Assembly: GCF_010093345.1 (NCBI RefSeq)
Contig: NZ_PDWT01000004.1
Coordinates: 124,001-188,000 of the forward strand
DNA from: Pseudoxanthomonas yeongjuensis
GTDB lineage: Bacteria; Pseudomonadota; Gammaproteobacteria; Xanthomonadales; Xanthomonadaceae
Direction: 5' to 3'
Length of the DNA stretch: 64,000 nt
Part shown: one piece after another, positions 1 through 64,000 of the stretch
Numbering within the stretch: position 1 is the stretch's first letter
Layout: every line of letters starts with the position of its first letter
Program-made: the position numbers and the translations under genes
The notes under the pieces: model-generated
What the model was told of the DNA's origin: nothing
Databases searched by the model: none
What the model saw: only the letters and a program-made list of their open reading frames with translations

Positions 1-318
1 ATCGCGTTCGTGTGCGTCAGCGGAGTCCTGCTTGGTTTCGACGCTGGTCGAACCAAACGCAATGACACGCGGCGCAACCATGGCAGTCCGTTCGTACCAA
101 TGCGAAAAATGATCCAGCGGCCCCAGGCTGAAGATCGCATCGACCCGCCCGGGCAGGCCCTGCGCCTGCTGCAGGTCGCCGCGCAACCAGGTCAGGCGCT
201 CGCGATCGGCTTGCGGCGTGCGCGACACCGCGACGACCCGCCAGCCATCGGCCAGCAACCGTTCGATCACCGGCACGCCGATCTGGCCGCTGCCGCCGAA
301 GACCAGGGCACTGCGCAT
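1..318 (-). CDS. NAD(P)-binding Rossmann/epimerase-like protein, partial
   Basis: The first 106 codons run off the left edge of the window without a stop. The ATG lies directly after the nhaA stop codon (TGA then ATG), so it is the second gene of that transcript. The N-terminus begins MRSALVFGGSGQIG, a beta-strand followed by the GxxGxxG-type nucleotide-binding loop of the extended short-chain dehydrogenase/NAD-dependent epimerase fold. It continues with VIERLLADGWRVVAVSRTP, typical of the second strand that contacts the adenosine ribose. A substrate cannot be named because the catalytic part is outside the window. The family call is good; the exact enzyme is unknown. Confidence 0.75.
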   Translation of the reverse strand, partial: MRSALVFGGSGQIGVPVIERLLADGWRVVAVSRTPQADRERLTWLRGDLQQAQGLPGRVDAIFSLGPLDHFSHWYERTAMVAPRVIAFGSTSVETKQDSADAHERD

Positions 319-1521
319 TCAATCCTGGCCCGGTTTCAAGGTAAAACGCAGCCACACCCATCCGACCGACGCCGAGATCACCGACGCGCACAACACGCCC
401 AGCACCGAGGCTTCGCCGAAATGCCCGCCGATGGTGGAATAGGCGAGATTGGAGATGAAAAGGCTCATGGTGAAGCCGACACCGCACAACATGCCCAGGC
501 CGAGCATGGCCTTGAAATCCATGCCATCGGGGAATCGCGCGATGCCGGCCGCGCGCGCGATCAACGCCACGGCGACGATGCCCACCGGCTTGCCCAGCAC
601 CAGGCCCAGCACGATGCCCAGCGGCACCGGCGCCAGCACGTCGCCCACCTGCAGCCCGCCCAGCGCCAGTCCCGCATTGGCGAAGGCGAACAGCGGCAAC
701 ACCAGGTAAGCGACCCACGGGTGCAGCGCGTGTTCCAGCGATTCCAGGGGCGAAGGCGCACCCGCGGTCTTGCCGCGCAACGGGATCAGCAGGCCGGTGA
801 CCACGCCGGCGAGCGTCGCGTGCACGCCCGACTTCAGCACGAAATACCAGACCAGCGCGCCAAGCAACAGATAAGGCCACAGCCGGGTCACCCCGCGCCG
901 GTTGAGCAGCAGCATCAGGCCGATGCCGGCCCCCGCCCAGGCCAACTGGTGCGCGGCCAGGTCGTGGGTATAGAAGATGGCGATGATCAGGATCGCGACC
1001 AGGTCGTCGACGACTGCAATCGTCGACAACAGCAACTTCATTCCCAGAGGCACCCGCGAGCCCAGCAATGCCAGGACTCCGAGCGCGAAGGCGATGTCGG
1101 TGGCGGTGGGAATGGCCCAGCCGCGCAAGGCGACGGGATCGCCGTGGTTGACGCCCCAGAACAGGATCGCCGGCACCGCCACGCCGCCGATCGCGCACAG
1201 CACCGGCAGCAGCATCTGCTCGCGGCTGGAAAGCTGGCCGCTGAGCGTCTCGCGTTTGATTTCCAGCGCGACCAGCAGGAAGAACACCGCCATCAAGCCA
1301 TCGTTGATCCAGTGTTCGGCGCCCTTGACCAGTCCGAAGCCGCCGATGGTGAAGCCGATGGGCAGGTGCCGGAACGCCTGGTAGGCATCGTGCCAGGGCG
1401 AATTGGCCACGATCATCGCCAACGCGGCGGCGGCCATCAGCACGATGCCGGCGGCGGCCTGCAGGCGGAAGAAATCGCGCAGCAGTTCGATGGCGCGTGC
1501 GACGGGACGGACTCGGCTCAT
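319..1521 (-). CDS. nhaA: Na+/H+ antiporter NhaA
   Basis: A 400-residue inner-membrane protein of the NhaA family, which exchanges external protons for internal sodium and supports pH and salt homeostasis. It is strongly hydrophobic with about twelve membrane segments. The family hallmarks are present: TDIAFALG (Asp142) and the adjacent aspartate pair in VVDDLVAI (Asp172/Asp173), corresponding to the ion-binding Asp163/164 of the E. coli protein, plus the C-terminal GVGFTMSLFI segment. Length is normal. It is followed without spacing by the epimerase-like gene. No NhaR-type regulator is visible nearby. Confidence 0.95.
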   Translation of the reverse strand: MSRVRPVARAIELLRDFFRLQAAAGIVLMAAAALAMIVANSPWHDAYQAFRHLPIGFTIGGFGLVKGAEHWINDGLMAVFFLLVALEIKRETLSGQLSSREQMLLPVLCAIGGVAVPAILFWGVNHGDPVALRGWAIPTATDIAFALGVLALLGSRVPLGMKLLLSTIAVVDDLVAILIIAIFYTHDLAAHQLAWAGAGIGLMLLLNRRGVTRLWPYLLLGALVWYFVLKSGVHATLAGVVTGLLIPLRGKTAGAPSPLESLEHALHPWVAYLVLPLFAFANAGLALGGLQVGDVLAPVPLGIVLGLVLGKPVGIVAVALIARAAGIARFPDGMDFKAMLGLGMLCGVGFTMSLFISNLAYSTIGGHFGEASVLGVLCASVISASVGWVWLRFTLKPGQD

Positions 1522-1555
1522 GCGCCGAGTATATCGGGCGTCGCCGCGACTGCCC

Positions 1556-2509
1556 TCAACCCAGGATCAGCCGCAGTTCCAGCGCGATCCAGCCGAGCAA
1601 GGCGACGAACAGGATCGCGCCTTCGGTCTTGCTGATGCGCAGGTCGCCGCGCAGCATCGGATACAGGACCAGCACGAAGGCGATCGCGGCCGGCAGTTCC
1701 AGCTTCACGAAAGACTCGGGCAGCGGCAACGGGCGCAATGCGGCCATGCCGCCGATCACCACCAGCAGGTTGAACAGGCTGGAGCCGATCACGTGGCCGA
1801 CCACCATGTCGCCCTGCCCGCGCCGCGCCGCGGCCATGGCGGCGGCCACTTCCGGCAGGGCCGTGCCGATCGCCACCGGCAACAGGCCGACCAGCAGTGG
1901 CGACCAGCCCCAGGCCGCACCGATCACCGGTGCGCTCTGGACCACGAACTTGGCGCCGAAGTACAGCAGTGCCACCGCTACCGCGAAACGCAGCAGGTTC
2001 ATCCACAACACGCTGCGGGTGGCCGCATAGGCGGCGACGCTTTCGCGCACTTCGGCCTGCTCGCGTCCGCTGCGCGCCAGCATGAAGCCCAGCACCGCGA
2101 CGAAGGCGAGCAACAGCACGATGCCCTCGACGCGGCTGATCACCCCATCCAGACCGAACACGATCAGGGTCAGGCCGGCGACCGCCAGCAGCACCAGCAT
2201 CGGCGACAGCAGGCGCATGCGCACCAGCAGGGGCGCGGCGATGGCAGCCAGTCCGAGGGTCAGGCCGAAGTTCACGATATTGCTGCCGACCGCGTTACCC
2301 AGGGCCAGATCCTGGGCGCCGACCATGTAGGCACGCGCATTGACGAACAGTTCCGGCAAAGAAGTGCCGAACGCCACCAGCAGCAGGCCGGCGACGAAGG
2401 GCGAAGCCCCGAGCTTCTGGGCCAGGCCGGAAGCACCCTTGACGATGGAATCGCCCCCCAGTGCCAGCAGCACCAGGCCCAATGCGAAAAAACCCCAGGC
2501 TTCGGCCAT
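1556..2509 (-). CDS. Calcium/sodium antiporter, CaCA family (YrbG-like)
   Basis: A 317-residue membrane protein with about ten hydrophobic segments, in the size range of bacterial YrbG-like exchangers. The two inverted alpha-repeats that define the Ca2+:cation antiporter superfamily are visible. The first carries GTSLPELFVN followed by GNAVGSNIVNF; the second carries GTALPEVAAA followed by GHVIGSSLFNL. The acidic residue of each GTxLPE motif is the cation ligand in this family. It probably exports Ca2+ in exchange for Na+ or H+. The 34-base gap to nhaA makes co-transcription of two cation antiporters plausible. Confidence 0.9.
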   Translation of the reverse strand: MAEAWGFFALGLVLLALGGDSIVKGASGLAQKLGASPFVAGLLLVAFGTSLPELFVNARAYMVGAQDLALGNAVGSNIVNFGLTLGLAAIAAPLLVRMRLLSPMLVLLAVAGLTLIVFGLDGVISRVEGIVLLLAFVAVLGFMLARSGREQAEVRESVAAYAATRSVLWMNLLRFAVAVALLYFGAKFVVQSAPVIGAAWGWSPLLVGLLPVAIGTALPEVAAAMAAARRGQGDMVVGHVIGSSLFNLLVVIGGMAALRPLPLPESFVKLELPAAIAFVLVLYPMLRGDLRISKTEGAILFVALLGWIALELRLILG

Positions 2510-2587
2510 CGTCGCTACTCCCCGTCTGTGTTGCGGCCGATTCTATGCCAAAGCAACCGATAGAGCGGCATCCGCAAGCGGCTTCCT

Positions 2588-2705
2588 GTGGGAGCGGCGT
2601 AAGCCGCGAGCTTTTGATCTTGCTCTGTGTCCCGACTTCCCTGCGTCGAACAGGGGCAGGGAAAAAGCAAAGTCGGAAGCATCGCGGGCAAGGCCCCGCT
2701 CCTAC
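2588..2705. repeat. Dispersed palindromic repeat R1 (GTGG-headed pair)
   Basis: The left arm starts GTGGGAGCGGCGTAAGCCGC. The right arm is a convergent copy ending in GGGCAAGGCCCCGCTCCTAC. The two arms form a head-to-head REP-like dimer filling the intergenic space between the lipoprotein gene and the CaCA gene. It may act as a hairpin behind the CaCA gene's upstream neighbour; no transposase is nearby. Confidence 0.75.
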
Positions 2706-2706
2706 C

Positions 2707-3339
2707 TCAGGAGCAACCCTCGACGTAATCGACCTGCGGCGACAAGCCCACGCGCCACGCGCTGACCTTGCCCGCCGCATCGGTCTCGAAGACCAGCTTG
2801 CTCGGCGCCACGCCGCTGGCGGCGATGGAAAGGTACTGGCCGCCCTGCACGTATTTGTGCGGCGTGGACTGCAGGCTGCCGGCGTAGAGCTTGTCGAGCT
2901 GGTCCACGCTCATGCCGACCTTGCCGCCGCCGGGAGCAGTCTCCTTGTCGGTGCCTACGTCATAGCGGACGAACTTGTCGCCTTCGATCATGAAGGCGAA
3001 ATCGGAAGGTTTCTTCACCCACTTCGGGGTCAGGTAGTAGCAACCGCCCGCCTCGCCCGGCTTGCCATTGAGTTCGCCGGCCCACGCCGTCTTCGCTTCT
3101 TCCGTGGTGCTGCCGAGTTTCATGTCGCCGTAGCCGGCGAAGCCGGCCTGGCCTTCGCTGGCGGGTGCGGTTTCCGCAGCGGCAGGGGGGGTCGTTTCGG
3201 CTACCGGAGCAGGCGCTGCTTCTGCAGGCTGCTCTGCGGCGGCGGCAGGCGCCTCCCCTGCCGCGGGCGCGGCGGGCTTGCAGGCGATCAGCGAAGTGCT
3301 GGCGATGGCCATGACCAGCAGGAGAGGCGAACGACGCAT
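2707..3339 (-). CDS. Putative lipoprotein of unknown function
   Basis: A 210-residue protein. The start giving MRRSPLLLVMAIASTS was chosen because it opens a clean lipoprotein signal ending LIAC (Cys20); the frame is open further upstream but that part reads as non-coding. After the cysteine comes a linker of about 45 residues rich in Ala, Pro and Glu. A compact C-terminal domain of about 130 residues follows, beginning near GDMKLGSTTEEAKTAW and ending VDYVEGCS, with paired cysteines (GGCYY and the C-terminal GCS). It is probably anchored in the outer membrane facing the periplasm. I do not recognise the globular domain. Confidence 0.75.
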   Translation of the reverse strand: MRRSPLLLVMAIASTSLIACKPAAPAAGEAPAAAAEQPAEAAPAPVAETTPPAAAETAPASEGQAGFAGYGDMKLGSTTEEAKTAWAGELNGKPGEAGGCYYLTPKWVKKPSDFAFMIEGDKFVRYDVGTDKETAPGGGKVGMSVDQLDKLYAGSLQSTPHKYVQGGQYLSIAASGVAPSKLVFETDAAGKVSAWRVGLSPQVDYVEGCS

Positions 3340-3544
3340 GGTTGGACTCCGAGGGCGATTGGAAGACCCGCACGCTAGCACTGCCGTGTTAACCCACTGC
3401 AAATCAGCATCGCAATTCCCGGCGCCGGGCCGGCCATGCAGGCAACGCCGATGCGACATGACGCCGATGGGGTTGTCATGCGCGTTTAATCCTCGCCCGG
3501 TAGCTTGCGTCCGTTCCGGGGGGGGATCACGCGAAGCCTGCTTC

Positions 3545-4144
3545 ATGCAACCGAACAAGACCGACCAGGCACGACAGGCCCTGCAATCGCACGCGGGGCC
3601 GTTGAGCATGCGCGAGCGGCGCGCTTTGATCCTGTGCGATGGCCGGCGCGACCTGAAGGAACTCACCGCGTTGCTCGGGGCGGATGCGCCGGCACTGATC
3701 ATGCACTTGTACGAAGCCGGGTATCTCGGCAATACCGTTGTCGAGCCGGTAGCCAAGGCGCCCGCGTCGCTCGCGGCCCGCACCTCCGCAGCCGCCCCCA
3801 TTCCAGTCGACGCCCCGGCCCCGGTCCCGACACCAGCTCCTGCCGCACAAACGCAAGCCACCGGCACGCGCCGCTCGCTGGTGGCCGCCAAGCTCTACCT
3901 GATCGGCATGCTGGAACTGCAGCGCGACGAATCGGCGGTCGCGCAGAGGAAGCAACTGCAGGCCTGCCAGGACCCGGATGCGATCGTCGCCCACCTGCTC
4001 GCCGGCGTGCATTGCCTGCAGCGCATCGCCAGCAGTTCGCTGGCGCAACGGGTGCGCGAGCGATTGTCCGAAGTACTGCCGGAATCCTACCTGCCGGCAC
4101 TGGAGCGGCTCGACCTGGCCGTGCCGCAATCCTCCGCGGCCTGA
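3545..4144 (+). CDS. Hypothetical protein with winged-helix-like N-terminus
   Basis: A 199-residue cytoplasmic-looking protein with no signal or membrane segment. Residues about 5-60 (QALQSHAGPLSMRERRALIL ... LKELTALLGADAPALIMHL) read as a helical module resembling those attached to bacterial regulators. A Pro/Ala linker separates it from a second helical domain, residues about 115-190, containing AKLYLIGMLELQRDES. The start is the first ATG giving this N-terminus, and the ribosome-binding site is weak. It is convergent with hmgA, with only 11 bases between the two stops. The function is unknown. Confidence 0.65.
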   Translation: MQPNKTDQARQALQSHAGPLSMRERRALILCDGRRDLKELTALLGADAPALIMHLYEAGYLGNTVVEPVAKAPASLAARTSAAAPIPVDAPAPVPTPAPAAQTQATGTRRSLVAAKLYLIGMLELQRDESAVAQRKQLQACQDPDAIVAHLLAGVHCLQRIASSSLAQRVRERLSEVLPESYLPALERLDLAVPQSSAA

Positions 4145-4155
4145 GCGACCGCGAC

Positions 4156-5454
4156 TCAATCCTCCGGCGCGACGAAATTCCTGCGCAAGCCGGCCCAGCA
4201 CTCCTGGTAATCGCGCTGCCGGTGCGCCGCTTCGATGGCCTGGCGGGTCGGCCGGATCACGGCGCGGGTCTCGAACATGAAGGCCATGGTGTCGACGATC
4301 ACGTCGGGCTTCGACAGGTCGGCATGGCTGGCCTTTTCGAACGTGGCCGCATCCGGCCCGTGCCCGCTCATGCAGTTGTGCAGCGACGCGCCACCGGGGG
4401 CGAAACCCTCGGCCTTGGCGTCGTAGACGCCATGGATGAGGCCCATGAATTCGCTGGCGATGTTGCGATGGAACCACGGTGGCCGGAACGTGTCCTGCGC
4501 CACCAGCCAGCGCGGCGGGAAGATCGCGAAATCGAGGTTGGCGGTACCGTGCGTGTCGCTGGGCGAAGTGAGCACGGTGAAGATCGACGGATCGGGATGG
4601 TCGTAGCTGATCGAACCGATCGCATTGAAGCGGCGCAGGTCGTAGCGGTACGGCGCGTAGTTGCCGTGCCAGGCGACCACATCCAGCGGCGAATGGCCGA
4701 CCGGCGCGCGCCACAGGTGGCCCTGGAATTTGGCGATGAGCTCGAACTCGCCTTCCACGTCTTCATACGCCGCATGCGGGGTTTCGAAATCGCGCGGATT
4801 GGCCAAGCCGTTCGAACCGATCGGCCCCAGGTCCGGCAGGCGCATCAGCGCGCCGAAGTTCTCGCACACATACCCGCGCGAGGCGCCATCCGGCAGTTCG
4901 ACGCGGAAGCGGATGCCACGGGGAATCACCGCGATCTGCTGCGGCTCCACTTCCAGCACCCCGAGTTCGGTGGCGATGCGCAACGCGCCCTGTTGCGGAA
5001 CGATCAGCAATTCGCCGTCGGCATCGTAGAAATAGCGGCCCTGCATCGAGCGATTGGCGGCATACAGGTGGATGCCGACGCCGTGTTGCGCGGCCGCCGA
5101 ACCATTGCCGGCCATGGTGAACAGGCCATCGATGAAATCGACCGGCGCCGCGCCGATCGGCAGCGGGTTCCAGCGCAACTGGTCGGGGGTGACCGGCCCA
5201 TCGCCGAAATCGTTGTGGAACCAGGAATGCAGGAACGGCTCGAAGCGGCCGTGCATCGCCGCCGGCCGGATACGGTACAGCCAGCTGCGCCGGTTCTCGC
5301 CACGCGGTGCGGTGAATGCGGTGCCGGAAAGCTGTTCGGCATACAGGCCATGCGCGACCTGCTGCGGCGAGTTGCGGCCGACCGGCAAGGTGCCCGCCAA
5401 CGCCTCGGTGGCGAATTCGTTGCCGAAACCGGATTGGTAACCGTTGCTGGCCAT
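4156..5454 (-). CDS. hmgA: Homogentisate 1,2-dioxygenase
   Basis: A 432-residue cytoplasmic Fe(II) enzyme that opens the ring of homogentisate to maleylacetoacetate, the step after Hpd in tyrosine and phenylalanine degradation. The N-terminus [19 protein letters not shown] and internal [15 protein letters not shown] are signatures of the family. The region [20 protein letters not shown] carries the iron ligands, and [19 protein letters not shown] closes the active site. Length is typical. It lies downstream of hpd on the same strand, separated by repeat R2. The maleylacetoacetate isomerase and fumarylacetoacetase genes are not in the window. Confidence 0.97.
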
Positions 5455-5485
5455 GCTGCACCTTTGTCAGAGCGACCGTAGGGGC

Positions 5486-5574
5486 GTAGGAGCGACGTGA
5501 GTCGCGAATACAAAGACGGATCCGATTCTATCCAGTCGCCACAGGGATTGTTTCGCGACTCATGTCGCTCCTAC
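5486..5574. repeat. Dispersed palindromic repeat R2 (GTAG-headed pair)
   Basis: The left arm is GTAGGAGCGACGTGAGTCGC; the right arm ends CGACTCATGTCGCTCCTAC. The element occupies the hpd-hmgA spacer, where the paired arms could fold in the transcript and separate expression of the two genes. Confidence 0.8.
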
Positions 5575-5582
5575 GCCAAGTA

Positions 5583-6674
5583 TTACAGAAACCCGCGCTT
5601 CATCTGGTCGCGTTCGATGCTCTCGAACAGGGCCTGGAAGTTGCCTTCGCCGAAGCCTTCATTGCCCTTGCGCTGGATGATCTCGAAGAAGATCGGGCCG
5701 ATCGCGTTCTGGGTGAAGATCTGCAGCAGTTTGCGCTGGTGCGTTTCCGGGTCGGCGTCGATCAGGATCTTGTTCCTGGCCAGCCGCGGCACGTCCTCGC
5801 CATGGTCGGGAACGCGCTGGTCGATCACCTCGAAATACGCATCGGGCGTGTCCAGGAATTCGACCCCGGCTTCGCGCATCGCTTCCACGGTCGAATAGAT
5901 ATCGTCGGTGAAGCAGGCGATGTGCTGGATGCCTTCGCCCTGGTAAGCGTCGAGGTATTCGTTGATCTGCGACTTGGGGTCGCTGGATTCGTTGAGCGGG
6001 ATGCGGACCACGCCGTCGGGCGCGGTCATGGCCTTGGACACCAGACCGGTCTTGGCGCCCTTGATGTCGAAGTAGCGGATCTCGCGGAAGTTGAACAGGC
6101 GCTCGTAGTAGTCCGACCACTTCTGCATGTTGCCGAAATACAGGTTATGCGTGAGGTGGTCGATGAAGGTCAGGCCGAAGCCTTGCGGATTCTGGTCGGC
6201 GCCCTGCACCGGCAGGAAATCCTCGTATACCGAACCCTTGTCGCCGTAACGGTCGACCAGGTACAGCATGCAGTCGCCGATGCCCTTGACCACGGGCGTA
6301 TCGACCGCCTTGCTGTCGGCCTTGTCCACGATCACTTCGCCGCCATTGCCCAGCACGGCCTTCAATACTTCAGCGCCCGGCTTCCGGAAGCGGATGGCGA
6401 ACCCGCAGGCGCTGGGGCCGTGGGCCTTGGCGAAATCGGCGGCAAAGGAATCCGGATCCTCGTTGACCAGGAAATTGACCGTACCCTGGCGATAGACGGT
6501 GATCGGCCGGGTCTTGTGGTGCATCACCGCGGTGAAACCCATCTTCTGGAAGTAGCCGTGCAACAGTTCGCCCTGGCCCTCGGGGGCGGCGAATTCGACG
6601 AACTCGAAGCCATCGATACCCATCGGATTTTCGAAGGTGGTGACCTGCATGCCAAGATTGGGCTGTGCGCTCAT
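5583..6674 (-). CDS. hpd: 4-hydroxyphenylpyruvate dioxygenase
   Basis: A 363-residue Fe(II) enzyme converting 4-hydroxyphenylpyruvate to homogentisate. The start MSAQPNLG was chosen because GAGGC precedes it at a fair distance and it fits the family's length; the frame is open 27 codons further but that crosses the promoter. Two vicinal-oxygen-chelate halves are seen. The C-terminal half holds the iron ligands His in DHLTHNLYFGNM, His in GIQHIACFTDDIYS and Glu in PIFFEIIQRKG. The gene is transcribed divergently from the MarR regulator, with a palindrome in its promoter spacer, so repression by that regulator is likely. Confidence 0.97.
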   Translation of the reverse strand: MSAQPNLGMQVTTFENPMGIDGFEFVEFAAPEGQGELLHGYFQKMGFTAVMHHKTRPITVYRQGTVNFLVNEDPDSFAADFAKAHGPSACGFAIRFRKPGAEVLKAVLGNGGEVIVDKADSKAVDTPVVKGIGDCMLYLVDRYGDKGSVYEDFLPVQGADQNPQGFGLTFIDHLTHNLYFGNMQKWSDYYERLFNFREIRYFDIKGAKTGLVSKAMTAPDGVVRIPLNESSDPKSQINEYLDAYQGEGIQHIACFTDDIYSTVEAMREAGVEFLDTPDAYFEVIDQRVPDHGEDVPRLARNKILIDADPETHQRKLLQIFTQNAIGPIFFEIIQRKGNEGFGEGNFQALFESIERDQMKRGFL

Positions 6675-6711
6675 GGTTCTTGCCTCGCGGGCTTGTCTCG
6701 GGGAGGCTGAC

Positions 6712-6740
6712 TTTATAGTTTCATGTGAAACCAATTGCAA
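6712..6740 (-). promoter_or_regulatory. hpd promoter with MarR-type operator in the spacer
   Basis: Read on the minus strand, TTGCAA (6735-6740) and TATAAA (6712-6717) are separated by exactly 17 bases, a good sigma-70 arrangement. The spacer contains GTTTCACATGAAAC (6718-6731), an inverted repeat of GTTTCA with a 2-base centre. A repressor bound there would block polymerase directly. The palindrome also lies about 40 bases before the divergent marR start, which suggests autoregulation. A near copy precedes the E1alpha gene at 14436. Confidence 0.75.
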
Positions 6741-6771
6741 GCGGCACTGCGCCAATCACCAAGGACCATCG

Positions 6772-7311
6772 ATGAATACCCCCACTGAAGACACCCCCCA
6801 CGAACACGCGCAGGAACGTGCCCCGCAAGAAAACGACGCTCCACAAGAGCACGTCCCGCATGAGCATGCGGTGCTGGAGCTCGAGAACTTCCTGCCCTAT
6901 CGCCTGAGCATCCTCTCCAACCACATCAGCCACACCATCTCCGGCCTGTACGGCCAGCGCTTCGGCCTGGCGGTGACCGAATGGCGGATCATGGCGGTGC
7001 TGGGACGCTACCCGGAACTGTCGGCGGGCGAAGTGGCCGAACGCACGGCGATGGACAAGGTCGCGGTGAGCCGCGCCCTGGCGCGCCTGCTGGAACGCGG
7101 CCTGGTCCAGCGCGACACCCACGGTTCGGACCGTCGCCGGTCGGTGCTGGAGCTGTCGCCGATCGGCTACACGGTCTATGACGAGGTCGCGCCGATGGCG
7201 CTGGAATGCGAGCGCCAGCTGCTGGCCAACCTGGACGAAACCGACCGCGCGCAACTCGACGTGCTGCTGGCCAAGCTGGCCGACGGGGTGCAGAACCTCA
7301 TCGCCAAATGA
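6772..7311 (+). CDS. MarR family transcriptional regulator, probable regulator of hpd
   Basis: A 179-residue protein. The start MNTPTEDTPHEH was chosen because AAGGA lies just upstream. An unusual N-terminal tail of about 35 residues rich in His, Glu and Pro (repeated HEHA/QEHVPHEH) precedes a normal MarR winged-helix domain: FGLAVTEWRIMAVLGRYPEL, recognition helix AMDKVAVSRALARLLERGLV and wing RDTHGSDRRRSVLELS. It is divergent from hpd with the operator between them. By family and position it probably senses a tyrosine-pathway intermediate. The His-rich tail might bind metal, but that is speculation. Confidence 0.9.
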   Translation: MNTPTEDTPHEHAQERAPQENDAPQEHVPHEHAVLELENFLPYRLSILSNHISHTISGLYGQRFGLAVTEWRIMAVLGRYPELSAGEVAERTAMDKVAVSRALARLLERGLVQRDTHGSDRRRSVLELSPIGYTVYDEVAPMALECERQLLANLDETDRAQLDVLLAKLADGVQNLIAK

Positions 7312-7324
7312 CTTCCTTCCGGAC

Positions 7325-7411
7325 GTAGAGCCGAGCTTGCTCGGCTGCTTTTCAGGCTTCGGCTGCTTTTCAGGCTCATGCGGAAAAGCTGCCGAGCAAG
7401 CTCGGCTCTAC
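7325..7411. repeat. Dispersed palindromic repeat R3 (SMAG-like GTAG pair)
   Basis: GTAGAGCCGAGCTTGCTCGG begins the left arm and GCCGAGCAAGCTCGGCTCTAC ends the right arm. Each arm is itself a hairpin, and the two face each other. The GTAGAGCCGAGC head resembles the SMAG elements described in Stenotrophomonas. The right arm supplies the TAG stop codon of the thioredoxin-like gene. Confidence 0.85.
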
Positions 7412-8004
7412 GGGGTTGTGGATGCGGGCGGCGCCCAGGCCTTCATGAAATCGAAGAACTTCGCCCGGTCGTAGCCCTTGCCTTTTTCCAGCTCGCCGGT
7501 GAACTGCGAGTGCAGCAGCTTGCCGTCGGCGTCCAGCACGAACAGGTGCGGATAGCCTTTGATTCCGGGATAGGCGGAAAGGAACGGCTTGTTCTCGTTC
7601 TCTTCGCTGTAGTTGACCTTCATCCATACATAGTTGGCGTCGCGGAAGCTGCGGATCTCCGCATCCTCTTCGACGAACTTGTCGAGGATGTGGCACCAGC
7701 TGCACCACTCGCCCCCCACGTCGAGCATGATCCGCTTGCCGCCGCGCATGGCTTCGACCTTGGCGGTTTCCAGGTCGCTGGCCGGATCGCGCAGCGGATC
7801 GAAAGACGCATTCAACGCCGCTACCGCCGCGATGTCCGCGGCGGCAGGCGTGTTTCCGGAAGCGACCGGCTGTGAAGTGTCTGGCTCGGTCGATACGTTC
7901 GGCGTAGTCGACGGCGGATTCGGTTCCGCCTGTTCGCGCGCGCCGCACGCGGTCATAGCGACCGCGAGCAGCAATACGCCTGAGCCGACCGATAGCTTCC
8001 GCAT
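7408..8004 (-). CDS. Thioredoxin-fold lipoprotein
   Basis: A 198-residue lipoprotein, with a signal peptide ending AMTAC (Cys20). A flexible Pro/Thr/Ser linker follows to about residue 50, then a thioredoxin-like domain with the redox motif WCSWCHILDKF and the cis-Pro region KGYPHLFVLD. The CxxC setting resembles DsbD C-terminal or DUF255-type periplasmic thioredoxins, so a role in periplasmic disulfide reduction is inferred. The ATG start overlaps the transporter's stop by one base (TGATG), implying translational coupling. The TAG stop is part of repeat R3. Confidence 0.85.
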   Translation of the reverse strand: MRKLSVGSGVLLLAVAMTACGAREQAEPNPPSTTPNVSTEPDTSQPVASGNTPAAADIAAVAALNASFDPLRDPASDLETAKVEAMRGGKRIMLDVGGEWCSWCHILDKFVEEDAEIRSFRDANYVWMKVNYSEENENKPFLSAYPGIKGYPHLFVLDADGKLLHSQFTGELEKGKGYDRAKFFDFMKAWAPPASTTP

Positions 8005-9509
8005 CACTTGACGCCGTGCATCAGCTTCTGGATCAACGGCGCCAGCAGGAACAGCAGCACGCCACCGCCCAGCAACGCCCAGAAACCAAAGGTATAACCG
8101 CTCAGCGCGGACGCCGTGGTCATGCCGCTTTCGCCGCTGACTTCGCTGGCGAAGATTCCGGACAGGTTGTTGCCGATTGCCGTGGACAAGAACCAGCCGC
8201 CCATGCCGAAACCGACCAGGCGCACAGGCGCCAGCTTGGTCACCATCGACAGGCCGATAGGCGACAAGCAGAGTTCACCGACCGACTGGATAACGTAGAC
8301 CATGAACAGTGTCCAGAACGGGATCTTCAGTGTCTGCGGATCGACCAGGCTCGACAGCGCGAACATCAGGAGCAGGAAGGCGAGGCCGTTGAAGATGAGG
8401 CCGAGGCCGAACTTGCGCGGGATCGACGGGTTGTTGCGGCCCATCTTCACCCAAAGCCAGGCGAGCACCGGCGCCAGCGTGATGATCGCCAGCGAATTGA
8501 CCGACTGGAACCAGCCAACCGGGAAAATCCAGCCGCCAAAATCACGATTGACGATGTTCTGGGCGAGGAAGTTGAACGAACTGCCCGCCTGCTCGAAGAA
8601 GCACCAGAACAAAACGTTGAACACGAAGATGATCAGCATGGCAATGGCCATGTCGCGTCTCACCGCACCATCCTTGAAACCTTCCTTCAGGATCAGGATG
8701 CAAAGCCCGACGAACAATACGGTCAGGACCCACTGCAGCGCACCCGCGCCGATCGACAGCAGGAAATAGATCACTGGAATGGCGATGAGCGCGCAGATCG
8801 CAGTGGTCAGGACACGACCCTTGCCCTCTGCGCCTTCCGGCGGCCGCCCGATGCCTTGCAGCTGCCTGCGCCCGAACCAGAACCAGACGAGGCTGATCAG
8901 CATGCCGATTCCCGAGACAAGGAACACGACCTTGTACGCCGGCATCTCCGACGTCCCACCCATCACGCGTTCGGCGAGGATACCCGTCAGCCATGGCGCA
9001 ATCATCGCGCCAAGATTGATGCCCATATAGAAAAGGGTGAAACCCGAGTCGCGGCGTTCGTCGCTAGTGGAGTAAAGCTTGCCGACCATCGTCGATATGT
9101 TCGGTTTGAACAAGCCATTGCCAGCGATGACCGTGGCCAAGCCGAGTTTGAAGAGATGCTCGTTCGGCAGCATGATCAGAAACAGGCCGGCAGCCATGAT
9201 CACTGCTCCGAGCAGGATCGAGCGTTGGTAGCCGATTACGCGGTCGGCGACGTAGCCACCGAAAAGTGCTGCCGCATAGACCAGCGCCAGGTACGCACCG
9301 TACAGCCGGCTGGCCGGCGCCTCGCCAGTACTGTCGCCACTGTAAAACTGGGCGACGATGTACAGGGCCAATGCCCAGCGCATCCCGTAAAACGCGAAGC
9401 GTTCCCAGAATTCGGTCATGAACAACATCCACAGCGGGGCCGGATGGCCCAACACCTGCTTGAATTCCGGGATCTTCCCCGGCGCTTGCGTATCGACGGC
9501 ACCGCTCAT
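8004..9509 (-). CDS. POT family proton-coupled peptide transporter
   Basis: A 501-residue major-facilitator protein with 12-14 membrane segments, importing di- and tripeptides with protons. The POT hallmark EFWERFAFYGMRW (ExxERFxYYG type) lies in the first helix. The second family signature appears around GNGLFKPNISTMVGKLY and FTLFYMGINLGAMIAPWL. Length is normal for DtpA/DtpT-like transporters. It is co-transcribed with the thioredoxin-like lipoprotein. It fits the amino-acid-degrading neighbourhood (hpd, hmgA, kynA). Confidence 0.93.
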   Translation of the reverse strand: MSGAVDTQAPGKIPEFKQVLGHPAPLWMLFMTEFWERFAFYGMRWALALYIVAQFYSGDSTGEAPASRLYGAYLALVYAAALFGGYVADRVIGYQRSILLGAVIMAAGLFLIMLPNEHLFKLGLATVIAGNGLFKPNISTMVGKLYSTSDERRDSGFTLFYMGINLGAMIAPWLTGILAERVMGGTSEMPAYKVVFLVSGIGMLISLVWFWFGRRQLQGIGRPPEGAEGKGRVLTTAICALIAIPVIYFLLSIGAGALQWVLTVLFVGLCILILKEGFKDGAVRRDMAIAMLIIFVFNVLFWCFFEQAGSSFNFLAQNIVNRDFGGWIFPVGWFQSVNSLAIITLAPVLAWLWVKMGRNNPSIPRKFGLGLIFNGLAFLLLMFALSSLVDPQTLKIPFWTLFMVYVIQSVGELCLSPIGLSMVTKLAPVRLVGFGMGGWFLSTAIGNNLSGIFASEVSGESGMTTASALSGYTFGFWALLGGGVLLFLLAPLIQKLMHGVK

Positions 9510-9692
9510 GCGGTTTCCCCTTGTCTTGTTCAGGAATGACGAGCCGCGCTGAGGGCACGGGACGGGGGAGAATCACCGAGACGCGTGCTTCGCGTCAAAT
9601 ACCGGGCATGCGCAGGTACAAGCTGCAGGTCAATCCTGAATCGGCCATGGCCGCTGATTTCCAAGGGAAATTCACGCCCTCCGCCCCTGACT

Positions 9693-10571
9693 TCAGCCAG
9701 ACGGAGGCGTTCCGGGCTCGCCGTCGATCATCGTGCGCACCTCGAACAGCTCCGGGAAGAAGGTCAGCTCCAGCGCCTTCTTGAGGAAACCCACGCCGCT
9801 GGAACCGCCGGTGCCGCGCTTGAAGCCGATGATCCGCATCACCGTGCGCATGTGCCGGAAACGCCACAGCTGGAACTGGCTTTCCACGTCCACCAGGTCC
9901 TCGCACAGGGCGTACTCGCGCCAATAGCGGTCGGTGTTCTCGTAGATGTTCTCGAATACCGGCAGCAAGTCCGGGTCCGAGACATGCGGCAGGCTCCAGG
10001 CACGCTGCAGGTGCCGTTGCGGCACCGCGTGGCCGAAGCGCGCCAGGTATTGCAGGAACTCGTCGTACAGACCCGGCGCCTCCAGCACCCGCTGCAATCC
10101 GGCCTGGGCCTCGGGATCGTGTCCGAACACCTTGAGCATCGCCGCGTTCTTGTTGCCCAGCAGGAACTCGATCGTGCGGTACTGCAACGACTGGAAGCCC
10201 GACGACGGTCCCAGCACATCGCGGAAACCCATGTATTCGGAGGGAGTCAGGGTCTCCAGCACCGACCATTGCGCTGTCAGCTGCTGCAATACCTGCTTGC
10301 AGCGCGCCAGGCCCTTCTGGCATTGCCACACCTGGTCGCGCCGCAAATGCGCGAGCGCCGCCGACAGCTCATGGATCAGCAGCTTCATCCACAGTTCCGA
10401 GGTCTGGTGCTGGATGATGAAAAGCATTTCGTCGTGGTGCGGCGGATTCGACAGCGGCTGCTGTGCCGACAGCAGGCGGTCCAGGCGCAGGTAGCCGCTA
10501 TAGGTCATGCGCCCGGCCAGATCGGTGTGGATGCCGTCTTCCAACGGGCGCTGGTTGTCCTGGATGCTCAT
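9693..10571 (-). CDS. kynA: Tryptophan 2,3-dioxygenase
   Basis: A 292-residue haem enzyme converting L-tryptophan to N-formylkynurenine, the first step of the kynurenine pathway. Family blocks are clear: [16 protein letters not shown] near the N-terminus, [16 protein letters not shown] (distal His region) and [20 protein letters not shown] (proximal haem ligand His and substrate loop), followed by [13 protein letters not shown]. Length matches bacterial enzymes. No other kynurenine-pathway gene is adjacent. The 183-base space towards the POT gene shows no feature. Confidence 0.96.
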
Positions 10572-10710
10572 GCGATACCTGAAAGACGCGGGTGTCGCAT
10601 GGTACCGGGTCGCGTCACCGGGGTGTCATGCGTGGCCAGCAGGATTGCTGGCACAATCGACCGGCGCAGGCGGGGATGGTGCCGCGTCCACATAATCACG
10701 GAGGAAGTTC

Positions 10711-13700
10711 ATGAAGAACGGGCTCATGCGCCATCTGGCGCTGGCGGCAATGTTGTCGGGATGCGCGGTTACGGCGCAGGCGCAGGTGGTGATCAGCCAG
10801 GTCTACGGCGGAGGCGGCAATACCAACGCCCCGGTCCGTAGCGATTACATCGAATTGCACAACAATTCGGCCGCCACGGTCAGCGTGGAGGGCTGGTCGG
10901 TGCAATACGCCAGCGCCACCGGCAGCAGCTGGCAGCGCACCGATCTCGCCGGCAGCATTCCCGCCGGCGGTTATTACCTGGTCAAGCAGGCCGACGGCGC
11001 CAATACCGCCGCGCCCGCATTGCCCGCGCCCGACGCCACCGGCACGATCCCCATGGCGGGCGGCGCCGGCAAGGTCGCGCTGGTCGACAATACGACCCCC
11101 CTCAGCGGCACCTGCCCGACCGGCAACATCGATTTCGTCGGCTTCGGCACCACCGTCAATTGTTCGGAAGGCTCCGCGCCCACGCCGGCGCCCAGCAACA
11201 CGCTGGCGGTGCTGCGCGCGGACAGCGGCTGCACCGACAGCAACAACAACGGCGCGGATTTCGCCACCGGCGCACCGGCGCCGCGCAACAGCGCATCGCC
11301 CGCCAGTGTCTGCGGCGGCGGCGGCCAACCGATCCTCTCGGTAGCCGATGCCAGCGCCGATGAGGCCAGCGGCAGGCTGACCTTCGTACTGCGCCTGAGC
11401 CAGCCGGCCGGCACAGGCGGAGCCAGCGTCGCCTACGCCACCGCCGATGGAACCGCGATCGCGGGTCCGGACTATGTCGCGGCCAGCGGCACGATCGCGT
11501 TCGCGGAAGGCGAGGACACCGCCAGCGTGGCCGTGGACCTGGTCGACGACGCCATCACCGAAAGCGACGAATCCCTGTTCCTCGACCTGAGCGACGTCAG
11601 CGGCGCATTGCCGGGCGATACGCAGGCAGTAGGCACCATCGTCAACGACGACGTCAGCCTGACCCCGATCCACGACATCCAGGGCAACGGCGCCACTTCG
11701 CCGTACGCCAACCAGCTGGTCTACACCACCGGCATCGTCACCGGACGCAAGAACAACGGCTTCTTCCTGCAGGCGCCAGACGCAGAGGCGGATGCCGATC
11801 CGGCGACCTCGGAAGGCGTCTTCGTCTTCACCAGCATCGCCCCGCCGGCCGCGGCCGCGGTGGGCAACCAGGTGCGGGTGGGCGGTACCGCGGTCGAGTA
11901 CGTACCCAGTGCCGACCCCAACCAGCTGCCGCTGACCGAGATAAACGGCACCTCGGTCGCCCTGCTCTCCACCGGCAATCCGTTGCCGGCGCCGGTGGCG
12001 CTGAGCACGACGTTCCCGGATCCGAATGGTCCGCTGGACCAGCTGGAACGACTGGAAGGCATGCGCGTCAGCGCCGCCAGCCTGACCGTGGTCGCGCCCA
12101 CCCAGGGCAACACCAGCGAACCCAACGCCACCGGCACCAGCAACGGCATCCTCAATGCGGTGATCACCGGCATTGCCCGCCCGTTCCGCGAACCGGGCAT
12201 CCAGGCGCCCGATCCCGCACCCGCCGGCAGCAGCATCCCACCGATCCCGCGTTGGGACTTCAACCCGGAACTGCTGACCATCGACAGCGACACCCTGGGC
12301 GGGGCCGCGTTCGTGCTCGACCTGGCCGCCGGCGCCGTGATCGAAGGCCTCACCGGACCGCTGGATTACGGTTTCCGCCGCTACACGATCCTGCGCGATC
12401 CCGCTGTCGCCATCACCACTACGCCAGGCCCCGCACCGCGTGCGGCGCGCGCCGCCAATGCCGATGAATTCACCATCGCCGGCTACAACCTGGAGCGCTT
12501 CTTCGACACGGTCAACGACCCGACGACCGGCGAGCCGGTGCTGACCGCCAGCGCCTTCGCCAACCGCCTCGCGAAGGCCTCGCTGGCGGTGCGCGATTAC
12601 CTTCGCGCGCCGGACATCCTGGCCGCCGTTGAAGTGGAAAACCTGTCCGCACTGCAAGCCCTCGCCAACAAGATCAATGGCGATGCGGTCGCCGCCGGCC
12701 AGGCCGACCCGCAGTACGTCGCCTACCTGGAGGAAGGCAACGACGTGGGCGGCATCGATGTCGGTTTCCTGGTCAAGACCGCGGAAGTCGCCACCGGCAT
12801 CGCCCGCGTGCAGGTGATCGGCGTGACCCAGCAAGGCAAGGACGTCACCTGGACCGAGCCCAGCGGCACGGTCAGCCTGCTCAACGACCGGCCGCCACTG
12901 GTGCTGGACGCGGTCGTGCACTACGCCGACGGACGCACGCCCTACCCGGTCACCGTGATCGCGGTGCACCAGCGTTCGCTCAACGACGTCGACAGCGTCG
13001 AGCCCTCCGGCCCGACCACCCTGGGCGAACGCGTGCGCCTGAAGCGCCAGCACCAGGCCGAATACCTGGCCACGCTGATCCAGCAGATGCAGATCGCCGA
13101 CCCGGCGCGGCGCATCGTCTCCCTGGGCGACTTCAACGCGTTCGCGTTCAACGACGGCCTGGCCGACACCATGAACGTGGTCACCGGCACCCCGACGCCC
13201 GACGAACAGACCGCGGTCGCCGGCGATGGCATCGACCTGGTCGATCCGGACCTGGTCAACCTGGGCGTGCTGGAACCGGCGGACGAGCGCTATTCGTTCG
13301 TGTTCGGCGGCAATGCGCAGACCCTGGACCACGTCCTGGCCAACGAGGAAATGATCCTGGCCAGCACCGCGTTCGGCCTGGACCACGCGCGCATCAATGC
13401 CGACTTCCCGGAGATCGCGCGCAACGACATCACCTCGCCCTCGCGCCTGTCCGACCATGCCCCGGTCGTGGCCTATTTCGAGGCACGCCCCCGCGCCGAC
13501 CTGGCGGTGACCGCCATTGCCGATACCGCCACGGTCAATGCCGGCGAAACCCTGCGTTACACCGCCAGCGTGACCAACCTGGGGCCGGATCAGGCCATGG
13601 CGACCGGCGCCGGTTTCGCCATCGATGCCGAACTGCCGGGCTTCGCCGTGATCGCACCGGGGGGTTGGAATTGCGATGCGCCGCAGATCGCCAGCGGTGC

Positions 13701-14286
13701 GACTTCGATCGCCTGCGTCAACGACGGCCTGGCCAATGGCGCCACCGCGAGCTTCACGCTCAGCGCCCCCACGGGCGCGACGCAGGCCGGCCATGCGATC
13801 AAGTTGGCGGTGGCCGCCACGACCGCGTCGTTCGATCCGGTCAGCGGCAACGACGAAGCCATGGCCACGGCGGATGTGGGTGCGGTGCCGGCTGCCGACC
13901 TGGAGTTGCAGCTGGAGGGCCCGGCCACGGTGTCCGCCAGCGTCGTCTGGATTTCCTATACCGCCAGCGTACGCAACCTCGGTCCACTGGCTGCACGGCA
14001 ACCGGTGCTCGTGCTGGGTGGCGACACGATGACCGCGGCCGCCAGCATCACCGCGCCGGCCGGCTGGCGGTGCGACAAGCAGGGCAAGGGGCGCGTGAAG
14101 ACCTTCCGCTGCAGCACCGGCGGCAGTCTGGCTGCGGGAGCGGACATCGACTTCGGCATCAGGGTCCATGCGCGTCCCACGCCAGCCGACCGCAATGTGC
14201 AGGTAAACGGCACGACTGATTCGGCGACAGCGGATGCGGATGTCTCCAACAACAGCGCGAGCATCGGTACCGCGATCTTGTTCTAG
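10711..14286 (+). CDS. Secreted ExeM/NucH-type endonuclease with lamin-tail, Calx-beta and DUF11-like domains
   Basis: A 1191-residue multidomain exported nuclease. It has a signal peptide ending AQAQ near residue 25. A lamin-tail-like domain follows (VVISQVYGGGGNTNAPVRSD; residues about 26-200), then a Calx-beta repeat (residues about 208-310; FAEGEDTASVAVDLVDD). Next is an OB-like region (residues about 315-580) and an endonuclease/exonuclease/phosphatase domain (residues about 585-930). The last carries AGYNLERFFD, an ILAAVEVEN metal-ligand Glu, SLGDFNAF and SDHAPVVAYF. Two CARDB/DUF11-like beta domains end the chain (from ADLAVTAIADTATV and ADLELQLEG). A RBS (GGAGG) and a downstream terminator frame it. 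It probably degrades extracellular DNA. Confidence 0.92.
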   Translation: MKNGLMRHLALAAMLSGCAVTAQAQVVISQVYGGGGNTNAPVRSDYIELHNNSAATVSVEGWSVQYASATGSSWQRTDLAGSIPAGGYYLVKQADGANTAAPALPAPDATGTIPMAGGAGKVALVDNTTPLSGTCPTGNIDFVGFGTTVNCSEGSAPTPAPSNTLAVLRADSGCTDSNNNGADFATGAPAPRNSASPASVCGGGGQPILSVADASADEASGRLTFVLRLSQPAGTGGASVAYATADGTAIAGPDYVAASGTIAFAEGEDTASVAVDLVDDAITESDESLFLDLSDVSGALPGDTQAVGTIVNDDVSLTPIHDIQGNGATSPYANQLVYTTGIVTGRKNNGFFLQAPDAEADADPATSEGVFVFTSIAPPAAAAVGNQVRVGGTAVEYVPSADPNQLPLTEINGTSVALLSTGNPLPAPVALSTTFPDPNGPLDQLERLEGMRVSAASLTVVAPTQGNTSEPNATGTSNGILNAVITGIARPFREPGIQAPDPAPAGSSIPPIPRWDFNPELLTIDSDTLGGAAFVLDLAAGAVIEGLTGPLDYGFRRYTILRDPAVAITTTPGPAPRAARAANADEFTIAGYNLERFFDTVNDPTTGEPVLTASAFANRLAKASLAVRDYLRAPDILAAVEVENLSALQALANKINGDAVAAGQADPQYVAYLEEGNDVGGIDVGFLVKTAEVATGIARVQVIGVTQQGKDVTWTEPSGTVSLLNDRPPLVLDAVVHYADGRTPYPVTVIAVHQRSLNDVDSVEPSGPTTLGERVRLKRQHQAEYLATLIQQMQIADPARRIVSLGDFNAFAFNDGLADTMNVVTGTPTPDEQTAVAGDGIDLVDPDLVNLGVLEPADERYSFVFGGNAQTLDHVLANEEMILASTAFGLDHARINADFPEIARNDITSPSRLSDHAPVVAYFEARPRADLAVTAIADTATVNAGETLRYTASVTNLGPDQAMATGAGFAIDAELPGFAVIAPGGWNCDAPQIASGATSIACVNDGLANGATASFTLSAPTGATQAGHAIKLAVAATTASFDPVSGNDEAMATADVGAVPAADLELQLEGPATVSASVVWISYTASVRNLGPLAARQPVLVLGGDTMTAAASITAPAGWRCDKQGKGRVKTFRCSTGGSLAAGADIDFGIRVHARPTPADRNVQVNGTTDSATADADVSNNSASIGTAILF

Positions 14287-14311
14287 CTCGCGCTTCGCCA
14301 GGAAGGAAACG

Positions 14312-14342
14312 AAAGGACGCGGCCGAAGCCGCGTCCTTTTTT
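14312..14342 (+). terminator. Rho-independent terminator of the nuclease gene
   Basis: The stem GGACGCGGC / GCCGCGTCC with loop CGAA is followed at once by TTTTTT. It starts 26 bases after the nuclease stop codon and has the canonical intrinsic-terminator form. Confidence 0.9.
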
Positions 14343-14435
14343 CGTCCCGACCCCACGAACCATTGCCCGGCGTATTGCTGCGCTGCAAGGCGGCTTTGTC
14401 GCCCCGGTTCCTTAACATGGCTCGACTTATCATTG

Positions 14436-14449
14436 GTTTCACATGTAAC
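14436..14449 (+). promoter_or_regulatory. Candidate MarR-type operator upstream of the E1alpha gene
   Basis: GTTTCACATGTAAC differs in one base from the hpd operator read on its minus strand, and the TTGG flank is also shared. It ends 16 bases before the E1alpha start codon, in a position suited to repression. The likely binder is the MarR protein encoded at 6772, an inference from sequence identity alone. Confidence 0.6.
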
Positions 14450-14465
14450 AGGAACCCGACACGCG

Positions 14466-15542
14466 ATGACCCTCGCCGCGAAATTCGAGATCGAATACCT
14501 GCAATACCTCGGCTCGGACGGGAAACCCGTCCGCGACGACCTGCCGGAGGCCGCGCGCGATACCGGGCGACTGCTGGAACTGTTCAAGCAGATGCTGTTC
14601 GTGCGCACCTTCGACACCAAGTCGGTGGCCCTGCAGCGCACCGGCAAGCTGGGCACCTACGCCTCCTGCCTCGGCCATGAGGCCACCCATGTCGGCATCG
14701 GCGCCTCGATGCGTCCGGAGGACACCTTCGCCCCCAGTTACCGCGAATACGGCGCGCAGTTCATGCGCGGCGTGCGCCCGCGCGAAGTGCTGCTGTACTG
14801 GGGCGGCGACGAACGCGGCAACGATTTCGCCAACGCCCGCCACGACTTTTCCTGGTGCGTGCCGATTTCCACCCAGTGCCTGCACGCGGCCGGCGCGGCG
14901 CTGGCGTTCAAGCTGCGCGGCGAAGCGCGGATCGCGGTCAGCACCTGCGGCGACGGCGGATCGTCGAAGACCGATTTCTACGCCGCGCTCAATTCCGGCG
15001 GCGCTTACTCCTTGCCGCTGGTGCTGTGCGTGATCAACAACGGCTGGGCGATCTCGGTACCGCGCTCGGCCCAGACCGGGGCCCAGACTTTGGCCCAGAA
15101 AGGCATCGCCGGCGGTAATTTCTGCCTGCAGGTGGATGGCAACGATCTGATCGCGGTACTCGAGGCCATGCGCATCGCCACCGAACGCGCGCGCAGCGGC
15201 CTGGGCACCAGCGTGCTGGAGTTCGTCACCTACCGCCTCGGCGACCACACCACCGCCGACGACGCGCGCCGCTACCGCGACGATGCCGAAGTCAAGGCGG
15301 CCTGGGAACGCGACCCGATCCCGCGGCTGCGGACCTGGCTGACTGCGCAGGGCCTGTGGAGCGAAGCGGAAGAAGCCACGTGGAAAGAGCAATGCGGGCG
15401 TCTGGTCGACATCGAGGTCAATGCCTATCTGGAAACGCCGGTGCAGCCGGTCGAGGCCATGTTCGATTACCTGTACGCCGATCCGCCGCCGGAATTGCTG
15501 GCGCAGCGCGCCGCAGCGATCGCCGCGGAGGGCCGCGCATGA
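14466..15542 (+). CDS. 2-oxoacid dehydrogenase E1 component, alpha subunit (branched-chain or pyruvate type)
   Basis: A 358-residue thiamine-diphosphate enzyme subunit that decarboxylates a 2-oxoacid. The ThDP-binding motif runs from TCGDGGSSKTDFYAAL to VLCVINNGWAISVP (GDG...NN spacing). The LGHEATHVGIGASM and RLGDHTTADDARRY segments are typical of the branched-chain 2-oxoacid dehydrogenase branch of the family. The ATG at 14466 was chosen over upstream in-frame codons because those would overlap the operator. The beta-subunit gene overlaps by four bases (ATGA). It is the first gene of an E1alpha-E1beta-SH3-E2 operon; no E3 gene is present here. Substrate is probably branched-chain 2-oxoacids, but pyruvate cannot be excluded. 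Confidence 0.88.
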   Translation: MTLAAKFEIEYLQYLGSDGKPVRDDLPEAARDTGRLLELFKQMLFVRTFDTKSVALQRTGKLGTYASCLGHEATHVGIGASMRPEDTFAPSYREYGAQFMRGVRPREVLLYWGGDERGNDFANARHDFSWCVPISTQCLHAAGAALAFKLRGEARIAVSTCGDGGSSKTDFYAALNSGGAYSLPLVLCVINNGWAISVPRSAQTGAQTLAQKGIAGGNFCLQVDGNDLIAVLEAMRIATERARSGLGTSVLEFVTYRLGDHTTADDARRYRDDAEVKAAWERDPIPRLRTWLTAQGLWSEAEEATWKEQCGRLVDIEVNAYLETPVQPVEAMFDYLYADPPPELLAQRAAAIAAEGRA

Positions 15543-16609
15543 ACGTGGAAGTCGCGAAGACTGTAGGAGGGGCTTCAGCCCCGACCGCTTCGGTGGGGGT
15601 CGGGGCTGAAGCCCCTCCTGCAAAAGCCGACCTGCCGATCACCCTGATCGAAGCCATCACCCAGGCCCTGGCCTGGGAAATCGCCCACGACGACTCGGTG
15701 GTGGTGCTGGGCGAGGATGTGGGCGTGAACGGCGGCGTGTTCCGCGCCACCGCCGGACTGCAGCAACGCTTCGGTTCCGAACGCATCCTCGACACGCCGC
15801 TGGACGAAACCACCATCGCCGGCCTGACCGTGGGCATGGCCGCGATGGGCATGAAACCGGTGGCCGAGGCCCAGTTCGACGGCTTCGTCTACCCGATGGT
15901 CGATCACCTGATCTGCCACGCCGCACGCATGCGCTACCGCACCCGCGGCCGCCTGCATTGCCCGATGGTGCTGCGCGTGCCGTGGGGCGGCGGCATCCGC
16001 GCGCCGGAACACCATTCCGAAGCCAACGAATCCATCTTCACCAACGTGCCCGGCCTGCGCGTAGTCATGCCGTCCTCGCCGCAGCGCGCCTACGGCCTGC
16101 TGCTCGCGGCGATCCGCGACCCGGATCCGGTCATCTACATGGAGCCCAAGCGCATCTACCGCCAGTACAAGGAACTGGTGGTCGACGATGGCGAAGCGCT
16201 GCCGCTGGACGTGTGCTTCGTACTGCGCGACGGCAGCGACGTGACCCTGGTGACCTGGGGCGCGCAAGTGAAAGAGACGCTGGAAGCGGCCGAGGCCCTG
16301 GCCAAGGAAGGCATCAGCGCCGAGGTCATCGACGTAGCCACGCTGAAGCCGCTGGACTTCGACACCATCGCCGAATCGGTGAGCAAGACCGGCCGCTGCG
16401 TGATCGTGCACGAAGCGCCGCGCACCGCGGGCTTCGGCGCGGAAATCGCCGCGCGACTGGCCGAGCAGTCGATGTACGACCTGCTGGCGCCGGTGGAGCG
16501 CGTCACCGGTTACGACACCCATATCCCGCTGTTCCGGCTGGAGATGAAATACCTGCCGAGCGTGGAGAAGATCGTCGCCGCAGCGAAGCGCGTGCTGGCC
16601 GCAGGCTGA
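15539..16609 (+). CDS. 2-oxoacid dehydrogenase E1 component, beta subunit, with repeat-derived N-terminal insertion
   Basis: A 356-residue beta subunit that completes the E1 heterotetramer. The conserved part begins at LPITLIEAITQALAWE (about residue 31), with VLGEDVGVNGGVFRATAGL, ERILDTPLDETTIAGLTVGM and the C-terminal VTGYDTHIPLFRLE block. Residues 9-27 (GGASAPTASVGVGAEAPP and neighbours) are encoded entirely by dispersed repeat R4 and are not part of the normal fold. The start overlaps the alpha stop (ATGA) and the stop overlaps the next gene (TGATG), so the operon is translationally coupled. Confidence 0.92.
   Translation: MNVEVAKTVGGASAPTASVGVGAEAPPAKADLPITLIEAITQALAWEIAHDDSVVVLGEDVGVNGGVFRATAGLQQRFGSERILDTPLDETTIAGLTVGMAAMGMKPVAEAQFDGFVYPMVDHLICHAARMRYRTRGRLHCPMVLRVPWGGGIRAPEHHSEANESIFTNVPGLRVVMPSSPQRAYGLLLAAIRDPDPVIYMEPKRIYRQYKELVVDDGEALPLDVCFVLRDGSDVTLVTWGAQVKETLEAAEALAKEGISAEVIDVATLKPLDFDTIAESVSKTGRCVIVHEAPRTAGFGAEIAARLAEQSMYDLLAPVERVTGYDTHIPLFRLEMKYLPSVEKIVAAAKRVLAAG
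15563..15621. repeat. Dispersed palindromic repeat R4, inside the E1beta coding sequence
   Basis: GTAGGAGGGGCTTCAGCCCC faces an inverted GGGGCTGAAGCCCCTCCTGC. The 59-base element is read in frame through codons 9-27 of the E1beta gene without introducing a stop. Its GTAG falls out of phase as a stop here (..TGTAGG read as codons GTA GGA). Confidence 0.85.
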
Positions 16610-16959
16610 TGCGCCGTGCCCGGGTCATCGCCGCGCATCGCGCACCGGGTCGCCTACCGATCCGCGTGGCGGCCGGCGATCCGGTGACCCTGGGCGAGCG
16701 CGACAGCGATTGGCCGCAGTTCGTGTGGACTACATTGGCTCAGGGATTGGGCGGCTGGATCCCGGCGGTGCTGTTCGATCGCGACAGCGGCCAGGCCACT
16801 GCGCTGAGCGACTACGACACGCGCGAACTCGCGACGGAGATCGGCGAGGTGTTGATCCTCCATTCCGAACAAGCGGATTGGTGGTGGGCGGAAAACGCGA
16901 ACGGCGACAGCGGCTGGATTCCGGCGCGCGCCATCGAATTCATCGACGAAAATACCTAG
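16609..16959 (+). CDS. Small tandem SH3-like domain protein in the E1/E2 operon
   Basis: A 116-residue protein without signal or membrane segment. Two bacterial SH3-like repeats are visible. The first is residues about 15-60, with GDPVTLGERDSDWPQFVW and GLGGWIPAVLF; the second is residues about 66-113, with YDTRELATEIGE, WWWAENANG and DSGWIPARAIEFI. The start overlaps the E1beta stop by one base (TGATG), and E2 begins 12 bases downstream, so it is expressed with the complex. Its role is unknown. A scaffold or adaptor role for the dehydrogenase complex is only a guess from position. Confidence 0.8.
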   Translation: MRRARVIAAHRAPGRLPIRVAAGDPVTLGERDSDWPQFVWTTLAQGLGGWIPAVLFDRDSGQATALSDYDTRELATEIGEVLILHSEQADWWWAENANGDSGWIPARAIEFIDENT

Positions 16960-16971
16960 GAAGAGCAACAC

Positions 16972-18390
16972 ATGAGCGACAGCAAGACCTTCCACCTGCC
17001 GGACCTGGGCGAAGGCCTGCCCGATGCCACCATCGTCGAATGGTTCGTCAAGGAAGGCGACGTGATCCGCCTGGACGAACCGCTGGTGTCGATGGAAACC
17101 GCCAAGGCCGTGGTGGAAGTGCCCTCGCCGGTTTCCGGCAAGGTGCTGAAGCTGGCCGGCAACGCCGGCGACATCGTCGTGACCGGGGCGATGCTGGCCG
17201 AATTCGAACCCGACCCCAACCTGCCGCAACGCGCGGACGGACAGGACACCGGGCATTCGCATGGCGCACCGAAAAGCGCGGGCGCCGCCATTGCAGGAGG
17301 GGCTTCGGCCCCGACCGTGTCCGAAGCTGGCGGAGCTGAAGCCCCTCCCACAAGTGTCGAGCGCGACGATGCGGGCACCGTGGTCGGCGCCATGCAATCC
17401 TCCAACGCCGTGCACCAGGAACAGGCGGTCGCGGTCGGTGGCATCAAGGCGATGCCGGCGGTGCGCGCGCAGGCGAGGAAACTCGGCGTGGACCTTTCCC
17501 GCGTCCGCGCCACCGGCGCCGATGGCGCGGTGACCATGGCCGATGTAAAGCAGGCCGCGGCGAATGGCTTCGCTGCCGTAGGAGCGCCCCTTGGGCGCGA
17601 TGCTTCTGCGGTCGTCGGCAAGCAAGAGCATCGCGGGCAAGGCCCGCTCCTACCTCCCCAAGGCAGTCCCGTTGCGGGACAAGAGCGCGAGCGCACCCAG
17701 TTGTCCGCCTCCGGCAAGCCCATGCGCACCCAGCCGCCGAATGTTTCCGTCAGCGGTCAGCCCGAACAACTCAAGGGCGTCCGCCGCAACATGGCCCGGG
17801 TCATGGCCGATGCGCATGCCAAAGTGGTGCCGACCACGCTCAGCGACGACGCCGACGTGCAGGCATGGCAACCGGGCAACGACGTCACCGTGCGCCTGAT
17901 CCGCGCCATCGTCAGTGGCTGCAAGGCGGTACCGGCCATGAACGCGTGGTTCGATGGCGAGAAACTGAGTCGCACCCTGCATCCGCAGGTCGACATCGGC
18001 ATCGCCGTGGACACCGACGACGGCCTGTTCGTTCCGGCGTTGCGCAATGCCGACATCCTCGATGCGCGCGGCATCCGCGAAGGCGTCAACCGCCTGCGCG
18101 TGCAGGTGGAAGACCGCAGCATCCCGGCTTCGGAACTGACCGGCTACACGATTTCCCTGTCCAACTTCGGCATGTTCGCCGGCCGCTACGCCACCCCGGT
18201 GGTGGTGCCGCCGTGCGTGGCGATCGTGGCCGCCGGCCGCGCCCGCCACCAGGTCATGCCGGTGATGGGCGGCTTCGAGTCGCACAAGATCATCCCGCTG
18301 TCGGTGACCTTCGACCATCGCGCCGCGACCGGTGGCGAGGCGGCACGCTTCCTGAAGGCGCTGATCGACGACCTGGCCCTGTCTTCGTAG
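16972..18390 (+). CDS. 2-oxoacid dehydrogenase E2 component (dihydrolipoyl acyltransferase)
   Basis: A 472-residue core subunit that transfers the acyl group from E1 to CoA. An N-terminal lipoyl domain (residues about 5-80) carries the lipoylated Lys45 in VSMETAKAVVEVPSPVSGKV. A long linker follows, then an E3/E1-binding domain (residues about 158-196; MPAVRAQARKLGVDLSRV). The catalytic domain runs from about residue 255, ending with the active-site FDHRAATGGEAARF. Residues about 108-127 and 203-228, both in linkers between domains, are encoded by dispersed repeats R5 and R6. The TAG stop belongs to repeat R7. It works with the two upstream E1 genes; the E3 is supplied from elsewhere. Confidence 0.93.
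   Translation: MSDSKTFHLPDLGEGLPDATIVEWFVKEGDVIRLDEPLVSMETAKAVVEVPSPVSGKVLKLAGNAGDIVVTGAMLAEFEPDPNLPQRADGQDTGHSHGAPKSAGAAIAGGASAPTVSEAGGAEAPPTSVERDDAGTVVGAMQSSNAVHQEQAVAVGGIKAMPAVRAQARKLGVDLSRVRATGADGAVTMADVKQAAANGFAAVGAPLGRDASAVVGKQEHRGQGPLLPPQGSPVAGQERERTQLSASGKPMRTQPPNVSVSGQPEQLKGVRRNMARVMADAHAKVVPTTLSDDADVQAWQPGNDVTVRLIRAIVSGCKAVPAMNAWFDGEKLSRTLHPQVDIGIAVDTDDGLFVPALRNADILDARGIREGVNRLRVQVEDRSIPASELTGYTISLSNFGMFAGRYATPVVVPPCVAIVAAGRARHQVMPVMGGFESHKIIPLSVTFDHRAATGGEAARFLKALIDDLALSS
17293..17351. repeat. Dispersed palindromic repeat R5, inside the first E2 linker
   Basis: GCAGGAGGGGCTTCGGCCCC faces GAGCTGAAGCCCCTCCCAC. It is of the same type as R4 and is read in the same phase, giving GGASAPT and GAEAPP peptides as in E1beta. 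It lies between the lipoyl and E3-binding domains. Confidence 0.82.
17578..17653. repeat. Dispersed palindromic repeat R6, inside the second E2 linker
   Basis: GTAGGAGCGCCCCTTGGGCG faces an inverted arm ending CAAGGCCCGCTCCTAC. It is read in frame as residues about 203-228 of E2, between the E3-binding and catalytic domains. The arm type matches R1 and R7. Confidence 0.85.
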
Positions 18391-18462
18391 GAGCGCGCCT
18401 TGCGCGCGATGCTTTGCGCGTTTTCCATTCGAAACAGCATCGCGGGCAAGGCCCGCTCCTAC
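18387..18462. repeat. Dispersed palindromic repeat R7, supplying the E2 stop codon
   Basis: GTAGGAGCGCGCCTTGCGCG is paired with an arm ending GCAAGGCCCGCTCCTAC. Its leading GTAG contains the TAG stop of the E2 gene; the rest fills the gap before the VOC gene. Confidence 0.85.
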
Positions 18463-18485
18463 AACCTCCTATTGCGGAGAGCGTC

Positions 18486-18869
18486 ATGACCCATCGCAGC
18501 CGACTCGCCGGCTTCATCATCGATTGCAAGAAAGGGACCCTGCGCGAATCGGCGGACTTCTGGGGCCGGGCCTTGAACCTGGAAGTCCAGGATTACGACG
18601 AGGACGGCCTGGGCATCTATGCGCCGATGCAGGACGGCCCTGGCGGACTGCACATAGAAGTGCAGAAGGTCTCGCATCCCTCCCGCGTGCACCTGGACAT
18701 CGAGACCGACGACATCGAGGCGGAAGTGAAGCGGCTCGAGAAGCTCGGCGCCAAGCGCGTCGAATTCGTGCGCGAACGCTGGTGGGTGATGGAAGCGCCC
18801 AGCGGCCACCGCTTCTGCGTGGTGCCGATGCGCGAGTCGGACCGGCAGGAACCCAACGTCTGGAAATAA
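18486..18869 (+). CDS. VOC (glyoxalase/bleomycin-resistance) family protein
   Basis: A 127-residue single vicinal-oxygen-chelate domain. The beta-alpha-beta-beta-beta pattern is visible: LAGFIIDCKKGTLRESADFW, GLHIEVQKVSHPSRVHLDIE, DDIEAEVKRLEKLGAKRVEF and the closing PSGHRFCVVPM. Candidate metal-site residues are the His in RVHLDIE and the Glu in VMEAPSG. The ATG at 18486 gives the family's normal N-terminus and is preceded by a GGAGA ribosome-binding site. The substrate is unknown. It follows the E2 gene behind repeat R7 and may still be read from the same promoter. Confidence 0.85.
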   Translation: MTHRSRLAGFIIDCKKGTLRESADFWGRALNLEVQDYDEDGLGIYAPMQDGPGGLHIEVQKVSHPSRVHLDIETDDIEAEVKRLEKLGAKRVEFVRERWWVMEAPSGHRFCVVPMRESDRQEPNVWK

Positions 18870-18886
18870 ACGACATCTTCGCGCGC

Positions 18887-18956
18887 GTAGGAGCGACGTC
18901 AGTCGCGACTTGACGCTTTAAAAATCAAAACCCTTCGCGACTTACGTCGCTCCTAC
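18887..18956. repeat. Dispersed palindromic repeat R8 (GTAG-headed pair)
   Basis: GTAGGAGCGACGTCAGTCGC faces CGCGACTTACGTCGCTCCTAC. It separates the convergent VOC and metallo-hydrolase genes, and its right arm supplies the TAG stop of the metallo-hydrolase. Confidence 0.85.
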
Positions 18957-19894
18957 AGTCGATCCTGGCGCTTGTCGCGATCCAACCAAGACGCCAGCCC
19001 CTGGGCATTGAGTTCGATATCCATGCCCAGCACCTTCTCCACGCCGGCATCGTCCAGCGGACAGCCATGGACGCGTGCCCGTTCCAGATAGAGAGCGCGT
19101 AGCGCTTCCGCCAGGCAACGATGCCGATCCGGCCCGCCATCGCAATCGCGGGCGATCGCCACCATCGCGTCGATCTGCGCGTACAGGTCGTGCGACAGTC
19201 GTTCGACATCGCCGACGCGTCCGTAGTGTGTCAGGTACATCCATTGCGGATCGCGCGCCAGCAAACGCGCGATGGACGCTTTCAGCTCCGCCGGCTCGAA
19301 CTGCACCGGCGACGACGTGGGCAGCACGAACGGCCCGTTCGCGCTGTCCAGTTCCCGATAGGAAAGCCCGAAGGTGTCGCCGGTGAACCAGCCGCGACTG
19401 CGCGCATCCCATACGCAATAGTGGTGCCGCGCATGGCCAGGGGTATCGATGCAGACCAGTTCGCGGCCCTGCAGATCGACCACATGCCCGTCTTCCGCGA
19501 CCACTACCCGCGACTCCGGCACCGGCTGGATCTCGCCGTAGCTGCGCCGCATTTCCGCTTCGCCATAAACCGCAGTGGCGCCTGCGATCAGCTTCGAAGG
19601 ATCGATCATGTGCCGCGCTCCGCGCGGGTGCACCACCAGGCGGGCGTTGGGCAGTTCGGCCATCAACGCACCCGCGCCGCCGGCGTGATCCAGATGCACA
19701 TGGGTCACCAGCAGCCAGTCGACATCGGCCGGGGCGAGTCCGACCAACGCAAGCCTGGCCAGCAGGTTGGGAACCGAATAATTGGTGCCGCAATCGACGA
19801 AGGCGCCACGGCCGTTCTCGACGATCAGGTAAGCGGCATCGAAATGATCGCGCTGGAACGCGGTGTCGATGGTGTGGATGCCGTGCTCGCTCAT
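18953..19894 (-). CDS. MBL-fold metallo-hydrolase
   Basis: A 313-residue cytoplasmic hydrolase of the metallo-beta-lactamase fold. The zinc motif THVHLDHAGG (HxHxDH) is followed by further ligands in DTPGHARHHYCVW and the Asp in GWFTGDTFGLS. The N-terminus HTIDTAFQRDHFDAAYLIVE is typical of the glyoxalase-II-like branch. The C-terminal helical extension (from about residue 215) is longer than in plain glyoxalase II. The substrate is unknown. The TAG stop codon is formed by repeat R8. Confidence 0.88.
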   Translation of the reverse strand: MSEHGIHTIDTAFQRDHFDAAYLIVENGRGAFVDCGTNYSVPNLLARLALVGLAPADVDWLLVTHVHLDHAGGAGALMAELPNARLVVHPRGARHMIDPSKLIAGATAVYGEAEMRRSYGEIQPVPESRVVVAEDGHVVDLQGRELVCIDTPGHARHHYCVWDARSRGWFTGDTFGLSYRELDSANGPFVLPTSSPVQFEPAELKASIARLLARDPQWMYLTHYGRVGDVERLSHDLYAQIDAMVAIARDCDGGPDRHRCLAEALRALYLERARVHGCPLDDAGVEKVLGMDIELNAQGLASWLDRDKRQDRL

Positions 19895-19962
19895 GCCTTT
19901 CCCGGACCGGTAGCTGAATTCGGATTCTAGCGAGCGCGGCGTCCCTGCACGATGCGGCTTTC

Positions 19963-20040
19963 GTAGGAGCGCCCATGGGCGCGAGCTCTCCGATCAGATC
20001 GCGAATAACCCAGAAGCTCGCGCCCAAGGGGCGCTCCTAC
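19963..20040. repeat. Dispersed palindromic repeat R9 (GTAG-headed pair)
   Basis: GTAGGAGCGCCCATGGGCGC faces an arm ending CCAAGGGGCGCTCCTAC. It lies upstream of the metallo-hydrolase and gives the TAG stop of the small membrane protein gene. Confidence 0.85.
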
Positions 20041-20342
20041 GTCTCGCGACGCTGCAGCCACCAGGTGCGCAGGACCACAGCGATGAACATGACCGCCAGG
20101 AACGCACCGTAGGCGACCAGGGTGGCCAGCACCTGCTTCCAGATGGCGCCGGTGCCCACGTCGGCCAAGCCCAACGCATAGCCCCACTGCATGCCGCCGA
20201 AACTGAGCACGAAGGCGATGGCCAACGCGGCGAGGTCGAAACGCTTGCGCGCGGCATCCCGGGGCTGGCGTGGGAACAGCCGGAACAGCGCGCCGATCAG
20301 CAGGAACCACGGCAGGAACAGGACCAGCGCGAGGTACGGCAT
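20037..20342 (-). CDS. Small membrane protein of unknown function
   Basis: A 101-residue protein with three hydrophobic segments: residues about 3-22 (YLALVLFLPWFLLIGALF), 40-58 (ALAIAFVLSFGGMQWGY) and 70-92. A short basic loop, PRQPRDAARKR, lies between the first two. The ATG overlaps the trpS stop by one base, so translation is coupled to trpS. The stop TAG is the head of repeat R9, which leaves the C-terminus QRRET. I do not recognise a family. Confidence 0.75.
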   Translation of the reverse strand: MPYLALVLFLPWFLLIGALFRLFPRQPRDAARKRFDLAALAIAFVLSFGGMQWGYALGLADVGTGAIWKQVLATLVAYGAFLAVMFIAVVLRTWWLQRRET

Positions 20343-21631
20343 CAGGCCTCGGCTTCGCGCAGTTGCCGCAACGCGGCCAGCACGTCCTGCACCGGCACCA
20401 GCAGGTTTATCTCCGGCGTTTCCATGGCGTCGGCGCGATCGCTGCGCTTCAACACCGCGATCAGCTGGCCGGCTTCCTTCGGCGAATCGAAGCCGTTGCT
20501 CTGCACCAGCAGTACGCCGTCGCCATCCATGAACTTGAAGTAGAAGCGGTTGTCGCTGTCGCGGTACTGCTTGAACGAAGGCAGCGTCGATTTCGCCGCA
20601 GCTTTTGCATCCACTTTCGGTTGCTGGGACAAATCGCGCAGTCCTACCGCCTCGCGCAGTTCGGCGAGGAAGGGAATCGCGTACTTCTCGCGCAGCCGCC
20701 CGGCGCCATCGCGCAGGATGGATTCGATGTCGGCGGGTTTGGCGATCAGGGCTTCGTAGCGCTCGCGCATCGGCGCGATCTGCGCATCGATGCACTCGAA
20801 CAACTTCTGCTTGGCATCGCCCCAGCCGATGCCCTCGGCGTAGGCCTGGCGCATCTGCGCGGTTTCGTCGGCGCTGGCGAAGGCCTGGTACAGCTGGAAC
20901 AGGGCCGAGCCCTCGGTTTCCTTCGCCTCGCCCGGCGCGCGCGAGTCGGTGGTGATCGAAGACACCGCTTTCTTCAGCTCCGCGCGAGGCGCGAACAGTG
21001 GAATGGTGTTGTCGTAGCTCTTGCTCATCTTGCGGCCGTCCAGGCCGGGCAAGGTGGCCACGCTCTCGTCGATGGCCGCTTCCGGCAGCACGAAATAATC
21101 GCGGCCGTAGACATGGTTGAACCGCTGGCCGAAATCGCGGGCCATCTCGATGTGCTGGACCTGGTCGCGGCCCACCGGCACCCGGTCGGCCTTGAAGATC
21201 AGGATGTCGGCGGCCATCAGCACCGGATACATGAACAATCCGGCGCTGATCCCGGAATCGTCGTCCTCGCTGTCGGCGCGATTCCGGTCCACCGCCGCCT
21301 TGTACGCATGTGCGCGATTGAGGATGCCCTTGCCGGCCACGCAGGTCAGGAACCAGGTCAGCTCGGTGATCTCGGGAATGTCGGACTGGCGGTAGAACCA
21401 CACCTTGTCCGGTTCCAGCCCCGCCGCCAGCCAGGTCGCGGCGATCTCCAGGGTCGAGCGCTGGGTGCGCGCCGGGTCCTGGGCCTTGATCAGGCTGTGC
21501 AGGTCGGCGAGGAAATAGAAGCTCTCCGCATCGCTGGCGCGGCTGGCGGCGATGGCCGGGCGCACGGCGCCCACGTAATTGCCTAGGTGCGGGGTGCCGG
21601 AGGTGGTGATGCCGGTAAGGACGCGGGTCAT
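20342..21631 (-). CDS. trpS: Tryptophan--tRNA ligase, long form
   Basis: A 429-residue class I aminoacyl-tRNA synthetase charging tRNA-Trp. The HIGH-equivalent is TSGTPHLGNYVGAV near the N-terminus and the KMSKS loop is GLDGRKMSKSYDN. The core of about 330 residues is followed by an extension of about 95 residues, from about DLSQQPKVDAKAAAKS. This resembles a small appended domain with FYFKFMDGDGVLLVQSNGF. Such longer forms are, as I recall, common in Xanthomonadaceae. The start at ATG gives MTRVLTGITTSG as expected. Confidence 0.95.
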   Translation of the reverse strand: MTRVLTGITTSGTPHLGNYVGAVRPAIAASRASDAESFYFLADLHSLIKAQDPARTQRSTLEIAATWLAAGLEPDKVWFYRQSDIPEITELTWFLTCVAGKGILNRAHAYKAAVDRNRADSEDDDSGISAGLFMYPVLMAADILIFKADRVPVGRDQVQHIEMARDFGQRFNHVYGRDYFVLPEAAIDESVATLPGLDGRKMSKSYDNTIPLFAPRAELKKAVSSITTDSRAPGEAKETEGSALFQLYQAFASADETAQMRQAYAEGIGWGDAKQKLFECIDAQIAPMRERYEALIAKPADIESILRDGAGRLREKYAIPFLAELREAVGLRDLSQQPKVDAKAAAKSTLPSFKQYRDSDNRFYFKFMDGDGVLLVQSNGFDSPKEAGQLIAVLKRSDRADAMETPEINLLVPVQDVLAALRQLREAEA

Positions 21632-21677
21632 TCGCTGGGTCGTTTCGGGATATGAACGAATCCAAGTTTAACCGCCC

Positions 21678-21780
21678 GTGGGAGCGGCGTCCCCGCCGCG
21701 AGCTCTTGATCTTTGACCTTGCCCTTGCATCCTTGCTGATCGAGCCAAGCAAGAGCTCGCGGCGGGGACGCCGCTCCCAC
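21678..21780. repeat. Dispersed palindromic repeat R10 (GTGG-headed pair)
   Basis: GTGGGAGCGGCGTCCCCGCC faces an arm ending GGCGGGGACGCCGCTCCCAC, with an AAGAGCTC/GAGCTCTT extension of the pairing. It sits in the divergent region between trpS and the 21846 gene. Confidence 0.85.
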
Positions 21781-21845
21781 ACTTCCGCTTAACCCCGCTT
21801 GCCGGATCCGCGCGTTGATCGTCCTGCTCACCAAGGAGAACGACC

Positions 21846-22658
21846 ATGTTCCGCAAGACCCTGCTGATGTCGATGGCGATGCTGATGACCGGCGCCTGCT
21901 CCCCTCTGTCCGCAAGACCCCTCGTCGACGTCTCGGTCGTGGACCGCGACACCGGCGAATGGCTGCGCGAATACCCGCATCGTGGCGATACCTGGGTGGC
22001 CGGCGCGCCCGGCGACCGCTATGGCGTGCGCCTGAGCAATACCACCGGTGAGCGCGTGCTGGTGGTGTTGTCGGTGGACGGCATCAATGCGGTCACCGGT
22101 GAAACCGCCAGCCCCTCACAGGCCGGCTATGTACTCGAGCCCTGGGAAAGCACCGAGATCGCCGGCTGGCGCAAGTCGCTGGACGACATCGCCCAGTTCG
22201 TGTTCACCGACCTCGGCGACAGTTACGCAGCACGCACCGGGCGGCCACACAATGTCGGAGTGATCGGCGTGGCCGTGTTCCAGGAATCGCGTCCGCGGTA
22301 CTACCCCACTCCCGCACCTCCGATTACGCGCGAGCGCGAATACCGGCGCGATGAAGCCAAGGCCGCGTCCGCTCCCGCGGCCAACGGCATGGCCCGCGAA
22401 CAGGCGGCCGACAGCGCCGCGCGCCAGAGCATGGGCACCGGGCATGGCCAGCGCGAATGGTCGCCGGTGGGCCAGACCAGCTTCGTGCGCGCGACCCGCA
22501 GCCCGGCGCAGGTCAGCGAATTGCGCTACGACGACGACCGGCGGCTGATGGCGATGGGCATCATCCCCCGCGATTACGACTATCCGCGCCACGACCGGCG
22601 GAATGGACAACCACGCGCGTTTCCGAACGGTTTCGTGGCCGATCCTCCTTATCGTTGA
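21846..22658 (+). CDS. Putative exported protein of unknown function
   Basis: A 270-residue protein with an N-terminal export signal. LMTGAC (Cys18) could be a lipoprotein site, though the -3 residue is not the usual Leu. Residues about 28-150 form a beta-rich domain (RYGVRLSNTTGERVLVVLSV, VLEPWESTEIAGWR) reminiscent of proteins exposing surface loops. The rest is low-complexity, rich in Ala, Arg and Tyr, ending DYDYPRHDRRNG and NGFVADPPYR. A RBS (AAGGAGA) precedes the ATG. No family is recognised. Confidence 0.75.
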   Translation: MFRKTLLMSMAMLMTGACSPLSARPLVDVSVVDRDTGEWLREYPHRGDTWVAGAPGDRYGVRLSNTTGERVLVVLSVDGINAVTGETASPSQAGYVLEPWESTEIAGWRKSLDDIAQFVFTDLGDSYAARTGRPHNVGVIGVAVFQESRPRYYPTPAPPITREREYRRDEAKAASAPAANGMAREQAADSAARQSMGTGHGQREWSPVGQTSFVRATRSPAQVSELRYDDDRRLMAMGIIPRDYDYPRHDRRNGQPRAFPNGFVADPPYR

Positions 22659-22731
22659 GCCACGCCTGCCATGAACGAACAACGGGCCGAAAGGCCCGCT
22701 GTCGTACCGAATGGAAGGGAGCGATCGCTAC

Positions 22732-22947
22732 TCAGTTCCTGGTCTCCGATTTCAGGCTGCGTGCGAAATCGCTGACTTCGGTCTGCGCCCGATCGCGATC
22801 CCAACCGTAGCGTTCTTGCAGCTTGCCCGCCAGGTACTCGGAATTCCCTTCGGCTACCTGGAAATCGTCATCGGTCAGGTCGCCCCACTTGGCCTGGATC
22901 TTGCCCTTGAGCTGCTTCCAGTTGCCGGCGATGGTGTCCTTGTTCAT
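22732..22947 (-). CDS. CsbD family stress-response protein
   Basis: A 71-residue soluble helical protein. It starts [23 protein letters not shown], the signature of the CsbD family, and continues [26 protein letters not shown]. Family members are induced by general stress; the molecular function is not known. A short hairpin (CGGGCC-GAAA-GGCCCG) lies downstream at about 22685-22700 and may end the transcript. Confidence 0.92.
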
Positions 22948-23097
22948 GGCTTGCCTCTTTGAATGACCACGGCGGAGGTACCGTGGATGCAGCTTCGCAA
23001 AAAACGCGTTCGCCGCCGGTCAACCCTTCGTCAACGCGAAATAACGGATGCAACGACATCCTGCTCACATTCCCGAATGAAACAAATTCCAGAACGA

Positions 23098-23126
23098 AAG
23101 AAGGGCCGGATATGCCGGCCCTTCTT
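23098..23126 (-). terminator. Hairpin terminator after the entericidin-like gene
   Basis: A perfect 12-base stem, AAGAAGGGCCGG / CCGGCCCTTCTT, with a 5-base loop lies 42 bases past the entericidin-like stop codon. On the minus strand it is followed by TCGTT rather than a full T-run, so it is likely but not a textbook terminator. Confidence 0.7.
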
Positions 23127-23168
23127 CGTGGCGCCGAACAACGCGCCGTTTTTACTGCGATGCAGGAA

Positions 23169-23321
23169 TCAGCACTTGGCGTCCTTGCAATCTTCGGCCT
23201 TGTCCTGGACCTTTTCGCCGACCTTCTCCACATCCTTGCCCGCACCCGCCATGGTATTGCAAGCGGTCAGCGTGCCCATCATGAACATCGAAACTACGAT
23301 CAATGCCAGTAAACGCTTCAT
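23169..23321 (-). CDS. Entericidin-like small lipoprotein
   Basis: A 50-residue lipoprotein: MKRLLALIVVSMFMMGTLTAC signal with lipobox LTAC, then NTMAGAGKDVEKVGEKVQD, matching the EcnA/EcnB family. The start was fixed by the strong AGGAGA ribosome-binding site six bases upstream. The C-terminus ends DCKDAKC with two cysteines. Entericidins are small membrane-associated lipoproteins linked to envelope stress. No antidote partner is adjacent. Confidence 0.88.
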   Translation of the reverse strand: MKRLLALIVVSMFMMGTLTACNTMAGAGKDVEKVGEKVQDKAEDCKDAKC

Positions 23322-23454
23322 ATTGACTCTCCTGTTGATGGGTATCTTGCCGGGGCTACCGCAGCTATCGAACCCCTGTCGGCAACCTTGCGTACAAGCT
23401 GCCGTGTCGCGCATTCATCCCGTGTGAACACGGACGTCCGCGTTCAGTTTCGTC

Positions 23455-24378
23455 TCAGTCGCGCATCAACGTCGATTTTCCGAACAGGCTTTCCACCAGG
23501 TCCACCACCAGTTCCGCGGTCAGGTTGCGGGTGTCGATCACCGGATTCAACTCGACGATATCCAGCGACAGCATGCGCCCGGTGTCGGCGATCATTTCCA
23601 TCACCAGTTGCGCTTCGCGATAGTTGGGGCCGCCGGGCACGGTGGTGCCCACGCCCGGCGCAATGCTGGGATCCAGGAAATCGACGTCGAAGCTCACGTG
23701 CAGATGGGTGTTCTCGTCCACGCCTTGCAGTGCGGCTTCCATGGTCCGTTTCATGCCGTTCTCGTCGATGTAGCGCATGTCGTAGACGTCGATGCCGTTG
23801 TCCTTGATCAGGCGCTTCTCTTCGGCGTCCACCGAACGGATGCCGATCTGGCGGATGTCGCCCGGATCCATCGCCGGCACATGCTTGCCCAACCGGGTCA
23901 GCGCGTCGGGACCGATGCCGCACAGGCAAGCCACGGGCATGCCGTGGATGTTGCCCGAGGGCGTGACTGCGCTGGTATTGAAATCCGAATGCGCATCCAG
24001 CCAGAGCACGCGCAATTTCTTCCCGCTGTCGCGGCAATGCTGGGCGACGGCGGTGATCGACCCCATGCCCAGGCAATGGTCGCCGCCGAGCATGATCGGC
24101 ATGCGTCCCAAGGCGAGCTCCGCGGCGGTGGCGTGCATCAGCTCCCGGTTCCAGGCGACCACTTCCTCGAGATGGCGATAACCCTGCACCGGCGCCGTCC
24201 ATGGATTGACCGGACCGTTGAGGTTGCCGCGATCGGCCACGTCCACTCCGCGGGCGGTGAGCGCCTCGCCGAAACCAGCGATGCGCAGGGCATCCGGGCC
24301 CATGCGCGCGCCGCGATGGCCTGCGCCGATATCGGTGGGTACGCCGATCAATGAAACCGGTGGGTAGGTTCGGCTCAT
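23455..24378 (-). CDS. rocF: Arginase
   Basis: A 307-residue manganese enzyme hydrolysing L-arginine to ornithine and urea. The ureohydrolase signatures are complete: IMLGGDHCLGMGS, LWLDAHSDFNT and SFDVDFLDPSIAPGVGT hold the binuclear Mn ligands. SAVTPSGNIHGMP is typical of arginases rather than agmatinases. Length is standard. The upstream region contains a palindrome at 24504. Confidence 0.95.
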   Translation of the reverse strand: MSRTYPPVSLIGVPTDIGAGHRGARMGPDALRIAGFGEALTARGVDVADRGNLNGPVNPWTAPVQGYRHLEEVVAWNRELMHATAAELALGRMPIMLGGDHCLGMGSITAVAQHCRDSGKKLRVLWLDAHSDFNTSAVTPSGNIHGMPVACLCGIGPDALTRLGKHVPAMDPGDIRQIGIRSVDAEEKRLIKDNGIDVYDMRYIDENGMKRTMEAALQGVDENTHLHVSFDVDFLDPSIAPGVGTTVPGGPNYREAQLVMEMIADTGRMLSLDIVELNPVIDTRNLTAELVVDLVESLFGKSTLMRD

Positions 24379-24503
24379 GTGCGGGATCTTTCGTTCAATG
24401 CGAGGGTGACGAGTCTAGCGGTGTTCCCCATCGCCTGCGTTGTGGCGGTGCAACACGCACTCTTCATGCGGGGCGGAGACACGGCGTGAACACTTAACTT
24501 CAT

Positions 24504-24515
24504 GGTCACATGACC
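24504..24515. promoter_or_regulatory. Candidate operator palindrome between arginase and a hypothetical gene
   Basis: GGTCACATGACC is a 5-base inverted repeat with a 2-base centre. It lies in the divergent region 126 bases from the arginase start and 71 from the 24586 start. Its layout resembles the hpd and E1alpha operators (shared TCACATG core), but the half-sites differ. Confidence 0.4.
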
Positions 24516-24585
24516 CTCACGGTTATCTTGCCCGATGCTGGGATGATCCGGTTGCAGGAAACCCCCGCAGAAGATGGAGGCGCCC

Positions 24586-24966
24586 ATGGGCAAGGTCAAT
24601 GATATTCGCGCTACCCGCCAGGACGTGATACTGGATATCGATGCCGAGTTGCGCTACTGGCGCGGCTGCTATCGGGAAAGTGCTTTTCATCGCGCACCCG
24701 TCGAATTCGACGACTACATCCCGACCCTCAAGTTCGGCTACGACGCCTACCTGTTGAACCACAACAGGAACCTTGACGAACTGATGGACAGCCTTGGGCG
24801 GCGCTACCAGCGCGTCGTTCCGCAATGGCAGCAGCTGGACTGGATGCTGGGTGCGACGATAGTCCGCGAGACCTGGAAGCGCATGCAGCAGGGCCAGTCG
24901 TGGCGGCCGCTGCAAGTCGCCGCGCCCGTCGCGTTCAATCGCGAACGCCTGCACGCTGCGATGTAA
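24586..24966 (+). CDS. Hypothetical protein
   Basis: A 126-residue acidic, probably soluble protein. The start MGKVNDIRATRQ was chosen because GGAGG lies five bases upstream; the earlier ATG at 24574 overlaps that ribosome-binding site. The sequence is helical, with ILDIDAELRYWRGCYRESAF, FDDYIPTLKFGYDAYLLNHN and WMLGATIVRETWKRMQQG. No known family or motif is recognised. It is divergent from arginase. Confidence 0.7.
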   Translation: MGKVNDIRATRQDVILDIDAELRYWRGCYRESAFHRAPVEFDDYIPTLKFGYDAYLLNHNRNLDELMDSLGRRYQRVVPQWQQLDWMLGATIVRETWKRMQQGQSWRPLQVAAPVAFNRERLHAAM

Positions 24967-25156
24967 CGCGCGCAGCCAAGGCTTGTTCACTGCCTTGGTT
25001 GCGAGAGACGCAGTGGTCAACAGGAGCCCATGACGTGGCATGTGGCACTGACTCTGCACTGAGACGTATATACCGATAGGGTTGTCGCAACCGGCGGATG
25101 CGCGGATTCCACGCACGCGGAACGCCGCCGTATGGCTGACCGATGGTCGCGACATA

Positions 25157-25232
25157 TGGTGCCGGCACCCGGATTCGAACTGGGGACCTACCGCTTACAA
25201 GGCGGTTGCTCTACCAACTGAGCTATGCCGGC
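25157..25232 (-). tRNA. tRNA-Thr (anticodon UGU)
   Basis: A 76-base cloverleaf including the encoded 3' CCA. Acceptor arms are GCCGGCA and TGCCGGC, the D-arm is GCTCAGTTGGTAGAGC, and the anticodon stem ACCGC/GCGGT encloses loop CTTGTAA with anticodon TGT. The T-arm is CCCAGTTCGAATCCGGG-like. It reads ACA (and possibly other ACN) threonine codons. No integrase adjoins it. Confidence 0.96.
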
Positions 25233-25308
25233 ATGGCTTGGGGCGACTCTCGCGGACCGGGCTGGCCGGCGCAGAAAAGCGCGGGCGCCGATTCTACCGC
25301 AGCACGTC

Positions 25309-26013
25309 CTACCGCAGCACGGCGCAATCGAGGGATTGCGACTTGGGCGCGGCAGCAAGGCTCCTGAGCCGCGATACCGCGACTCCTTCGGCCGCGGCAA
25401 TATCCAGCCACCATCGGCTCGGGCCCTCATTGCCGATGGCCTGCAATTGCGCATCGAAACCGGCGGCCTTGAGCGCAGCCTGGCGGCGTTCGGCCCCTTC
25501 GCGGCTGCGGTAGCGGCCCAAGGCGATGCCGTTGGCCTGTTCGCCGCCATTGATTACCAGGAAATCGTCGAAACCGGCCGCGCCGATGCGCTGCGCCAGG
25601 GCCTGCGCGGCCGCGCGATCCGCCAGGGGCGGCAGCAGCACGTTGTAGCCGCTGGCCTGCTGCCCGGCAACTTCACGCGGACGAACGCGCGTGGCCTGGG
25701 CCGCGATGCGGGCGGCCGCGGCGGTGGCCGCGACATCGCTGTCGAAGGGCCCGATGCTGAAGCATTTCGCCGCTACGACAGCGGCAACGACCGGTGCCGG
25801 CGCTGCTTCGGTGGATGCCGGTGCCACTGCTGGCGCTGGCGCGGGCGGCGTGGCTTCAGCCGTTGTTTCGCGTTCACTAAGCAATTGCAGACGCGCGACC
25901 CCCGCGGGTTGCTCGGGAAGTGCGGGAGGCTGCGCGGCGGGACGGGAAATCCACCATGCGCCAACGCCCAGGTTCAATACGACAAGCAGGACGATCAGGG
26001 CGCGAATCAGCAT
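25309..26013 (-). CDS. SPOR-domain membrane protein
   Basis: A 234-residue protein with one N-terminal membrane anchor (residues about 3-24, RALIVLLVVLNLGVGAWWI). A Pro/Ala linker follows, then a SPOR-type domain, residues about 80-190. Its repeat halves are FSIGPFDSDVAATAAAARI and YNVLLPPLADRAAAQALAQRI, followed by ANGIALGRYRSREGAE. SPOR domains bind denuded septal peptidoglycan, so a role at the division site is inferred. It follows coaX on the same strand and ends the fak-plsY-birA-coaX run. Confidence 0.85.
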   Translation of the reverse strand: MLIRALIVLLVVLNLGVGAWWISRPAAQPPALPEQPAGVARLQLLSERETTAEATPPAPAPAVAPASTEAAPAPVVAAVVAAKCFSIGPFDSDVAATAAAARIAAQATRVRPREVAGQQASGYNVLLPPLADRAAAQALAQRIGAAGFDDFLVINGGEQANGIALGRYRSREGAERRQAALKAAGFDAQLQAIGNEGPSRWWLDIAAAEGVAVSRLRSLAAAPKSQSLDCAVLR

Positions 26014-26053
26014 GCGGCGATTCTACATGCGGCGATCCTAAAGGGTCATCGCT

Positions 26054-26797
26054 TCAAAGAGTCGTCGCGCCGGCCCGCGACCATAATGCAAGTCCTTCCA
26101 GGACCAGCGACGGCACGCGCTGTGCTCCAGGCAGGTGTGGCGCAAGCGCATCGGCGCCCCCGCCATGCAGGAGCAGTGCCGGGGCCAGGCCCAGGGCCAT
26201 TTCCGCTTGGCGCAGGCTGCGCTCGATCAATCCCAGGGCCGCGCCTTCGCAGCCCGAGGCCAGCGCGTCGGCGGTATCGACGGCGAATTCCCGATAGCTT
26301 CCGCCCTGCGCCGGCAATTGCGCGGCAGCATGATGCAGGGCTTCGCGCATGATCCGCGGCGAGGGTCCGATGCGGCCGCCGCGATGCAGGCCCTCCGCAT
26401 CGAGCAGATCGATGGTCAGGGCCGTGCCCACGCCCGCGATGAGCCAGGGCCGGTTTCCCCGCGCATGCGCAGCGAGCAGGGCCAGGAACCGGTCCACCCC
26501 CAACCGCGCCGGTTCCGCATAGGCGATGCGCACGCCCGCCAGTTGCGTACTGCTGCGCGCCAGCGAGATGCGCTGGAAACGTGCGGTCAGGGCATCGACC
26601 ACCGCCGCGGTCAGTGCGGGCGAAGCCACGCTGGCCAGGCAGGCCGAATCGGCGCGATAGGGCAATATCCCGCGCAGGGTTTCGACGAATCCCTCCTCAT
26701 CGTGGGCCAAGGCGATGACTTCGCCCAAGTGGCCATCGTCGTGCAGCTGCGCACACTTCAGGCGCGAATTTCCCAGATCGAACAACCATCGATTCAT
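26054..26797 (-). CDS. coaX: Type III pantothenate kinase
   Basis: A 247-residue enzyme catalysing the first step of CoA synthesis, phosphorylation of pantothenate. The ASKHA-fold motifs are present: WLFDLGNSRLKCAQ at the N-terminus, RLGVDRFLALLAAH, and VGTALTIDLLDAEGLHRGGR with GPSPRIMREALHH. The start overlaps the birA stop (ATGA), showing translational coupling. birA-coaX pairing is a conserved arrangement. Confidence 0.95.
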   Translation of the reverse strand: MNRWLFDLGNSRLKCAQLHDDGHLGEVIALAHDEEGFVETLRGILPYRADSACLASVASPALTAAVVDALTARFQRISLARSSTQLAGVRIAYAEPARLGVDRFLALLAAHARGNRPWLIAGVGTALTIDLLDAEGLHRGGRIGPSPRIMREALHHAAAQLPAQGGSYREFAVDTADALASGCEGAALGLIERSLRQAEMALGLAPALLLHGGGADALAPHLPGAQRVPSLVLEGLALWSRAGATTL

Positions 26798-27762
26798 TGC
26801 GGCCTCACACTGACTTCACCGGCATGGAACAGGCGTTCCCCGCCTTCGATATTTACCCGCAGGGCGCCATCCCCGGCAATGCCGAGGGCGATACCGGACT
26901 GCACGGCCGCGCCCAGATGGATCGCCACCGTCCGTCCGACCAGCGCATCGAAGCGCGCATAACGGGTGAGGAACGGAGCCAGTCCCTCGGCATCGAACCG
27001 GTCCAGCGCGGGGACCAGATGCGCCAGCAGGATCGCCGCGATCCGGTTGCGCGACGGCGCCTGGTCCTGCAGCCCGGCCAGATCGATCCACGGTTGATCG
27101 ATCGCCGCGGCCGCGGCTTCGGGCATGCGCACGTTGACGCCCAGGCCGATCACCGCGCGCACCGGGCCGGCGTGTTCGCCGCCCCCTTCGACCAACAGGC
27201 CGCCGAGTTTGCGGTCGTCGACCAGCAGGTCGTTGGGCCACTTCAAGCGCACGCCGGGGTAGCCGCACGCATGCAGCGCTTCGGCGGCGGCAACACCTGC
27301 GACCAGGCTCAGGCCGCCGAGTCGGGCCAACCCGCCGGAGAACTGGCGCGATACCGAAAGATAAAGATGCGCGGCCAGGGGCGACGCCCAGGTCTTGCCG
27401 CGCCGCCCGCGCCCGCCGGTCTGGCGCTCGGCCATCAACACTGCGATTCCGCTCGCCGGGGTTTCTCGACGCAGCAGCTCGCTGTTGGTGGAATCCAGCG
27501 ACCAGGCCAGATCGAGCGCAGCGATGCCGGCACGGATATGAGCCGGCAGTCCATCGATGATCGCGTCGGCGCGCAGCAACTCGACCGGATTGCGCAACGC
27601 ATAACCGCGACCGGCCTGCGCATCGATTTCCACGCCCGCTTCGCGCAATGCCTGCACCCGCTTCCACATCGCCGCGCGGGTCAACCCCGCATCGCGCGCC
27701 AGCGCATCGCCGGACACGGGACCGGCGACCAGGCGCTGCAGGATTTCGCGTTCGCTGCTCAT
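26794..27762 (-). CDS. birA: Biotin--[acetyl-CoA-carboxylase] ligase / biotin operon repressor-like
   Basis: A 322-residue protein. The N-terminal winged helix (residues about 3-60; REILQRLVAGPVSGDALARD) resembles the DNA-binding domain of bifunctional BirA. The ligase domain has the biotin-binding loop GGRGRRGKTWASP, LKWPNDLLVDDRKLGGLLVE and a C-terminal SH3-like domain. The start was placed where it overlaps the plsY stop (ATGA); the frame upstream lies inside plsY. It biotinylates AccB, and repressor function is possible. Confidence 0.93.
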   Translation of the reverse strand: MSSEREILQRLVAGPVSGDALARDAGLTRAAMWKRVQALREAGVEIDAQAGRGYALRNPVELLRADAIIDGLPAHIRAGIAALDLAWSLDSTNSELLRRETPASGIAVLMAERQTGGRGRRGKTWASPLAAHLYLSVSRQFSGGLARLGGLSLVAGVAAAEALHACGYPGVRLKWPNDLLVDDRKLGGLLVEGGGEHAGPVRAVIGLGVNVRMPEAAAAAIDQPWIDLAGLQDQAPSRNRIAAILLAHLVPALDRFDAEGLAPFLTRYARFDALVGRTVAIHLGAAVQSGIALGIAGDGALRVNIEGGERLFHAGEVSVRPQ

Positions 27763-28400
27763 GTGCGCTTGCGCAGCAGGCGCACGCGCTCGAAGCGCGA
27801 TTCGGAACCGGCATGCAGGCGCTGCAGGTTGCCGCGGTGGGTGAACAGGACCAGCAACGCGGCCGTACACGCGAACAGCCGGCGTGCGTGGTCGGCCTCC
27901 GCGCCGATGAACCATGCCAACGGCACCACGCAGGCGACCGCGATCACCGAGGCCAGCCCGACATAACCGGAAGCCACCAGCACCAACAACCACACCAGCA
28001 GCAACCACGGCACCGCCGTCGGCCACAGCACCAGCAAGCCACCGAGCAACGTGCCCACGCCCTTGCCGCCTCGGAACCCGTGCCACAACGGCCATACATG
28101 GCCGATGGCCGCGGCGAATGCGGTTGCGTAGGCCAGCGCATTCGGTGGCAGCGCATCGTCCGTCGGGCCGAAGCGCATACCCAGCCATGCGGCCAGCGCA
28201 CCCTTGCCGACATCGACCAGGACCACGCCCAACGCGAATTTCCAGCCCTGGGTGCGCAAGGCGTTGGTGCCGCCCGCGTTGCCGCTGCCTTGGGTGCGGA
28301 TATCGACGCCGCGCAGGCGCCCGAGCAACAGGCTGCCCGACAGCGAACCGAGCAGGTAGGCGACGAGGATCAGGGCGACACACAGGAGTGGGGCAGGCAT
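27759..28400 (-). CDS. plsY: Acyl-phosphate:glycerol-3-phosphate acyltransferase
   Basis: A 213-residue inner-membrane enzyme with about five membrane segments. It transfers an acyl group from acyl-phosphate to glycerol-3-phosphate to begin phospholipid synthesis. Conserved loops are visible: GSLSGSLLLGRLRGVDIRTQ, GSGNAGGTNALRTQG and GFRGGKGVGTLLGG. It lies 33 bases behind the fatty-acid-kinase-like fusion gene, whose expected product, acyl-phosphate, is PlsY's substrate. Confidence 0.95.
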   Translation of the reverse strand: MPAPLLCVALILVAYLLGSLSGSLLLGRLRGVDIRTQGSGNAGGTNALRTQGWKFALGVVLVDVGKGALAAWLGMRFGPTDDALPPNALAYATAFAAAIGHVWPLWHGFRGGKGVGTLLGGLLVLWPTAVPWLLLVWLLVLVASGYVGLASVIAVACVVPLAWFIGAEADHARRLFACTAALLVLFTHRGNLQRLHAGSESRFERVRLLRKRT

Positions 28401-28433
28401 GCCGCGATTATGCGCGAGACGGGAGCCGCTTCC

Positions 28434-30248
28434 TCACGGCGCCGCGGGCTGCACGGCGACGATCAATGCACCGGGACCCGCGTGCGCGCCTACCGCCGCC
28501 CCGGTTTCGACCAGATACGACTCGCCGATGTCGAGGCGCGCGTGCAGTGCGGCGAGCAGGCGTTCGCCCGCGGCCGGCGCATCGCAATGGCCGACGATCA
28601 GCCGCCAACGCACGCCTGCCGGCAACTTGCGGGACACGCTGCGGGCGAAGGCTTCGGGTGCGCGCTTGCGAGCGAACAATGCACCGGAAAGTCCCAGGGT
28701 GCCGTCCGCGCGCATCCGCGCCACCGGGGTCATCGCGGTGAGCCGGGCCAGCGGCGCGGCCCAGGCGGGGATACGTCCACCGCGCACCACGTGGCTGATA
28801 TCGCGGGTCATCGCCCAGAGCAGGGTCTGCGGGCGCAGGCGTTCGAGTTCCGCCAGGATCGCGGCGGCATCGGCGCCCGTCGCGGCCATTTCCGCCGCAC
28901 GCCAGACCAGCAAGGCCTCGCCGGCGGCGGCGTTGAACGTATCGAATACCCGCACGCGCCCGCTGTCGCTGCGCGCGGCGGCGTGTTCGCCTGATTGCAG
29001 GGTGCCCGATACCGCGCGCGACAGGCCCACATAGACCACTTGCGGGTGATGCGCCAGCGCCAGCTCGAACTGGCGCATGAAATCCCCCGACGGCGGCTGG
29101 CTGGTGCGCGGCAATTGCTGCGACTCGGCCATGCGCCGATAGAACTCGCCCGTGGACAGGCCCACCTTGTCCAGGTAGTCGCGACCGTCCAGGTCCACCC
29201 GCGCCGGGGCCACGCCGATCGCATAACGCTCGGCGATGGTCTCGGGCAGGTCGGCGGCGCTGTCGGTGACCACGGCCACGCGCAGGCCCGAAGCCGCGCT
29301 GCGCTGCTGGCGCAGCATGTCGTCGGCCTTCATCGCCTCCACCTGGCCGAGGGCGGCGCAGGCATCGAACAACGCCTGCGGATTCGCCGCATGCGCATGC
29401 ACGCGCAGCCGCTGCGCGCCGCCGGCGATGACGATGGAATCGGCACCGATCGCTTCCAGCGCCAGGCGCAGGCGCTCGCGATCCAGCGCCTCGCCCAGCA
29501 GCAGGCATTCGCTGCACCAGCGGCGCTGCGGATCGACCTCGTGTTCGTGGATTACCGTTTCGCCATTTTCGTTGGCCGCTGGCGCGTTCGCACCGCGCAT
29601 GCGGATCGCGCGCGGGCCGCCTTCGACGAATTCGGCGATGCCCTCCAGCAGGTCCACGAAACCCTGGGCACCGGCATCGACCACGCCCGCCTTCTGCAAC
29701 ACCGCCAGTTGCCGTGGCGTCTCGGCCAGCGCGCGCCGTGCGCGCGACAAGGCGAGAGCGAAGCCTGCACGCGAACCGCGATCGCGGTTTTCCAGCGAGC
29801 TCCTTTCCAGCTCCTCGGCGAAAGCGGTGATGACGCTGACGATGGTTCCTTCCACCGGCCTTGCCAGGGCCAGGCGTGCGCTGGCGGCACCGTGGCGCAC
29901 CGCCGCGGCCAGCGACCCCGCGTCCAGCGAAGGCAGCGGCTTCACGTGTTCGGCGATGCCATGCAGGAACTGGGCGAGGATCGCGCCGGAATTGCCGCGC
30001 GCACCATCGATGGCGTCGTTACCGACCCGCGACAGCAATTCGCCGGCATGGCGACTGCGGCGGCTGAGCGCGCCGTTGAGCACACTGCCCAGGGTGGCGG
30101 CCAGATTGTTGCCGGTATCGCCGTCGGCGACCGGGAACACATTGATCTTGTTGAGCCCGTCGCGCGAGGCGATGACCCGGCGCGCGCCAGCGATCAATGC
30201 ACGCCGCAATGCAGGGGCGCTGAGGGAGTCATCGGCGGATATCTGCAT
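28434..30248 (-). CDS. Fused DhaL/DAK2-like kinase and DegV fatty-acid-binding protein (FakA-FakB-like fusion)
   Basis: A 604-residue protein. Residues about 1-200 are a DhaL/DAK2-type nucleotide-binding domain with VFPVADGDTGNNLAATL (Mg-ATP aspartates), DGARGNSGAILAQFLHG and KAGVVDAGAQGFVDLLEG. A middle region with RRWCSECLLLG follows, as in FakA. Residues about 320-600 form a DegV domain with VAVVTDSAADLPETIAERY and RTSQPPSGDFMRQFE. In Firmicutes these are separate FakA and FakB proteins that phosphorylate fatty acids; here both are in one chain. The start MQISADDS is the family-like N-terminus. The adjacent plsY supports a role in acyl-phosphate supply. Confidence 0.88.
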   Translation of the reverse strand: MQISADDSLSAPALRRALIAGARRVIASRDGLNKINVFPVADGDTGNNLAATLGSVLNGALSRRSRHAGELLSRVGNDAIDGARGNSGAILAQFLHGIAEHVKPLPSLDAGSLAAAVRHGAASARLALARPVEGTIVSVITAFAEELERSSLENRDRGSRAGFALALSRARRALAETPRQLAVLQKAGVVDAGAQGFVDLLEGIAEFVEGGPRAIRMRGANAPAANENGETVIHEHEVDPQRRWCSECLLLGEALDRERLRLALEAIGADSIVIAGGAQRLRVHAHAANPQALFDACAALGQVEAMKADDMLRQQRSAASGLRVAVVTDSAADLPETIAERYAIGVAPARVDLDGRDYLDKVGLSTGEFYRRMAESQQLPRTSQPPSGDFMRQFELALAHHPQVVYVGLSRAVSGTLQSGEHAAARSDSGRVRVFDTFNAAAGEALLVWRAAEMAATGADAAAILAELERLRPQTLLWAMTRDISHVVRGGRIPAWAAPLARLTAMTPVARMRADGTLGLSGALFARKRAPEAFARSVSRKLPAGVRWRLIVGHCDAPAAGERLLAALHARLDIGESYLVETGAAVGAHAGPGALIVAVQPAAP

Positions 30249-30374
30249 GGCCCCGGAGTCTGCATGAAGACGTTGCCGGGGCCTGTTGCGACGCAGCATC
30301 CGGCACAGGCAAGGCGGTGGAAACCGCGCTATAGTTCCGCGCCGCCGTACCGCGGCCCCGACGGGAGCTTGCCC

Positions 30375-30668
30375 ATGCTGCGCCTCATCATCGCCTTGTT
30401 GCTGGTGTCCGCCAGCGCGCATGCCCTGGCCCTGAACAACCGCGCCGACAGCGTGGTCCCCAATTGCCAGGCCACCGAGGCCATGGGCCGCGATGAATCC
30501 GCACAGGCGGCGGGCGTGGTCCACGCCAAGGCGGCCGCCCCGGTCCGTGCCAAGGCCTCCAAACCCGCGATCAACCCGGGCGGCGGTGGCGGTGGAAACG
30601 ACGACGACAACCAGCCGCGCCTGCGTGGTTCCAAGTGGCACAGCTTCCTGCCGGGAATGTTTCGCTGA
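30375..30668 (+). CDS. Small exported protein of unknown function
   Basis: A 97-residue protein with a clear signal peptide (MLRLIIALLLVSASAHALA). The mature part is basic and low in complexity, with a GGGGGGNDDDNQ stretch at about residues 69-80 and the C-terminus KWHSFLPGMFR. The start is preceded by GGGAGCTT. Its 3' end overlaps the first codons of mtfA in another frame. No family is recognised. Confidence 0.6.
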   Translation: MLRLIIALLLVSASAHALALNNRADSVVPNCQATEAMGRDESAQAAGVVHAKAAAPVRAKASKPAINPGGGGGGNDDDNQPRLRGSKWHSFLPGMFR

Positions 30669-31414
30669 TCGGATCCCTGTTCGGCTGGCTGCGACGCCCG
30701 CCTGCCCTGCCGGATCCGGTGTCATGGCGTGAAATGCGTCGCTCGACCGCGCTGCTGAGCGTACTGGACGATGCCGGCGACGCAAGCCTGCAGGAATTGA
30801 CTGCGCTTTTCCTGCAACGCAAGACCATCACCCCGGTCGCCGGACTGGAACTCGACGCGACTGCGCGACTGCAACTGGCGGCGCTGTGCTGCCTGCCATT
30901 GCTCGGATACGGCGCGGGCGGACTGCGTGGCTGGTCGCAACTGCTGGTGTATCCGGATGCGTTCCGGGTCCAGCGCAGCCATGTCGACGCGGCCGGCGTG
31001 CTGCACGAATACGAGGACGAACTGATCGGCGAATCCTGGGACAGCGGCCCGCTGATCCTGTCCTGGGCCGACGTGCAGGCCGACCTGGCCGACCCGCACG
31101 CCGGCTTCTGCGTGGCGATCCACGAAATGGCCCACAAGCTCGATGCACTGGACGGCGCGATGGATGGAACCCCACCGTTGCCGCGCCGCTGGCAACGCGA
31201 ATGGGCGGCCGACTTCCAGCGCGAATACGATGCGTTCTGCAAGCAAGTCGACGCCGGCCATGACACCGTCATCGATCCCTATGCCTCCGAATCACCGGAA
31301 GAATTCTTCGCCGTCGCCAGCGAATACCACTTCTCCGCACCGCAGGTACTGCGAGAACAATTGCCGCAAGTCGCCGCCCACCTGCAACGTTTCTACGCCG
31401 TAGGAGTGGCATAG
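30635..31414 (+). CDS. mtfA: MtfA-like zinc peptidase
   Basis: A protein of about 259 residues of the MtfA (Mlc-titration factor) family, a cytosolic zinc peptidase that in E. coli modulates the glucose phosphotransferase repressor. The zinc site HEMAHKLDALDG (HExxH) and the downstream Glu in EFFAVASEYHF are present, with LGYGAGGLRGWSQLLVYPD typical of the family. The start is uncertain: only a GTG at 30635, within the upstream gene, gives an N-terminus before SLFGWLRRPP. The C-terminus ends RFYAVGVA. Confidence 0.88.
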   Translation: MAQLPAGNVSLIGSLFGWLRRPPALPDPVSWREMRRSTALLSVLDDAGDASLQELTALFLQRKTITPVAGLELDATARLQLAALCCLPLLGYGAGGLRGWSQLLVYPDAFRVQRSHVDAAGVLHEYEDELIGESWDSGPLILSWADVQADLADPHAGFCVAIHEMAHKLDALDGAMDGTPPLPRRWQREWAADFQREYDAFCKQVDAGHDTVIDPYASESPEEFFAVASEYHFSAPQVLREQLPQVAAHLQRFYAVGVA

Positions 31415-31424
31415 GGCGACGGCT

Positions 31425-31518
31425 GTGGGAGCGACGTAAGTCGCGATGCTTGGCAACGAAACCTTCGATGATTCCCGAGGTGGGCGGAACTCCCGTTCGC
31501 GACTTACGTCGCTCCCAC
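31425..31518. repeat. Dispersed palindromic repeat R11 (GTGG-headed pair)
   Basis: GTGGGAGCGACGTAAGTCGC faces an arm ending GCGACTTACGTCGCTCCCAC. It fills the space between the convergent mtfA and sensor-kinase genes and could act as a bidirectional hairpin. Confidence 0.85.
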
Positions 31519-31529
31519 AACCATCCGTC

Positions 31530-32975
31530 TCACAACCCCTGCGGCAGGATCACCTCGAAGCGCGCGCCGCCCAGTTCCTGCGAGCGCTGCACCTGCAAAT
31601 CGCCGCGATAGCCGCGGACCAGGTCCTGGACGATGGACAGGCCGATGCCATGGCCGTGCACGCGCTCATCGCCGCGCACGCCACGCTGCAGCACGTGGGC
31701 CACGTCCTCCTCGGCGATTCCGGGGCCGTCGTCGTCCACCGCCAGCAGCAGGCCGGCACGGCGATTGCCGACGGTCCTGGTCGGGGTCGCGGTCAACAGA
31801 ACCCGCGAACGCGCCCACTTGAACGCGTTTTCGAGCAGATTGCCCATCAGTTCCTGCAGGTCGCCGGGTTCGCCATGGAAGCGGGCCTCGGGATCGATCT
31901 CGAATTCGCAGATCACGCCCTTGGCCGCATAGACCTTTTCCAGCCCGCGCACGATCTCCTCGGCATTGGCCTCGATCGGCACCGGCGCGGCGAACAGCGC
32001 GTGGCCGCTGGAAGCCGCGCGCGCCAGCTGGTACGACACCAGGTTGTTCATGCGCTTCAATTGCGTATCCAGCTCCTCGCGCAGGGCGGTGGCGTGGATG
32101 CCTTCGTCGAGTTGCGAGCGCAACACCGCCAGCGGCGTCTTCAGGCTGTGGGCCAGGTCGGCCAGGGTGTTGCGCTGGCGATCCAGGTTCTCGCGCTCGC
32201 TCTCGATGAAGGCGTTGATGCTTTCGGTCAGCGGTTCCAGTTCGCGCGGATGGCGCTCGCTCATGCGGCTGGCCTGGCCGCGCTGCACGCGGGTCAGTTC
32301 GTTGATCACCCGCTGCAGCGGACGCAAGCTCCAGTTGAGCACCAGCACCTGCAGCAGCAGCATGAAGATCCCCGCCGCGGTCAGGTACACCCACAGCGCG
32401 CCGCGGAAGGTGCGCAGCTGCGAGGACAGCACCTTGGAATCCTCGGAGACATAGATGGAATACGGGAACTCCGCATCCGGCCCGCGATTGGCGTAAACCG
32501 TGCCCAGGCCGAAACGGTAAACGCTACCCTCGCTGCCATCGACCTGGGTGATCGGCACCGGTCCGGTAAAGACTTCCTGCAGCGGCGCCAGCATCGGGAC
32601 TTCCTGCATGCCCGGCCCCAGCGTGGAATCGGAGCCCCAGCGCGCGTTGGGCAGCCTCACTTCGGCGTACAGGCCGCTGCCGGGCTGGGTGAAGCGCGGA
32701 TCGACCGGCAATTCGGGCGGGATCAGGCTGCCGTCGCGCGCGAATTCGACCTTGTTGGCGTACGACATGGCGTAGCCCTTGAGGCGATGGCGCAGGTTCT
32801 GTTCGGCGGTGCTGACGAAGGCCTTGTCCAGCGCGTAGCCGGCGAGGAACAGGAATGCGACCAGGCCGATGCTGGCCGCCAGCAGTTGCCGGGCGCGCAA
32901 AGAACGCGGGCGCCACCCTGCGAAAGGATCGCGCCCGCTTTTTCCCGCACCAGCGTCCGCCGCGCGGGGGGGCAT
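31530..32975 (-). CDS. phoQ: PhoQ-like sensor histidine kinase
   Basis: A 481-residue membrane sensor. It has a transmembrane helix near residues 33-50 (LLAASIGLVAFLFLAGYAL), a periplasmic domain of about 150 residues and a second helix near ALWVYLTAAGIFMLLLQVLV. A HAMP-like linker and the H-box ADLAHSLKTPLAVLRSQLD follow. The ATPase domain carries MGNLLENAFKWAR, VDDDGPGIAEED and GHGIGLSIVQDL. The start overlaps the response regulator stop (ATGA). It pairs with the adjacent regulator. The Mg2+ and peptide-sensing role of PhoQ is known for the family but not shown here. Confidence 0.9.
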   Translation of the reverse strand: MPPRAADAGAGKSGRDPFAGWRPRSLRARQLLAASIGLVAFLFLAGYALDKAFVSTAEQNLRHRLKGYAMSYANKVEFARDGSLIPPELPVDPRFTQPGSGLYAEVRLPNARWGSDSTLGPGMQEVPMLAPLQEVFTGPVPITQVDGSEGSVYRFGLGTVYANRGPDAEFPYSIYVSEDSKVLSSQLRTFRGALWVYLTAAGIFMLLLQVLVLNWSLRPLQRVINELTRVQRGQASRMSERHPRELEPLTESINAFIESERENLDRQRNTLADLAHSLKTPLAVLRSQLDEGIHATALREELDTQLKRMNNLVSYQLARAASSGHALFAAPVPIEANAEEIVRGLEKVYAAKGVICEFEIDPEARFHGEPGDLQELMGNLLENAFKWARSRVLLTATPTRTVGNRRAGLLLAVDDDGPGIAEEDVAHVLQRGVRGDERVHGHGIGLSIVQDLVRGYRGDLQVQRSQELGGARFEVILPQGL

Positions 32976-33661
32976 CAGCCCTCGTGGTTGCGCGGGATGG
33001 CGAAACGGTAGCCGCGTCCGCGCACGGTTTCGATCGGCTTGAGTTCGCCGTCCGCATCCAGTTTCTTGCGCAGGCGGCCGATGAAGACCTCCAGCACGTT
33101 GGAGTCGCGGTCGAAGTCCTGCTGGTAGATGTGCTCGGTCAGGTCGGCCTTCGACACCAGCTCGCCGGCGTGCATCATCAGATACTCCAGCACTTTGTAT
33201 TCGTAGCTGGTCAGGTCGATGTTGCCGCCGTTGACGCTGACCGTCTGCGCGGCCAGGTCCAGCGCGACCGGGCCGCATTCCAGGGTCGGCTTGCTCCAGC
33301 CGGCGGCGCGGCGCAGCAGCGCATTGACCCGGGCCAGCAACTCTTCCACGTGGAAAGGCTTGACCAGGTAGTCGTCGGCGCCCTGCTTCAGGCCTTCGAC
33401 CTTGTCCTGCCAGCTGGAACGCGCGGTCAGGATCAGCACCGGGAATTTCTTGCCTTCGTCGCGCAAGGCCTTGATCAGTTCCATGCCCGACATCTTGGGC
33501 AGGCCCAAGTCGATGATGCCCACGTCGAACGGCACTTCGCGCCCCATGTACAGGCCTTCCTCGCCGTCCTGCGCCGCATCAACGGCAAAGCCCTCACGCT
33601 TCAGGCGCGCGGCCAGGGTTTCGCGGAGGGGGGCTTCGTCTTCGACCAGCAAAATACGCAT
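32975..33661 (-). CDS. phoP: PhoP-like OmpR-family response regulator
   Basis: A 228-residue two-domain regulator. The receiver domain has the acidic pocket in LLVEDEAPL and the phosphorylatable Asp51 in VGIIDLGLPKMSGME, with KPFHVEELLARV at its end. The C-terminal OmpR-type winged helix runs VNGGNIDLTSYEYKVLEYLM to VRGRGYRFAIP. It is co-transcribed with the sensor kinase by a four-base overlap. The PepSY gene lies 51 bases upstream on the same strand. Confidence 0.93.
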   Translation of the reverse strand: MRILLVEDEAPLRETLAARLKREGFAVDAAQDGEEGLYMGREVPFDVGIIDLGLPKMSGMELIKALRDEGKKFPVLILTARSSWQDKVEGLKQGADDYLVKPFHVEELLARVNALLRRAAGWSKPTLECGPVALDLAAQTVSVNGGNIDLTSYEYKVLEYLMMHAGELVSKADLTEHIYQQDFDRDSNVLEVFIGRLRKKLDADGELKPIETVRGRGYRFAIPRNHEG

Positions 33662-33712
33662 GGATTCTCCCTAATCGGAACTGGTGGCGACTGCGCCACG
33701 TTGATGAACAGG

Positions 33713-34135
33713 TTAAGGCCTGTGCGGGTTATCGCGGCGTGCACGCGGCTCGGATTCGGGACGTTCGACGCCACGACCACGCTCATCGGAGCCGCGTTCG
33801 CGCCTGGAATCCTCTTTGCCCGAGCGACTGCGTCCGCGTTGCGGGTCTTCGTCCATGTAGCGGACCCGGCCACGATCGTCCATTACCTTGACCCGGTTGA
33901 TCTCGCGCCCGTCGAACTGCACGCGCTCGGCACCCAGGACCTGGCCACCGGTCTCGCGCTGCGCGCGCCGCACCGAGTCGGACAGCGAGATCCGGCTGGG
34001 CTTGCTCGGTGGGCCGGCGTCCTCGCGCTGCCGCGGAGGCTCCTGTGCGTCGGACTGCGCCCAAGCGACCGCGCTCGCCCCGGAAAGGGCGATCAGCAGG
34101 ACGAGGGGAAGTACGGAACGGGACAACAATCGCAT
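33713..34135 (-). CDS. PepSY-like exported protein
   Basis: A 140-residue exported protein with a signal peptide ending AVAWAQ. The domain LSDSVRRAQRETGGQVLGAE followed by VKVMDDRGRVRYMDED is a PepSY-type module. A highly charged Arg/Ser/Glu tail follows. PepSY genes often precede phoP-type genes in related bacteria, where they may sense or modulate the kinase. Here it is first in the transcript with phoP and phoQ. Confidence 0.8.
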   Translation of the reverse strand: MRLLSRSVLPLVLLIALSGASAVAWAQSDAQEPPRQREDAGPPSKPSRISLSDSVRRAQRETGGQVLGAERVQFDGREINRVKVMDDRGRVRYMDEDPQRGRSRSGKEDSRRERGSDERGRGVERPESEPRARRDNPHRP

Positions 34136-34284
34136 AACGGAATCGTAACGGATTTCGGCTTCCCTGAATGAACGGGACCCGTCACCGGCTGTAATGAGGA
34201 ATGGCCTGCGATTTTGGGCCGCAGCGGTGAATTCGGTCTGAACTTGTCCACAGGCCGCCTCAGGCCATTCAGGTTCACTGACGC

Positions 34285-35196
34285 TCAGAAAACCTCGGCC
34301 ACGCAGCAGCGCAACGACCCGCCGGCGGCTTCGATCGCATCCAGGGCCACGCTGCGCACACGGAATCCGGCCTCGGCCAGGGTCTGGCGGGTGCACGCGG
34401 TCAACGCTGCGTCGGCTCCGGCGCTCATCCAGACCGAAGCCTCGCTCAGGCTGATGGCGTTGCCGGCGAAGGCGGCATGTTCGGCCGGGGACAGGCGGAT
34501 GCCGTGCGGGGCGTAGAAGTTGGCGATGGTCTCGACCACCGCCGGATCGGCGAAGCCGGTGGGGCAGATCAGGGCGGCACGTCCGGCGAGTACGGCCAGG
34601 ACCACGTTGGTGTGGTATTCGCCCGGGGCCAGGTCGAACATCAAGGTGGCGCGCAGGCCGAAGGCTTCGTGCATCAGCGCGGCGCCGGACTCGTCGCAGC
34701 GCTCGGACAGGCCGCAGTAGCCGAGGCCGCGGGCGCGGTCGATGACCAGGGCGCCGGTCAGTTCGCACGGATGCGGCTGCAGCGACAGATCGAGTTCGCG
34801 GTAACCCAGCAGGCCGGTGAAGAAGTCGCGCAGGTCGGCACGCACGGCTTCGCGCTGACGCACTTCATGGCGCATACGGCCGACGATGAGCCGCGCCGGT
34901 GCGGTGGCGAAGACGTTATTGGGGAACAGGGCGTCTGGCGTGTCCGGATCGCCGGGGAAACACACCACAGGCAATTCGGTGGCCAGTCCGCGATGCAAGC
35001 CGCGATGCTGGGCCATGGCCCCTGCGGCATCGAACGCTCCGGCCTGGGCCATGTACTGGTTGTCGCTGGCCGACTGCTCCGCCCGCGCGAATCCATCCGG
35101 AGCCACCAGGAATGCGGCGCGCGCGATGGGTGGACCGAAGTCGGCGGGGCATTGGCCGGCGAACTGCAGGAATGCGGTGGTATCGCGGGTAATCAT
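34285..35196 (-). CDS. Arginine-deiminase-related amidinohydrolase (CtlX-like)
   Basis: A 303-residue enzyme of the guanidino-group-modifying superfamily. The start MITRDTTAFLQF gives the expected N-terminal strand; more upstream codons are open but lack family similarity. Visible catalytic elements are FPNNVFAT (substrate carboxylate/guanidine region), the His in PGEYHTNVVLAVL, and the nucleophilic Cys near the C-terminus in GGSLRCCVAEVF. CtlX proteins are associated with arginine/citrulline utilisation; dimethylarginine hydrolysis is another possibility. Arginase lies 10 kb away. Confidence 0.82.
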   Translation of the reverse strand: MITRDTTAFLQFAGQCPADFGPPIARAAFLVAPDGFARAEQSASDNQYMAQAGAFDAAGAMAQHRGLHRGLATELPVVCFPGDPDTPDALFPNNVFATAPARLIVGRMRHEVRQREAVRADLRDFFTGLLGYRELDLSLQPHPCELTGALVIDRARGLGYCGLSERCDESGAALMHEAFGLRATLMFDLAPGEYHTNVVLAVLAGRAALICPTGFADPAVVETIANFYAPHGIRLSPAEHAAFAGNAISLSEASVWMSAGADAALTACTRQTLAEAGFRVRSVALDAIEAAGGSLRCCVAEVF

Positions 35197-35603
35197 GGGG
35201 AAGTCGAACTGTCCAGTAAGTACGGAATCAGATGCGCGGAAACAATAGCTAAACTTCGCCATGCGCAACAGCGAAGACGACCCGGCTCGCGTAGGAGCGA
35301 CGTGAGCCGCGAAGGCGATGCCCCAGCCGATACGTAAGGCATGGGTCCACGGGTTTCCTGGACTCCACGATGGCCAGCAGAGGCATGATGATCTCTCATC
35401 GCAGTTGACGCTATCGGCGGCCGGTCTGGATGCCTGGCTGCAGGAACCGGTCTATTTCGTCGACACGCTCATGGTGACAAGCGTTTCCGCAAGGAGCGGC
35501 AGCCATGGTCCGCACAGGCTGCTTGCCTAACCCTGCCACAGAATCCACTACAGCAAGAACCCCCGCCAGGCAGGGGTTCTTGCAACCTCGGCATAGCCGA
35601 CAC
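35197..35603. other. Intergenic region with half repeat R12, boundary to the T4SS cluster
   Basis: No gene is supported here. At 35291-35313 a single arm of the repeat family (GTAGGAGCGACGTGAGCCGC) occurs without its partner. It is the last member of the family in the window. The short open frames around 35318-35530 have no signal, RBS or family similarity. A hairpin at 35553 closes the region. Confidence 0.6.
35553..35583 (-). terminator. Hairpin after the distal effector gene
   Basis: An 11-base perfect stem, GCAAGAACCCC / GGGGTTCTTGC, with a 9-base loop lies 20 bases past the stop of the last T4SS-cluster gene. There is no strong T-run on either strand, so it may be a weak terminator or an RNA-stabilising hairpin. 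Confidence 0.6.
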
Positions 35604-37655
35604 TCAGGCAACCATCGAGCGTCGCTCACGCTCCTGCTGCTGGACTTGCGGCTGCTGGCTCAGGATTTCCTGTTGCACCTGCACCGTGCTCTTTTCCATC
35701 GGTTCGGCTGCCGCCTGTGCCTTGTCCAGGTGCACGCGATGATGGGCCGGATCGTTGGGCGCACCTTGCACCGCGAACAGTCCGGTGCCGTTGCTGCTCT
35801 GCACGACGTGGTCGATCCGCGTCAGGCCGCTGGCCTTGGCCTCGAACACCGTGGCGCCGGCCGCGTTCTCCAGCTCCTGCCGATTCTTGAACGCCTGCGG
35901 CCCCAGTTGCTCCATGCCCTTCACCGCCTGCTGGTACAGGGCATTGTCGGGATGCCGCGGATCGGAGAGCAACGGCGCCTCCTTCGACTTCGCCAGTGCC
36001 TCGAGCGTCTGCGGACCCACCACGCCATCGGATTTCAATCCATGCGCCTGCTGGTAAGCCTGCACTGCCTGCTGTGTACGGGGTCCAAAATCGCCGTCCT
36101 TTGCCAGCGCACGGCCTTGGCTGTCGAGATAACCAAAACGGCCCAATGCTTCTTGCAATTGCACTACTTCGGGCCCTCGCGTACCAGTGGCGAGAAGAGT
36201 GGCAGCAGCCGGACCCTGCGATTGGATCTGTGGCTGTGGCGCTTGCGCCGATGCCTCACCGCTCAGACCGCGATAGGCCGCATCGGATGACAGGCCGCGG
36301 GCGATATTGGCTTGGTATTGCGTACGCATCTGCTCCAAAGCCAGTCCTGCTTGCTGCGGGGTGATGGAGGCGCTGTTGCCGGCATTATCGCCATCGTAGA
36401 AGCTGCGACCGGTACGCGGATCGGCCACACTGGCGAACTCCTGCGCCAGTGCGGTCTGTGCGCGACGCAGGCCTTCGGGTCCGCTGCTTTCTCCGGTGAT
36501 GTACGCGTTGACCGCAGGGCGCTTTTCATCCACCAGATAGTCGGAAAACATCCGCTCCTGCAATTCAGGAGTCAGCTTTTGGTTGCGGTCCAGCCGCAAC
36601 GCGGTGACCGTTTCCTCCATGGTGCCGGGAATGATCTGGAATTTGCCCACTGCAAATAGCCGATCGGGATCATTGCGCGGCAGGTCCTGGCGACGCATGA
36701 TTTCGGCCAGGGTCATCTGCGAGAAATCGATTTCCTTGCCGTCGGCGTCACCGGCACGGCCGCGGTTGTAGGAGTTGTACCCGCCTTCACCGCTGCCGAT
36801 CAGGTTGCTGAGCGTGGTCGGCCCGTATTGCGCAGCAATCATGGACGGCTGCGTGGTCGCAGTTTGCTGTGGAGGCGCGCGCAGGGCAGCAGTGGTGTCG
36901 CGGCCCACCACGCCATCGGCCTCCAGTCCGCGCGCGCGCTGCAAGGCCTGCACGGCCTGCTCCGTACTCCGGCCAAAATCGCCGTCAGTGGCCAGTACCC
37001 GGCCCTGTGCATCGCGAAACCCCTGTTGGTTCAATTGTTGCTGCAAAGCGGTCACTTCGGGGCCACGGTCGCCTTCCTTCAGCACGCCGTCGGCGAGCGC
37101 GGAAACGGAAACCGGTACCGGCCCGTCGCTGCCCCTTGTGGGATACGAATCAGGGGTGATGACACCGCTGGTTATATCGGCGACATAACGCCGGAACTGC
37201 GCGGGTTCCATCTCCACGTGCGCATGGAACGAACCCGGCGAGCCGGTATCGCCCATCTGGCCCAAGCGTTGCCCATACTCGACGCGTGCGCCCTCCGGTG
37301 GCGAGTTGCCGCGCTCCATATGCAGGGATTGTGCCAGCAGCCTGGCTCCAGGCTCGCCGAAGGGACGGTCGTAAATGCGGACGGCGTTGGTCGCGTCACC
37401 AAGATAATGGATGTAGCCGGCGGCCGGAGACGGAACGTATACCGGCCCCGGGCTGTCCTGGCTGAGGATGAAATCCTTCTTTACCAAGGTGCGGCCATCG
37501 CTGGTGCGTCGCACCTCTTCCAACTCGCCGTCGATAGTTTCGTAATTCCGCCCCGACTCGCGGCCCGAACTGGGATGGTGTTTTTCGAGGTCTCGAAAGC
37601 TGCCGACATCCTCGACGCGACTTCCTACACTTTCCGTAATCCTGTACCTGCTCAT
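35604..37655 (-). CDS. X-T4SS effector B: M23-like, lysozyme-like, two peptidoglycan-binding domains and XVIPCD
   Basis: A 683-residue effector without a signal peptide. The first domain is an M23-peptidase-like beta domain, residues about 60-160, with His112 in QSLHMERG and the HxH pair His144/His146 in SFHAHVEMEP; the usual first HxxxD ligand pair is not visible. Next is a PG_binding_1 domain (191-256), then a lysozyme-like domain (about 275-385) with candidate catalytic Glu290 in GSGEGGYNSYN and FAVGKFQIIPGT. A second PG_binding_1 domain (487-553) follows. Residues about 560-662 form the XVIPCD (LLSDPRHPDNALYQQAVKG), the VirD4-recognised secretion domain, with a Gln-rich tail. The upstream lipoprotein gene (40-base gap) is its likely immunity. 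Confidence 0.92.
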   Translation of the reverse strand: MSRYRITESVGSRVEDVGSFRDLEKHHPSSGRESGRNYETIDGELEEVRRTSDGRTLVKKDFILSQDSPGPVYVPSPAAGYIHYLGDATNAVRIYDRPFGEPGARLLAQSLHMERGNSPPEGARVEYGQRLGQMGDTGSPGSFHAHVEMEPAQFRRYVADITSGVITPDSYPTRGSDGPVPVSVSALADGVLKEGDRGPEVTALQQQLNQQGFRDAQGRVLATDGDFGRSTEQAVQALQRARGLEADGVVGRDTTAALRAPPQQTATTQPSMIAAQYGPTTLSNLIGSGEGGYNSYNRGRAGDADGKEIDFSQMTLAEIMRRQDLPRNDPDRLFAVGKFQIIPGTMEETVTALRLDRNQKLTPELQERMFSDYLVDEKRPAVNAYITGESSGPEGLRRAQTALAQEFASVADPRTGRSFYDGDNAGNSASITPQQAGLALEQMRTQYQANIARGLSSDAAYRGLSGEASAQAPQPQIQSQGPAAATLLATGTRGPEVVQLQEALGRFGYLDSQGRALAKDGDFGPRTQQAVQAYQQAHGLKSDGVVGPQTLEALAKSKEAPLLSDPRHPDNALYQQAVKGMEQLGPQAFKNRQELENAAGATVFEAKASGLTRIDHVVQSSNGTGLFAVQGAPNDPAHHRVHLDKAQAAAEPMEKSTVQVQQEILSQQPQVQQQERERRSMVA

Positions 37656-37695
37656 GACTGTCTCCTAGACTGAGTGTGTGTTGGAACTGCAGCGA

Positions 37696-38541
37696 TCAAG
37701 GGCTGGGCGCGTCGGGGTCTTCAGCCAGATACCAGCAACCGCGCCGATGCTGGAAACGATACGAGTTGCCTTCCGACATGCCGTAGCGATAACTCACGTA
37801 ATAAGAACCTTCGGCCTCTGGCTTGATCTCCAGCGGCGTGGGCATGGGGTCGGCCTTGCCGGTGCTGTCGACGATATGAAAGCCATCGGCGCCGCGATCA
37901 ATGCGAAAACCGGAATAGTCCGCCGCGCTCACGTAGCTCGGATACGTTTCGTAGTCTTCGCCTGCATCGCGGTATTGCATCACCTTGACCAACGGGAGGG
38001 TGAAATCCCTCTGAACACCGTCGTCACCAGCGAATGCATTGAGGAAATCCTCGAAATTCTGCGACGGGCATTGCGCGACCATGGTGGCGCCCTGGGCAGG
38101 TGAAAATTCCCAGCCACGCACATTCAGTACCGCCGCCGCGCCGGAGAGCGGCCATTTGGTGTAATCGCCGTAGGCATCGACCTTGAGCACGCTTTGGTCG
38201 GAACCGTGCGCGAACCGCATGAGACAACGGCCATCGCCGCTGCATGATTCAAGCTCCGCAAGCTGGCTGCAGATTGCAGCTTCGCCACCTACATTTTCTT
38301 CGCATAACGGGTCCACCAACGGAAGCCAGCCTTCCGCCAATACAGCGTTACGCAGATCGACATACGCCATGTCTTTCTTCAGCACACCTTCGAGAACGCG
38401 CTCAGCAGCACGGACTTGCGATTGCGCCGGCTCATTCACGGCCGGGGTTGCGGCCCTTGCCTGAGTATCCGTTGAAGGCGCGGCATCACATGCGCTTACC
38501 AAGGCGGACAATGCCAGGGCGACAATGATCTTTCCATGCAT
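37696..38541 (-). CDS. Putative X-Tfi immunity lipoprotein for effector B
   Basis: A 281-residue lipoprotein. The start MHGKIIVALALSALVSAC was chosen because AAGGA lies nine bases upstream; Cys18 is the lipid site (VSAC). Asp19 follows it, which in E. coli would favour retention in the inner membrane. The mature part has several Cys pairs (DPLCEENV, AICSQL, ESCSGDGRCLMRF, AQCPSQ) suggesting disulfides in the periplasm. It directly precedes effector B, the same order as immunity and effector in the Xanthomonas XAC2610/XAC2609 pair. I do not recognise the fold; the immunity role is inferred from position and lipidation. Confidence 0.78.
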   Translation of the reverse strand: MHGKIIVALALSALVSACDAAPSTDTQARAATPAVNEPAQSQVRAAERVLEGVLKKDMAYVDLRNAVLAEGWLPLVDPLCEENVGGEAAICSQLAELESCSGDGRCLMRFAHGSDQSVLKVDAYGDYTKWPLSGAAAVLNVRGWEFSPAQGATMVAQCPSQNFEDFLNAFAGDDGVQRDFTLPLVKVMQYRDAGEDYETYPSYVSAADYSGFRIDRGADGFHIVDSTGKADPMPTPLEIKPEAEGSYYVSYRYGMSEGNSYRFQHRRGCWYLAEDPDAPSP

Positions 38542-38842
38542 GCGGTTGTTTCCTTCGGTCATGTTGAAAAAGCAATCTGCTTCAGCGGCTCAATGGCGGA
38601 AAGCGAAGAAACGGAAACACGATCGCCGCAAACTCGAGATTGAATAGTGGATGGAGCTAGATCGTCATCCGCATTCTCGCGTGTATTTCCTGCAACTGAA
38701 CAGACTCCTGAACGTCCCTATCGATAGTGACCGCACAAGCAGCATGCCGAATCAGACACATCAGACGATGGCGATCTTGTCCAGAAATTGATTCTCGCAA
38801 GAGCCCATCTCCTTGGACTCTTGTCGGCTTGAAGAAGGACAG
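38542..38842. other. Intergenic region between effector A and immunity B
   Basis: The 301-base gap contains no open frame with coding character. It probably holds a promoter for the immunity B/effector B pair on the minus strand, but no confident -35/-10 pair could be assigned. Confidence 0.5.
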
Positions 38843-40753
38843 CTACACCTTCATCGAACGCTGTTGTTCCCGTTCCAGCTGCGCGTTTGGCTGGGTTTCC
38901 TGCTGTACTTGTACCGTGCTCTTTTCGATTGGCTCGGCTGCGGCCTGCGCCTTGTCCAGATGCACACGGTGGTGGGCCGGATCGTTGGGTGCACCCTGCA
39001 TCGCGAACAGGCCGGTACCGTTGCTGCTCAAGACGATGTGATCGATCTGCTTCAAGCCACTGGCCTTGGCTTCGAATACCGCCACACCGGCCGCATTCTC
39101 CATTTCCTGGCGGTTCTTGAACGCCTGCGGACCCAGTTGCTCCATGCCTTTCAACGCTTGCTGGAACATCGCGTTGTCGGGGTGCCGCGGGTCGGAGAGC
39201 AGGGGCGCTTGCTCCGATTTCTTCAATGCTTCCAGGGTTTGCGGGCCTGCGATGCCATCGGCCTTCAGCCCATGCGCTCGCTGATAAGCCTGCAAGGCCT
39301 CCTTGGTCCGGTCGCCGAAACCGCCATCTTCCTTCAAGGCGCGACCCTCATGATCGCGGTAGCCCAGCTTGTTCAAGGTGTCCTGTAGATGGCGGATATC
39401 TTCGCCCTTTTCGCCATGCTTGAGCATCCCATCGGAAGCGGCAGTTCGCGGCGCTTGCGGATTTGATGCTTGCGTTTGGCCTTGTACCTGGTCCTGCCGC
39501 TTGTCCTGCAACAGCGTGCGCGCCTCGGCCAGTGGATCCGTGGCATACAACTTCACGCCATTCGCCTGCTTGCGTTCCAGGTACCCGTCCAGCGAACTCA
39601 GCTCAACGCCTTCGCCGCCGCGTGACTGGCTGATCACGAGCTCGCCGCTCTTCGGGTCGCGTACCACCATGGTGATGTGGTCTATGCCCTTGTAACGGCC
39701 GGCGTCCCATTTGGTAGGGCCATTGTCCTCGCCAATGATCATGCCTTCCTTTAGGACATCCCGGGTGACGGCCTTGCCCTCGATCATGACCCCCGAGCGT
39801 GCCTGGGCCTTGTCGACGATCATCGCCGCGCCATCGGTGCCAAGCTTGAACAGTTCATTCTTGTCGAAGACTTCGCGCCCAGTCTTGGCGTTGATTTCGG
39901 CCATGGTCGCGTTCTGCATGGTCGCCACCCATCCCGAGCAGTCGACATAGCCCTGGTCCGGGTGTTTTCCGTCGACACCGGGGTACTTGCCGCTCATGGC
40001 GTACTTCACGTGGTCGTACTTCACGCTCAGATCATGAGCCGCGGTCAACGCTATTCCTTGCGCGGTTTCCGCAGTCGTACCGGGGGCAGGCTGCGACGGG
40101 AGGATTGGGGTTGGCGCTGTCTGCACGGGCGCGGTGGTCTGCCCGCCTTCGGTCACGGGTTCGATTCCCTTTTCGGGAATCCGTACCCGGTCGAATTTCT
40201 GGTCCCAGTACTGCGTGAACGTGGTCGCCATGTCGCGGTCGGACATGTTCCTGAAATCCGCATATCTGGTGCCGGTAACCGTTTCGAAGTCCCGGGAACT
40301 GACGTTGTTCAGGATATTGGCGCGGGTATCGTCGCGGCCGAAATGACCCGTGGCGATCGCCGTCTGGATAGAGCGATAGCCCGCACCACCCTGCTGATGC
40401 GCCATGTACATGTCCAGCCCATCGGGCTCGGACTTACCGGAAAGATAGGGACGCCCATCGCGTTCATGGCGATTGACCAACGTCTGCCGGTTGTCCTGAT
40501 AGAGGCGCGCCGCCGCATCCGTATTGGCTACCGCATCCAGTTCGCGCCCACGGATTCCGTAGGCGTCGGCGGTATCCGGGACGAACTGGAACAATCCCTT
40601 GGCGCCGGCAGCCCCGCGGGAAGCCTGCTCGTTGAAGCTGCCGCCGGTCTCGATATAAGCGAAGCGCATGAAGTCATCGCGCGGAATGTTCCGTTCCCGC
40701 GCCTCGCTTTCGATGATGTCGAGGACTTCCTGCCTGCTGTAATCACGTTCCAT
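38843..40753 (-). CDS. X-T4SS effector A: lytic transglycosylase-like, NlpC/CHAP-like, peptidoglycan-binding and XVIPCD
   Basis: A 636-residue effector without signal peptide. The start MERDYSRQEV was preferred because AAGGA is nine bases upstream; an earlier ATG abuts it. Residues about 5-135 form an SLT-type transglycosylase-like domain with candidate Glu35 in FAYIETGGSF and GAKGLFQFVP. Residues about 230-405 form a papain-like NlpC/CHAP domain with Cys272 in YVDCSGWVATMQ and His359 in GIDHITMVV. A PG_binding_1 domain (445-511) and the XVIPCD (about 515-618, LLSDPRHPDNAMFQQALKG) follow. It is predicted to cut both glycan and peptide bonds of a rival's cell wall after VirD4-dependent delivery. 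Confidence 0.92.
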   Translation of the reverse strand: MERDYSRQEVLDIIESEARERNIPRDDFMRFAYIETGGSFNEQASRGAAGAKGLFQFVPDTADAYGIRGRELDAVANTDAAARLYQDNRQTLVNRHERDGRPYLSGKSEPDGLDMYMAHQQGGAGYRSIQTAIATGHFGRDDTRANILNNVSSRDFETVTGTRYADFRNMSDRDMATTFTQYWDQKFDRVRIPEKGIEPVTEGGQTTAPVQTAPTPILPSQPAPGTTAETAQGIALTAAHDLSVKYDHVKYAMSGKYPGVDGKHPDQGYVDCSGWVATMQNATMAEINAKTGREVFDKNELFKLGTDGAAMIVDKAQARSGVMIEGKAVTRDVLKEGMIIGEDNGPTKWDAGRYKGIDHITMVVRDPKSGELVISQSRGGEGVELSSLDGYLERKQANGVKLYATDPLAEARTLLQDKRQDQVQGQTQASNPQAPRTAASDGMLKHGEKGEDIRHLQDTLNKLGYRDHEGRALKEDGGFGDRTKEALQAYQRAHGLKADGIAGPQTLEALKKSEQAPLLSDPRHPDNAMFQQALKGMEQLGPQAFKNRQEMENAAGVAVFEAKASGLKQIDHIVLSSNGTGLFAMQGAPNDPAHHRVHLDKAQAAAEPIEKSTVQVQQETQPNAQLEREQQRSMKV

Positions 40754-40849
40754 GATTCTCATTCCTTTGGGTTGAGTTACGGCGAAACCCGCCGCGCTGC
40801 GTCAACCGGACCCATCCGTGGGTCCTGAGCAATAGGTCAACCGTTGCTG

Positions 40850-41758
40850 TTACTGGTATTGCTTGCTGTTGGCGTCGTAGCGATATTCGGCGCTGTCGGC
40901 CGGCCCCAGCGTGCGAAGTTTTCCGCCTTCGGCGATTTCCGTCCCACTGCGCGCAACGCGAAGCAGTGGCAGATCGTCCTGCGCCTGCGGCACGAAGCTC
41001 AATGTGCCGGCGCTACTGGCGCAGGCGATCTTGCCACCGTCTTCTTCATCACAGGCGGCGCCGTTGTCCGCCCCGACCACAACATTGCCGACATATACCC
41101 AGCGCTGCTGGTCGGTCTTGGTCAGCTCGTGGGGGTTGAAAACCAGCAGGTCGAAAGAGCTGATCCGCGTGCCGGACGCCAGATACCAGGTGGGGATCGC
41201 CAACAGCAGGTTGCCACCGGGCGTGCGGTAGCTTTGGGGTTCGCGCTTGTCGTCGATTTCGTTGCCCTTCTCATAGGCACCGAATTCACCGACGGAACGA
41301 TCCGAACCCTGGAAAGTCCACGGTTTATCCGTGCCCGGGGCGGTCAGCAAGAAAGTCGACTGGGCGATTGTCGCTTTTGTTTCCGGAGCAGGCTCGCTTT
41401 CCTGTTCGGCCTTGCTGAACTTGAACGGCGTGTCGTAGGCGAAACCGGTGTAGTAATGCTTTCCATCCAGGTCGAACTGATAGCCATACCAGTAAGTGGT
41501 CCAGCTTCCATTCTCGACCTCATACGACAAGGCGCCATCGCCATCCTTCTGATAGATGAAATAGAGCGCGCTGCTGGGCGACGGAGGCTGCGTGACAGCT
41601 TCGTTCTGATGATCATTGGCCACAGTGGGGGTGTCCTGCTTTACCGGATTGGTAGGGGTGTTGACGGCGGCCGGAGAGACCTCATCGGGCGTCTTGGCTT
41701 TGCAAGACCCGAGCAGCAGCGCTATCAGTATCAATAGGATCGTTCTTCCGTGCGTCAT
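40850..41758 (-). CDS. Putative X-Tfi immunity lipoprotein for effector A
   Basis: A 302-residue lipoprotein, with signal MTHGRTILLILIALLLGSC (lipobox LGSC, Cys19) and a Pro/Thr-rich linker to about residue 62. A beta-rich domain with many aromatic residues follows (SWTTYWYGYQFDLDGKHYY). A KDGDGALSYE stretch resembles a calcium-loop sequence; whether it binds metal is unknown. One Cys pair appears late (GAACDEED, KIACASS). It lies 96 bases upstream of effector A on the same strand, so it probably protects the producer's periplasm from that effector. Confidence 0.78.
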   Translation of the reverse strand: MTHGRTILLILIALLLGSCKAKTPDEVSPAAVNTPTNPVKQDTPTVANDHQNEAVTQPPSPSSALYFIYQKDGDGALSYEVENGSWTTYWYGYQFDLDGKHYYTGFAYDTPFKFSKAEQESEPAPETKATIAQSTFLLTAPGTDKPWTFQGSDRSVGEFGAYEKGNEIDDKREPQSYRTPGGNLLLAIPTWYLASGTRISSFDLLVFNPHELTKTDQQRWVYVGNVVVGADNGAACDEEDGGKIACASSAGTLSFVPQAQDDLPLLRVARSGTEIAEGGKLRTLGPADSAEYRYDANSKQYQ

Positions 41759-42008
41759 AGGGCTGCTCCATGCAGGACCAAAGATATGTTATAGGCAATT
41801 CATTAAAACAAATATTTTGTTAAGCGAACGCAATATAGTCATAAATTATGAAGCTGATCACATTGTTCAAATCTACTTAGAATATTGGATGCTTGCTAAC
41901 CGGAGCGTTCGCGACATGGATTAATTCCTTATTAAAGATCCAGCCTTACGACGGGATCACGTTCGACCTTCAGTGCGCCCTGTGACTTCGGGGATTCTTA
42001 CGTACCTT
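41759..42008. other. AT-rich regulatory region upstream of immunity A
   Basis: About 250 bases with markedly low GC for this window (for example AAATATTTTGTTAAG and CATAAATTATGAAG around 41810-41850). No gene is seen. It probably carries the promoter of the immunity A/effector A unit. AT-rich DNA of this kind is also a target for xenogeneic silencers. Confidence 0.5.
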
Positions 42009-42536
42009 CTAGTACTCCAACACTGGCTTCGTGCAGTCTGAGTAAATAACTTTGCACTCTTCAGTTTCATTTTTTTCCCCGCATGTCGACATGGCAAGTC
42101 GAGTGGCAGCTTCAATTGATGGTCCACCTTGAACAACCGCTGTTCCAGCAGAAATCTCACCATCACGCATTGGCTTCACAATCACAGCGCATTGATTGTT
42201 GTAAGTGATCTCGATCTTGCACTTCTTAGCCCCCCAAGTAGCACAGCGTGCTAAAGCATCGCGCTTGGCGTCATTCTCTGAGAACTTCCCAACTGTGACT
42301 CCAACATCTCCACTGTAGTCCATAGCTATTGCTCCCCAAGTAAGTTTCCAATGACCTTGAGGGCGCTCTATAGGAGAACTTCCGCTGGCGCCGCCTTGAT
42401 AATTCGGAATTGGAGCACAGCCCATTGCGCCCTGCCCTCCTTGTGGGTAGTAGCCGGGTGGGCAGGTTCCACCTTCAGCATGAGCAAACGAGCCGACGCC
42501 CAGCAAGCATAGAATCAGTAATCGCCAGATATTCAT
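42009..42536 (-). CDS. DUF4189 domain exported protein in the T4SS cluster
   Basis: A 175-residue exported protein with signal peptide MNIWRLLILCLLGVGSFAHA. The upstream ATG at 42560, four bases after the virB6 stop, is the alternative start and would be translationally coupled. A Gly/Pro-rich stretch (CPPGYYPQGGQGAMGCAP) is followed by a DUF4189 domain: WGAIAMDYSGDVGVTVGKFS, DAKRDALARCATWGAKKCK and NNQCAVIVKP. Its GC content is low, roughly half by eye. The function of DUF4189 is unknown. Position next to virB6 and the effector pairs makes an immunity or envelope-protective role possible. Confidence 0.82.
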   Translation of the reverse strand: MNIWRLLILCLLGVGSFAHAEGGTCPPGYYPQGGQGAMGCAPIPNYQGGASGSSPIERPQGHWKLTWGAIAMDYSGDVGVTVGKFSENDAKRDALARCATWGAKKCKIEITYNNQCAVIVKPMRDGEISAGTAVVQGGPSIEAATRLAMSTCGEKNETEECKVIYSDCTKPVLEY

Positions 42537-42564
42537 CTCTATACCCATTGCACTAGTCATAAGC

Positions 42565-43734
42565 TCAGGATACTGGCCCCTTGTTTGCTAATCCACGCTG
42601 ACCGGCCGTTACGTCCACTGACGGCTCTGGGGCGCCAGCTATTCTCGTGTTGGCTGGCTGAGTGGGTAGTGCCTGCGTTGTCTGTTGGCTATTCTGTGGC
42701 GCCGATGCAATATGTGATCCATTCCCCCCCTGATATCCTGACTCGCCAGGACGATGGCCTACAGCACCTCCACCGCCACCAAATTGAGAGTACGCCATAA
42801 ACTGGCCTAAGGTCCCTTGGAAAAACATCGCCGCCATGGGTGGCGCACTGATGATCAAGGCCGTGAGAATCAGGCCCATACCGCCCTGCTGCATCGCCTG
42901 GCTGGTCATGCCGTCGCTGAAATTCTCACCCAGCAGAGAACCCGCCAGAGCGGTAGTCCAAAATGCGGCGGCCACCCGGGTGACCATCGCCAAGGCGATC
43001 GACACCATGGCGCTGAGCACCGCCATCGAGAACATCGTGCCTATGCCATACAAAAGCCATCGCTGGAACAATGGTTTGGTCTGATCGAACAGCAGGCACA
43101 GGATGAAGATTGGACCTAGTCCGATAAACAAGGCCATGGCGACCTCATACAACAACAACATCGTACCTCCGGTAATCGCCGGGCCACCGGCACCTATACC
43201 TATGAACCACATGGCACGCGTCTTCTGACCGTCCAGGGTTGGGTCACCCATGACGTCCAGCCCATCGATGCTCGACAGGGCAACCTGCATCCAGGCCAGG
43301 TTCTTGTCGATCTGATCTTCCGGGGACTCATCATCGCCCGTCACTACATGGTTGATCTCGTTCTTGACATCCTCGTTGAGGAATTTATGCAGGTCCGAGC
43401 CGAACATGGCCATTGTGGTGGCAGCTGTGAGAATGAATACCGCTCTCAGCGAGCTCGTCACCAGCGCCATCATCGAATCACGCGACTGGCCCGTCACGAT
43501 GCGATAGCCCTGGATCATGATCCATAGCGTCAGTAGGGTAAGCGCAATGCCGCCTACCCATTGCATGGCATTGCCCATCAGGCTGATACCGAAATCGCGT
43601 ATCTCTTCCCGCAGGTACGTCAGGATGAGCCGGAAGAAGACGAAGTCCCCGACGGACTGCACTTTCGGATGGAGCCACTCCAGCCATCCATTGCTTCCCA
43701 GCAATCCACCCACGATATCAACTCCCCTGCTCAT
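42565..43734 (-). CDS. virB6: T4SS inner-membrane protein VirB6
   Basis: A 389-residue polytopic protein of the VirB6/TrbL family, part of the inner-membrane complex. About six hydrophobic segments are seen, including WVGGIALTLLTLWIMIQGY, MLLLYEVAMALFIGLGPIFI and GLILTALIISAPPMAAMFF. The motif GLGPIFILCLLFDQTKPLFQ is the conserved VirB6 core. The C-terminal 70 residues are Gly/Gln/Pro-rich and probably disordered. It lies 60 bases after virB5. Confidence 0.92.
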   Translation of the reverse strand: MSRGVDIVGGLLGSNGWLEWLHPKVQSVGDFVFFRLILTYLREEIRDFGISLMGNAMQWVGGIALTLLTLWIMIQGYRIVTGQSRDSMMALVTSSLRAVFILTAATTMAMFGSDLHKFLNEDVKNEINHVVTGDDESPEDQIDKNLAWMQVALSSIDGLDVMGDPTLDGQKTRAMWFIGIGAGGPAITGGTMLLLYEVAMALFIGLGPIFILCLLFDQTKPLFQRWLLYGIGTMFSMAVLSAMVSIALAMVTRVAAAFWTTALAGSLLGENFSDGMTSQAMQQGGMGLILTALIISAPPMAAMFFQGTLGQFMAYSQFGGGGGAVGHRPGESGYQGGNGSHIASAPQNSQQTTQALPTQPANTRIAGAPEPSVDVTAGQRGLANKGPVS

Positions 43735-43794
43735 CTTTGCTCTTATCCTTTAAAAGCCACCGCTTTGACTATCGAAAATCTCATTGAAGAAAAT

Positions 43795-44568
43795 TCAGTC
43801 GCCGACTTCCAAGGCAGTCTTCAGTGCCGCGGTTTTCACGAAAGCGCCGAGCATTCCCTGCTTTCCCTTCAGAGCACCCTGCGTCAAGGTTCGTTGGGTG
43901 CCTTCAAGCGTCTCTACATATGCGTCATAAGTCGTAATCTGCGACTGGTAATTCTGGAAGTTCAAAGCGATCGAGTTATTCATTTGTGCGGACTTGCTGG
44001 TGGTGCCTTCGACGGTGCCTTGATTGTTGTTGGCATTGCGCTCGTTCTCTATCTCCTTGAGCATGTCTTCCATCTTCGGCACGTTGTCCTTCATGAATTT
44101 AACCGTGAGGTTGTACTTCATGTTTTGCACGCGCTGTATGTTCCCGCATATCTGCTTTTGCTGTTCGTAGATGTTTCCGGAGCTATTGAGGCTGATCATC
44201 TTGGTCAAACTACCGAGACTGAATCCAGAACCACAGCGCTCGGCCACCATGTAAGTGTTTTCGTCAACCGGCTCCAGGTTCACGCCCTTGTCCAGGCCCA
44301 TTGACATCGTGAGACCCTTCATCATCACAAGTTGTTGCAAGTAGTGATCCCAAGTCTGCTTCCACTGCGCACCTTCCTTCCCCCATTGCGCAGCTGTCTT
44401 GCCCCACTCCCCAAACCAGCTCGTCAAAGTGGAGCTTATGTGAGCCGCATCCGTCACGGGAATAATGGCTTGCGCATTGCCCGCTGCCACCATCATGGTC
44501 GCGAGCAGAGACAAGGCGAGCGGGCGACTACTATTGCGCTTGTTCGCAGATGACAATTCAGCTTTCAT
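43795..44568 (-). CDS. virB5: T4SS minor pilin-like protein VirB5
   Basis: A 257-residue exported protein with a signal peptide ending AAGNAQA near residue 34. The mature part is mostly helical with a Trp-rich start (LTSWFGEWGKTAAQWGKEG, WKQTWDHYLQQLVMMKGL). Long amphipathic helices follow, as in VirB5/TraC pilus-tip proteins. Two cysteines (AERCGSG, KQICGNI) may form a disulfide. VirB5 family members are poorly conserved, and the call rests on fold type plus position between virB4 and virB6. Confidence 0.85.
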   Translation of the reverse strand: MKAELSSANKRNSSRPLALSLLATMMVAAGNAQAIIPVTDAAHISSTLTSWFGEWGKTAAQWGKEGAQWKQTWDHYLQQLVMMKGLTMSMGLDKGVNLEPVDENTYMVAERCGSGFSLGSLTKMISLNSSGNIYEQQKQICGNIQRVQNMKYNLTVKFMKDNVPKMEDMLKEIENERNANNNQGTVEGTTSKSAQMNNSIALNFQNYQSQITTYDAYVETLEGTQRTLTQGALKGKQGMLGAFVKTAALKTALEVGD

Positions 44569-44654
44569 TGCTTTCTCCTATAGTCCGTAGCCATAGCACG
44601 TGAACAAATTTTCCACTGATCTTTCGCCGAAACCTTGACTCATTGAAATAATCG

Positions 44655-47111
44655 TTATGCGATGGCTTTTCGCCCTTCGGGAGATCTTGTACTGCTCTTT
44701 CCAGATCCCTTCCGGCTGGCGTAGAACTGTTCAAGCCACTGCTCCGGGCGCAGCTCATCGGATTCAATGCCCTCTACGCGGGCTCGTTCTGCCAGCACCT
44801 GATGCATGATCTCAATGTTGTCTGTCGAAGCCGAAATCACTGCCAATGCATCGTCCATACCACGCAGGTTGAGCTGGCACACGCTGGAGGCGTGACCTTG
44901 CTTGACCAGGAAGCAGCGTGAGCGCTCGTCCAGGCTGACGACCACCTGGTATTCGGCTTCGGTCAGCTTGAGGCCATTGATGTAGTCATCTCGGCTGGCA
45001 TTAGGGTTTGGCAGCAGGATCATGGTCGCGGTCTGCTCGATCAGGGCGGCAGCGATATCGCTGGCCAACGCGTCTTCCGGGCTTTGGGTGGCGAAGATGC
45101 CCAAGCCATTCTGTTTGCGGATGGTCTTCTGCTTGTTCTTGGCGAACTCCTTGAGGCCGCCCTTACCGTCGAGGATCTTCCAGAATTCGTCCATCACATA
45201 GATCAACGGGCGTCCGTCGATCAAGGCCTCCAGGCGATGCAGCAGGTAATTGATCACCGGCACACGCACTTCGGGGTTGTCGATGATGTCGGTGTAATCG
45301 AAGCCGATGATGTTGGCTTTCTGCATGTCGATGGTGTCCACGGGGTTGTCGAACACCCAGCCGTGGGAATTGCCTGCCGTCCAGCGGCGCATGCGCGCGA
45401 ACAATCCATCGTCGCCCATGTTGGGCAGGCTCTTCTGGAAATTCGTCATGTTGCGCAAATGCATCGGCGTATCGAGCATGTTCTCGACCGCCCGGAAGAT
45501 GTCTTCCTCGTCGCGCGAGGTATAGCTGAGCTTTCCCGCCAGCACCTTGATCAGGTCGGCCAGGAACTGCACGTTGGCTTCATTGCGTTCGCAATGGAAG
45601 GGATTGAATCCGGTAGGACGACCGTTCTCAAGAGCCAGATAATTTCCGCCACACGCACGCACGAAAATTTCCGCGCCCCGGTCCTTGTCGAAAAAGAAGA
45701 TCGTCGGCGAGGGCTTCAGCTTCTGCACCTGGCTGAGCAGGAAATTGATCAACGCGGTCTTGCCGGTACCGGACTTTCCGATGACCATGGTGTTGGCGAT
45801 CGCCTTCTCACCCAATGAGTTCTCCGCAGGATGCGTGGCGTGGAAATTGAAGTAATACGGCTGGCCATTCGTGGTCTGCAGAGTGGTTACGCAATCGCCC
45901 CACGGATTGTTGTCCTTCTTTCCGGAAGCGAAGTTGTGCAGCGGCGAGAGACCCAGGAAATTGAGCGAACTTACGTTGGCGATTCGGGTACGGAATTTCC
46001 AGTTTCCTGGCAATTGCGAGTAGAACGACGAGACCACGGCCAGGTCTTCCTTGGCCGAGACAAAACCAGCATTCGACAATTCGGCGCGCGCAGTGGCGAT
46101 GTTCTGCGAGAGCTTCTCCTGGCTATCGGCGTAGACGCCCAGGGTGAAATGGTACTCACCAAGAACGAAATTTCCCGAAGCCAGCTGATCCATCGCATGG
46201 TCCAGCTCCACGATCTGGCTTACCGCCTTGTCGCCGGAGGAGATCATCATGCCCTTGGTGCGATCAAGCACCTTGAGTGCGTCCTGCCTGCCCATCGGGC
46301 TGAAGGAGTGGGTGATTACGTAATCGAAATCCAGGTATTTGAGCCCATTGAGGATGCCCGGGTAGGTTCCGTCCGTATATTCCTTGATGTTGAGGATGGC
46401 GCCGAAGTGATTGACGCCATTGGGGGTGTTGATGATGAAGTCGCCGGTCTTGTCCGAGAACATATGGCGACTTACCGGCAAATAGCTGTGCACCGGCGAT
46501 TGCAACACGGGCACCGGCTCATCGATGCGATTGAGCAGGTAACCGAAGAATTCCAGCGCTTCAGAGAACACGATTCCGTTGCTGGCTTCGTACATCCCCA
46601 GTCGATAGGGAGAATAATCCTTGAGCACCGCTTCGACATTGCCTGCGAGTTCCTGGATCTTGCCGATCGCCTGGTCCTGTTCGGACTGCAACTGGGCGGT
46701 ATTCGTCGATTTCTCGACGAAGCGCTTCCCCGTCACCACAGGCCTATAGATCATGGTGAGGTAAAGCTCGTTCTGCATGATCTTCTGCGAGGACAGGGCC
46801 TCGAAATAGGCATCCGACATCTGCTGGTTGAAGGACTGCTCGAACAGACTGCTGTCCTTGATCCGGCGCTTGCGGCGCACGTCGTGCACCCAGAAAGCCA
46901 CGTTCACGAAATCCGGTGCGCGCAGGGTTTGCAGCATGCGGTTGAACGTATTGTGGCGGTGTTCTATCTCCCACTCTTCCCGGCCCACGAACGGCAGCCC
47001 ACCCAAGTGCCAAACCAGCAGGTAATCGCCACCCGTGGTCTTCAGTACCGATGGCGATACATGGGTCGAGAACGGTATGAACTCGCTGATGGAGGCATCT
47101 GGGTTGAACAT
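44655..47111 (-). CDS. virB4: T4SS ATPase VirB4
   Basis: An 818-residue ATPase, the largest component of the apparatus, energising pilus assembly and secretion. Walker A is VIGKSGTGKTALINFLLSQV and Walker B is LIYVMDEFWKIL, with the CagE/TrbE/VirB family N-terminal domain (YLLVWHLGGLPFVGREEWE). The arginine-rich C-terminal motifs ATQSPEDALASDIAAALIEQ are typical. The length fits. It starts 109 bases after virB3. Confidence 0.96.
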   Translation of the reverse strand: MFNPDASISEFIPFSTHVSPSVLKTTGGDYLLVWHLGGLPFVGREEWEIEHRHNTFNRMLQTLRAPDFVNVAFWVHDVRRKRRIKDSSLFEQSFNQQMSDAYFEALSSQKIMQNELYLTMIYRPVVTGKRFVEKSTNTAQLQSEQDQAIGKIQELAGNVEAVLKDYSPYRLGMYEASNGIVFSEALEFFGYLLNRIDEPVPVLQSPVHSYLPVSRHMFSDKTGDFIINTPNGVNHFGAILNIKEYTDGTYPGILNGLKYLDFDYVITHSFSPMGRQDALKVLDRTKGMMISSGDKAVSQIVELDHAMDQLASGNFVLGEYHFTLGVYADSQEKLSQNIATARAELSNAGFVSAKEDLAVVSSFYSQLPGNWKFRTRIANVSSLNFLGLSPLHNFASGKKDNNPWGDCVTTLQTTNGQPYYFNFHATHPAENSLGEKAIANTMVIGKSGTGKTALINFLLSQVQKLKPSPTIFFFDKDRGAEIFVRACGGNYLALENGRPTGFNPFHCERNEANVQFLADLIKVLAGKLSYTSRDEEDIFRAVENMLDTPMHLRNMTNFQKSLPNMGDDGLFARMRRWTAGNSHGWVFDNPVDTIDMQKANIIGFDYTDIIDNPEVRVPVINYLLHRLEALIDGRPLIYVMDEFWKILDGKGGLKEFAKNKQKTIRKQNGLGIFATQSPEDALASDIAAALIEQTATMILLPNPNASRDDYINGLKLTEAEYQVVVSLDERSRCFLVKQGHASSVCQLNLRGMDDALAVISASTDNIEIMHQVLAERARVEGIESDELRPEQWLEQFYASRKGSGKSSTRSPEGRKAIA

Positions 47112-47220
47112 GCGCTTTGTGTACTGCCGTTGGTTTCCTGTTTATTCCGATCACACCCTGCATGGAGCTCGACTTGCAGGGCACTCCCCGACCGGGCGGC
47201 CATGTTGGCCGCCCGGTTTG

Positions 47221-47526
47221 CTACTTGCCCGCCGGCTTCTGCCGATAGCTGTTGGGTGAGAACACCCACATACCCGAATGATGCTGTTTGTTCCGGGCCC
47301 TGAACTTGAATTGCCAACGTAGACCGATCAGACGAAAGATCATTTCGTCGCGTCGTGCCATCTGCCGCATCACGAACATGACCACGGGCAACATCAACAG
47401 GAACAGCAGATTGAAGTACATCGCAAACAGCAGGCACCCGCCGGCCACCATGAAGAAGGGCATGTAGGGAACGCCCAAGAACATGGCCGGACGGGTGCAG
47501 CCGCGGAAAAGTACGTTCTTTTGCAT
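47221..47526 (-). CDS. virB3: T4SS protein VirB3
   Basis: A 101-residue inner-membrane protein. The N-terminal LFRGCTRPAMFLGVPYMPFF is the conserved VirB3 signature. Two adjacent hydrophobic segments follow (residues about 17-50), then a basic cytoplasmic tail (IGLRWQFKFRARNKQ). VirB3 associates with VirB4 in pilus biogenesis. It lies 22 bases after virB2. Confidence 0.93.
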   Translation of the reverse strand: MQKNVLFRGCTRPAMFLGVPYMPFFMVAGGCLLFAMYFNLLFLLMLPVVMFVMRQMARRDEMIFRLIGLRWQFKFRARNKQHHSGMWVFSPNSYRQKPAGK

Positions 47527-47548
47527 TTAAGGTCAGCAAGGTAGCCAG

Positions 47549-47908
47549 TTAGACGCAGGCACCGCCATCGGCACCCATCAGCATCCTGGCCAATTGGCCA
47601 GCGGCGCCAATCAACAGACCGCCAATGAGGATCGGCGCCACGTCGGCGATGCGCTTGTGCGCGAAAGCGATCTGGTACCCGGCGAAAATGATGGCGATGG
47701 TCACTACCGCGATGGAAGCGATGTTGAGCAGGCCTTTGATATTCTCGAAGAAGCCACACACCTTGGTATCGGCGCCTCCGAAATCAGCAGGTGCCGCCAT
47801 CACCATTTCGGGAACGATCAGGGCACCTACGAACAGGACGGCCATGAAGAATGCGGAGAAAACGCTCTTGACCTGATGCTCGATTGCCTTGGACATGACT
47901 GGTTTCAT
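47549..47908 (-). CDS. virB2: T4SS major pilin VirB2
   Basis: A 119-residue propilin. The start MKPVMSKAIEHQ is set by the strong AAGGAG ribosome-binding site seven bases upstream, although the frame is open further. A long signal ends at about MVMAAPADFG. The mature pilin contains two hydrophobic helices (LLNIASIAVVTIAIIFAGYQ and VAPILIGGLLIGAAGQLARM) joined by a short basic loop, the VirB2 pattern. Two cysteines (KVCGFF, GGACV) could form a disulfide. Confidence 0.94.
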   Translation of the reverse strand: MKPVMSKAIEHQVKSVFSAFFMAVLFVGALIVPEMVMAAPADFGGADTKVCGFFENIKGLLNIASIAVVTIAIIFAGYQIAFAHKRIADVAPILIGGLLIGAAGQLARMLMGADGGACV

Positions 47909-47969
47909 GGTGGATCTCCTTGTGGATTGTGTGTTGTGGAACAGGGGCGTTTCCGGGGGATGACTTGCT

Positions 47970-48728
47970 CTAGAAGACGAATGCGGTATCGGTGGATGGC
48001 ATGCCGGCATCGGTTGCGGCTTCGTCCACGGCGACTGGCCTTTGCGCTGGTTGCTGAGCCAACGCTACTGCGCCTGCAGCGACAGGGGCCTGTGCAGGTA
48101 CGGATTCCAGGATCACAGGCCCGGCGGGCGCAGGATCCTGCATGGGCTTCGGGGGTTCGGTGGTGGCGATCACGCGTTGCATGCCCGGCTGTACAGGCGC
48201 GGCATAAACCGGATAACGGGTAATGCCTACCGAGCGACGCGATGGCCGGCTCACTACCGGAATAGGCCCTGCCGCATCGATCGTCGCAGGCGCCACGCCG
48301 CGCATCGATGCGTAGATCTTCTGCACGTAACCGTGCCGGTAGCCGGTAACGAAATTACCGGAGTAGTAGCAGCTGAAGGATTTACCCCAGTCCCCACCGG
48401 AGCGACTGTAGCAATCGGCCAGGATGCGTGAACCCGCCTGCAGGTTGGGACAGACCTGGAATGCCTTTTCGTAGGAATCGAGTCCGTACTTGCCCAGGTT
48501 GTAACGATTCACCTGGGCCAGACCGATCGAGAAGTTGTAGCCACGGCTCTCGAGCATGCGCACGGTCGACAGCGCTTCCGGAAGGTTCTGCGGCTGCCGG
48601 ACCAGATGCCCGCCGACTACCCCGATCGCAAACTGATTGCGGGAAGACTCGACGCGCACGACATGGTGCATGACATCAAGCGGGACCGCCAGATCAGGAC
48701 AATTCATCAGCTCCATGCCAAGTATCAC
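47970..48728 (-). CDS. virB1: T4SS lytic transglycosylase VirB1
   Basis: A 252-residue protein opening the peptidoglycan for the apparatus. The SLT-type domain has candidate catalytic Glu in HHVVRVESSRNQFAIGVVGG and NFSIGLAQVNRYNLGKYGL. The C-terminal 100 residues are Pro/Ala-rich and disordered. No signal peptide is visible, as I recall for Xanthomonas VirB1 also. Start could be ATG 48728 or ATG 48716. It heads the second block of the cluster (virB1-virB6), 61 bases ahead of virB2. Confidence 0.93.
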   Translation of the reverse strand: MILGMELMNCPDLAVPLDVMHHVVRVESSRNQFAIGVVGGHLVRQPQNLPEALSTVRMLESRGYNFSIGLAQVNRYNLGKYGLDSYEKAFQVCPNLQAGSRILADCYSRSGGDWGKSFSCYYSGNFVTGYRHGYVQKIYASMRGVAPATIDAAGPIPVVSRPSRRSVGITRYPVYAAPVQPGMQRVIATTEPPKPMQDPAPAGPVILESVPAQAPVAAGAVALAQQPAQRPVAVDEAATDAGMPSTDTAFVF

Positions 48729-48820
48729 CGCGCACCTCCCTATACACGCTTTCCAACATCCGACGACCAGTCAGCCATCAGACCGATGAACTGAAACTCG
48801 CACTATCCTTGTGTTTTCAT

Positions 48821-48861
48821 ATTTCATTAGCCCCATTGAGATGTCAATGGGCCAATGAAAT
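48821..48861. promoter_or_regulatory. Long imperfect inverted repeat between virB11 and virB1
   Basis: Inner stem CCCATTGA/TCAATGGG with loop GATG is extended by ATTTCATT/AATGAAAT, a 41-base two-part palindrome. It lies about 95 bases upstream of virB1, between the two halves of the virB cluster, and could be a repressor site or a processing/attenuation hairpin. There is no T-run. Confidence 0.6.
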
Positions 48862-48899
48862 GTCTGACGAGGCTCACTCTTTGCCGACGATCCGTTTCA

Positions 48900-49097
48900 T
48901 TACGCAAACCGCATCACAAATTTCAAACGATGGGCTGACTCGATTACGTTGCAGGACGCATCAGCACCCAATACGCCAACAGAAGTAACCAGGTTACCCA
49001 ACATTTTTGTTGCATGAGCAACCAGATCGGCGAACAGGAACTTCCCGAGAGGTACTGCCGGGCCGGTCATGGCCATCCATTGCCGCGGCATGTTCAT
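48900..49097 (-). CDS. Possible small gene translationally coupled to virB11
   Basis: A 65-codon frame whose ATG overlaps the virB11 stop (ATGA), the same coupling used by virB8-virB9-virB10. The product begins MNMPRQWMAMTGPAVPLGKF, is moderately hydrophobic and has one Cys. No signal peptide or family is recognised. Support is limited to the overlap and the absence of any other gene in the virB11-virB1 gap. The remaining 171 bases up to virB1 hold only the 48821 inverted repeat. Confidence 0.45.
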   Translation of the reverse strand: MNMPRQWMAMTGPAVPLGKFLFADLVAHATKMLGNLVTSVGVLGADASCNVIESAHRLKFVMRFA

Positions 49098-50131
49098 TCC
49101 ACGAAATTCCGTTCGGGATTGAAATCAATGCCGGTGATATAGCGCTGTCCTGCATGCGCCTTGATGTGGACCAGGATATCGATGGTCATCAGCAGCAGGC
49201 GCTTGATGATCGCGAACTCCAACCCTGCTCCTTCCGTCGATGCCTTGACCATCAGGGCGAGCTGGTCCCAGGTCTGGATGGTGCTGCCGGCGTGGCAGCT
49301 GGTGATCGAACCCGGGTGCCCGGACGCGCAATTGCGGATGAAGTAGAAAGACTCATCGCCGCGCAACTCGGCCAGGATGATCCGGTCGGGCTTCATGCGC
49401 AGGCATGCCTCCATGCAGCTCTTGGCGGTGACGTTGCTGGTGCTCTGGCCGCCCTTCGAATAAAGCAGATGCACGGCATTGGGCTGGCTGATGAACAATT
49501 CCCTGGCATCCTCGATGGTCACCAGCCGTTCGCTCTCGGGAATATGGTTGACCAGCGATTTCATGAAAGTGGTCTTGCCGCTGCCGGTGGCGCCGGAAAC
49601 CACGATGTTCTTCTTGTACAGCACCGCCTTCTTGAAGAACTCGGCGTAGTTGCGCGAATACTTCAATTCAAGCAATTCGCGGTCATGGTCGCTCAGGGTG
49701 TGGCCCTGCTCCAGGATCTGGTCGAAAAACCCGTCTTCCTGGTATTGCAGCAGGGTCTTGGTATGTTTCGACGGCAGACGGATGGTGATGGACACCTTGC
49801 CCGCATCGCAGGCCGGTGGGATCACGAACTGCGCGCGTTGCCCGGTCGGGAAGGTCAACGAGACCACCGGGTCGGTATCGGTGATGCGCTGGCCGGTGTT
49901 GCTTTCATTCACCACAGCTGTGCAGAACTGGCGCGCGCGCTCGTAATTGAGGCCTGGCACCTCGACGCACTGCCAGCCTTCCCTGGTTTCCAGATAGACC
50001 TCGCCAGGCTTGTTGATGCAGATTTCCGTGACATCCGGGGAACTCATGTAATCGAGGATGCCCAGCACGTCGTACTGGTAGTTCAGGAACTCGTTCGAAA
50101 CCCGGGCGACCGGCGAATTATCGATATCCAT
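49094..50131 (-). CDS. virB11: T4SS ATPase VirB11
   Basis: A 345-residue hexameric secretion ATPase. Walker A is VVSGATGSGKTTFMKSLVNH, with LVTIEDARELF (Asp box), LRMKPDRIILAELRGDESF (Walker B region) and HPGSITSCHAGSTIQTWDQL (His box). The N-terminal domain begins YQYDVLGILDYMSSPDVTEI. It belongs to the GspE/VirB11/PilT family and powers substrate translocation. It lies 15 bases after virB10. Confidence 0.96.
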   Translation of the reverse strand: MDIDNSPVARVSNEFLNYQYDVLGILDYMSSPDVTEICINKPGEVYLETREGWQCVEVPGLNYERARQFCTAVVNESNTGQRITDTDPVVSLTFPTGQRAQFVIPPACDAGKVSITIRLPSKHTKTLLQYQEDGFFDQILEQGHTLSDHDRELLELKYSRNYAEFFKKAVLYKKNIVVSGATGSGKTTFMKSLVNHIPESERLVTIEDARELFISQPNAVHLLYSKGGQSTSNVTAKSCMEACLRMKPDRIILAELRGDESFYFIRNCASGHPGSITSCHAGSTIQTWDQLALMVKASTEGAGLEFAIIKRLLLMTIDILVHIKAHAGQRYITGIDFNPERNFVE

Positions 50132-50146
50132 GCCGGTCCACCCGCA

Positions 50147-51424
50147 TCAGTTGCGTGCCAGCACGCCGGAAAAATCGACGTCCTTGGCCACATAGATGTT
50201 GACGACGGTTCCCTGGTTGATCGTGACCGTAGCCGGTCGGCTCGCATAACGATCCACCGCCTGATTCGCCAGGCGCTCGACGGTGCGGGCGGTATTGCTC
50301 TGGAAAGGCTGCTCGATCACATGCCCACCACTGGTAACCGTGGTGGTGGTGGGACCGTTCTTCTCGCCCGCATACTTGAAGGCATCGCTGAGCAGACTGA
50401 TGAACAGGGCGGCGCTGATCTTGCTACCCCAGTGGGAATTCAATTTTCCCGGATGGCCGGCGCTACCCAGGTTGTCGATGCCCGGGCTGGCCATGCTCAC
50501 ATCGATACCGTTGGGGGTCGTGATCCTGTCCCATATCACCGAGACGCGCGGAAACTTAGGATCCTGCACGTCGTAGCTGCCCAGCATCTTCGACCCCTTC
50601 GGCAACAGCAGGCGGCGGCCGTTGATCGAATAGACCGGCTCGGTCACCAGACATGAGGTGAAGCCGGGAATGTCGGTGATGATCCTGGTCTCGAGCACGC
50701 AACGGATATAGGTGCCCCGCACCAGCAATGCATCCGGCTTGTTGATGTACTGGGCGCTGGTGGCTTCGGCCGGCTGGAGTTTCTGGTCAGCGGGGTTTTG
50801 CTGGTTCCCGGGCAAAGTCGCGAGCATGGCCTGTACATAGGGGTCTGGCTGTTTGCCCTGGGATCCGCCCCCGGCATCACTGCCGTCCGCGTTCGCCATC
50901 CTGCGCTCCATCAAGGTCGGCTCGCGCGGTCCCGTAGGCACCTGCCCATAATCCGGCGGGTAAGCCGGCTGCATGGCAGGCTGCTGCGGCAGCGGAGGCA
51001 TCTCGACCTGGCTGCTCTGAGCGAGTTCGATCGGTGCCACTTCCTGGACCGGCACCTCTCCTTCTGGCGCTCTTGGCAGCTCCGGAATCACCACTGCCTC
51101 TTCGCGCGGCTTGGTCGTTTCGCCCTTGCCCGAAGTTGCGCTCTTGAACATCCAGAACGCCGCCACGATCAGCAGGGCCACGATGCCCGCCAGGAACACC
51201 AGCGCCTTGCGATTCAGGCGCTGGAGTTCGTTGGACTTCAGCGTAGGGGCATTGGCGTCGAGGTCCGGCGGCGGCGCATTGCGCTGATTGGCGTAGTAGG
51301 GATTTTCGCCCCGGTCGTCCTGGCCCGAATCGCGATAGGAATCCCGTCGGGGATCTCGTTGGGAATCCGACTCTTCATCGTCGTGGGGCCGGCCGGTCTG
51401 GTTGGGAGGTAGGTTCTGGTTCAC
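50147..51424 (-). CDS. virB10: T4SS core-complex protein VirB10
   Basis: A 425-residue protein spanning both membranes. It has a charged cytoplasmic tail (residues 1-70), a membrane helix at about 73-93 (ALVFLAGIVALLIVAAFWMF) and a Pro-rich periplasmic stretch. The C-terminal beta-barrel domain runs from about 205 (VRGTYIRCVLETRIITDIPG ... LLLPKGSKMLGSYDV). It forms the outer-membrane pore with VirB7 and VirB9. The start overlaps the virB9 stop (ATGA). Confidence 0.96.
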   Translation of the reverse strand: MNQNLPPNQTGRPHDDEESDSQRDPRRDSYRDSGQDDRGENPYYANQRNAPPPDLDANAPTLKSNELQRLNRKALVFLAGIVALLIVAAFWMFKSATSGKGETTKPREEAVVIPELPRAPEGEVPVQEVAPIELAQSSQVEMPPLPQQPAMQPAYPPDYGQVPTGPREPTLMERRMANADGSDAGGGSQGKQPDPYVQAMLATLPGNQQNPADQKLQPAEATSAQYINKPDALLVRGTYIRCVLETRIITDIPGFTSCLVTEPVYSINGRRLLLPKGSKMLGSYDVQDPKFPRVSVIWDRITTPNGIDVSMASPGIDNLGSAGHPGKLNSHWGSKISAALFISLLSDAFKYAGEKNGPTTTTVTSGGHVIEQPFQSNTARTVERLANQAVDRYASRPATVTINQGTVVNIYVAKDVDFSGVLARN

Positions 51425-52176
51425 TGGGTTTTGTTCCTGCGCAGGCCGACGACGTTCTTGCCGTGACGAATCACCAAGTAGGGATAGGTGCCATGGACGA
51501 CCAACGTGTTGTTCTCGACCGTGGTGTTGACCACGAAGTCTTCGCTACCTTCGCGTTCCCTGGCGAACACCGCAGGAAAATTGCCGGTAGGAAAGGCCTT
51601 GAGGTCGCTCATTTTCACGTAGGTGAACTGCCCGTCATCGTAGACGTTGGTCGGAATCAACCAGGCCTGCTTGGTGCGCGTCGAGTAGTCGTAGTTGAAG
51701 TTGTAACGCCTGTCCTTGTCGAGTCCGGTGCTCAATTGCGGGGTATCGTCCGCTTCGGCGATGAAATCGGTGTCGTTGGGATAGGTGAAGGTGATCTTGT
51801 ATTGCACGCCGGCCTGCTTGGCCTGGTTGAGCGCGGTCCAGTCCGTGGCCACCACCTTCAATTCGAAGATGTAGGAGTGGGTGGCCGTGCGGATCATCAT
51901 ATTGGTGTCGACATCCACGTTCTTCGGCTTGAGATAGAACACGTTGTCGCGCCGGGTCAACTCCCAGCCGGCACTGAACCCGGTACTGAAGTCGAGGATT
52001 TTCTCGTTGGGGCTCAATTCGATCTGGGTGGTGATCCCCAGCCCCGTCCGCACTTCATAGATCCGGTCCGGTTCGTATTCGTAGTCCTGCACCACCTGCG
52101 CGCTGGCGGGCTGTGCCGCCCAGAAGACTGCCAGGTACAGCGCGGCAACCAGGCAATGTTTGCTAAAGCGGTTCAT
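51421..52176 (-). CDS. virB9: T4SS core-complex protein VirB9
   Basis: A 251-residue periplasmic/outer-membrane protein. Signal peptide MNRFSKHCLVAALYLAVFWA ends near QPASAQ. The N-terminal domain has YEYEPDRIYEVRTGLGITTQ and ELSPNEKILDFSTG; the C-terminal domain has RTKQAWLIPTNVYDDGQFTY and VRHGKNVVGLRRNK-like ends, all typical of VirB9. It is coupled to both neighbours by ATGA overlaps. Confidence 0.96.
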   Translation of the reverse strand: MNRFSKHCLVAALYLAVFWAAQPASAQVVQDYEYEPDRIYEVRTGLGITTQIELSPNEKILDFSTGFSAGWELTRRDNVFYLKPKNVDVDTNMMIRTATHSYIFELKVVATDWTALNQAKQAGVQYKITFTYPNDTDFIAEADDTPQLSTGLDKDRRYNFNYDYSTRTKQAWLIPTNVYDDGQFTYVKMSDLKAFPTGNFPAVFAREREGSEDFVVNTTVENNTLVVHGTYPYLVIRHGKNVVGLRRNKTQ

Positions 52177-53117
52177 CGGTTGCTGGCTCCATTGACGCTG
52201 TTCGTGGGTGCAGGTGCGGTGACGGGTGCTGCAGCGCCCTCCGGCGGAGCGGCCTGGGCAGGTGCCGCGCTATCGGACTCGGGCGCAAGTGTTCCGGAAG
52301 CCGGCGCTCCCGCCGGGACTTGCGCACCGGGAATCCCGCTTTCCTGCATCGCCGCTACGGGCGCTTGCGGAAGCACGGTCTGGACGGGAGGCGAAGCGGC
52401 GTAGTCGTTGTCCACCCGATAGCTGGTCACCTGGAATCCAAGCGGATTCTCGATACGATCCTTCTCGTCCATCTTCAGATTGGGCTTGTAGGAAAACTCG
52501 AGCGTCGCGATCTTGCTGTCCAGCGGCTGCGAGGACCCGGTCTTCTTGTCGTAGAGACTGCGCTGGAACCGTACTGTCGCGCCTTTGGGTGGACCGCCGT
52601 CTTCGCCGCCTATCAGTACGGTGCTCAGGATATTCACCCGGATCGCCCGTTCCTTGCCGTAGGTGTTGTAGGGGCTGCTCATGTTGTTGCGCGCATGCAG
52701 GGTCGTGTAGCCCGATGCCACTTGCGGGGAGGACATCGTGTACACCGTGGTCCAGTCCCGCAGCAGCATCAGCGCCACGTCGTAGGACTCGCGCGCCATG
52801 AGGAAATGAGCGACGTTGCTGCGGTTGATGGCTTCGCTGGTGGTGATGCTGCGGTTGTCGAAGTTCTCGTTGAGCCTGGCGACGGTGCTGGTCCCTGTAT
52901 AGGCATCGGCCATGACCAGGTAGGGCACCTTTTCCTTCAATGGCAGCATGTAGAAATAGCCCGCGGCCAGGATCAGCGACAGGAGGATGGCGCCGAACGC
53001 CACGAACCAGGCACGGCGTTCGCTTTGTCGCGCGATGTCGGCGATGGTCAGCTCGAAGCTGACCGACTTGGCGACGGCTTTGTCGATCTGCGGGGTGGAT
53101 TCTTTCTTCCGGAACAT
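52173..53117 (-). CDS. virB8: T4SS inner-membrane protein VirB8
   Basis: A 314-residue bitopic protein. It has a short cytoplasmic N-terminus, one membrane helix at about residues 35-58 (AWFVAFGAILLSLILAAGYF) and a periplasmic NTF2-like domain of about 170 residues with VARLNENFDNRSITTSEAIN. The C-terminal 70 residues are Pro/Ala-rich, longer than in Agrobacterium VirB8. The stop overlaps virB9 (ATGA). Confidence 0.95.
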   Translation of the reverse strand: MFRKKESTPQIDKAVAKSVSFELTIADIARQSERRAWFVAFGAILLSLILAAGYFYMLPLKEKVPYLVMADAYTGTSTVARLNENFDNRSITTSEAINRSNVAHFLMARESYDVALMLLRDWTTVYTMSSPQVASGYTTLHARNNMSSPYNTYGKERAIRVNILSTVLIGGEDGGPPKGATVRFQRSLYDKKTGSSQPLDSKIATLEFSYKPNLKMDEKDRIENPLGFQVTSYRVDNDYAASPPVQTVLPQAPVAAMQESGIPGAQVPAGAPASGTLAPESDSAAPAQAAPPEGAAAPVTAPAPTNSVNGASNR

Positions 53118-53181
53118 CTAGGTCGATCCATGTGGAGCGGTGTCGTGGCAATCGGGTCCGCGCGCGAACATGTCCGCGGAC

Positions 53182-53637
53182 TTATGGACTTGCCGGTGCT
53201 GGGTCGGCATCCGTCGCAGGCGCGGCTTCGGCCACCTGCGCCGCACGCACCACGATCTGGTTGTTGCTGGCGGTCACCGAGACCCTTTGCCCCGCGTAGG
53301 CCGAGGTCAGTTGCGAAACGGCCTGCTGCAGGTCATTGGTATGGATCTGCGCCACCGGCTGGTACAGGCTGAAATCGGAGGGGTGCAGGTACGAAAGGGT
53401 CATCTTCGAGTCCTTCGCCCAGCGGGTCAGCATGTTCTTCAGCGTGCCGTCCATGGGCGACGCCGTGAACACATAGGACTGGTACAGGGGAATTTCTTCC
53501 GCGGTGGCGGCATAGCGGTTCGCCGGCTTCCAGCGTCCGCCGAAATCCGGGGCCGGGCGCGTGGCGCAGCTTGCCAGCACGAACATCAGCGGAATCACTA
53601 CCCAAAGGAAACTGCTAGCAGGAATTTGGTATTTCAC
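53182..53637 (-). CDS. virB7: T4SS lipoprotein VirB7, large X-type with N0-like domain
   Basis: A 151-residue lipoprotein with signal MKYQIPASSFLWVVIPLMFV and lipobox LASC (Cys24). After DFGGRWKPANRY, the part thought to bind VirB9, a globular domain of about 80 residues follows (MLTRWAKDSKMTLSYLHPSD ... YAGQRVSVTASNN). This resembles the N0 domain of secretins, the special feature of Xanthomonas VirB7. Canonical VirB7 proteins are only about 45-65 residues. It is the first gene of the virB7-virB11 block. Confidence 0.93.
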   Translation of the reverse strand: MKYQIPASSFLWVVIPLMFVLASCATRPAPDFGGRWKPANRYAATAEEIPLYQSYVFTASPMDGTLKNMLTRWAKDSKMTLSYLHPSDFSLYQPVAQIHTNDLQQAVSQLTSAYAGQRVSVTASNNQIVVRAAQVAEAAPATDADPAPASP

Positions 53638-54535
53638 GCTTCACCGGTGAATGGCATTGGGGAATTTGACAAGCACATGACGCACGCCGCGACGAATTTT
53701 CGCAGGGATCAATGCCACATGATTACGGCGACGAGTCGCACGATTACGGCTGGAATCGCGCTTGCTGCTGCAAGAAGACCGGATAGCCTGCAAGGCTACG
53801 GAACCAGAAGCCGAGGATGAGCCAGGCGCGAAGCCGCGGCCAGGACTGCCTATTGGCAATCGGACTTGAAAAGATTCGGGAATTACCCGGTACAGACTGG
53901 ACATCGATTTCCCCGCCTCCTTGCAGACTTGCTCCATGAATCCTTCATGCCCGGGCTGCGGTCGGTTCATCGACCACCCGCTGGGCACCGATTACCGGAC
54001 CTGCTCTACGACGATTACAGCCCCGACTGGATTTAGCTTGATCGCATGAGAATAGTCAAGCAATCGGTGGAGAGTTGTGCGTCAGCGCACGAATAGTTCC
54101 GCGCTTGCACAAGAAACAACTCCATTGCCTGCTCTTCTCTTCCCTGTTCATAGCGCGATGCGACAAAGCTTGCGAGTGAAATCATCCTGAAACAATCCGT
54201 CCCTTGCAGCGAATCAGGTAACCGGATAGATCTTCAAAGTCGCACCATGCGGGCTGTCGTTCGCCTTGCGGCTCCCTCTTTTTTTGCACCGGCCTCCTCG
54301 ATCCACCGGGACTTCCGGTGACGCGCAAGCTGCAAATTCCTGTATCCGGACTGCTTTACCCGGCAGCGACAGACCATGCATCCTTTCGGTCACCTGCCAC
54401 CCCTGTTGGCGTACGCCTTTCCCTGGAGTCCGGTATTCGTTCCCTCATGGCAGCAAGTGCCGATGACCCCCGATCCTGCCCCCCTCAGGATCCATGCGCC
54501 CTGTCCGCCCAAGTTACTGCGGGTCAGGCGGAACG
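53638..54535. other. Intergenic region between virD4 and virB7
   Basis: About 900 bases without an intact gene. It should contain the promoter of the virB7-virB11 block on the minus strand; TTGTCAAATT near 53665 is a possible -35 but no matching -10 is clear. Two short plus-strand patches look coding-like: MPHDYGDESHDYGWNRACC around 53711, and MNPSCPGCGRFIDHPLGTDY at 53937, whose other frame continues DLLYDDYSPDWI to a stop. They may be remnants. The segment 54060-54535 shows nothing. Confidence 0.5.
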
Positions 54536-56230
54536 CTAGAGACCAAGCTTCGGCACCTCCACCTTCGGCAACAGCCGCGAAGTGAAATACCGGTCCTGGT
54601 AGTACTTGATCTTCTCGCACATCACCGGGTGCGCGATGCCTTCATACAGGAACACTTCCTTGTCGAAACCCATGGCCTTGAGCTCTTGCGGCAGCATCAG
54701 GGCGCGGCGTTCTTCCACTTCGCTGAAGGTCACGCTGCCCTGCTGGCCGTGCGACTGGCTGCGGTTGCGCTTGAGCACGGTGGTATAGCCGAGCATGTCC
54801 GAGTAATCATTGGCGTCCTGTTGTTCGCGCGGGGCGTAGATGATCTGCAGGGCGTGGTTGGTGATGATGGTGCGGGAGACGTCCTTGCCGTAGGTGGCGT
54901 CCAGCTGCGACATGCTCTGGATGATCGGCAGCAGGCGGATGTTGTAGCCGGCCATGTAGGAGACGGCGGAAGCGATGATCTCGACCTTGCCGATGGCGGT
55001 GAATTCGTCCATCAGCAACAGGCACTGGTGCTTCAGTTCCGGATTGCTCTGCGGCAACTCCTTGGTGTTGAGGTTGATGATCTGGTTGAAGAACAGGTTC
55101 ACGATCAGCCGGCTTTCCGCCAGCTTGTTGGGCTGGATGCCGATGTAGATGGTCATCCTGCGCTTGCGCACGTCGGTGAGCAGGAAATCGTTGCCGCTGG
55201 TGGCCGCATCCAGCACCGGATTGATGAAAGCGTTGAGCGGTTCCTTGAACGTGCCCAGGATCGAGGCGAAGGTTTCCTCGGCCTGGGACAGCATGTTGGC
55301 GAAGGCGGTTTTTGCGTGGCTGCTGAGGAAGGGTTTCTTCGAAAGCGCCTGCAGGTATGCCTTGAGGTCGCTGCCGTCGCCGGACGACAGGCGGTAGATG
55401 CTTCCGAGGGTCGGGAAGGCCAGGAATTCCTTCGGGAATCCCTGCTTCCACTGGTCGTCGAAATTCTCGAACAGGAACAGCGCGAACGCGGTGAATGCGT
55501 TACGCGCCTGGCTGACCCAGAATTTCTGGTCGTCCGATCCATCCGGGTAAAGCATCGCGGCGATGCTTTGCAGGTCGGAGATGCGGAAAGCCGGGTCTTC
55601 CGACACGTAGCTGAGCGGATTCCAGCGGTGCGTGCGTCGGTCCTCGGCGAAAGGGTTGAACAGGTAGATTTCCTGGCCCTGGCTGGCGCGCCAGCCGCTG
55701 GTCAGGTCGAAGTTCTCCTGCTTGATGTCCAGGACCACCATCGATTCCTGGTAGTCGAGCAGGTTGGGAATGACGATGCCCACGCCCTTGCCCGAGCGCG
55801 TGGGTGCGGCAAGGATCACGAACTGCTGTCCACCCAGGCGCACCAGCTTGCCGTTGAACTTGCCGACCACGATGCCGTTGTTCGAGGACTTGAACATGCC
55901 CTGCCGGGCCAGGTCGCCGGCGTTGGCGAAACGGGCATCGCCGTGCATGGCTTTCTTCGCCGGTTTCAACACCAGCACCAGCAACGCCAGGTATGCGAGT
56001 AGCGGCAGGCCGAAGCCCACGTAGCCCGCGACCTTGAGCTTGCCGACATAGGGCTGGACTTGCGGCAGGTCCAGCGCCTTGAGATAGGCCGGGTAGGTGT
56101 TCCACTTCAACAAGCCCGTGTCGAGCTTGAGGAAAATCAGGGCCAGATAACCGGACAGGTAGAACCCGGCCAACAGCACAGCCAGCCCGGCCGCCACCAC
56201 GAAAATCGTCTTGTTCCTGTTCACCTGCAC
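54536..56230 (-). CDS. virD4: T4SS coupling protein VirD4
   Basis: A 564-residue inner-membrane ATPase that recruits effectors through their XVIPCD. Two N-terminal membrane segments (residues about 8-35 and 68-88) precede the nucleotide-binding domain. Walker A is LAAPTRSGKGVGIVIPNLL, Walker B is HQCLLLMDEFTAIG, and the TraG/VirD4 motif YAPREQQDANDYSDMLGYTT is present. An all-alpha domain region with SMSQLDATYGKDVSRTIITN is also seen. It lies 39 bases behind a small conserved-looking gene and at the cluster's upstream end. Confidence 0.96.
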   Translation of the reverse strand: MQVNRNKTIFVVAAGLAVLLAGFYLSGYLALIFLKLDTGLLKWNTYPAYLKALDLPQVQPYVGKLKVAGYVGFGLPLLAYLALLVLVLKPAKKAMHGDARFANAGDLARQGMFKSSNNGIVVGKFNGKLVRLGGQQFVILAAPTRSGKGVGIVIPNLLDYQESMVVLDIKQENFDLTSGWRASQGQEIYLFNPFAEDRRTHRWNPLSYVSEDPAFRISDLQSIAAMLYPDGSDDQKFWVSQARNAFTAFALFLFENFDDQWKQGFPKEFLAFPTLGSIYRLSSGDGSDLKAYLQALSKKPFLSSHAKTAFANMLSQAEETFASILGTFKEPLNAFINPVLDAATSGNDFLLTDVRKRRMTIYIGIQPNKLAESRLIVNLFFNQIINLNTKELPQSNPELKHQCLLLMDEFTAIGKVEIIASAVSYMAGYNIRLLPIIQSMSQLDATYGKDVSRTIITNHALQIIYAPREQQDANDYSDMLGYTTVLKRNRSQSHGQQGSVTFSEVEERRALMLPQELKAMGFDKEVFLYEGIAHPVMCEKIKYYQDRYFTSRLLPKVEVPKLGL

Positions 56231-56269
56231 CTCCTTGTTACCCGCATCCTTCCGTGGTGCCTGGCAGGC

Positions 56270-56515
56270 TCAGCGTCGCTGCCGCATGGGTTTGGCGCGG
56301 ACAGGCGCTTCGGCGCGCTGGAGGTTTTCTTCCTCTACCAGCTTGTCCATCCAGATCCTTGCGTCTTCCAGGGTCATGTCCTGGCGCAGCCGGGCGCCTG
56401 CCATGGTCAGCACTGCGTAACCGGTGATGTCGCCAGGATCGTATTGCTCATCCTGGGTCACGGCTACGACCTGGTAGTTTCCCTTGATCAATATCGGATG
56501 TGTGTATTCCGTCAC
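56270..56515 (-). CDS. Small protein upstream of virD4, GTG start
   Basis: An 81-residue soluble protein, MTEYTHPILIKGNYQVVAVT onward. The GTG at 56515 was chosen because AGGAGG lies eight bases upstream; an in-frame ATG at 56548 precedes that ribosome-binding site. The compact N-terminal part ends with LRQDMTLEDARIWMDKLVEE, and the tail is basic (RAKPMRQRR). It is the first gene of the virD4 transcript, so it may be a VirD4 accessory factor or belong to the X-T4SS set. Family not recognised. Confidence 0.7.
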   Translation of the reverse strand: MTEYTHPILIKGNYQVVAVTQDEQYDPGDITGYAVLTMAGARLRQDMTLEDARIWMDKLVEEENLQRAEAPVRAKPMRQRR

Positions 56516-56605
56516 AGTCACTTCCTCCTTGGCGTGTGGCCCGATCATATTACGTAATCAGCGCCGAATTGAAGTCCGGGCGCACCGATCGAACAACCGC
56601 ATCGA

Positions 56606-57589
56606 TCAGGCAGCGGACTCCAGTCGCGATTCGGTCATTGCGATCGCCTTCTCCACCAACGCCCAATCCGCACCCGGCTTGTGCGCGCCTTCGCTCAGCA
56701 CCTGGCGGAAAGCGCGGCCGCCCGGTTGGCCGTGGAACAGGCCGAGCAGGTGGCGGGTGATGTGCTTGAGTGCGATGCCGTGGGCGAGCCGGTCTTCCAC
56801 GTAGGGTCGCAGTGCGCGCAGTAGCTGCGCGCGCGGCTGCACTTCGGTACCGGACAGCGCCGCGTCCAGGCGGTGCAACACGTACGGGTCGTGATAGGCC
56901 GCGCGGCCCAACATCACGCCATCGACATGCCGCAGGTGTTCCAGCGAATCCTCGACCGTGGCGATGCCGCCATTGACCGCGATGGTCAACGCCGGACGCT
57001 CGCGCTTGAGCCGGTAGGCCCAGTCGTAACGCAGTGGCGGCACCTCGCGGTTCTCCTTCGGTGACAGGCCCTGCAACCACGCATTGCGCGCGTGCACGAA
57101 GAAGATCCGGCAACCCGCTTCTGCAACCGTGTCGATGAAGGCGGCGAAGCGATCGTAATCGTGTTCTTCGTCCACGCCCAGGCGACATTTCACCGTGACC
57201 GGGATGTCCGTGGCTGCGATCATCGCCGCCACGCAGTCGGCGACCAGCGCCGGCTCCTTCATCAGGCAGGCACCGAAGCGGCCGGCCTGGACGCGGTCGG
57301 AAGGACAACCGACGTTGAGGTTCACTTCGTCGAAACCACGCTCCTGCCCGACCCGCGTCGCCTGTGCCAGCAACGTCGGATCGCTGCCGCCCAACTGCAA
57401 CGCCACCGGATTCTCGACCGGATCGCGCGCCAGCAAGCGTCCGCGGTCGCCCTGCAGCACCGCATTGGCGTGGACCATTTCCGTGTACAGCCGCGCACCC
57501 GGCGCCAGCAGGCGGTGAAACACCCGGCAGTGGCTGTCGGTCCAGTCCATCATCGGCGCCACCGATAACTTCATTTCTTTGTAATTCAA
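56606..57589 (-). CDS. dusA: tRNA-dihydrouridine synthase A
   Basis: A 327-residue flavoenzyme reducing uridine in the tRNA D-loop. Family motifs are present: LSVAPMMDWTDSHCRVFHRL at the N-terminus (FMN binding), VNLNVGCPSDRVQAGRFGAC (catalytic Cys), VKCRLGVDEEHDYDRFAAFI and FFVHARNAWLQGLSPKENR, which separates DusA from DusB/DusC. DusA length is normal. dusA is a known integration target for genomic islands. An integrase fragment lies just upstream of its 5' end. Confidence 0.95.
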   Translation of the reverse strand: MNYKEMKLSVAPMMDWTDSHCRVFHRLLAPGARLYTEMVHANAVLQGDRGRLLARDPVENPVALQLGGSDPTLLAQATRVGQERGFDEVNLNVGCPSDRVQAGRFGACLMKEPALVADCVAAMIAATDIPVTVKCRLGVDEEHDYDRFAAFIDTVAEAGCRIFFVHARNAWLQGLSPKENREVPPLRYDWAYRLKRERPALTIAVNGGIATVEDSLEHLRHVDGVMLGRAAYHDPYVLHRLDAALSGTEVQPRAQLLRALRPYVEDRLAHGIALKHITRHLLGLFHGQPGGRAFRQVLSEGAHKPGADWALVEKAIAMTESRLESAA

Positions 57590-57688
57590 TTATTTAACCT
57601 GCAAATAAAAAGCATGGATAGGCCGCGTGCGCTCTCGTGCACTCCAATTCGCCCGATTGCGCCTCTACGACCCTCGATGCACGCATAG

Positions 57689-57823
57689 CGCATACGAAAT
57701 GGCGACATTGCCAAGCTCAAATCGGGCCACTCGCGGGTACAGGTCCGGCGCAAACAATCCTATGCCAGCAAGACCTTCCTGAGCCATGAGGACGCCCGGA
57801 CCTGGCCCTACCCAGCACCTTAG
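57689..57823 (+). pseudogene. Remnant of a phage-type integrase N-terminus
   Basis: A frame of 44 codons before a TAG reads IAKLKSGHSRVQVRRKQSYA followed by SKTFLSHEDARTW. This matches the arm-binding N-terminal domain of tyrosine recombinases (pattern KLKSGKWRAQVRRKG...SKTFxTKxEAxxW). No start codon, core-binding or catalytic domain remains. It lies 100 bases from the dusA start, transcribed away from it. Confidence 0.65.
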
Positions 57824-57919
57824 GCTTGCCTGCCAAGCAGGCGGATAAGGATTAATAATCTATCCCTTAAGGCCCTTAAGGGCTATTTAATACGACCTTT
57901 CCGTGCGATCCCAGCAGCA

Positions 57920-58215
57920 ATAGACACCCTACCCCCGGTCCGGCGCTCTCTTGCCAAGCTGGGCAAGACCTCGAGGACCCCGGCGCAAGCGCAGCCTGGC
58001 CGCGGAAATGATGGTCGAGTGTGCCAGGCTTTCCGGGACGACCTACCTGAAGGTCGAGAAAGGAGATCCCATCGCGTCCATGGGCATGTACGCGATGACC
58101 TTGCACCCTCGGATTCTCAACAACCAGCCTGGTCGAGATCGCGGACAGTGGCAGCGGCCCGATCGAACTTGTTCCTGCGCGGCGTCCTGTTCGGGAGTCC
58201 CGCTCGTCCTTCGCG
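57920..58215 (+). pseudogene. Frameshifted XRE/HipB-like regulator remnant
   Basis: Three frames together spell a HipB-like helix-turn-helix protein. DTLPPVRRSLAKLG (frame from 57923, with ATA where ATG is expected) is followed by QDLED, then PRRKRSLAAEMMVECARLSG with TTYLKVEKGDPIASMGMYAM, and after another shift TLGFSTTSLVEIAD. At least three frameshifts separate the pieces. Intact relatives are antitoxin-like regulators that often precede a HipA gene; no HipA remains here. The end runs into the TonB-receptor stop. Confidence 0.7.
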
Positions 58216-60255
58216 CTAACCGCCAAAGCTCCGTTGCACGGCGAATCCAACATACGGACCGCTCTTCAATACCCGCTTCTCGACATGATTCAATGGAGAC
58301 GCGCCGCGCAGGCCGTCGTAGATGTACCTGGTACGCGTGGCCGGGCCGTCGGTCAGGTTCTTGGCGAACAGACGATACGACCACTTGTCGGTCGGCTTGT
58401 ACTCCACGAACAGGTCGACCCTGTTGGAAATGACGTCGGTCTGGATTTCGTCCACCTTGAACTCGGTCTCTTCCGCTTCCACCGCATAGTCGACTCCCCA
58501 GCGGAGCTTGCGGGCGGGGATGTCGTGACTGAGCGTCAGGCCCGCCTCCAAAGGCAGGTCGCCCGATATCCGCCTGGATTCGCCAGTGGCGGGGTCGGTG
58601 ACTCGACTGCGGCGCCAGAGCGCGTTGGCCTGCAAATTCACTCCATTCAATCCGATCCGATCAAAGGGAAGATTCAGATTCGCTTCCAGTTCCTGCCGTT
58701 TCCCATCGCCGATATTGCCGACCGAATCGAAAACGCCCAGGTCGGTGAAGGTCGGGATCCTGTCCACGACATCGCTTATCTTTTCATGCCGCGCGGCCAC
58801 GACCAGCGAACCCGCTACGAACCGGTGTTCCCAGGCTGCCTCGATCCGCCACAGGCGGTCGGGTTCGAGGTCCTGGTTGCCCGCGGTAACCGTACCGCTG
58901 GTGAGGGAAGCCGAGCCGGCGAAGTTGGCGAAATCCAGCTGGCCGACCTCGCGCTCGATCAAGCCCCTGAGTCCATCCGCTGGCGAGATGGCCCATGTCG
59001 CCAGCAGGCGCGGCTTGAGGAAGGAAAGGGATTTCGACAGCGTGCTGTCGCCGGTCTGGGCAAGTTTCGAGAACTCATAGCGCGCCCCGACCTCGATGGT
59101 AACGGCGGGTGACGGCAACCAGGTCGCGGTCGAGAATATTTCGACCCTCTGTTCTTCCACCCGCACATTGGCAAAGGGAAGCAGGATGTCGATCCCGTTC
59201 TCCCTGAGGGCCGTATGGCTATCGAGCACATTGAGCGCACCTTCTGCACCCGACTCGAATGAAACAACATCGCCCTTATGACGATAGACGCCACGCAGTA
59301 TGGTCTCCCTGGCGTCCACGACTTCGCGAGATTCATCGGAGCTTCCTTCGCTTCGCGATGTGTCGTTTCCGCTTTCCCCGACATCGCTGATGCTTGCAAG
59401 CAACTCGAGCTCCGCACGGGGCGAAAGAGGACGCTCGAAGCGCGCCGCCACTTCTTTTGTTTTTGTCGTTACGCGTTCTGTTCCGGTGGAGAGTTGGGGT
59501 AGCGGGTAGCTGATATCGTTCTTGATGTCGGCGAACATGCGCTCGTCCTTGAGAAGCGCATTCACCTTGAGCGACCCGCCAGCCAGGGGAAATCGATAGC
59601 CGCCGGAAAGCTCCTTGACCGTTTCCCCTTCCGGTTGCTCGTAATCGGCCTGGCGCAACAGCGTTCCATCCTCGGCATACCGGTTACGGATACCGAATCC
59701 GTGTTCGTCGTCTATTTCCCGGTAAATGGCGACAGCGACATCCAGGGTTCGGCCCTCATTGTCGCTGGAGAATTCCGCTGCGGCTCTCGGCGACGAGAAG
59801 CCATGCTGGAGGAAGGCATCTTCCACCTCGATCCTGCCCCTGCGCTTGCCTCCCTGGATCCTGACGACGTTCGCCATCACCGCGTAGCCCTGCATGTCCA
59901 CCCCCGCCGCCCCGCTGCGGACGAGCTCCACGCGTTCGACTGCCGAAGCGGGTATGCGCTTGAGGATCTCTTCTAGTGTCTGTCCCTTGCTGGCAGGACG
60001 CTGGCCGTCGATCAGGATGTTTCCCCCGGTGCCAGCATATCCGCGCAAGTCCGCGTCGCCCTCGATGGGGCGAAGGCCGGGCAGCAGGATGACCATGTCA
60101 TAGGCGGTTGCGGGTTGCGATCGCGAAAAGTAGCCGGTTTCGAATCCGGTCACTCCCATCCGCATCTCGGTTTGCGCATAGGCACGGGGTACCCCGCTCA
60201 GCATCAATGCCCCCAGGATCGCCGCGCCGATTGCCGTGTACTTCATGCCGTGCAT
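58216..60255 (-). CDS. TonB-dependent outer-membrane receptor
   Basis: A 679-residue receptor with a signal peptide ending PRAYAQ. The plug domain (residues about 30-150) has MVILLPGLRPIEGDADLRGY, NILIDGQRPASKGQTLEEIL and IPASAVERVELVRSGAAGVD. A 22-strand-type barrel of alternating aromatic and polar segments follows, with NLTDGPATRTRYIYDG and the aromatic-poor C-terminus GFAVQRSFGG. Start ATG 60255 has AGGGA five bases upstream; ATG 60246 is an alternative. No TonB box is obvious near the mature N-terminus. Substrate unknown. Confidence 0.9.
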   Translation of the reverse strand: MHGMKYTAIGAAILGALMLSGVPRAYAQTEMRMGVTGFETGYFSRSQPATAYDMVILLPGLRPIEGDADLRGYAGTGGNILIDGQRPASKGQTLEEILKRIPASAVERVELVRSGAAGVDMQGYAVMANVVRIQGGKRRGRIEVEDAFLQHGFSSPRAAAEFSSDNEGRTLDVAVAIYREIDDEHGFGIRNRYAEDGTLLRQADYEQPEGETVKELSGGYRFPLAGGSLKVNALLKDERMFADIKNDISYPLPQLSTGTERVTTKTKEVAARFERPLSPRAELELLASISDVGESGNDTSRSEGSSDESREVVDARETILRGVYRHKGDVVSFESGAEGALNVLDSHTALRENGIDILLPFANVRVEEQRVEIFSTATWLPSPAVTIEVGARYEFSKLAQTGDSTLSKSLSFLKPRLLATWAISPADGLRGLIEREVGQLDFANFAGSASLTSGTVTAGNQDLEPDRLWRIEAAWEHRFVAGSLVVAARHEKISDVVDRIPTFTDLGVFDSVGNIGDGKRQELEANLNLPFDRIGLNGVNLQANALWRRSRVTDPATGESRRISGDLPLEAGLTLSHDIPARKLRWGVDYAVEAEETEFKVDEIQTDVISNRVDLFVEYKPTDKWSYRLFAKNLTDGPATRTRYIYDGLRGASPLNHVEKRVLKSGPYVGFAVQRSFGG

Positions 60256-60558
60256 CTTTTTCCCTGGTCTAGTGGACTCCTCTTCACCTTTACAAGAGGC
60301 CACCCACAGGTGGCTTACGCGTCGCGTCAGCGTGGTGTCAGCTGGGCGATACACGGACAGACAAAAACGGTCTGTATTCGATTGCGAACCTGCATCACCA
60401 TTGGATATGCAGATTTGTCGGTGCATCATCCGGCGCGCGGCATCCTCAGGGTTACCTGCGCATCGTTGCCCGCCAGCGTCGATCTTTGGCCCGAATTTGT
60501 CTTTTATCGCAATCCTCGCGGACGATAATTCGGCGACCAGGACAGGAGCGCCCGACCG
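60256..60558. other. Divergent intergenic region upstream of the TonB receptor
   Basis: 303 bases between divergent genes with no open frame of coding quality. It should hold both promoters. GGTCTGTATTCG and GCATCATCCGG segments show no clear known operator (no Fur-box-like repeat was recognised). Confidence 0.5.
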
Positions 60559-61035
60559 ATGTTCAAAATGCTGTTGCTCGCGATGCTCGTCGTTCCCGGA
60601 TCGGTGCTGGCGCAGGACAAACCGGCCGATGCGTCGAACCCGGCATCCGCCAAGGTCGAGATGACCACGGGAACGTTCGAGATGTTCCGCCTGGCGCCCG
60701 GCCATACCGAAGCTTTCCTCCGCAGCATCGCGGAGTGGGAAAAGGTCAGCATCGCCGGCGGCCAACAGCCATCGCAAGTGTTCCTGCATGCGGGCGGCGA
60801 AGGCTGGGACGTGATGCTGTACAAGCCCTCGCGTCCCAAGACGACGCCGGAGCAGTTGGCGGCCATGAAGGCGAAGACCAGGGAGCTGGGCCTGCCCAGC
60901 GGCGCGCTCTTTTTCCTGGATGTGCGCAACCATATCGCCGATCACACCCATTTCGAAGTGTCGGGACCGACCACGGCGACGGAGTGGCTCAAGGAGCTGG
61001 ATCGCCAGCGCGCCGAGGTGCAGGCCCGGAAATGA
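60559..61035 (+). CDS. Putative periplasmic protein of unknown function
   Basis: A 158-residue protein with signal peptide MFKMLLLAMLVVPGSVLAQ. The mature part resembles a small ferredoxin-like alpha/beta fold: TGTFEMFRLAPGHTEAFLRS, WDVMLYKPSRPKTTPEQLAA, and HIADHTHFEVSGPTTATEWL with a His-rich stretch (HIADHTHFE). A RBS-like CAGGAG precedes the ATG. It is divergent from the TonB receptor. Family not recognised. Confidence 0.72.
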   Translation: MFKMLLLAMLVVPGSVLAQDKPADASNPASAKVEMTTGTFEMFRLAPGHTEAFLRSIAEWEKVSIAGGQQPSQVFLHAGGEGWDVMLYKPSRPKTTPEQLAAMKAKTRELGLPSGALFFLDVRNHIADHTHFEVSGPTTATEWLKELDRQRAEVQARK

Positions 61036-61283
61036 GCGATCCCGCCGATCGTTTGCGGGTCAGGCCGAGCGAATGCCGGATCGGGCGAGCGCTCTCTCCA
61101 GACCGTATGGCAGTCGTAAGCGTCGCGATTCGCCGCATTGGTCGGACCGCCTGGTTTCATGCCTGCGGCGCGACGTCAGTTGCATGTCAGCTCGCCTGGC
61201 TAAGCTGACTCTCATCCCGTGCAGATGGAGAAGTCCGAAATGGTGGAAGCCGTGTTCCCCGATCATCTTGCCCCACTGCGGCC

Positions 61284-62078
61284 GTGGTGATGGGGGAATG
61301 GTCGATCCAGTTCCGTCGGCGGCCTCGCATGCGCCGTTCGCGGAGCAATGCGATGGCGATCGCGGCGATCCTGACGGGCTCGATCTTCCCCGATCACTCC
61401 GATGCGAGCGCGTTCGAGGTGGGCGATACGGATGTCGGCAGTGGCTTTAAGCTGAAGGCGGAGTCCGGGCGCTCGCGCAGCGGGGATGATGTGACGTGGA
61501 CGCGGCCGGCGCTGGAAGCGGGTTGGGGATTCGCCGACCATTTCGAGCTGGCCGTGGGCAGCGGCTACGGTATTACGGAATTCCACGATGAACAGCGCCG
61601 TCACGGCAGCCACGATCTGCGGCTGGCGTTGAAGTGGAGGCTACGGCAAGAGTCGGGCACTTCCCTCGGCGTGGCGCTGGAGCCGGAGCTGACCTTGCCC
61701 ACGGGCGATCGAGGTGCCGGAATGGGCGGGGACGACACGCTGCTGGCGTTGCCGCTGCGGGCGAGCCGGTCGTCAGGACGCGGACGCTTGACCGCGCAGG
61801 TGGCTTGGCTGCACGCATCGCAGGCCGGCGAGTCGGCATGGAGTGCGGGAGCGCTGTACGAATACGAAGTAGCCCCGAACCTGTGGCTGGGAGCGGAAGC
61901 CTTGCATGATGCCGCGCTGGGCGGCGACGGACAGGTGCTCCAGCGCGGCAGTCTCGGGTTCCGCTGGCAGTCGCAGGGGACATGGATGCTGTTTGGTGGC
62001 TATGGCAGGAGCTGGCGGCACGGCGGGAACGGCACGCAGGCATCGATGCGTCTGGGGATCGAGTACGTTTTCCAATGA
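61284..62078 (+). CDS. Putative outer-membrane beta-barrel protein (MetA-type transporter-like)
   Basis: A 264-residue exported protein. The start is uncertain: GTG 61284 opens the frame but ATG 61329 gives the better signal (MRRSRSNAMAIAAILTGSI, cleavage near DASA). The mature sequence alternates strands with aromatic ends. Examples are LEAGWGFADHFELAVGSGYG, SHDLRLALKWRLRQESG and LGVALEPELTLPTGDRG, which resemble the phenol-degradation MetA-type outer-membrane channel family. The C-terminal residue is Gln after MRLGIEYVF. Substrate unknown. Confidence 0.75.
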   Translation: MVMGEWSIQFRRRPRMRRSRSNAMAIAAILTGSIFPDHSDASAFEVGDTDVGSGFKLKAESGRSRSGDDVTWTRPALEAGWGFADHFELAVGSGYGITEFHDEQRRHGSHDLRLALKWRLRQESGTSLGVALEPELTLPTGDRGAGMGGDDTLLALPLRASRSSGRGRLTAQVAWLHASQAGESAWSAGALYEYEVAPNLWLGAEALHDAALGGDGQVLQRGSLGFRWQSQGTWMLFGGYGRSWRHGGNGTQASMRLGIEYVFQ

Positions 62079-62127
62079 TGCGTTCGAATGGCCGGTCCAA
62101 GAGCAACCATGAGGAAGAAATGAAGCG

Positions 62128-62685
62128 ATGAGCACAATGAATGGAAATACGACCTACAACCGCTGGTCGATAACGCTGCACTGGGCGATGCTGGGATTGT
62201 TCGTCCTTGTCTATGCGTTCATCGAATTGCGCGTGCTTTTCGATAAAGGGAGCGTGCCGCGCGAAACCATGAAGAGTTTCCACTTCATGTGCGGTCTGCT
62301 GATATTCGCACTGGTATGGGTACGCCTTTTCCTTCGGGCGGTAACGCACAAGCCGCCGATCGTTCCTGCCCCGGCTGCCTGGCAGAGACTGGCGTCCGGC
62401 GTCGTCCAGGGGCTGCTGTACGCGTTCATGATCGGCATGCCGCTGGCTGGCTGGGTGGTGCTCAGCGCCGCCGGCAAGCCGGTTCCGTTCTTCGGCCTGG
62501 AATTGCCGCCGCTGGTCGGGCAGGACAAGGCGCTGGCGTCGCAGGTGGTGGAACTGCACGAAACCGTCGGAAGTTTCGGCTACTGGCTGATCGGGCTGCA
62601 TGCCCTGGCTGCGCTCGCGCATCACTATTTCTGGAAGGACAACACCCTGCGGCGCATGCTTCCATCGGGTAGGCGCAGTGGCTGA
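62128..62685 (+). CDS. Cytochrome b561
   Basis: A 185-residue inner-membrane dihaem cytochrome of the bacterial b561 family. Four membrane helices are seen. The haem-ligand histidines are in SITLHWAMLGLF, KSFHFMCGLL, VVELHETVGSF and LIGLHALAALAHHYFW. It probably carries electrons from quinol, perhaps in superoxide handling. A GAGGAAG ribosome-binding site is upstream. It lies 49 bases after the outer-membrane gene and may share its transcript. Confidence 0.9.
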   Translation: MSTMNGNTTYNRWSITLHWAMLGLFVLVYAFIELRVLFDKGSVPRETMKSFHFMCGLLIFALVWVRLFLRAVTHKPPIVPAPAAWQRLASGVVQGLLYAFMIGMPLAGWVVLSAAGKPVPFFGLELPPLVGQDKALASQVVELHETVGSFGYWLIGLHALAALAHHYFWKDNTLRRMLPSGRRSG

Positions 62686-62766
62686 AGAGTCTCCGACTCG
62701 CGTCAGCGTTCAGCAGTGGCGCCGTTGATCGGGCTGGGGCACCGCATGGATACCGGCCGGTCGCGC

Positions 62767-64000
62767 TCACTTAGTAGCCGGCCAGGACAGGGCCACCTGC
62801 AGGCCGCCGGGCACGGAGCGCTGCAGGTCGAGCGTTCCGCCGGCCGCCTCCACGATCTCCTTGGCGATGGACAAGCCAAGACCGTGGTTTCCCCGGCCCA
62901 ACTCGTCGAGCCGGCCACCGCGCATGAACGCGGCCTCGGTACTTATTTCAAGCCCGGGCCCATCGTCCTCGACTAGCATCCTGAAATGCCCCTCGGCGCG
63001 CATGGCGGAAACGGCGACCTGACGTCTGGCGAACCTCGATGCATTTTCGACCAGCGCGCCCAGCGCCTCCATCAGGTCCTCTTCGGTCAGGGGCAGCTTC
63101 AACTGGGGCGCTATGTCGACGCTGTAAACCAGGTCGCCGCCGAAATCGGTCTTCTCCAGGACTCCGACGATCCGCTCGACCACGTCGAACGGCGAGCACT
63201 GCGTACTGGCCCGGTTGTCCCGGATCGCCGCGGCCCGGGAGCGGGCCAGTTCCGCCTCGAGCGCCGCGCCTGCCGTGTCGATCACCCGGTCCAGATCGTC
63301 CGCGGTGGTGGTTTCGCCTGATTCCCGCGCGCGATGGCTGATCGCCCGCAGCGCCGACAATGGCGTCTTCAGGGAATGCGCAAGGTCGGCACCGCGCCGC
63401 TTGGCGCGGACCAGGTCTTTTTCTCTCGCGTCGGCCAGCGTATTGATCGCCGACACCAGCGGGGATACTTCGTTCGGATGGGGCGCCGTCAGGCGTGCCG
63501 CCGGGTTCTTCTGCAGGGAATACAGGGCGGTGCTGACACTGGCCAGGGGAGCCAGGCCCAGCGTGACCTGCAGCCAGGCCGCGGCAACCAGCGCGACCCA
63601 GAGGATGCCGAGGAACAATCCCAGTTCGCGGCGAAAAGCGCGGGCGGCGGCTTCCAGATCGGACAGGTTCTGCGCGACCTGCACGGTCACTGGCGTTCCC
63701 TCGGGATCGAGACGGACCACGCGCTCCACGATGATCAGTCTTTGCCCGAACGGGCCGTTGCTTTCGCGCGTCCGCCATTGGCGGGCATCGAGCGCGCCGG
63801 GAACGGGAAGCGTTTCATCCCATAGGGAAAGCGATCGCGCCGCGCCCAGCGAAGTACTGGCCTGCCAGTACCTCCCGCTGCTGGGTCGATCGAACCGCGG
63901 ATCGGAAGCCTGTCCCTCGAGCTGCGGAACCCCGACAGCGTTGAGATGAAGGCCGGCCACCAGCTCCAGCGCCTCGCGGGTCAGTTCCGTCACCACGCCA
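62767..64000 (-). CDS. Sensor histidine kinase, partial (PhoQ-like), cut at the right edge
   Basis: The frame is open through the window end, so the N-terminus, including the first membrane helix, lies outside. About 410 residues are visible. The sensor region (residues about 1-130) includes DPRFDRPSSGRYWQASTSLG, a PhoQ-like periplasmic pattern, followed by a membrane helix (LFLGILWVALVAAAWLQVTL) and a HAMP-like linker. The H-box ADLAHSLKTPLSALRAISHR and the ATPase domain motifs ALVENASRFARRQ, VEDDGPGLEI and NHGLGLSIAKEI follow. The response regulator gene should lie just outside the window. Confidence 0.9.
   Translation of the reverse strand, partial: GVVTELTREALELVAGLHLNAVGVPQLEGQASDPRFDRPSSGRYWQASTSLGAARSLSLWDETLPVPGALDARQWRTRESNGPFGQRLIIVERVVRLDPEGTPVTVQVAQNLSDLEAAARAFRRELGLFLGILWVALVAAAWLQVTLGLAPLASVSTALYSLQKNPAARLTAPHPNEVSPLVSAINTLADAREKDLVRAKRRGADLAHSLKTPLSALRAISHRARESGETTTADDLDRVIDTAGAALEAELARSRAAAIRDNRASTQCSPFDVVERIVGVLEKTDFGGDLVYSVDIAPQLKLPLTEEDLMEALGALVENASRFARRQVAVSAMRAEGHFRMLVEDDGPGLEISTEAAFMRGGRLDELGRGNHGLGLSIAKEIVEAAGGTLDLQRSVPGGLQVALSWPATK

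Follow-up and report, generated by a model that had tools for sequence, protein, structure and literature searches.

In-frame palindromic repeats in the E1beta N-terminus and E2 linkers of a Pseudoxanthomonas operon, and the turnover of repeat families in E2 linkers of the Lysobacteraceae

Repeats within the E1beta and E2 genes

The window, by which we mean the whole 64,000-nucleotide stretch of Pseudoxanthomonas yeongjuensis DNA analysed here, contains an operon encoding E1alpha, E1beta, a small protein of about 116 residues and E2, i.e. a complex of the pyruvate-dehydrogenase type (Table 1; domain and linker boundaries were taken from Pfam domains). Three inverted repeats (R4, R5 and R6) lie inside E1beta and E2. 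The TAG stop codon of E2 (18386-18390, within TCT TCG TAG GAG) is itself part of the GTAG tag of a further REPIN at the 3' end of the gene. The small spacer ORF is absent from one relative (G006), in which E2 follows E1beta directly.

Table 1. Features of the operon, in window coordinates
Feature	Position	Strand	Description
E1beta gene	15539..16609	+	Transket_pyr and Transketolase_C domains; start codon overlaps E1alpha stop (ATGA)
R4	15562..15622	+	F-type REPIN (GTAGGAGGGGCTTCAGCCCCGACC...); E1beta residues 8-28
Small ORF between E1beta and E2	~16609-16959		start overlaps E1beta stop (TGATG)
E2 gene	16972..18390	+	lipoyl 6-77, E3-binding 158-193, catalytic 265-465
R5	17291..17353	+	F-type REPIN; E2 residues 107-127; lipoyl/E3-binding linker (linker 1)
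R6	17578..17653	+	T-type REPIN (GTAGGAGCGCCCCTTGGGCGCGATG...); E2 residues 203-228; E3-binding/catalytic linker (linker 2)
E2 3'-end repeat	18387..18462	+	further T-type REPIN

The repeat units of R4-R6, 55-76 bp in length, are paired inverted repeats of the GTAG REP/REPIN type, with arms of 25 nt (R4; 96% complementary), 23 nt (R5; 83%) and 32 nt (R6; 81%). R4 carries a GTAG tag and R6 has GTAG at both ends, whilst the tag of R5 has decayed to GCAG; F-type copies in general carry mostly GTGG or GTAG. Folding of all three, and of the REPIN at 18387-18462, is far above that of shuffled sequence (RNA z-scores of -10.4, -5.1 and -4.7 for R4, R5 and R6, respectively), and the R4 RNA hairpin, at about -61 to -62 kcal/mol, lies some 25 nt past the E1beta start codon.

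The repeat DNA is predicted from the reading frames to encode parts of the proteins: about 21 residues of E1beta from R4 (VGGASAPT...GAEAPPA), about 21 of E2 from R5 (AGGASAPT...GAEAPPT) and about 26 of E2 from R6 (VGAPLGRD...HRGQGPLLP). A preliminary description of this DNA had regarded the three as dispersed palindromic repeats read in frame at flexible sites, with R4 and R5 in one phase, and these points are borne out: the arms are as measured above, copies occur genome-wide (see below), no stop falls within R4, R5 or R6, the first arm of R6 shares the phase of the other two, and all three lie outside Pfam domains, at one N-terminus and in two linkers. A structure prediction for E2 was uninformative on the linkers (mean pLDDT 49, with the lipoyl domain low too).

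The phase is of consequence, as the alternative in which TAG comes first stops and the third phase gives an Arg/Phe-rich peptide. R4-R6, together with a copy in a second E2 gene described below, are each read in the phase that gives VGGASAP or VGAPLG, and a copy in MinC, which gives AGGASAP, is in that phase also.

For R4, a different reading is that the repeat lies outside the protein, with translation of E1beta beginning downstream. According to the study of intragenic REPs (PMC3733652), REPs at N-termini are frequently annotated as coding in error, and an AGGAGG motif is present within R4. We nevertheless hold this reading to be very unlikely, in view of the E1beta start, which overlaps the stop of E1alpha here and overlaps or adjoins it in many relatives; of the conserved PITLIEAIT, which follows directly after R4 with no ATG between; and of the 20 in-frame codons that relatives retain at this place.

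Copies in the genome and the genes that carry them

Two repeat families are represented, F (GTRGGAGGGGCTTCAGCCCCGA) by R4 and R5 and T (GTAGGAGCGCCCCTTGGGCGCGATG) by R6. Copies of the R4/R5 type number about 45 in the genome and those of the R6 type more than 60; BLAST, with both strands counted, gave 75 R4-like and 110 R6-like matches, and near-exact F-type arms number 39 + 35. The paired arrangement is seen in 116 catalogued REPINs, a figure from a scan that sought pairs and so carries no measure of the share of single REPs. There are 11 Y1_Tnp loci in the genome, four of which are directly adjoined by REPs: T-type REPINs lie on both sides of the Y1-transposase gene at C1:27259 (L075), and S, U and Y types flank three others. 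No RAYT was found directly beside F-type copies in the genome.

The repeats have the traits of the GTAG REP superfamily, namely a GTAG-like tag on a stem-loop, a high dispersed copy number, a paired arrangement and association with a Y1 transposase, although the last does not extend to the F type. R4-R6 are thus probably REPINs, i.e. paired GTAG-type REPs, and non-autonomous. Their copy number and the neighbouring RAYT-like genes point to transposition as the route of spread.

Which of these copies are read as protein was judged with a codon-usage score, applied to the 116 REPINs. Only R5, R6 and one REPIN in MinC are in frame and flanked on each side by coding sequence; R4 is additionally open in frame, at the start of E1beta. 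The other F-type half-sites on the list, when scanned, yielded one more copy, located in a second E2 within its linker, and a marginal ORF, which we discounted. For the F type this survey of genic REPINs covered the listed sites, and for the T type a part of the copies; it drew on the regions around matches and a 400-kb sample. All of the clear genic cases are in linkers or at a terminus.

The MinC REPIN lies in frame in the interdomain linker (G000:C11:48282-48339; L163). Several relatives have decayed forms of it, graded as a series when judged by eye, and G006 has a fresh-looking copy. In the second E2 (G000:C21:375832; L194) the linker contains a single F-type REP in frame (VGGASAPT); four relatives are without this peptide and have a linker of nearly equal length, the automatic comparison of this linker having covered 5/30 genomes owing to a narrow motif. 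The preliminary description had placed in-frame repeats in one enzyme complex only, which must be given up because MinC and the second E2 carry copies as well. With about 45 R4/R5-type copies in the genome, two would fall by chance in E1beta and E2 with a probability of ~4e-4, and with about 110 copies, three would do so with a probability of ~5e-5, both being crude estimates because the same copies prompted the search.

Turnover, length and decay among relatives

We gathered E1beta, E2 and MinC from 38 Pseudoxanthomonas genomes, and E2 also from 80 named family loci. A recognisable dispersed repeat is present in linker 1 or linker 2 of 36 of 93 Lysobacteraceae E2 genes; the repeats, which are dispersed in the genomes of those relatives too, represent at least five families and occur in six genera (Pseudoxanthomonas, Stenotrophomonas, Xanthomonas, Luteimonas, Lysobacter and [Pseudomonas] boreopolis). 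Homologues outside the genus are without the particular segments encoded by R4-R6, so that the outcome which the preliminary description had named as refuting it, conservation of the segments in distant homologues without the repeat DNA, did not occur. One contig labelled Bacillus subtilis SK7B5 (L137) has a Stenotrophomonas-like E2 operon, probably through contamination or mislabelling.

It might be supposed that these are ordinary Ala/Pro/Gly-rich linkers that look repeat-like only through high G+C, given that linkers of the family are already Ala/Pro-rich and the repeat peptides are similar to them. When the 104,886 bases of non-linker DNA from the same E2 genes were used as a control, however, 14 GTAG patterns found 0 matches, and a first, broader pattern set found one weak match. 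The linker segments match, exactly or nearly so, repeats present tens of times per genome, and the hairpins are far above shuffles. The ordinary-linker reading is hence extremely improbable as a general account and is refuted for R4-R6; it may hold for the most decayed cases, for example MinC in G013.

The same linker holds different families in different species. In the window and in L077, L078 and L079, linker 1 has families F, F, U and U, respectively, and linker 2 has T, P, T2 and T2; a remnant of the first arm of R5 is present in L077. S-type REPINs occupy linker 1 in a 12-species group, whilst the families in linker 2 comprise F, F2 and T as well as a longer repeat of the CTCCCCTCTCCC type (P/Q). 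In linker 2 of G006 (L283) the REPIN is a hybrid whose left arm is of the F type and whose right arm is of the S type. Mapped on a tree built from the E2 DNA outside the linkers, the repeat states require at least 6 changes in linker 1 and at least 22 in linker 2, counts that are rough, being based on one gene with many weak forks and with U-type copies unscored. At the N-terminus of E1beta, about ten species have S-type half-REPs and the window genome, G004 and G015 have the F type; no recognisable repeat was found there in G010 and G030.

The choice of phase is uniform throughout. Every GTAG-type first arm in the linkers of the 93 E2 genes is read in phase 0 (S 13, F 7, F2 4, T2 3 and T 1, the F and F2 patterns overlapping), and the GTAG-type first arms in E1beta are likewise in phase 0.

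The length of the linkers is nearly constant. In Pseudoxanthomonas, linker 1 averages 51.5 aa with a REPIN vs 48.1 aa without, and linker 2 34.7 aa vs 33.6 aa, in a comparison of present states and not of before and after, where some linkers scored as repeat-free may hold decayed repeats. One REPIN encodes about 20-25 residues, yet linkers with a repeat exceed those without by only 1-3 aa; the P/Q class alone lengthens its linker (49.6 aa). In E1beta the gain over the nearest repeat-free relatives is about 7 aa. The addition of 19, 20 and 26 residues put forward in the preliminary description consequently fails as a net gain, and the hairpin DNA appears largely to replace linker DNA and not to lengthen the linker. 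Repeat-free relatives differ from the window in their linkers at other places too. Among the relatives compared, none showed a clean empty site bearing a target duplication, so insertion with trimming is indistinguishable from replacement by recombination or template switching.

Decay of the palindrome can be followed at R4, where the hairpin of about -61 kcal/mol in the window corresponds to hairpins of -29 and -32 kcal/mol in G004 and G015, with 20 codons kept in frame; palindrome scores in the same comparison were 22, 18 and 18 of 23.

Interpretation and relation to known systems

The explanation that we favour, and consider probable, is that REPINs spread, were tolerated only where they gave a stop-free and linker-like reading, and then decayed or were replaced. 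The elements presumably spread by means of RAYT/Y1 transposases, most copies coming to lie between genes; a genic copy would survive only in a disordered segment and in the phase giving VGA.../GAEAPP, and would be purged elsewhere. This phase would be acceptable as it contains no stop and gives a Gly/Ala/Ser/Pro-rich peptide resembling the natural E2 linker, which may well be nearly neutral. The flexible parts of the E1beta/E2 complex and of MinC would then be landing sites that repeatedly accept different repeat families. After acceptance, the linker would return to about its former length as linker DNA elsewhere was lost; the palindrome would in some lineages decay whilst the reading frame persists.

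Part of the evidence counts against this explanation, since simple neglect after insertion does not predict slowly changing arms and shared rare codons. In the linker-1 S-type REPIN (12 species with alignable loops) the synonymous divergence is 0.080 for the arms, 0.269 for the E2 core and 0.53 for the loop; a rate as low as that of the arms was found in 0.17% of random codon sets and 1.7% of paired windows. The arms keep GGA in 12/12 and TCA in 11/12 species, codons which in the E2 core account for about 1% of Gly and about 0% of Ser codons, respectively. Ultra-rare codons ancestral to the arms are common to 9-12 species, whereas 88/93 rare-codon columns in the core are common to only one or two. 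The low arm rate is moderate evidence, in view of the 1.7% for paired windows, and the sharing of rare codons is the stronger sign. In the E1beta half-REP, GGA is kept in 9/9, and the synonymous rate by itself is not significantly low. The conservation of the S-REPIN arms may reflect selection on the hairpin or its codons, gene conversion from other copies, or slow mutation.

Domestication would explain the slow arms and the retained GGA and TCA codons of the S-REPIN, the retained GGA of the E1beta half-REP, and the strength of the R4 RNA hairpin (-62 kcal/mol) so shortly after the start codon: the hairpin DNA or RNA, or the rare codons, would be functional in the linker and the repeat kept on that account, for example to slow the ribosome at a domain boundary or to tune the output of E1beta and E2. 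We think this unlikely, as sister species hold different, unrelated repeats at the same places, two members of the S clade (L047 and L057) have no linker-1 REPIN, the R4 palindrome decays in G004 and G015, and inspection of the aligned arms by eye showed no compensatory changes. It is likewise only a tentative suggestion that REP arms in E1beta and E2 of one Pseudoxanthomonas clade serve as a conserved nucleic-acid signal, a hairpin or rare-codon cluster, in addition to encoding a linker peptide.

Alternatively, other genomic REPs could overwrite the linker arms by gene conversion or re-copying, which would leave the arms uniform and let the loops diverge, as the synonymous divergences of 0.08 and 0.53 have it. 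Donors are abundant: in most of the genus a genome has from tens to more than 100 S-type copies, and the F/S hybrid in linker 2 of G006 fits such exchange. The genomic pool, however, mixes GTA and GTG tags, yet the genic copies have GTG in 11/12 and never GTA. The pool also mixes TCA, TAA and TGA centres; the absence of TAA and TGA from genic copies is uninformative, because such variants would stop translation. We regard overwriting as a possible but doubtful source of the arm uniformity.

Under the favoured explanation of spread, tolerance and decay, these linkers are a countable natural case of mobile DNA turning into protein, in which tolerance, phase choice, length control and decay are measurable. 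The question of coding REPs being inert, or being kept for nucleic-acid structure, can also be put to the test with them.

Several elements of this picture are already published. The portions considered here of the work of Di Nocera et al. (2013; PMC3733652) describe intragenic GTAG/CGTC REPs that are mostly paired, in frame and encode 20-30 aa, suggest that coding REPs occupy flexible linkers or loops, and report the TAG of the REP tag serving as a stop codon and, for recB, REPs placed at nearly the same position in two Xanthomonas species. R4-R6 resemble these REPs in being GTAG-tagged, paired, in frame and sited in linkers or at an N-terminus, as does the E2 stop in being the TAG of a tag.

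Like the REPINs and RAYTs of other studies (PMC3116915, PMC2817692, PMC8266576), the units consist of two opposed REPs with a spacer, and Y1-type transposase genes with matching flanking REPs are present; those works, in the portions considered, centre on extragenic copies, and the F-type copies differ in having no RAYT found beside them here. Rickettsia palindromic elements (Ogata et al.; reviewed in PMC10969869) are similarly in-frame palindromes in unrelated genes, read as peptide, but are described in Rickettsia and measure ~150 bp; the unit size of 55-76 bp rules out R4-R6 as members of that class, in keeping with their being GTAG REPINs. The main texts of the open-access literature searched yielded no description of REPs in the E2 of 2-oxoacid dehydrogenases.

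In comparison with what is described in those portions of PMC3733652, what is new is the reuse of the same linkers by at least five repeat families over six genera of the Lysobacteraceae, supported by non-linker counts, a count of phases, linker lengths that stay nearly constant, a decay series and conservation at the level of the arms.
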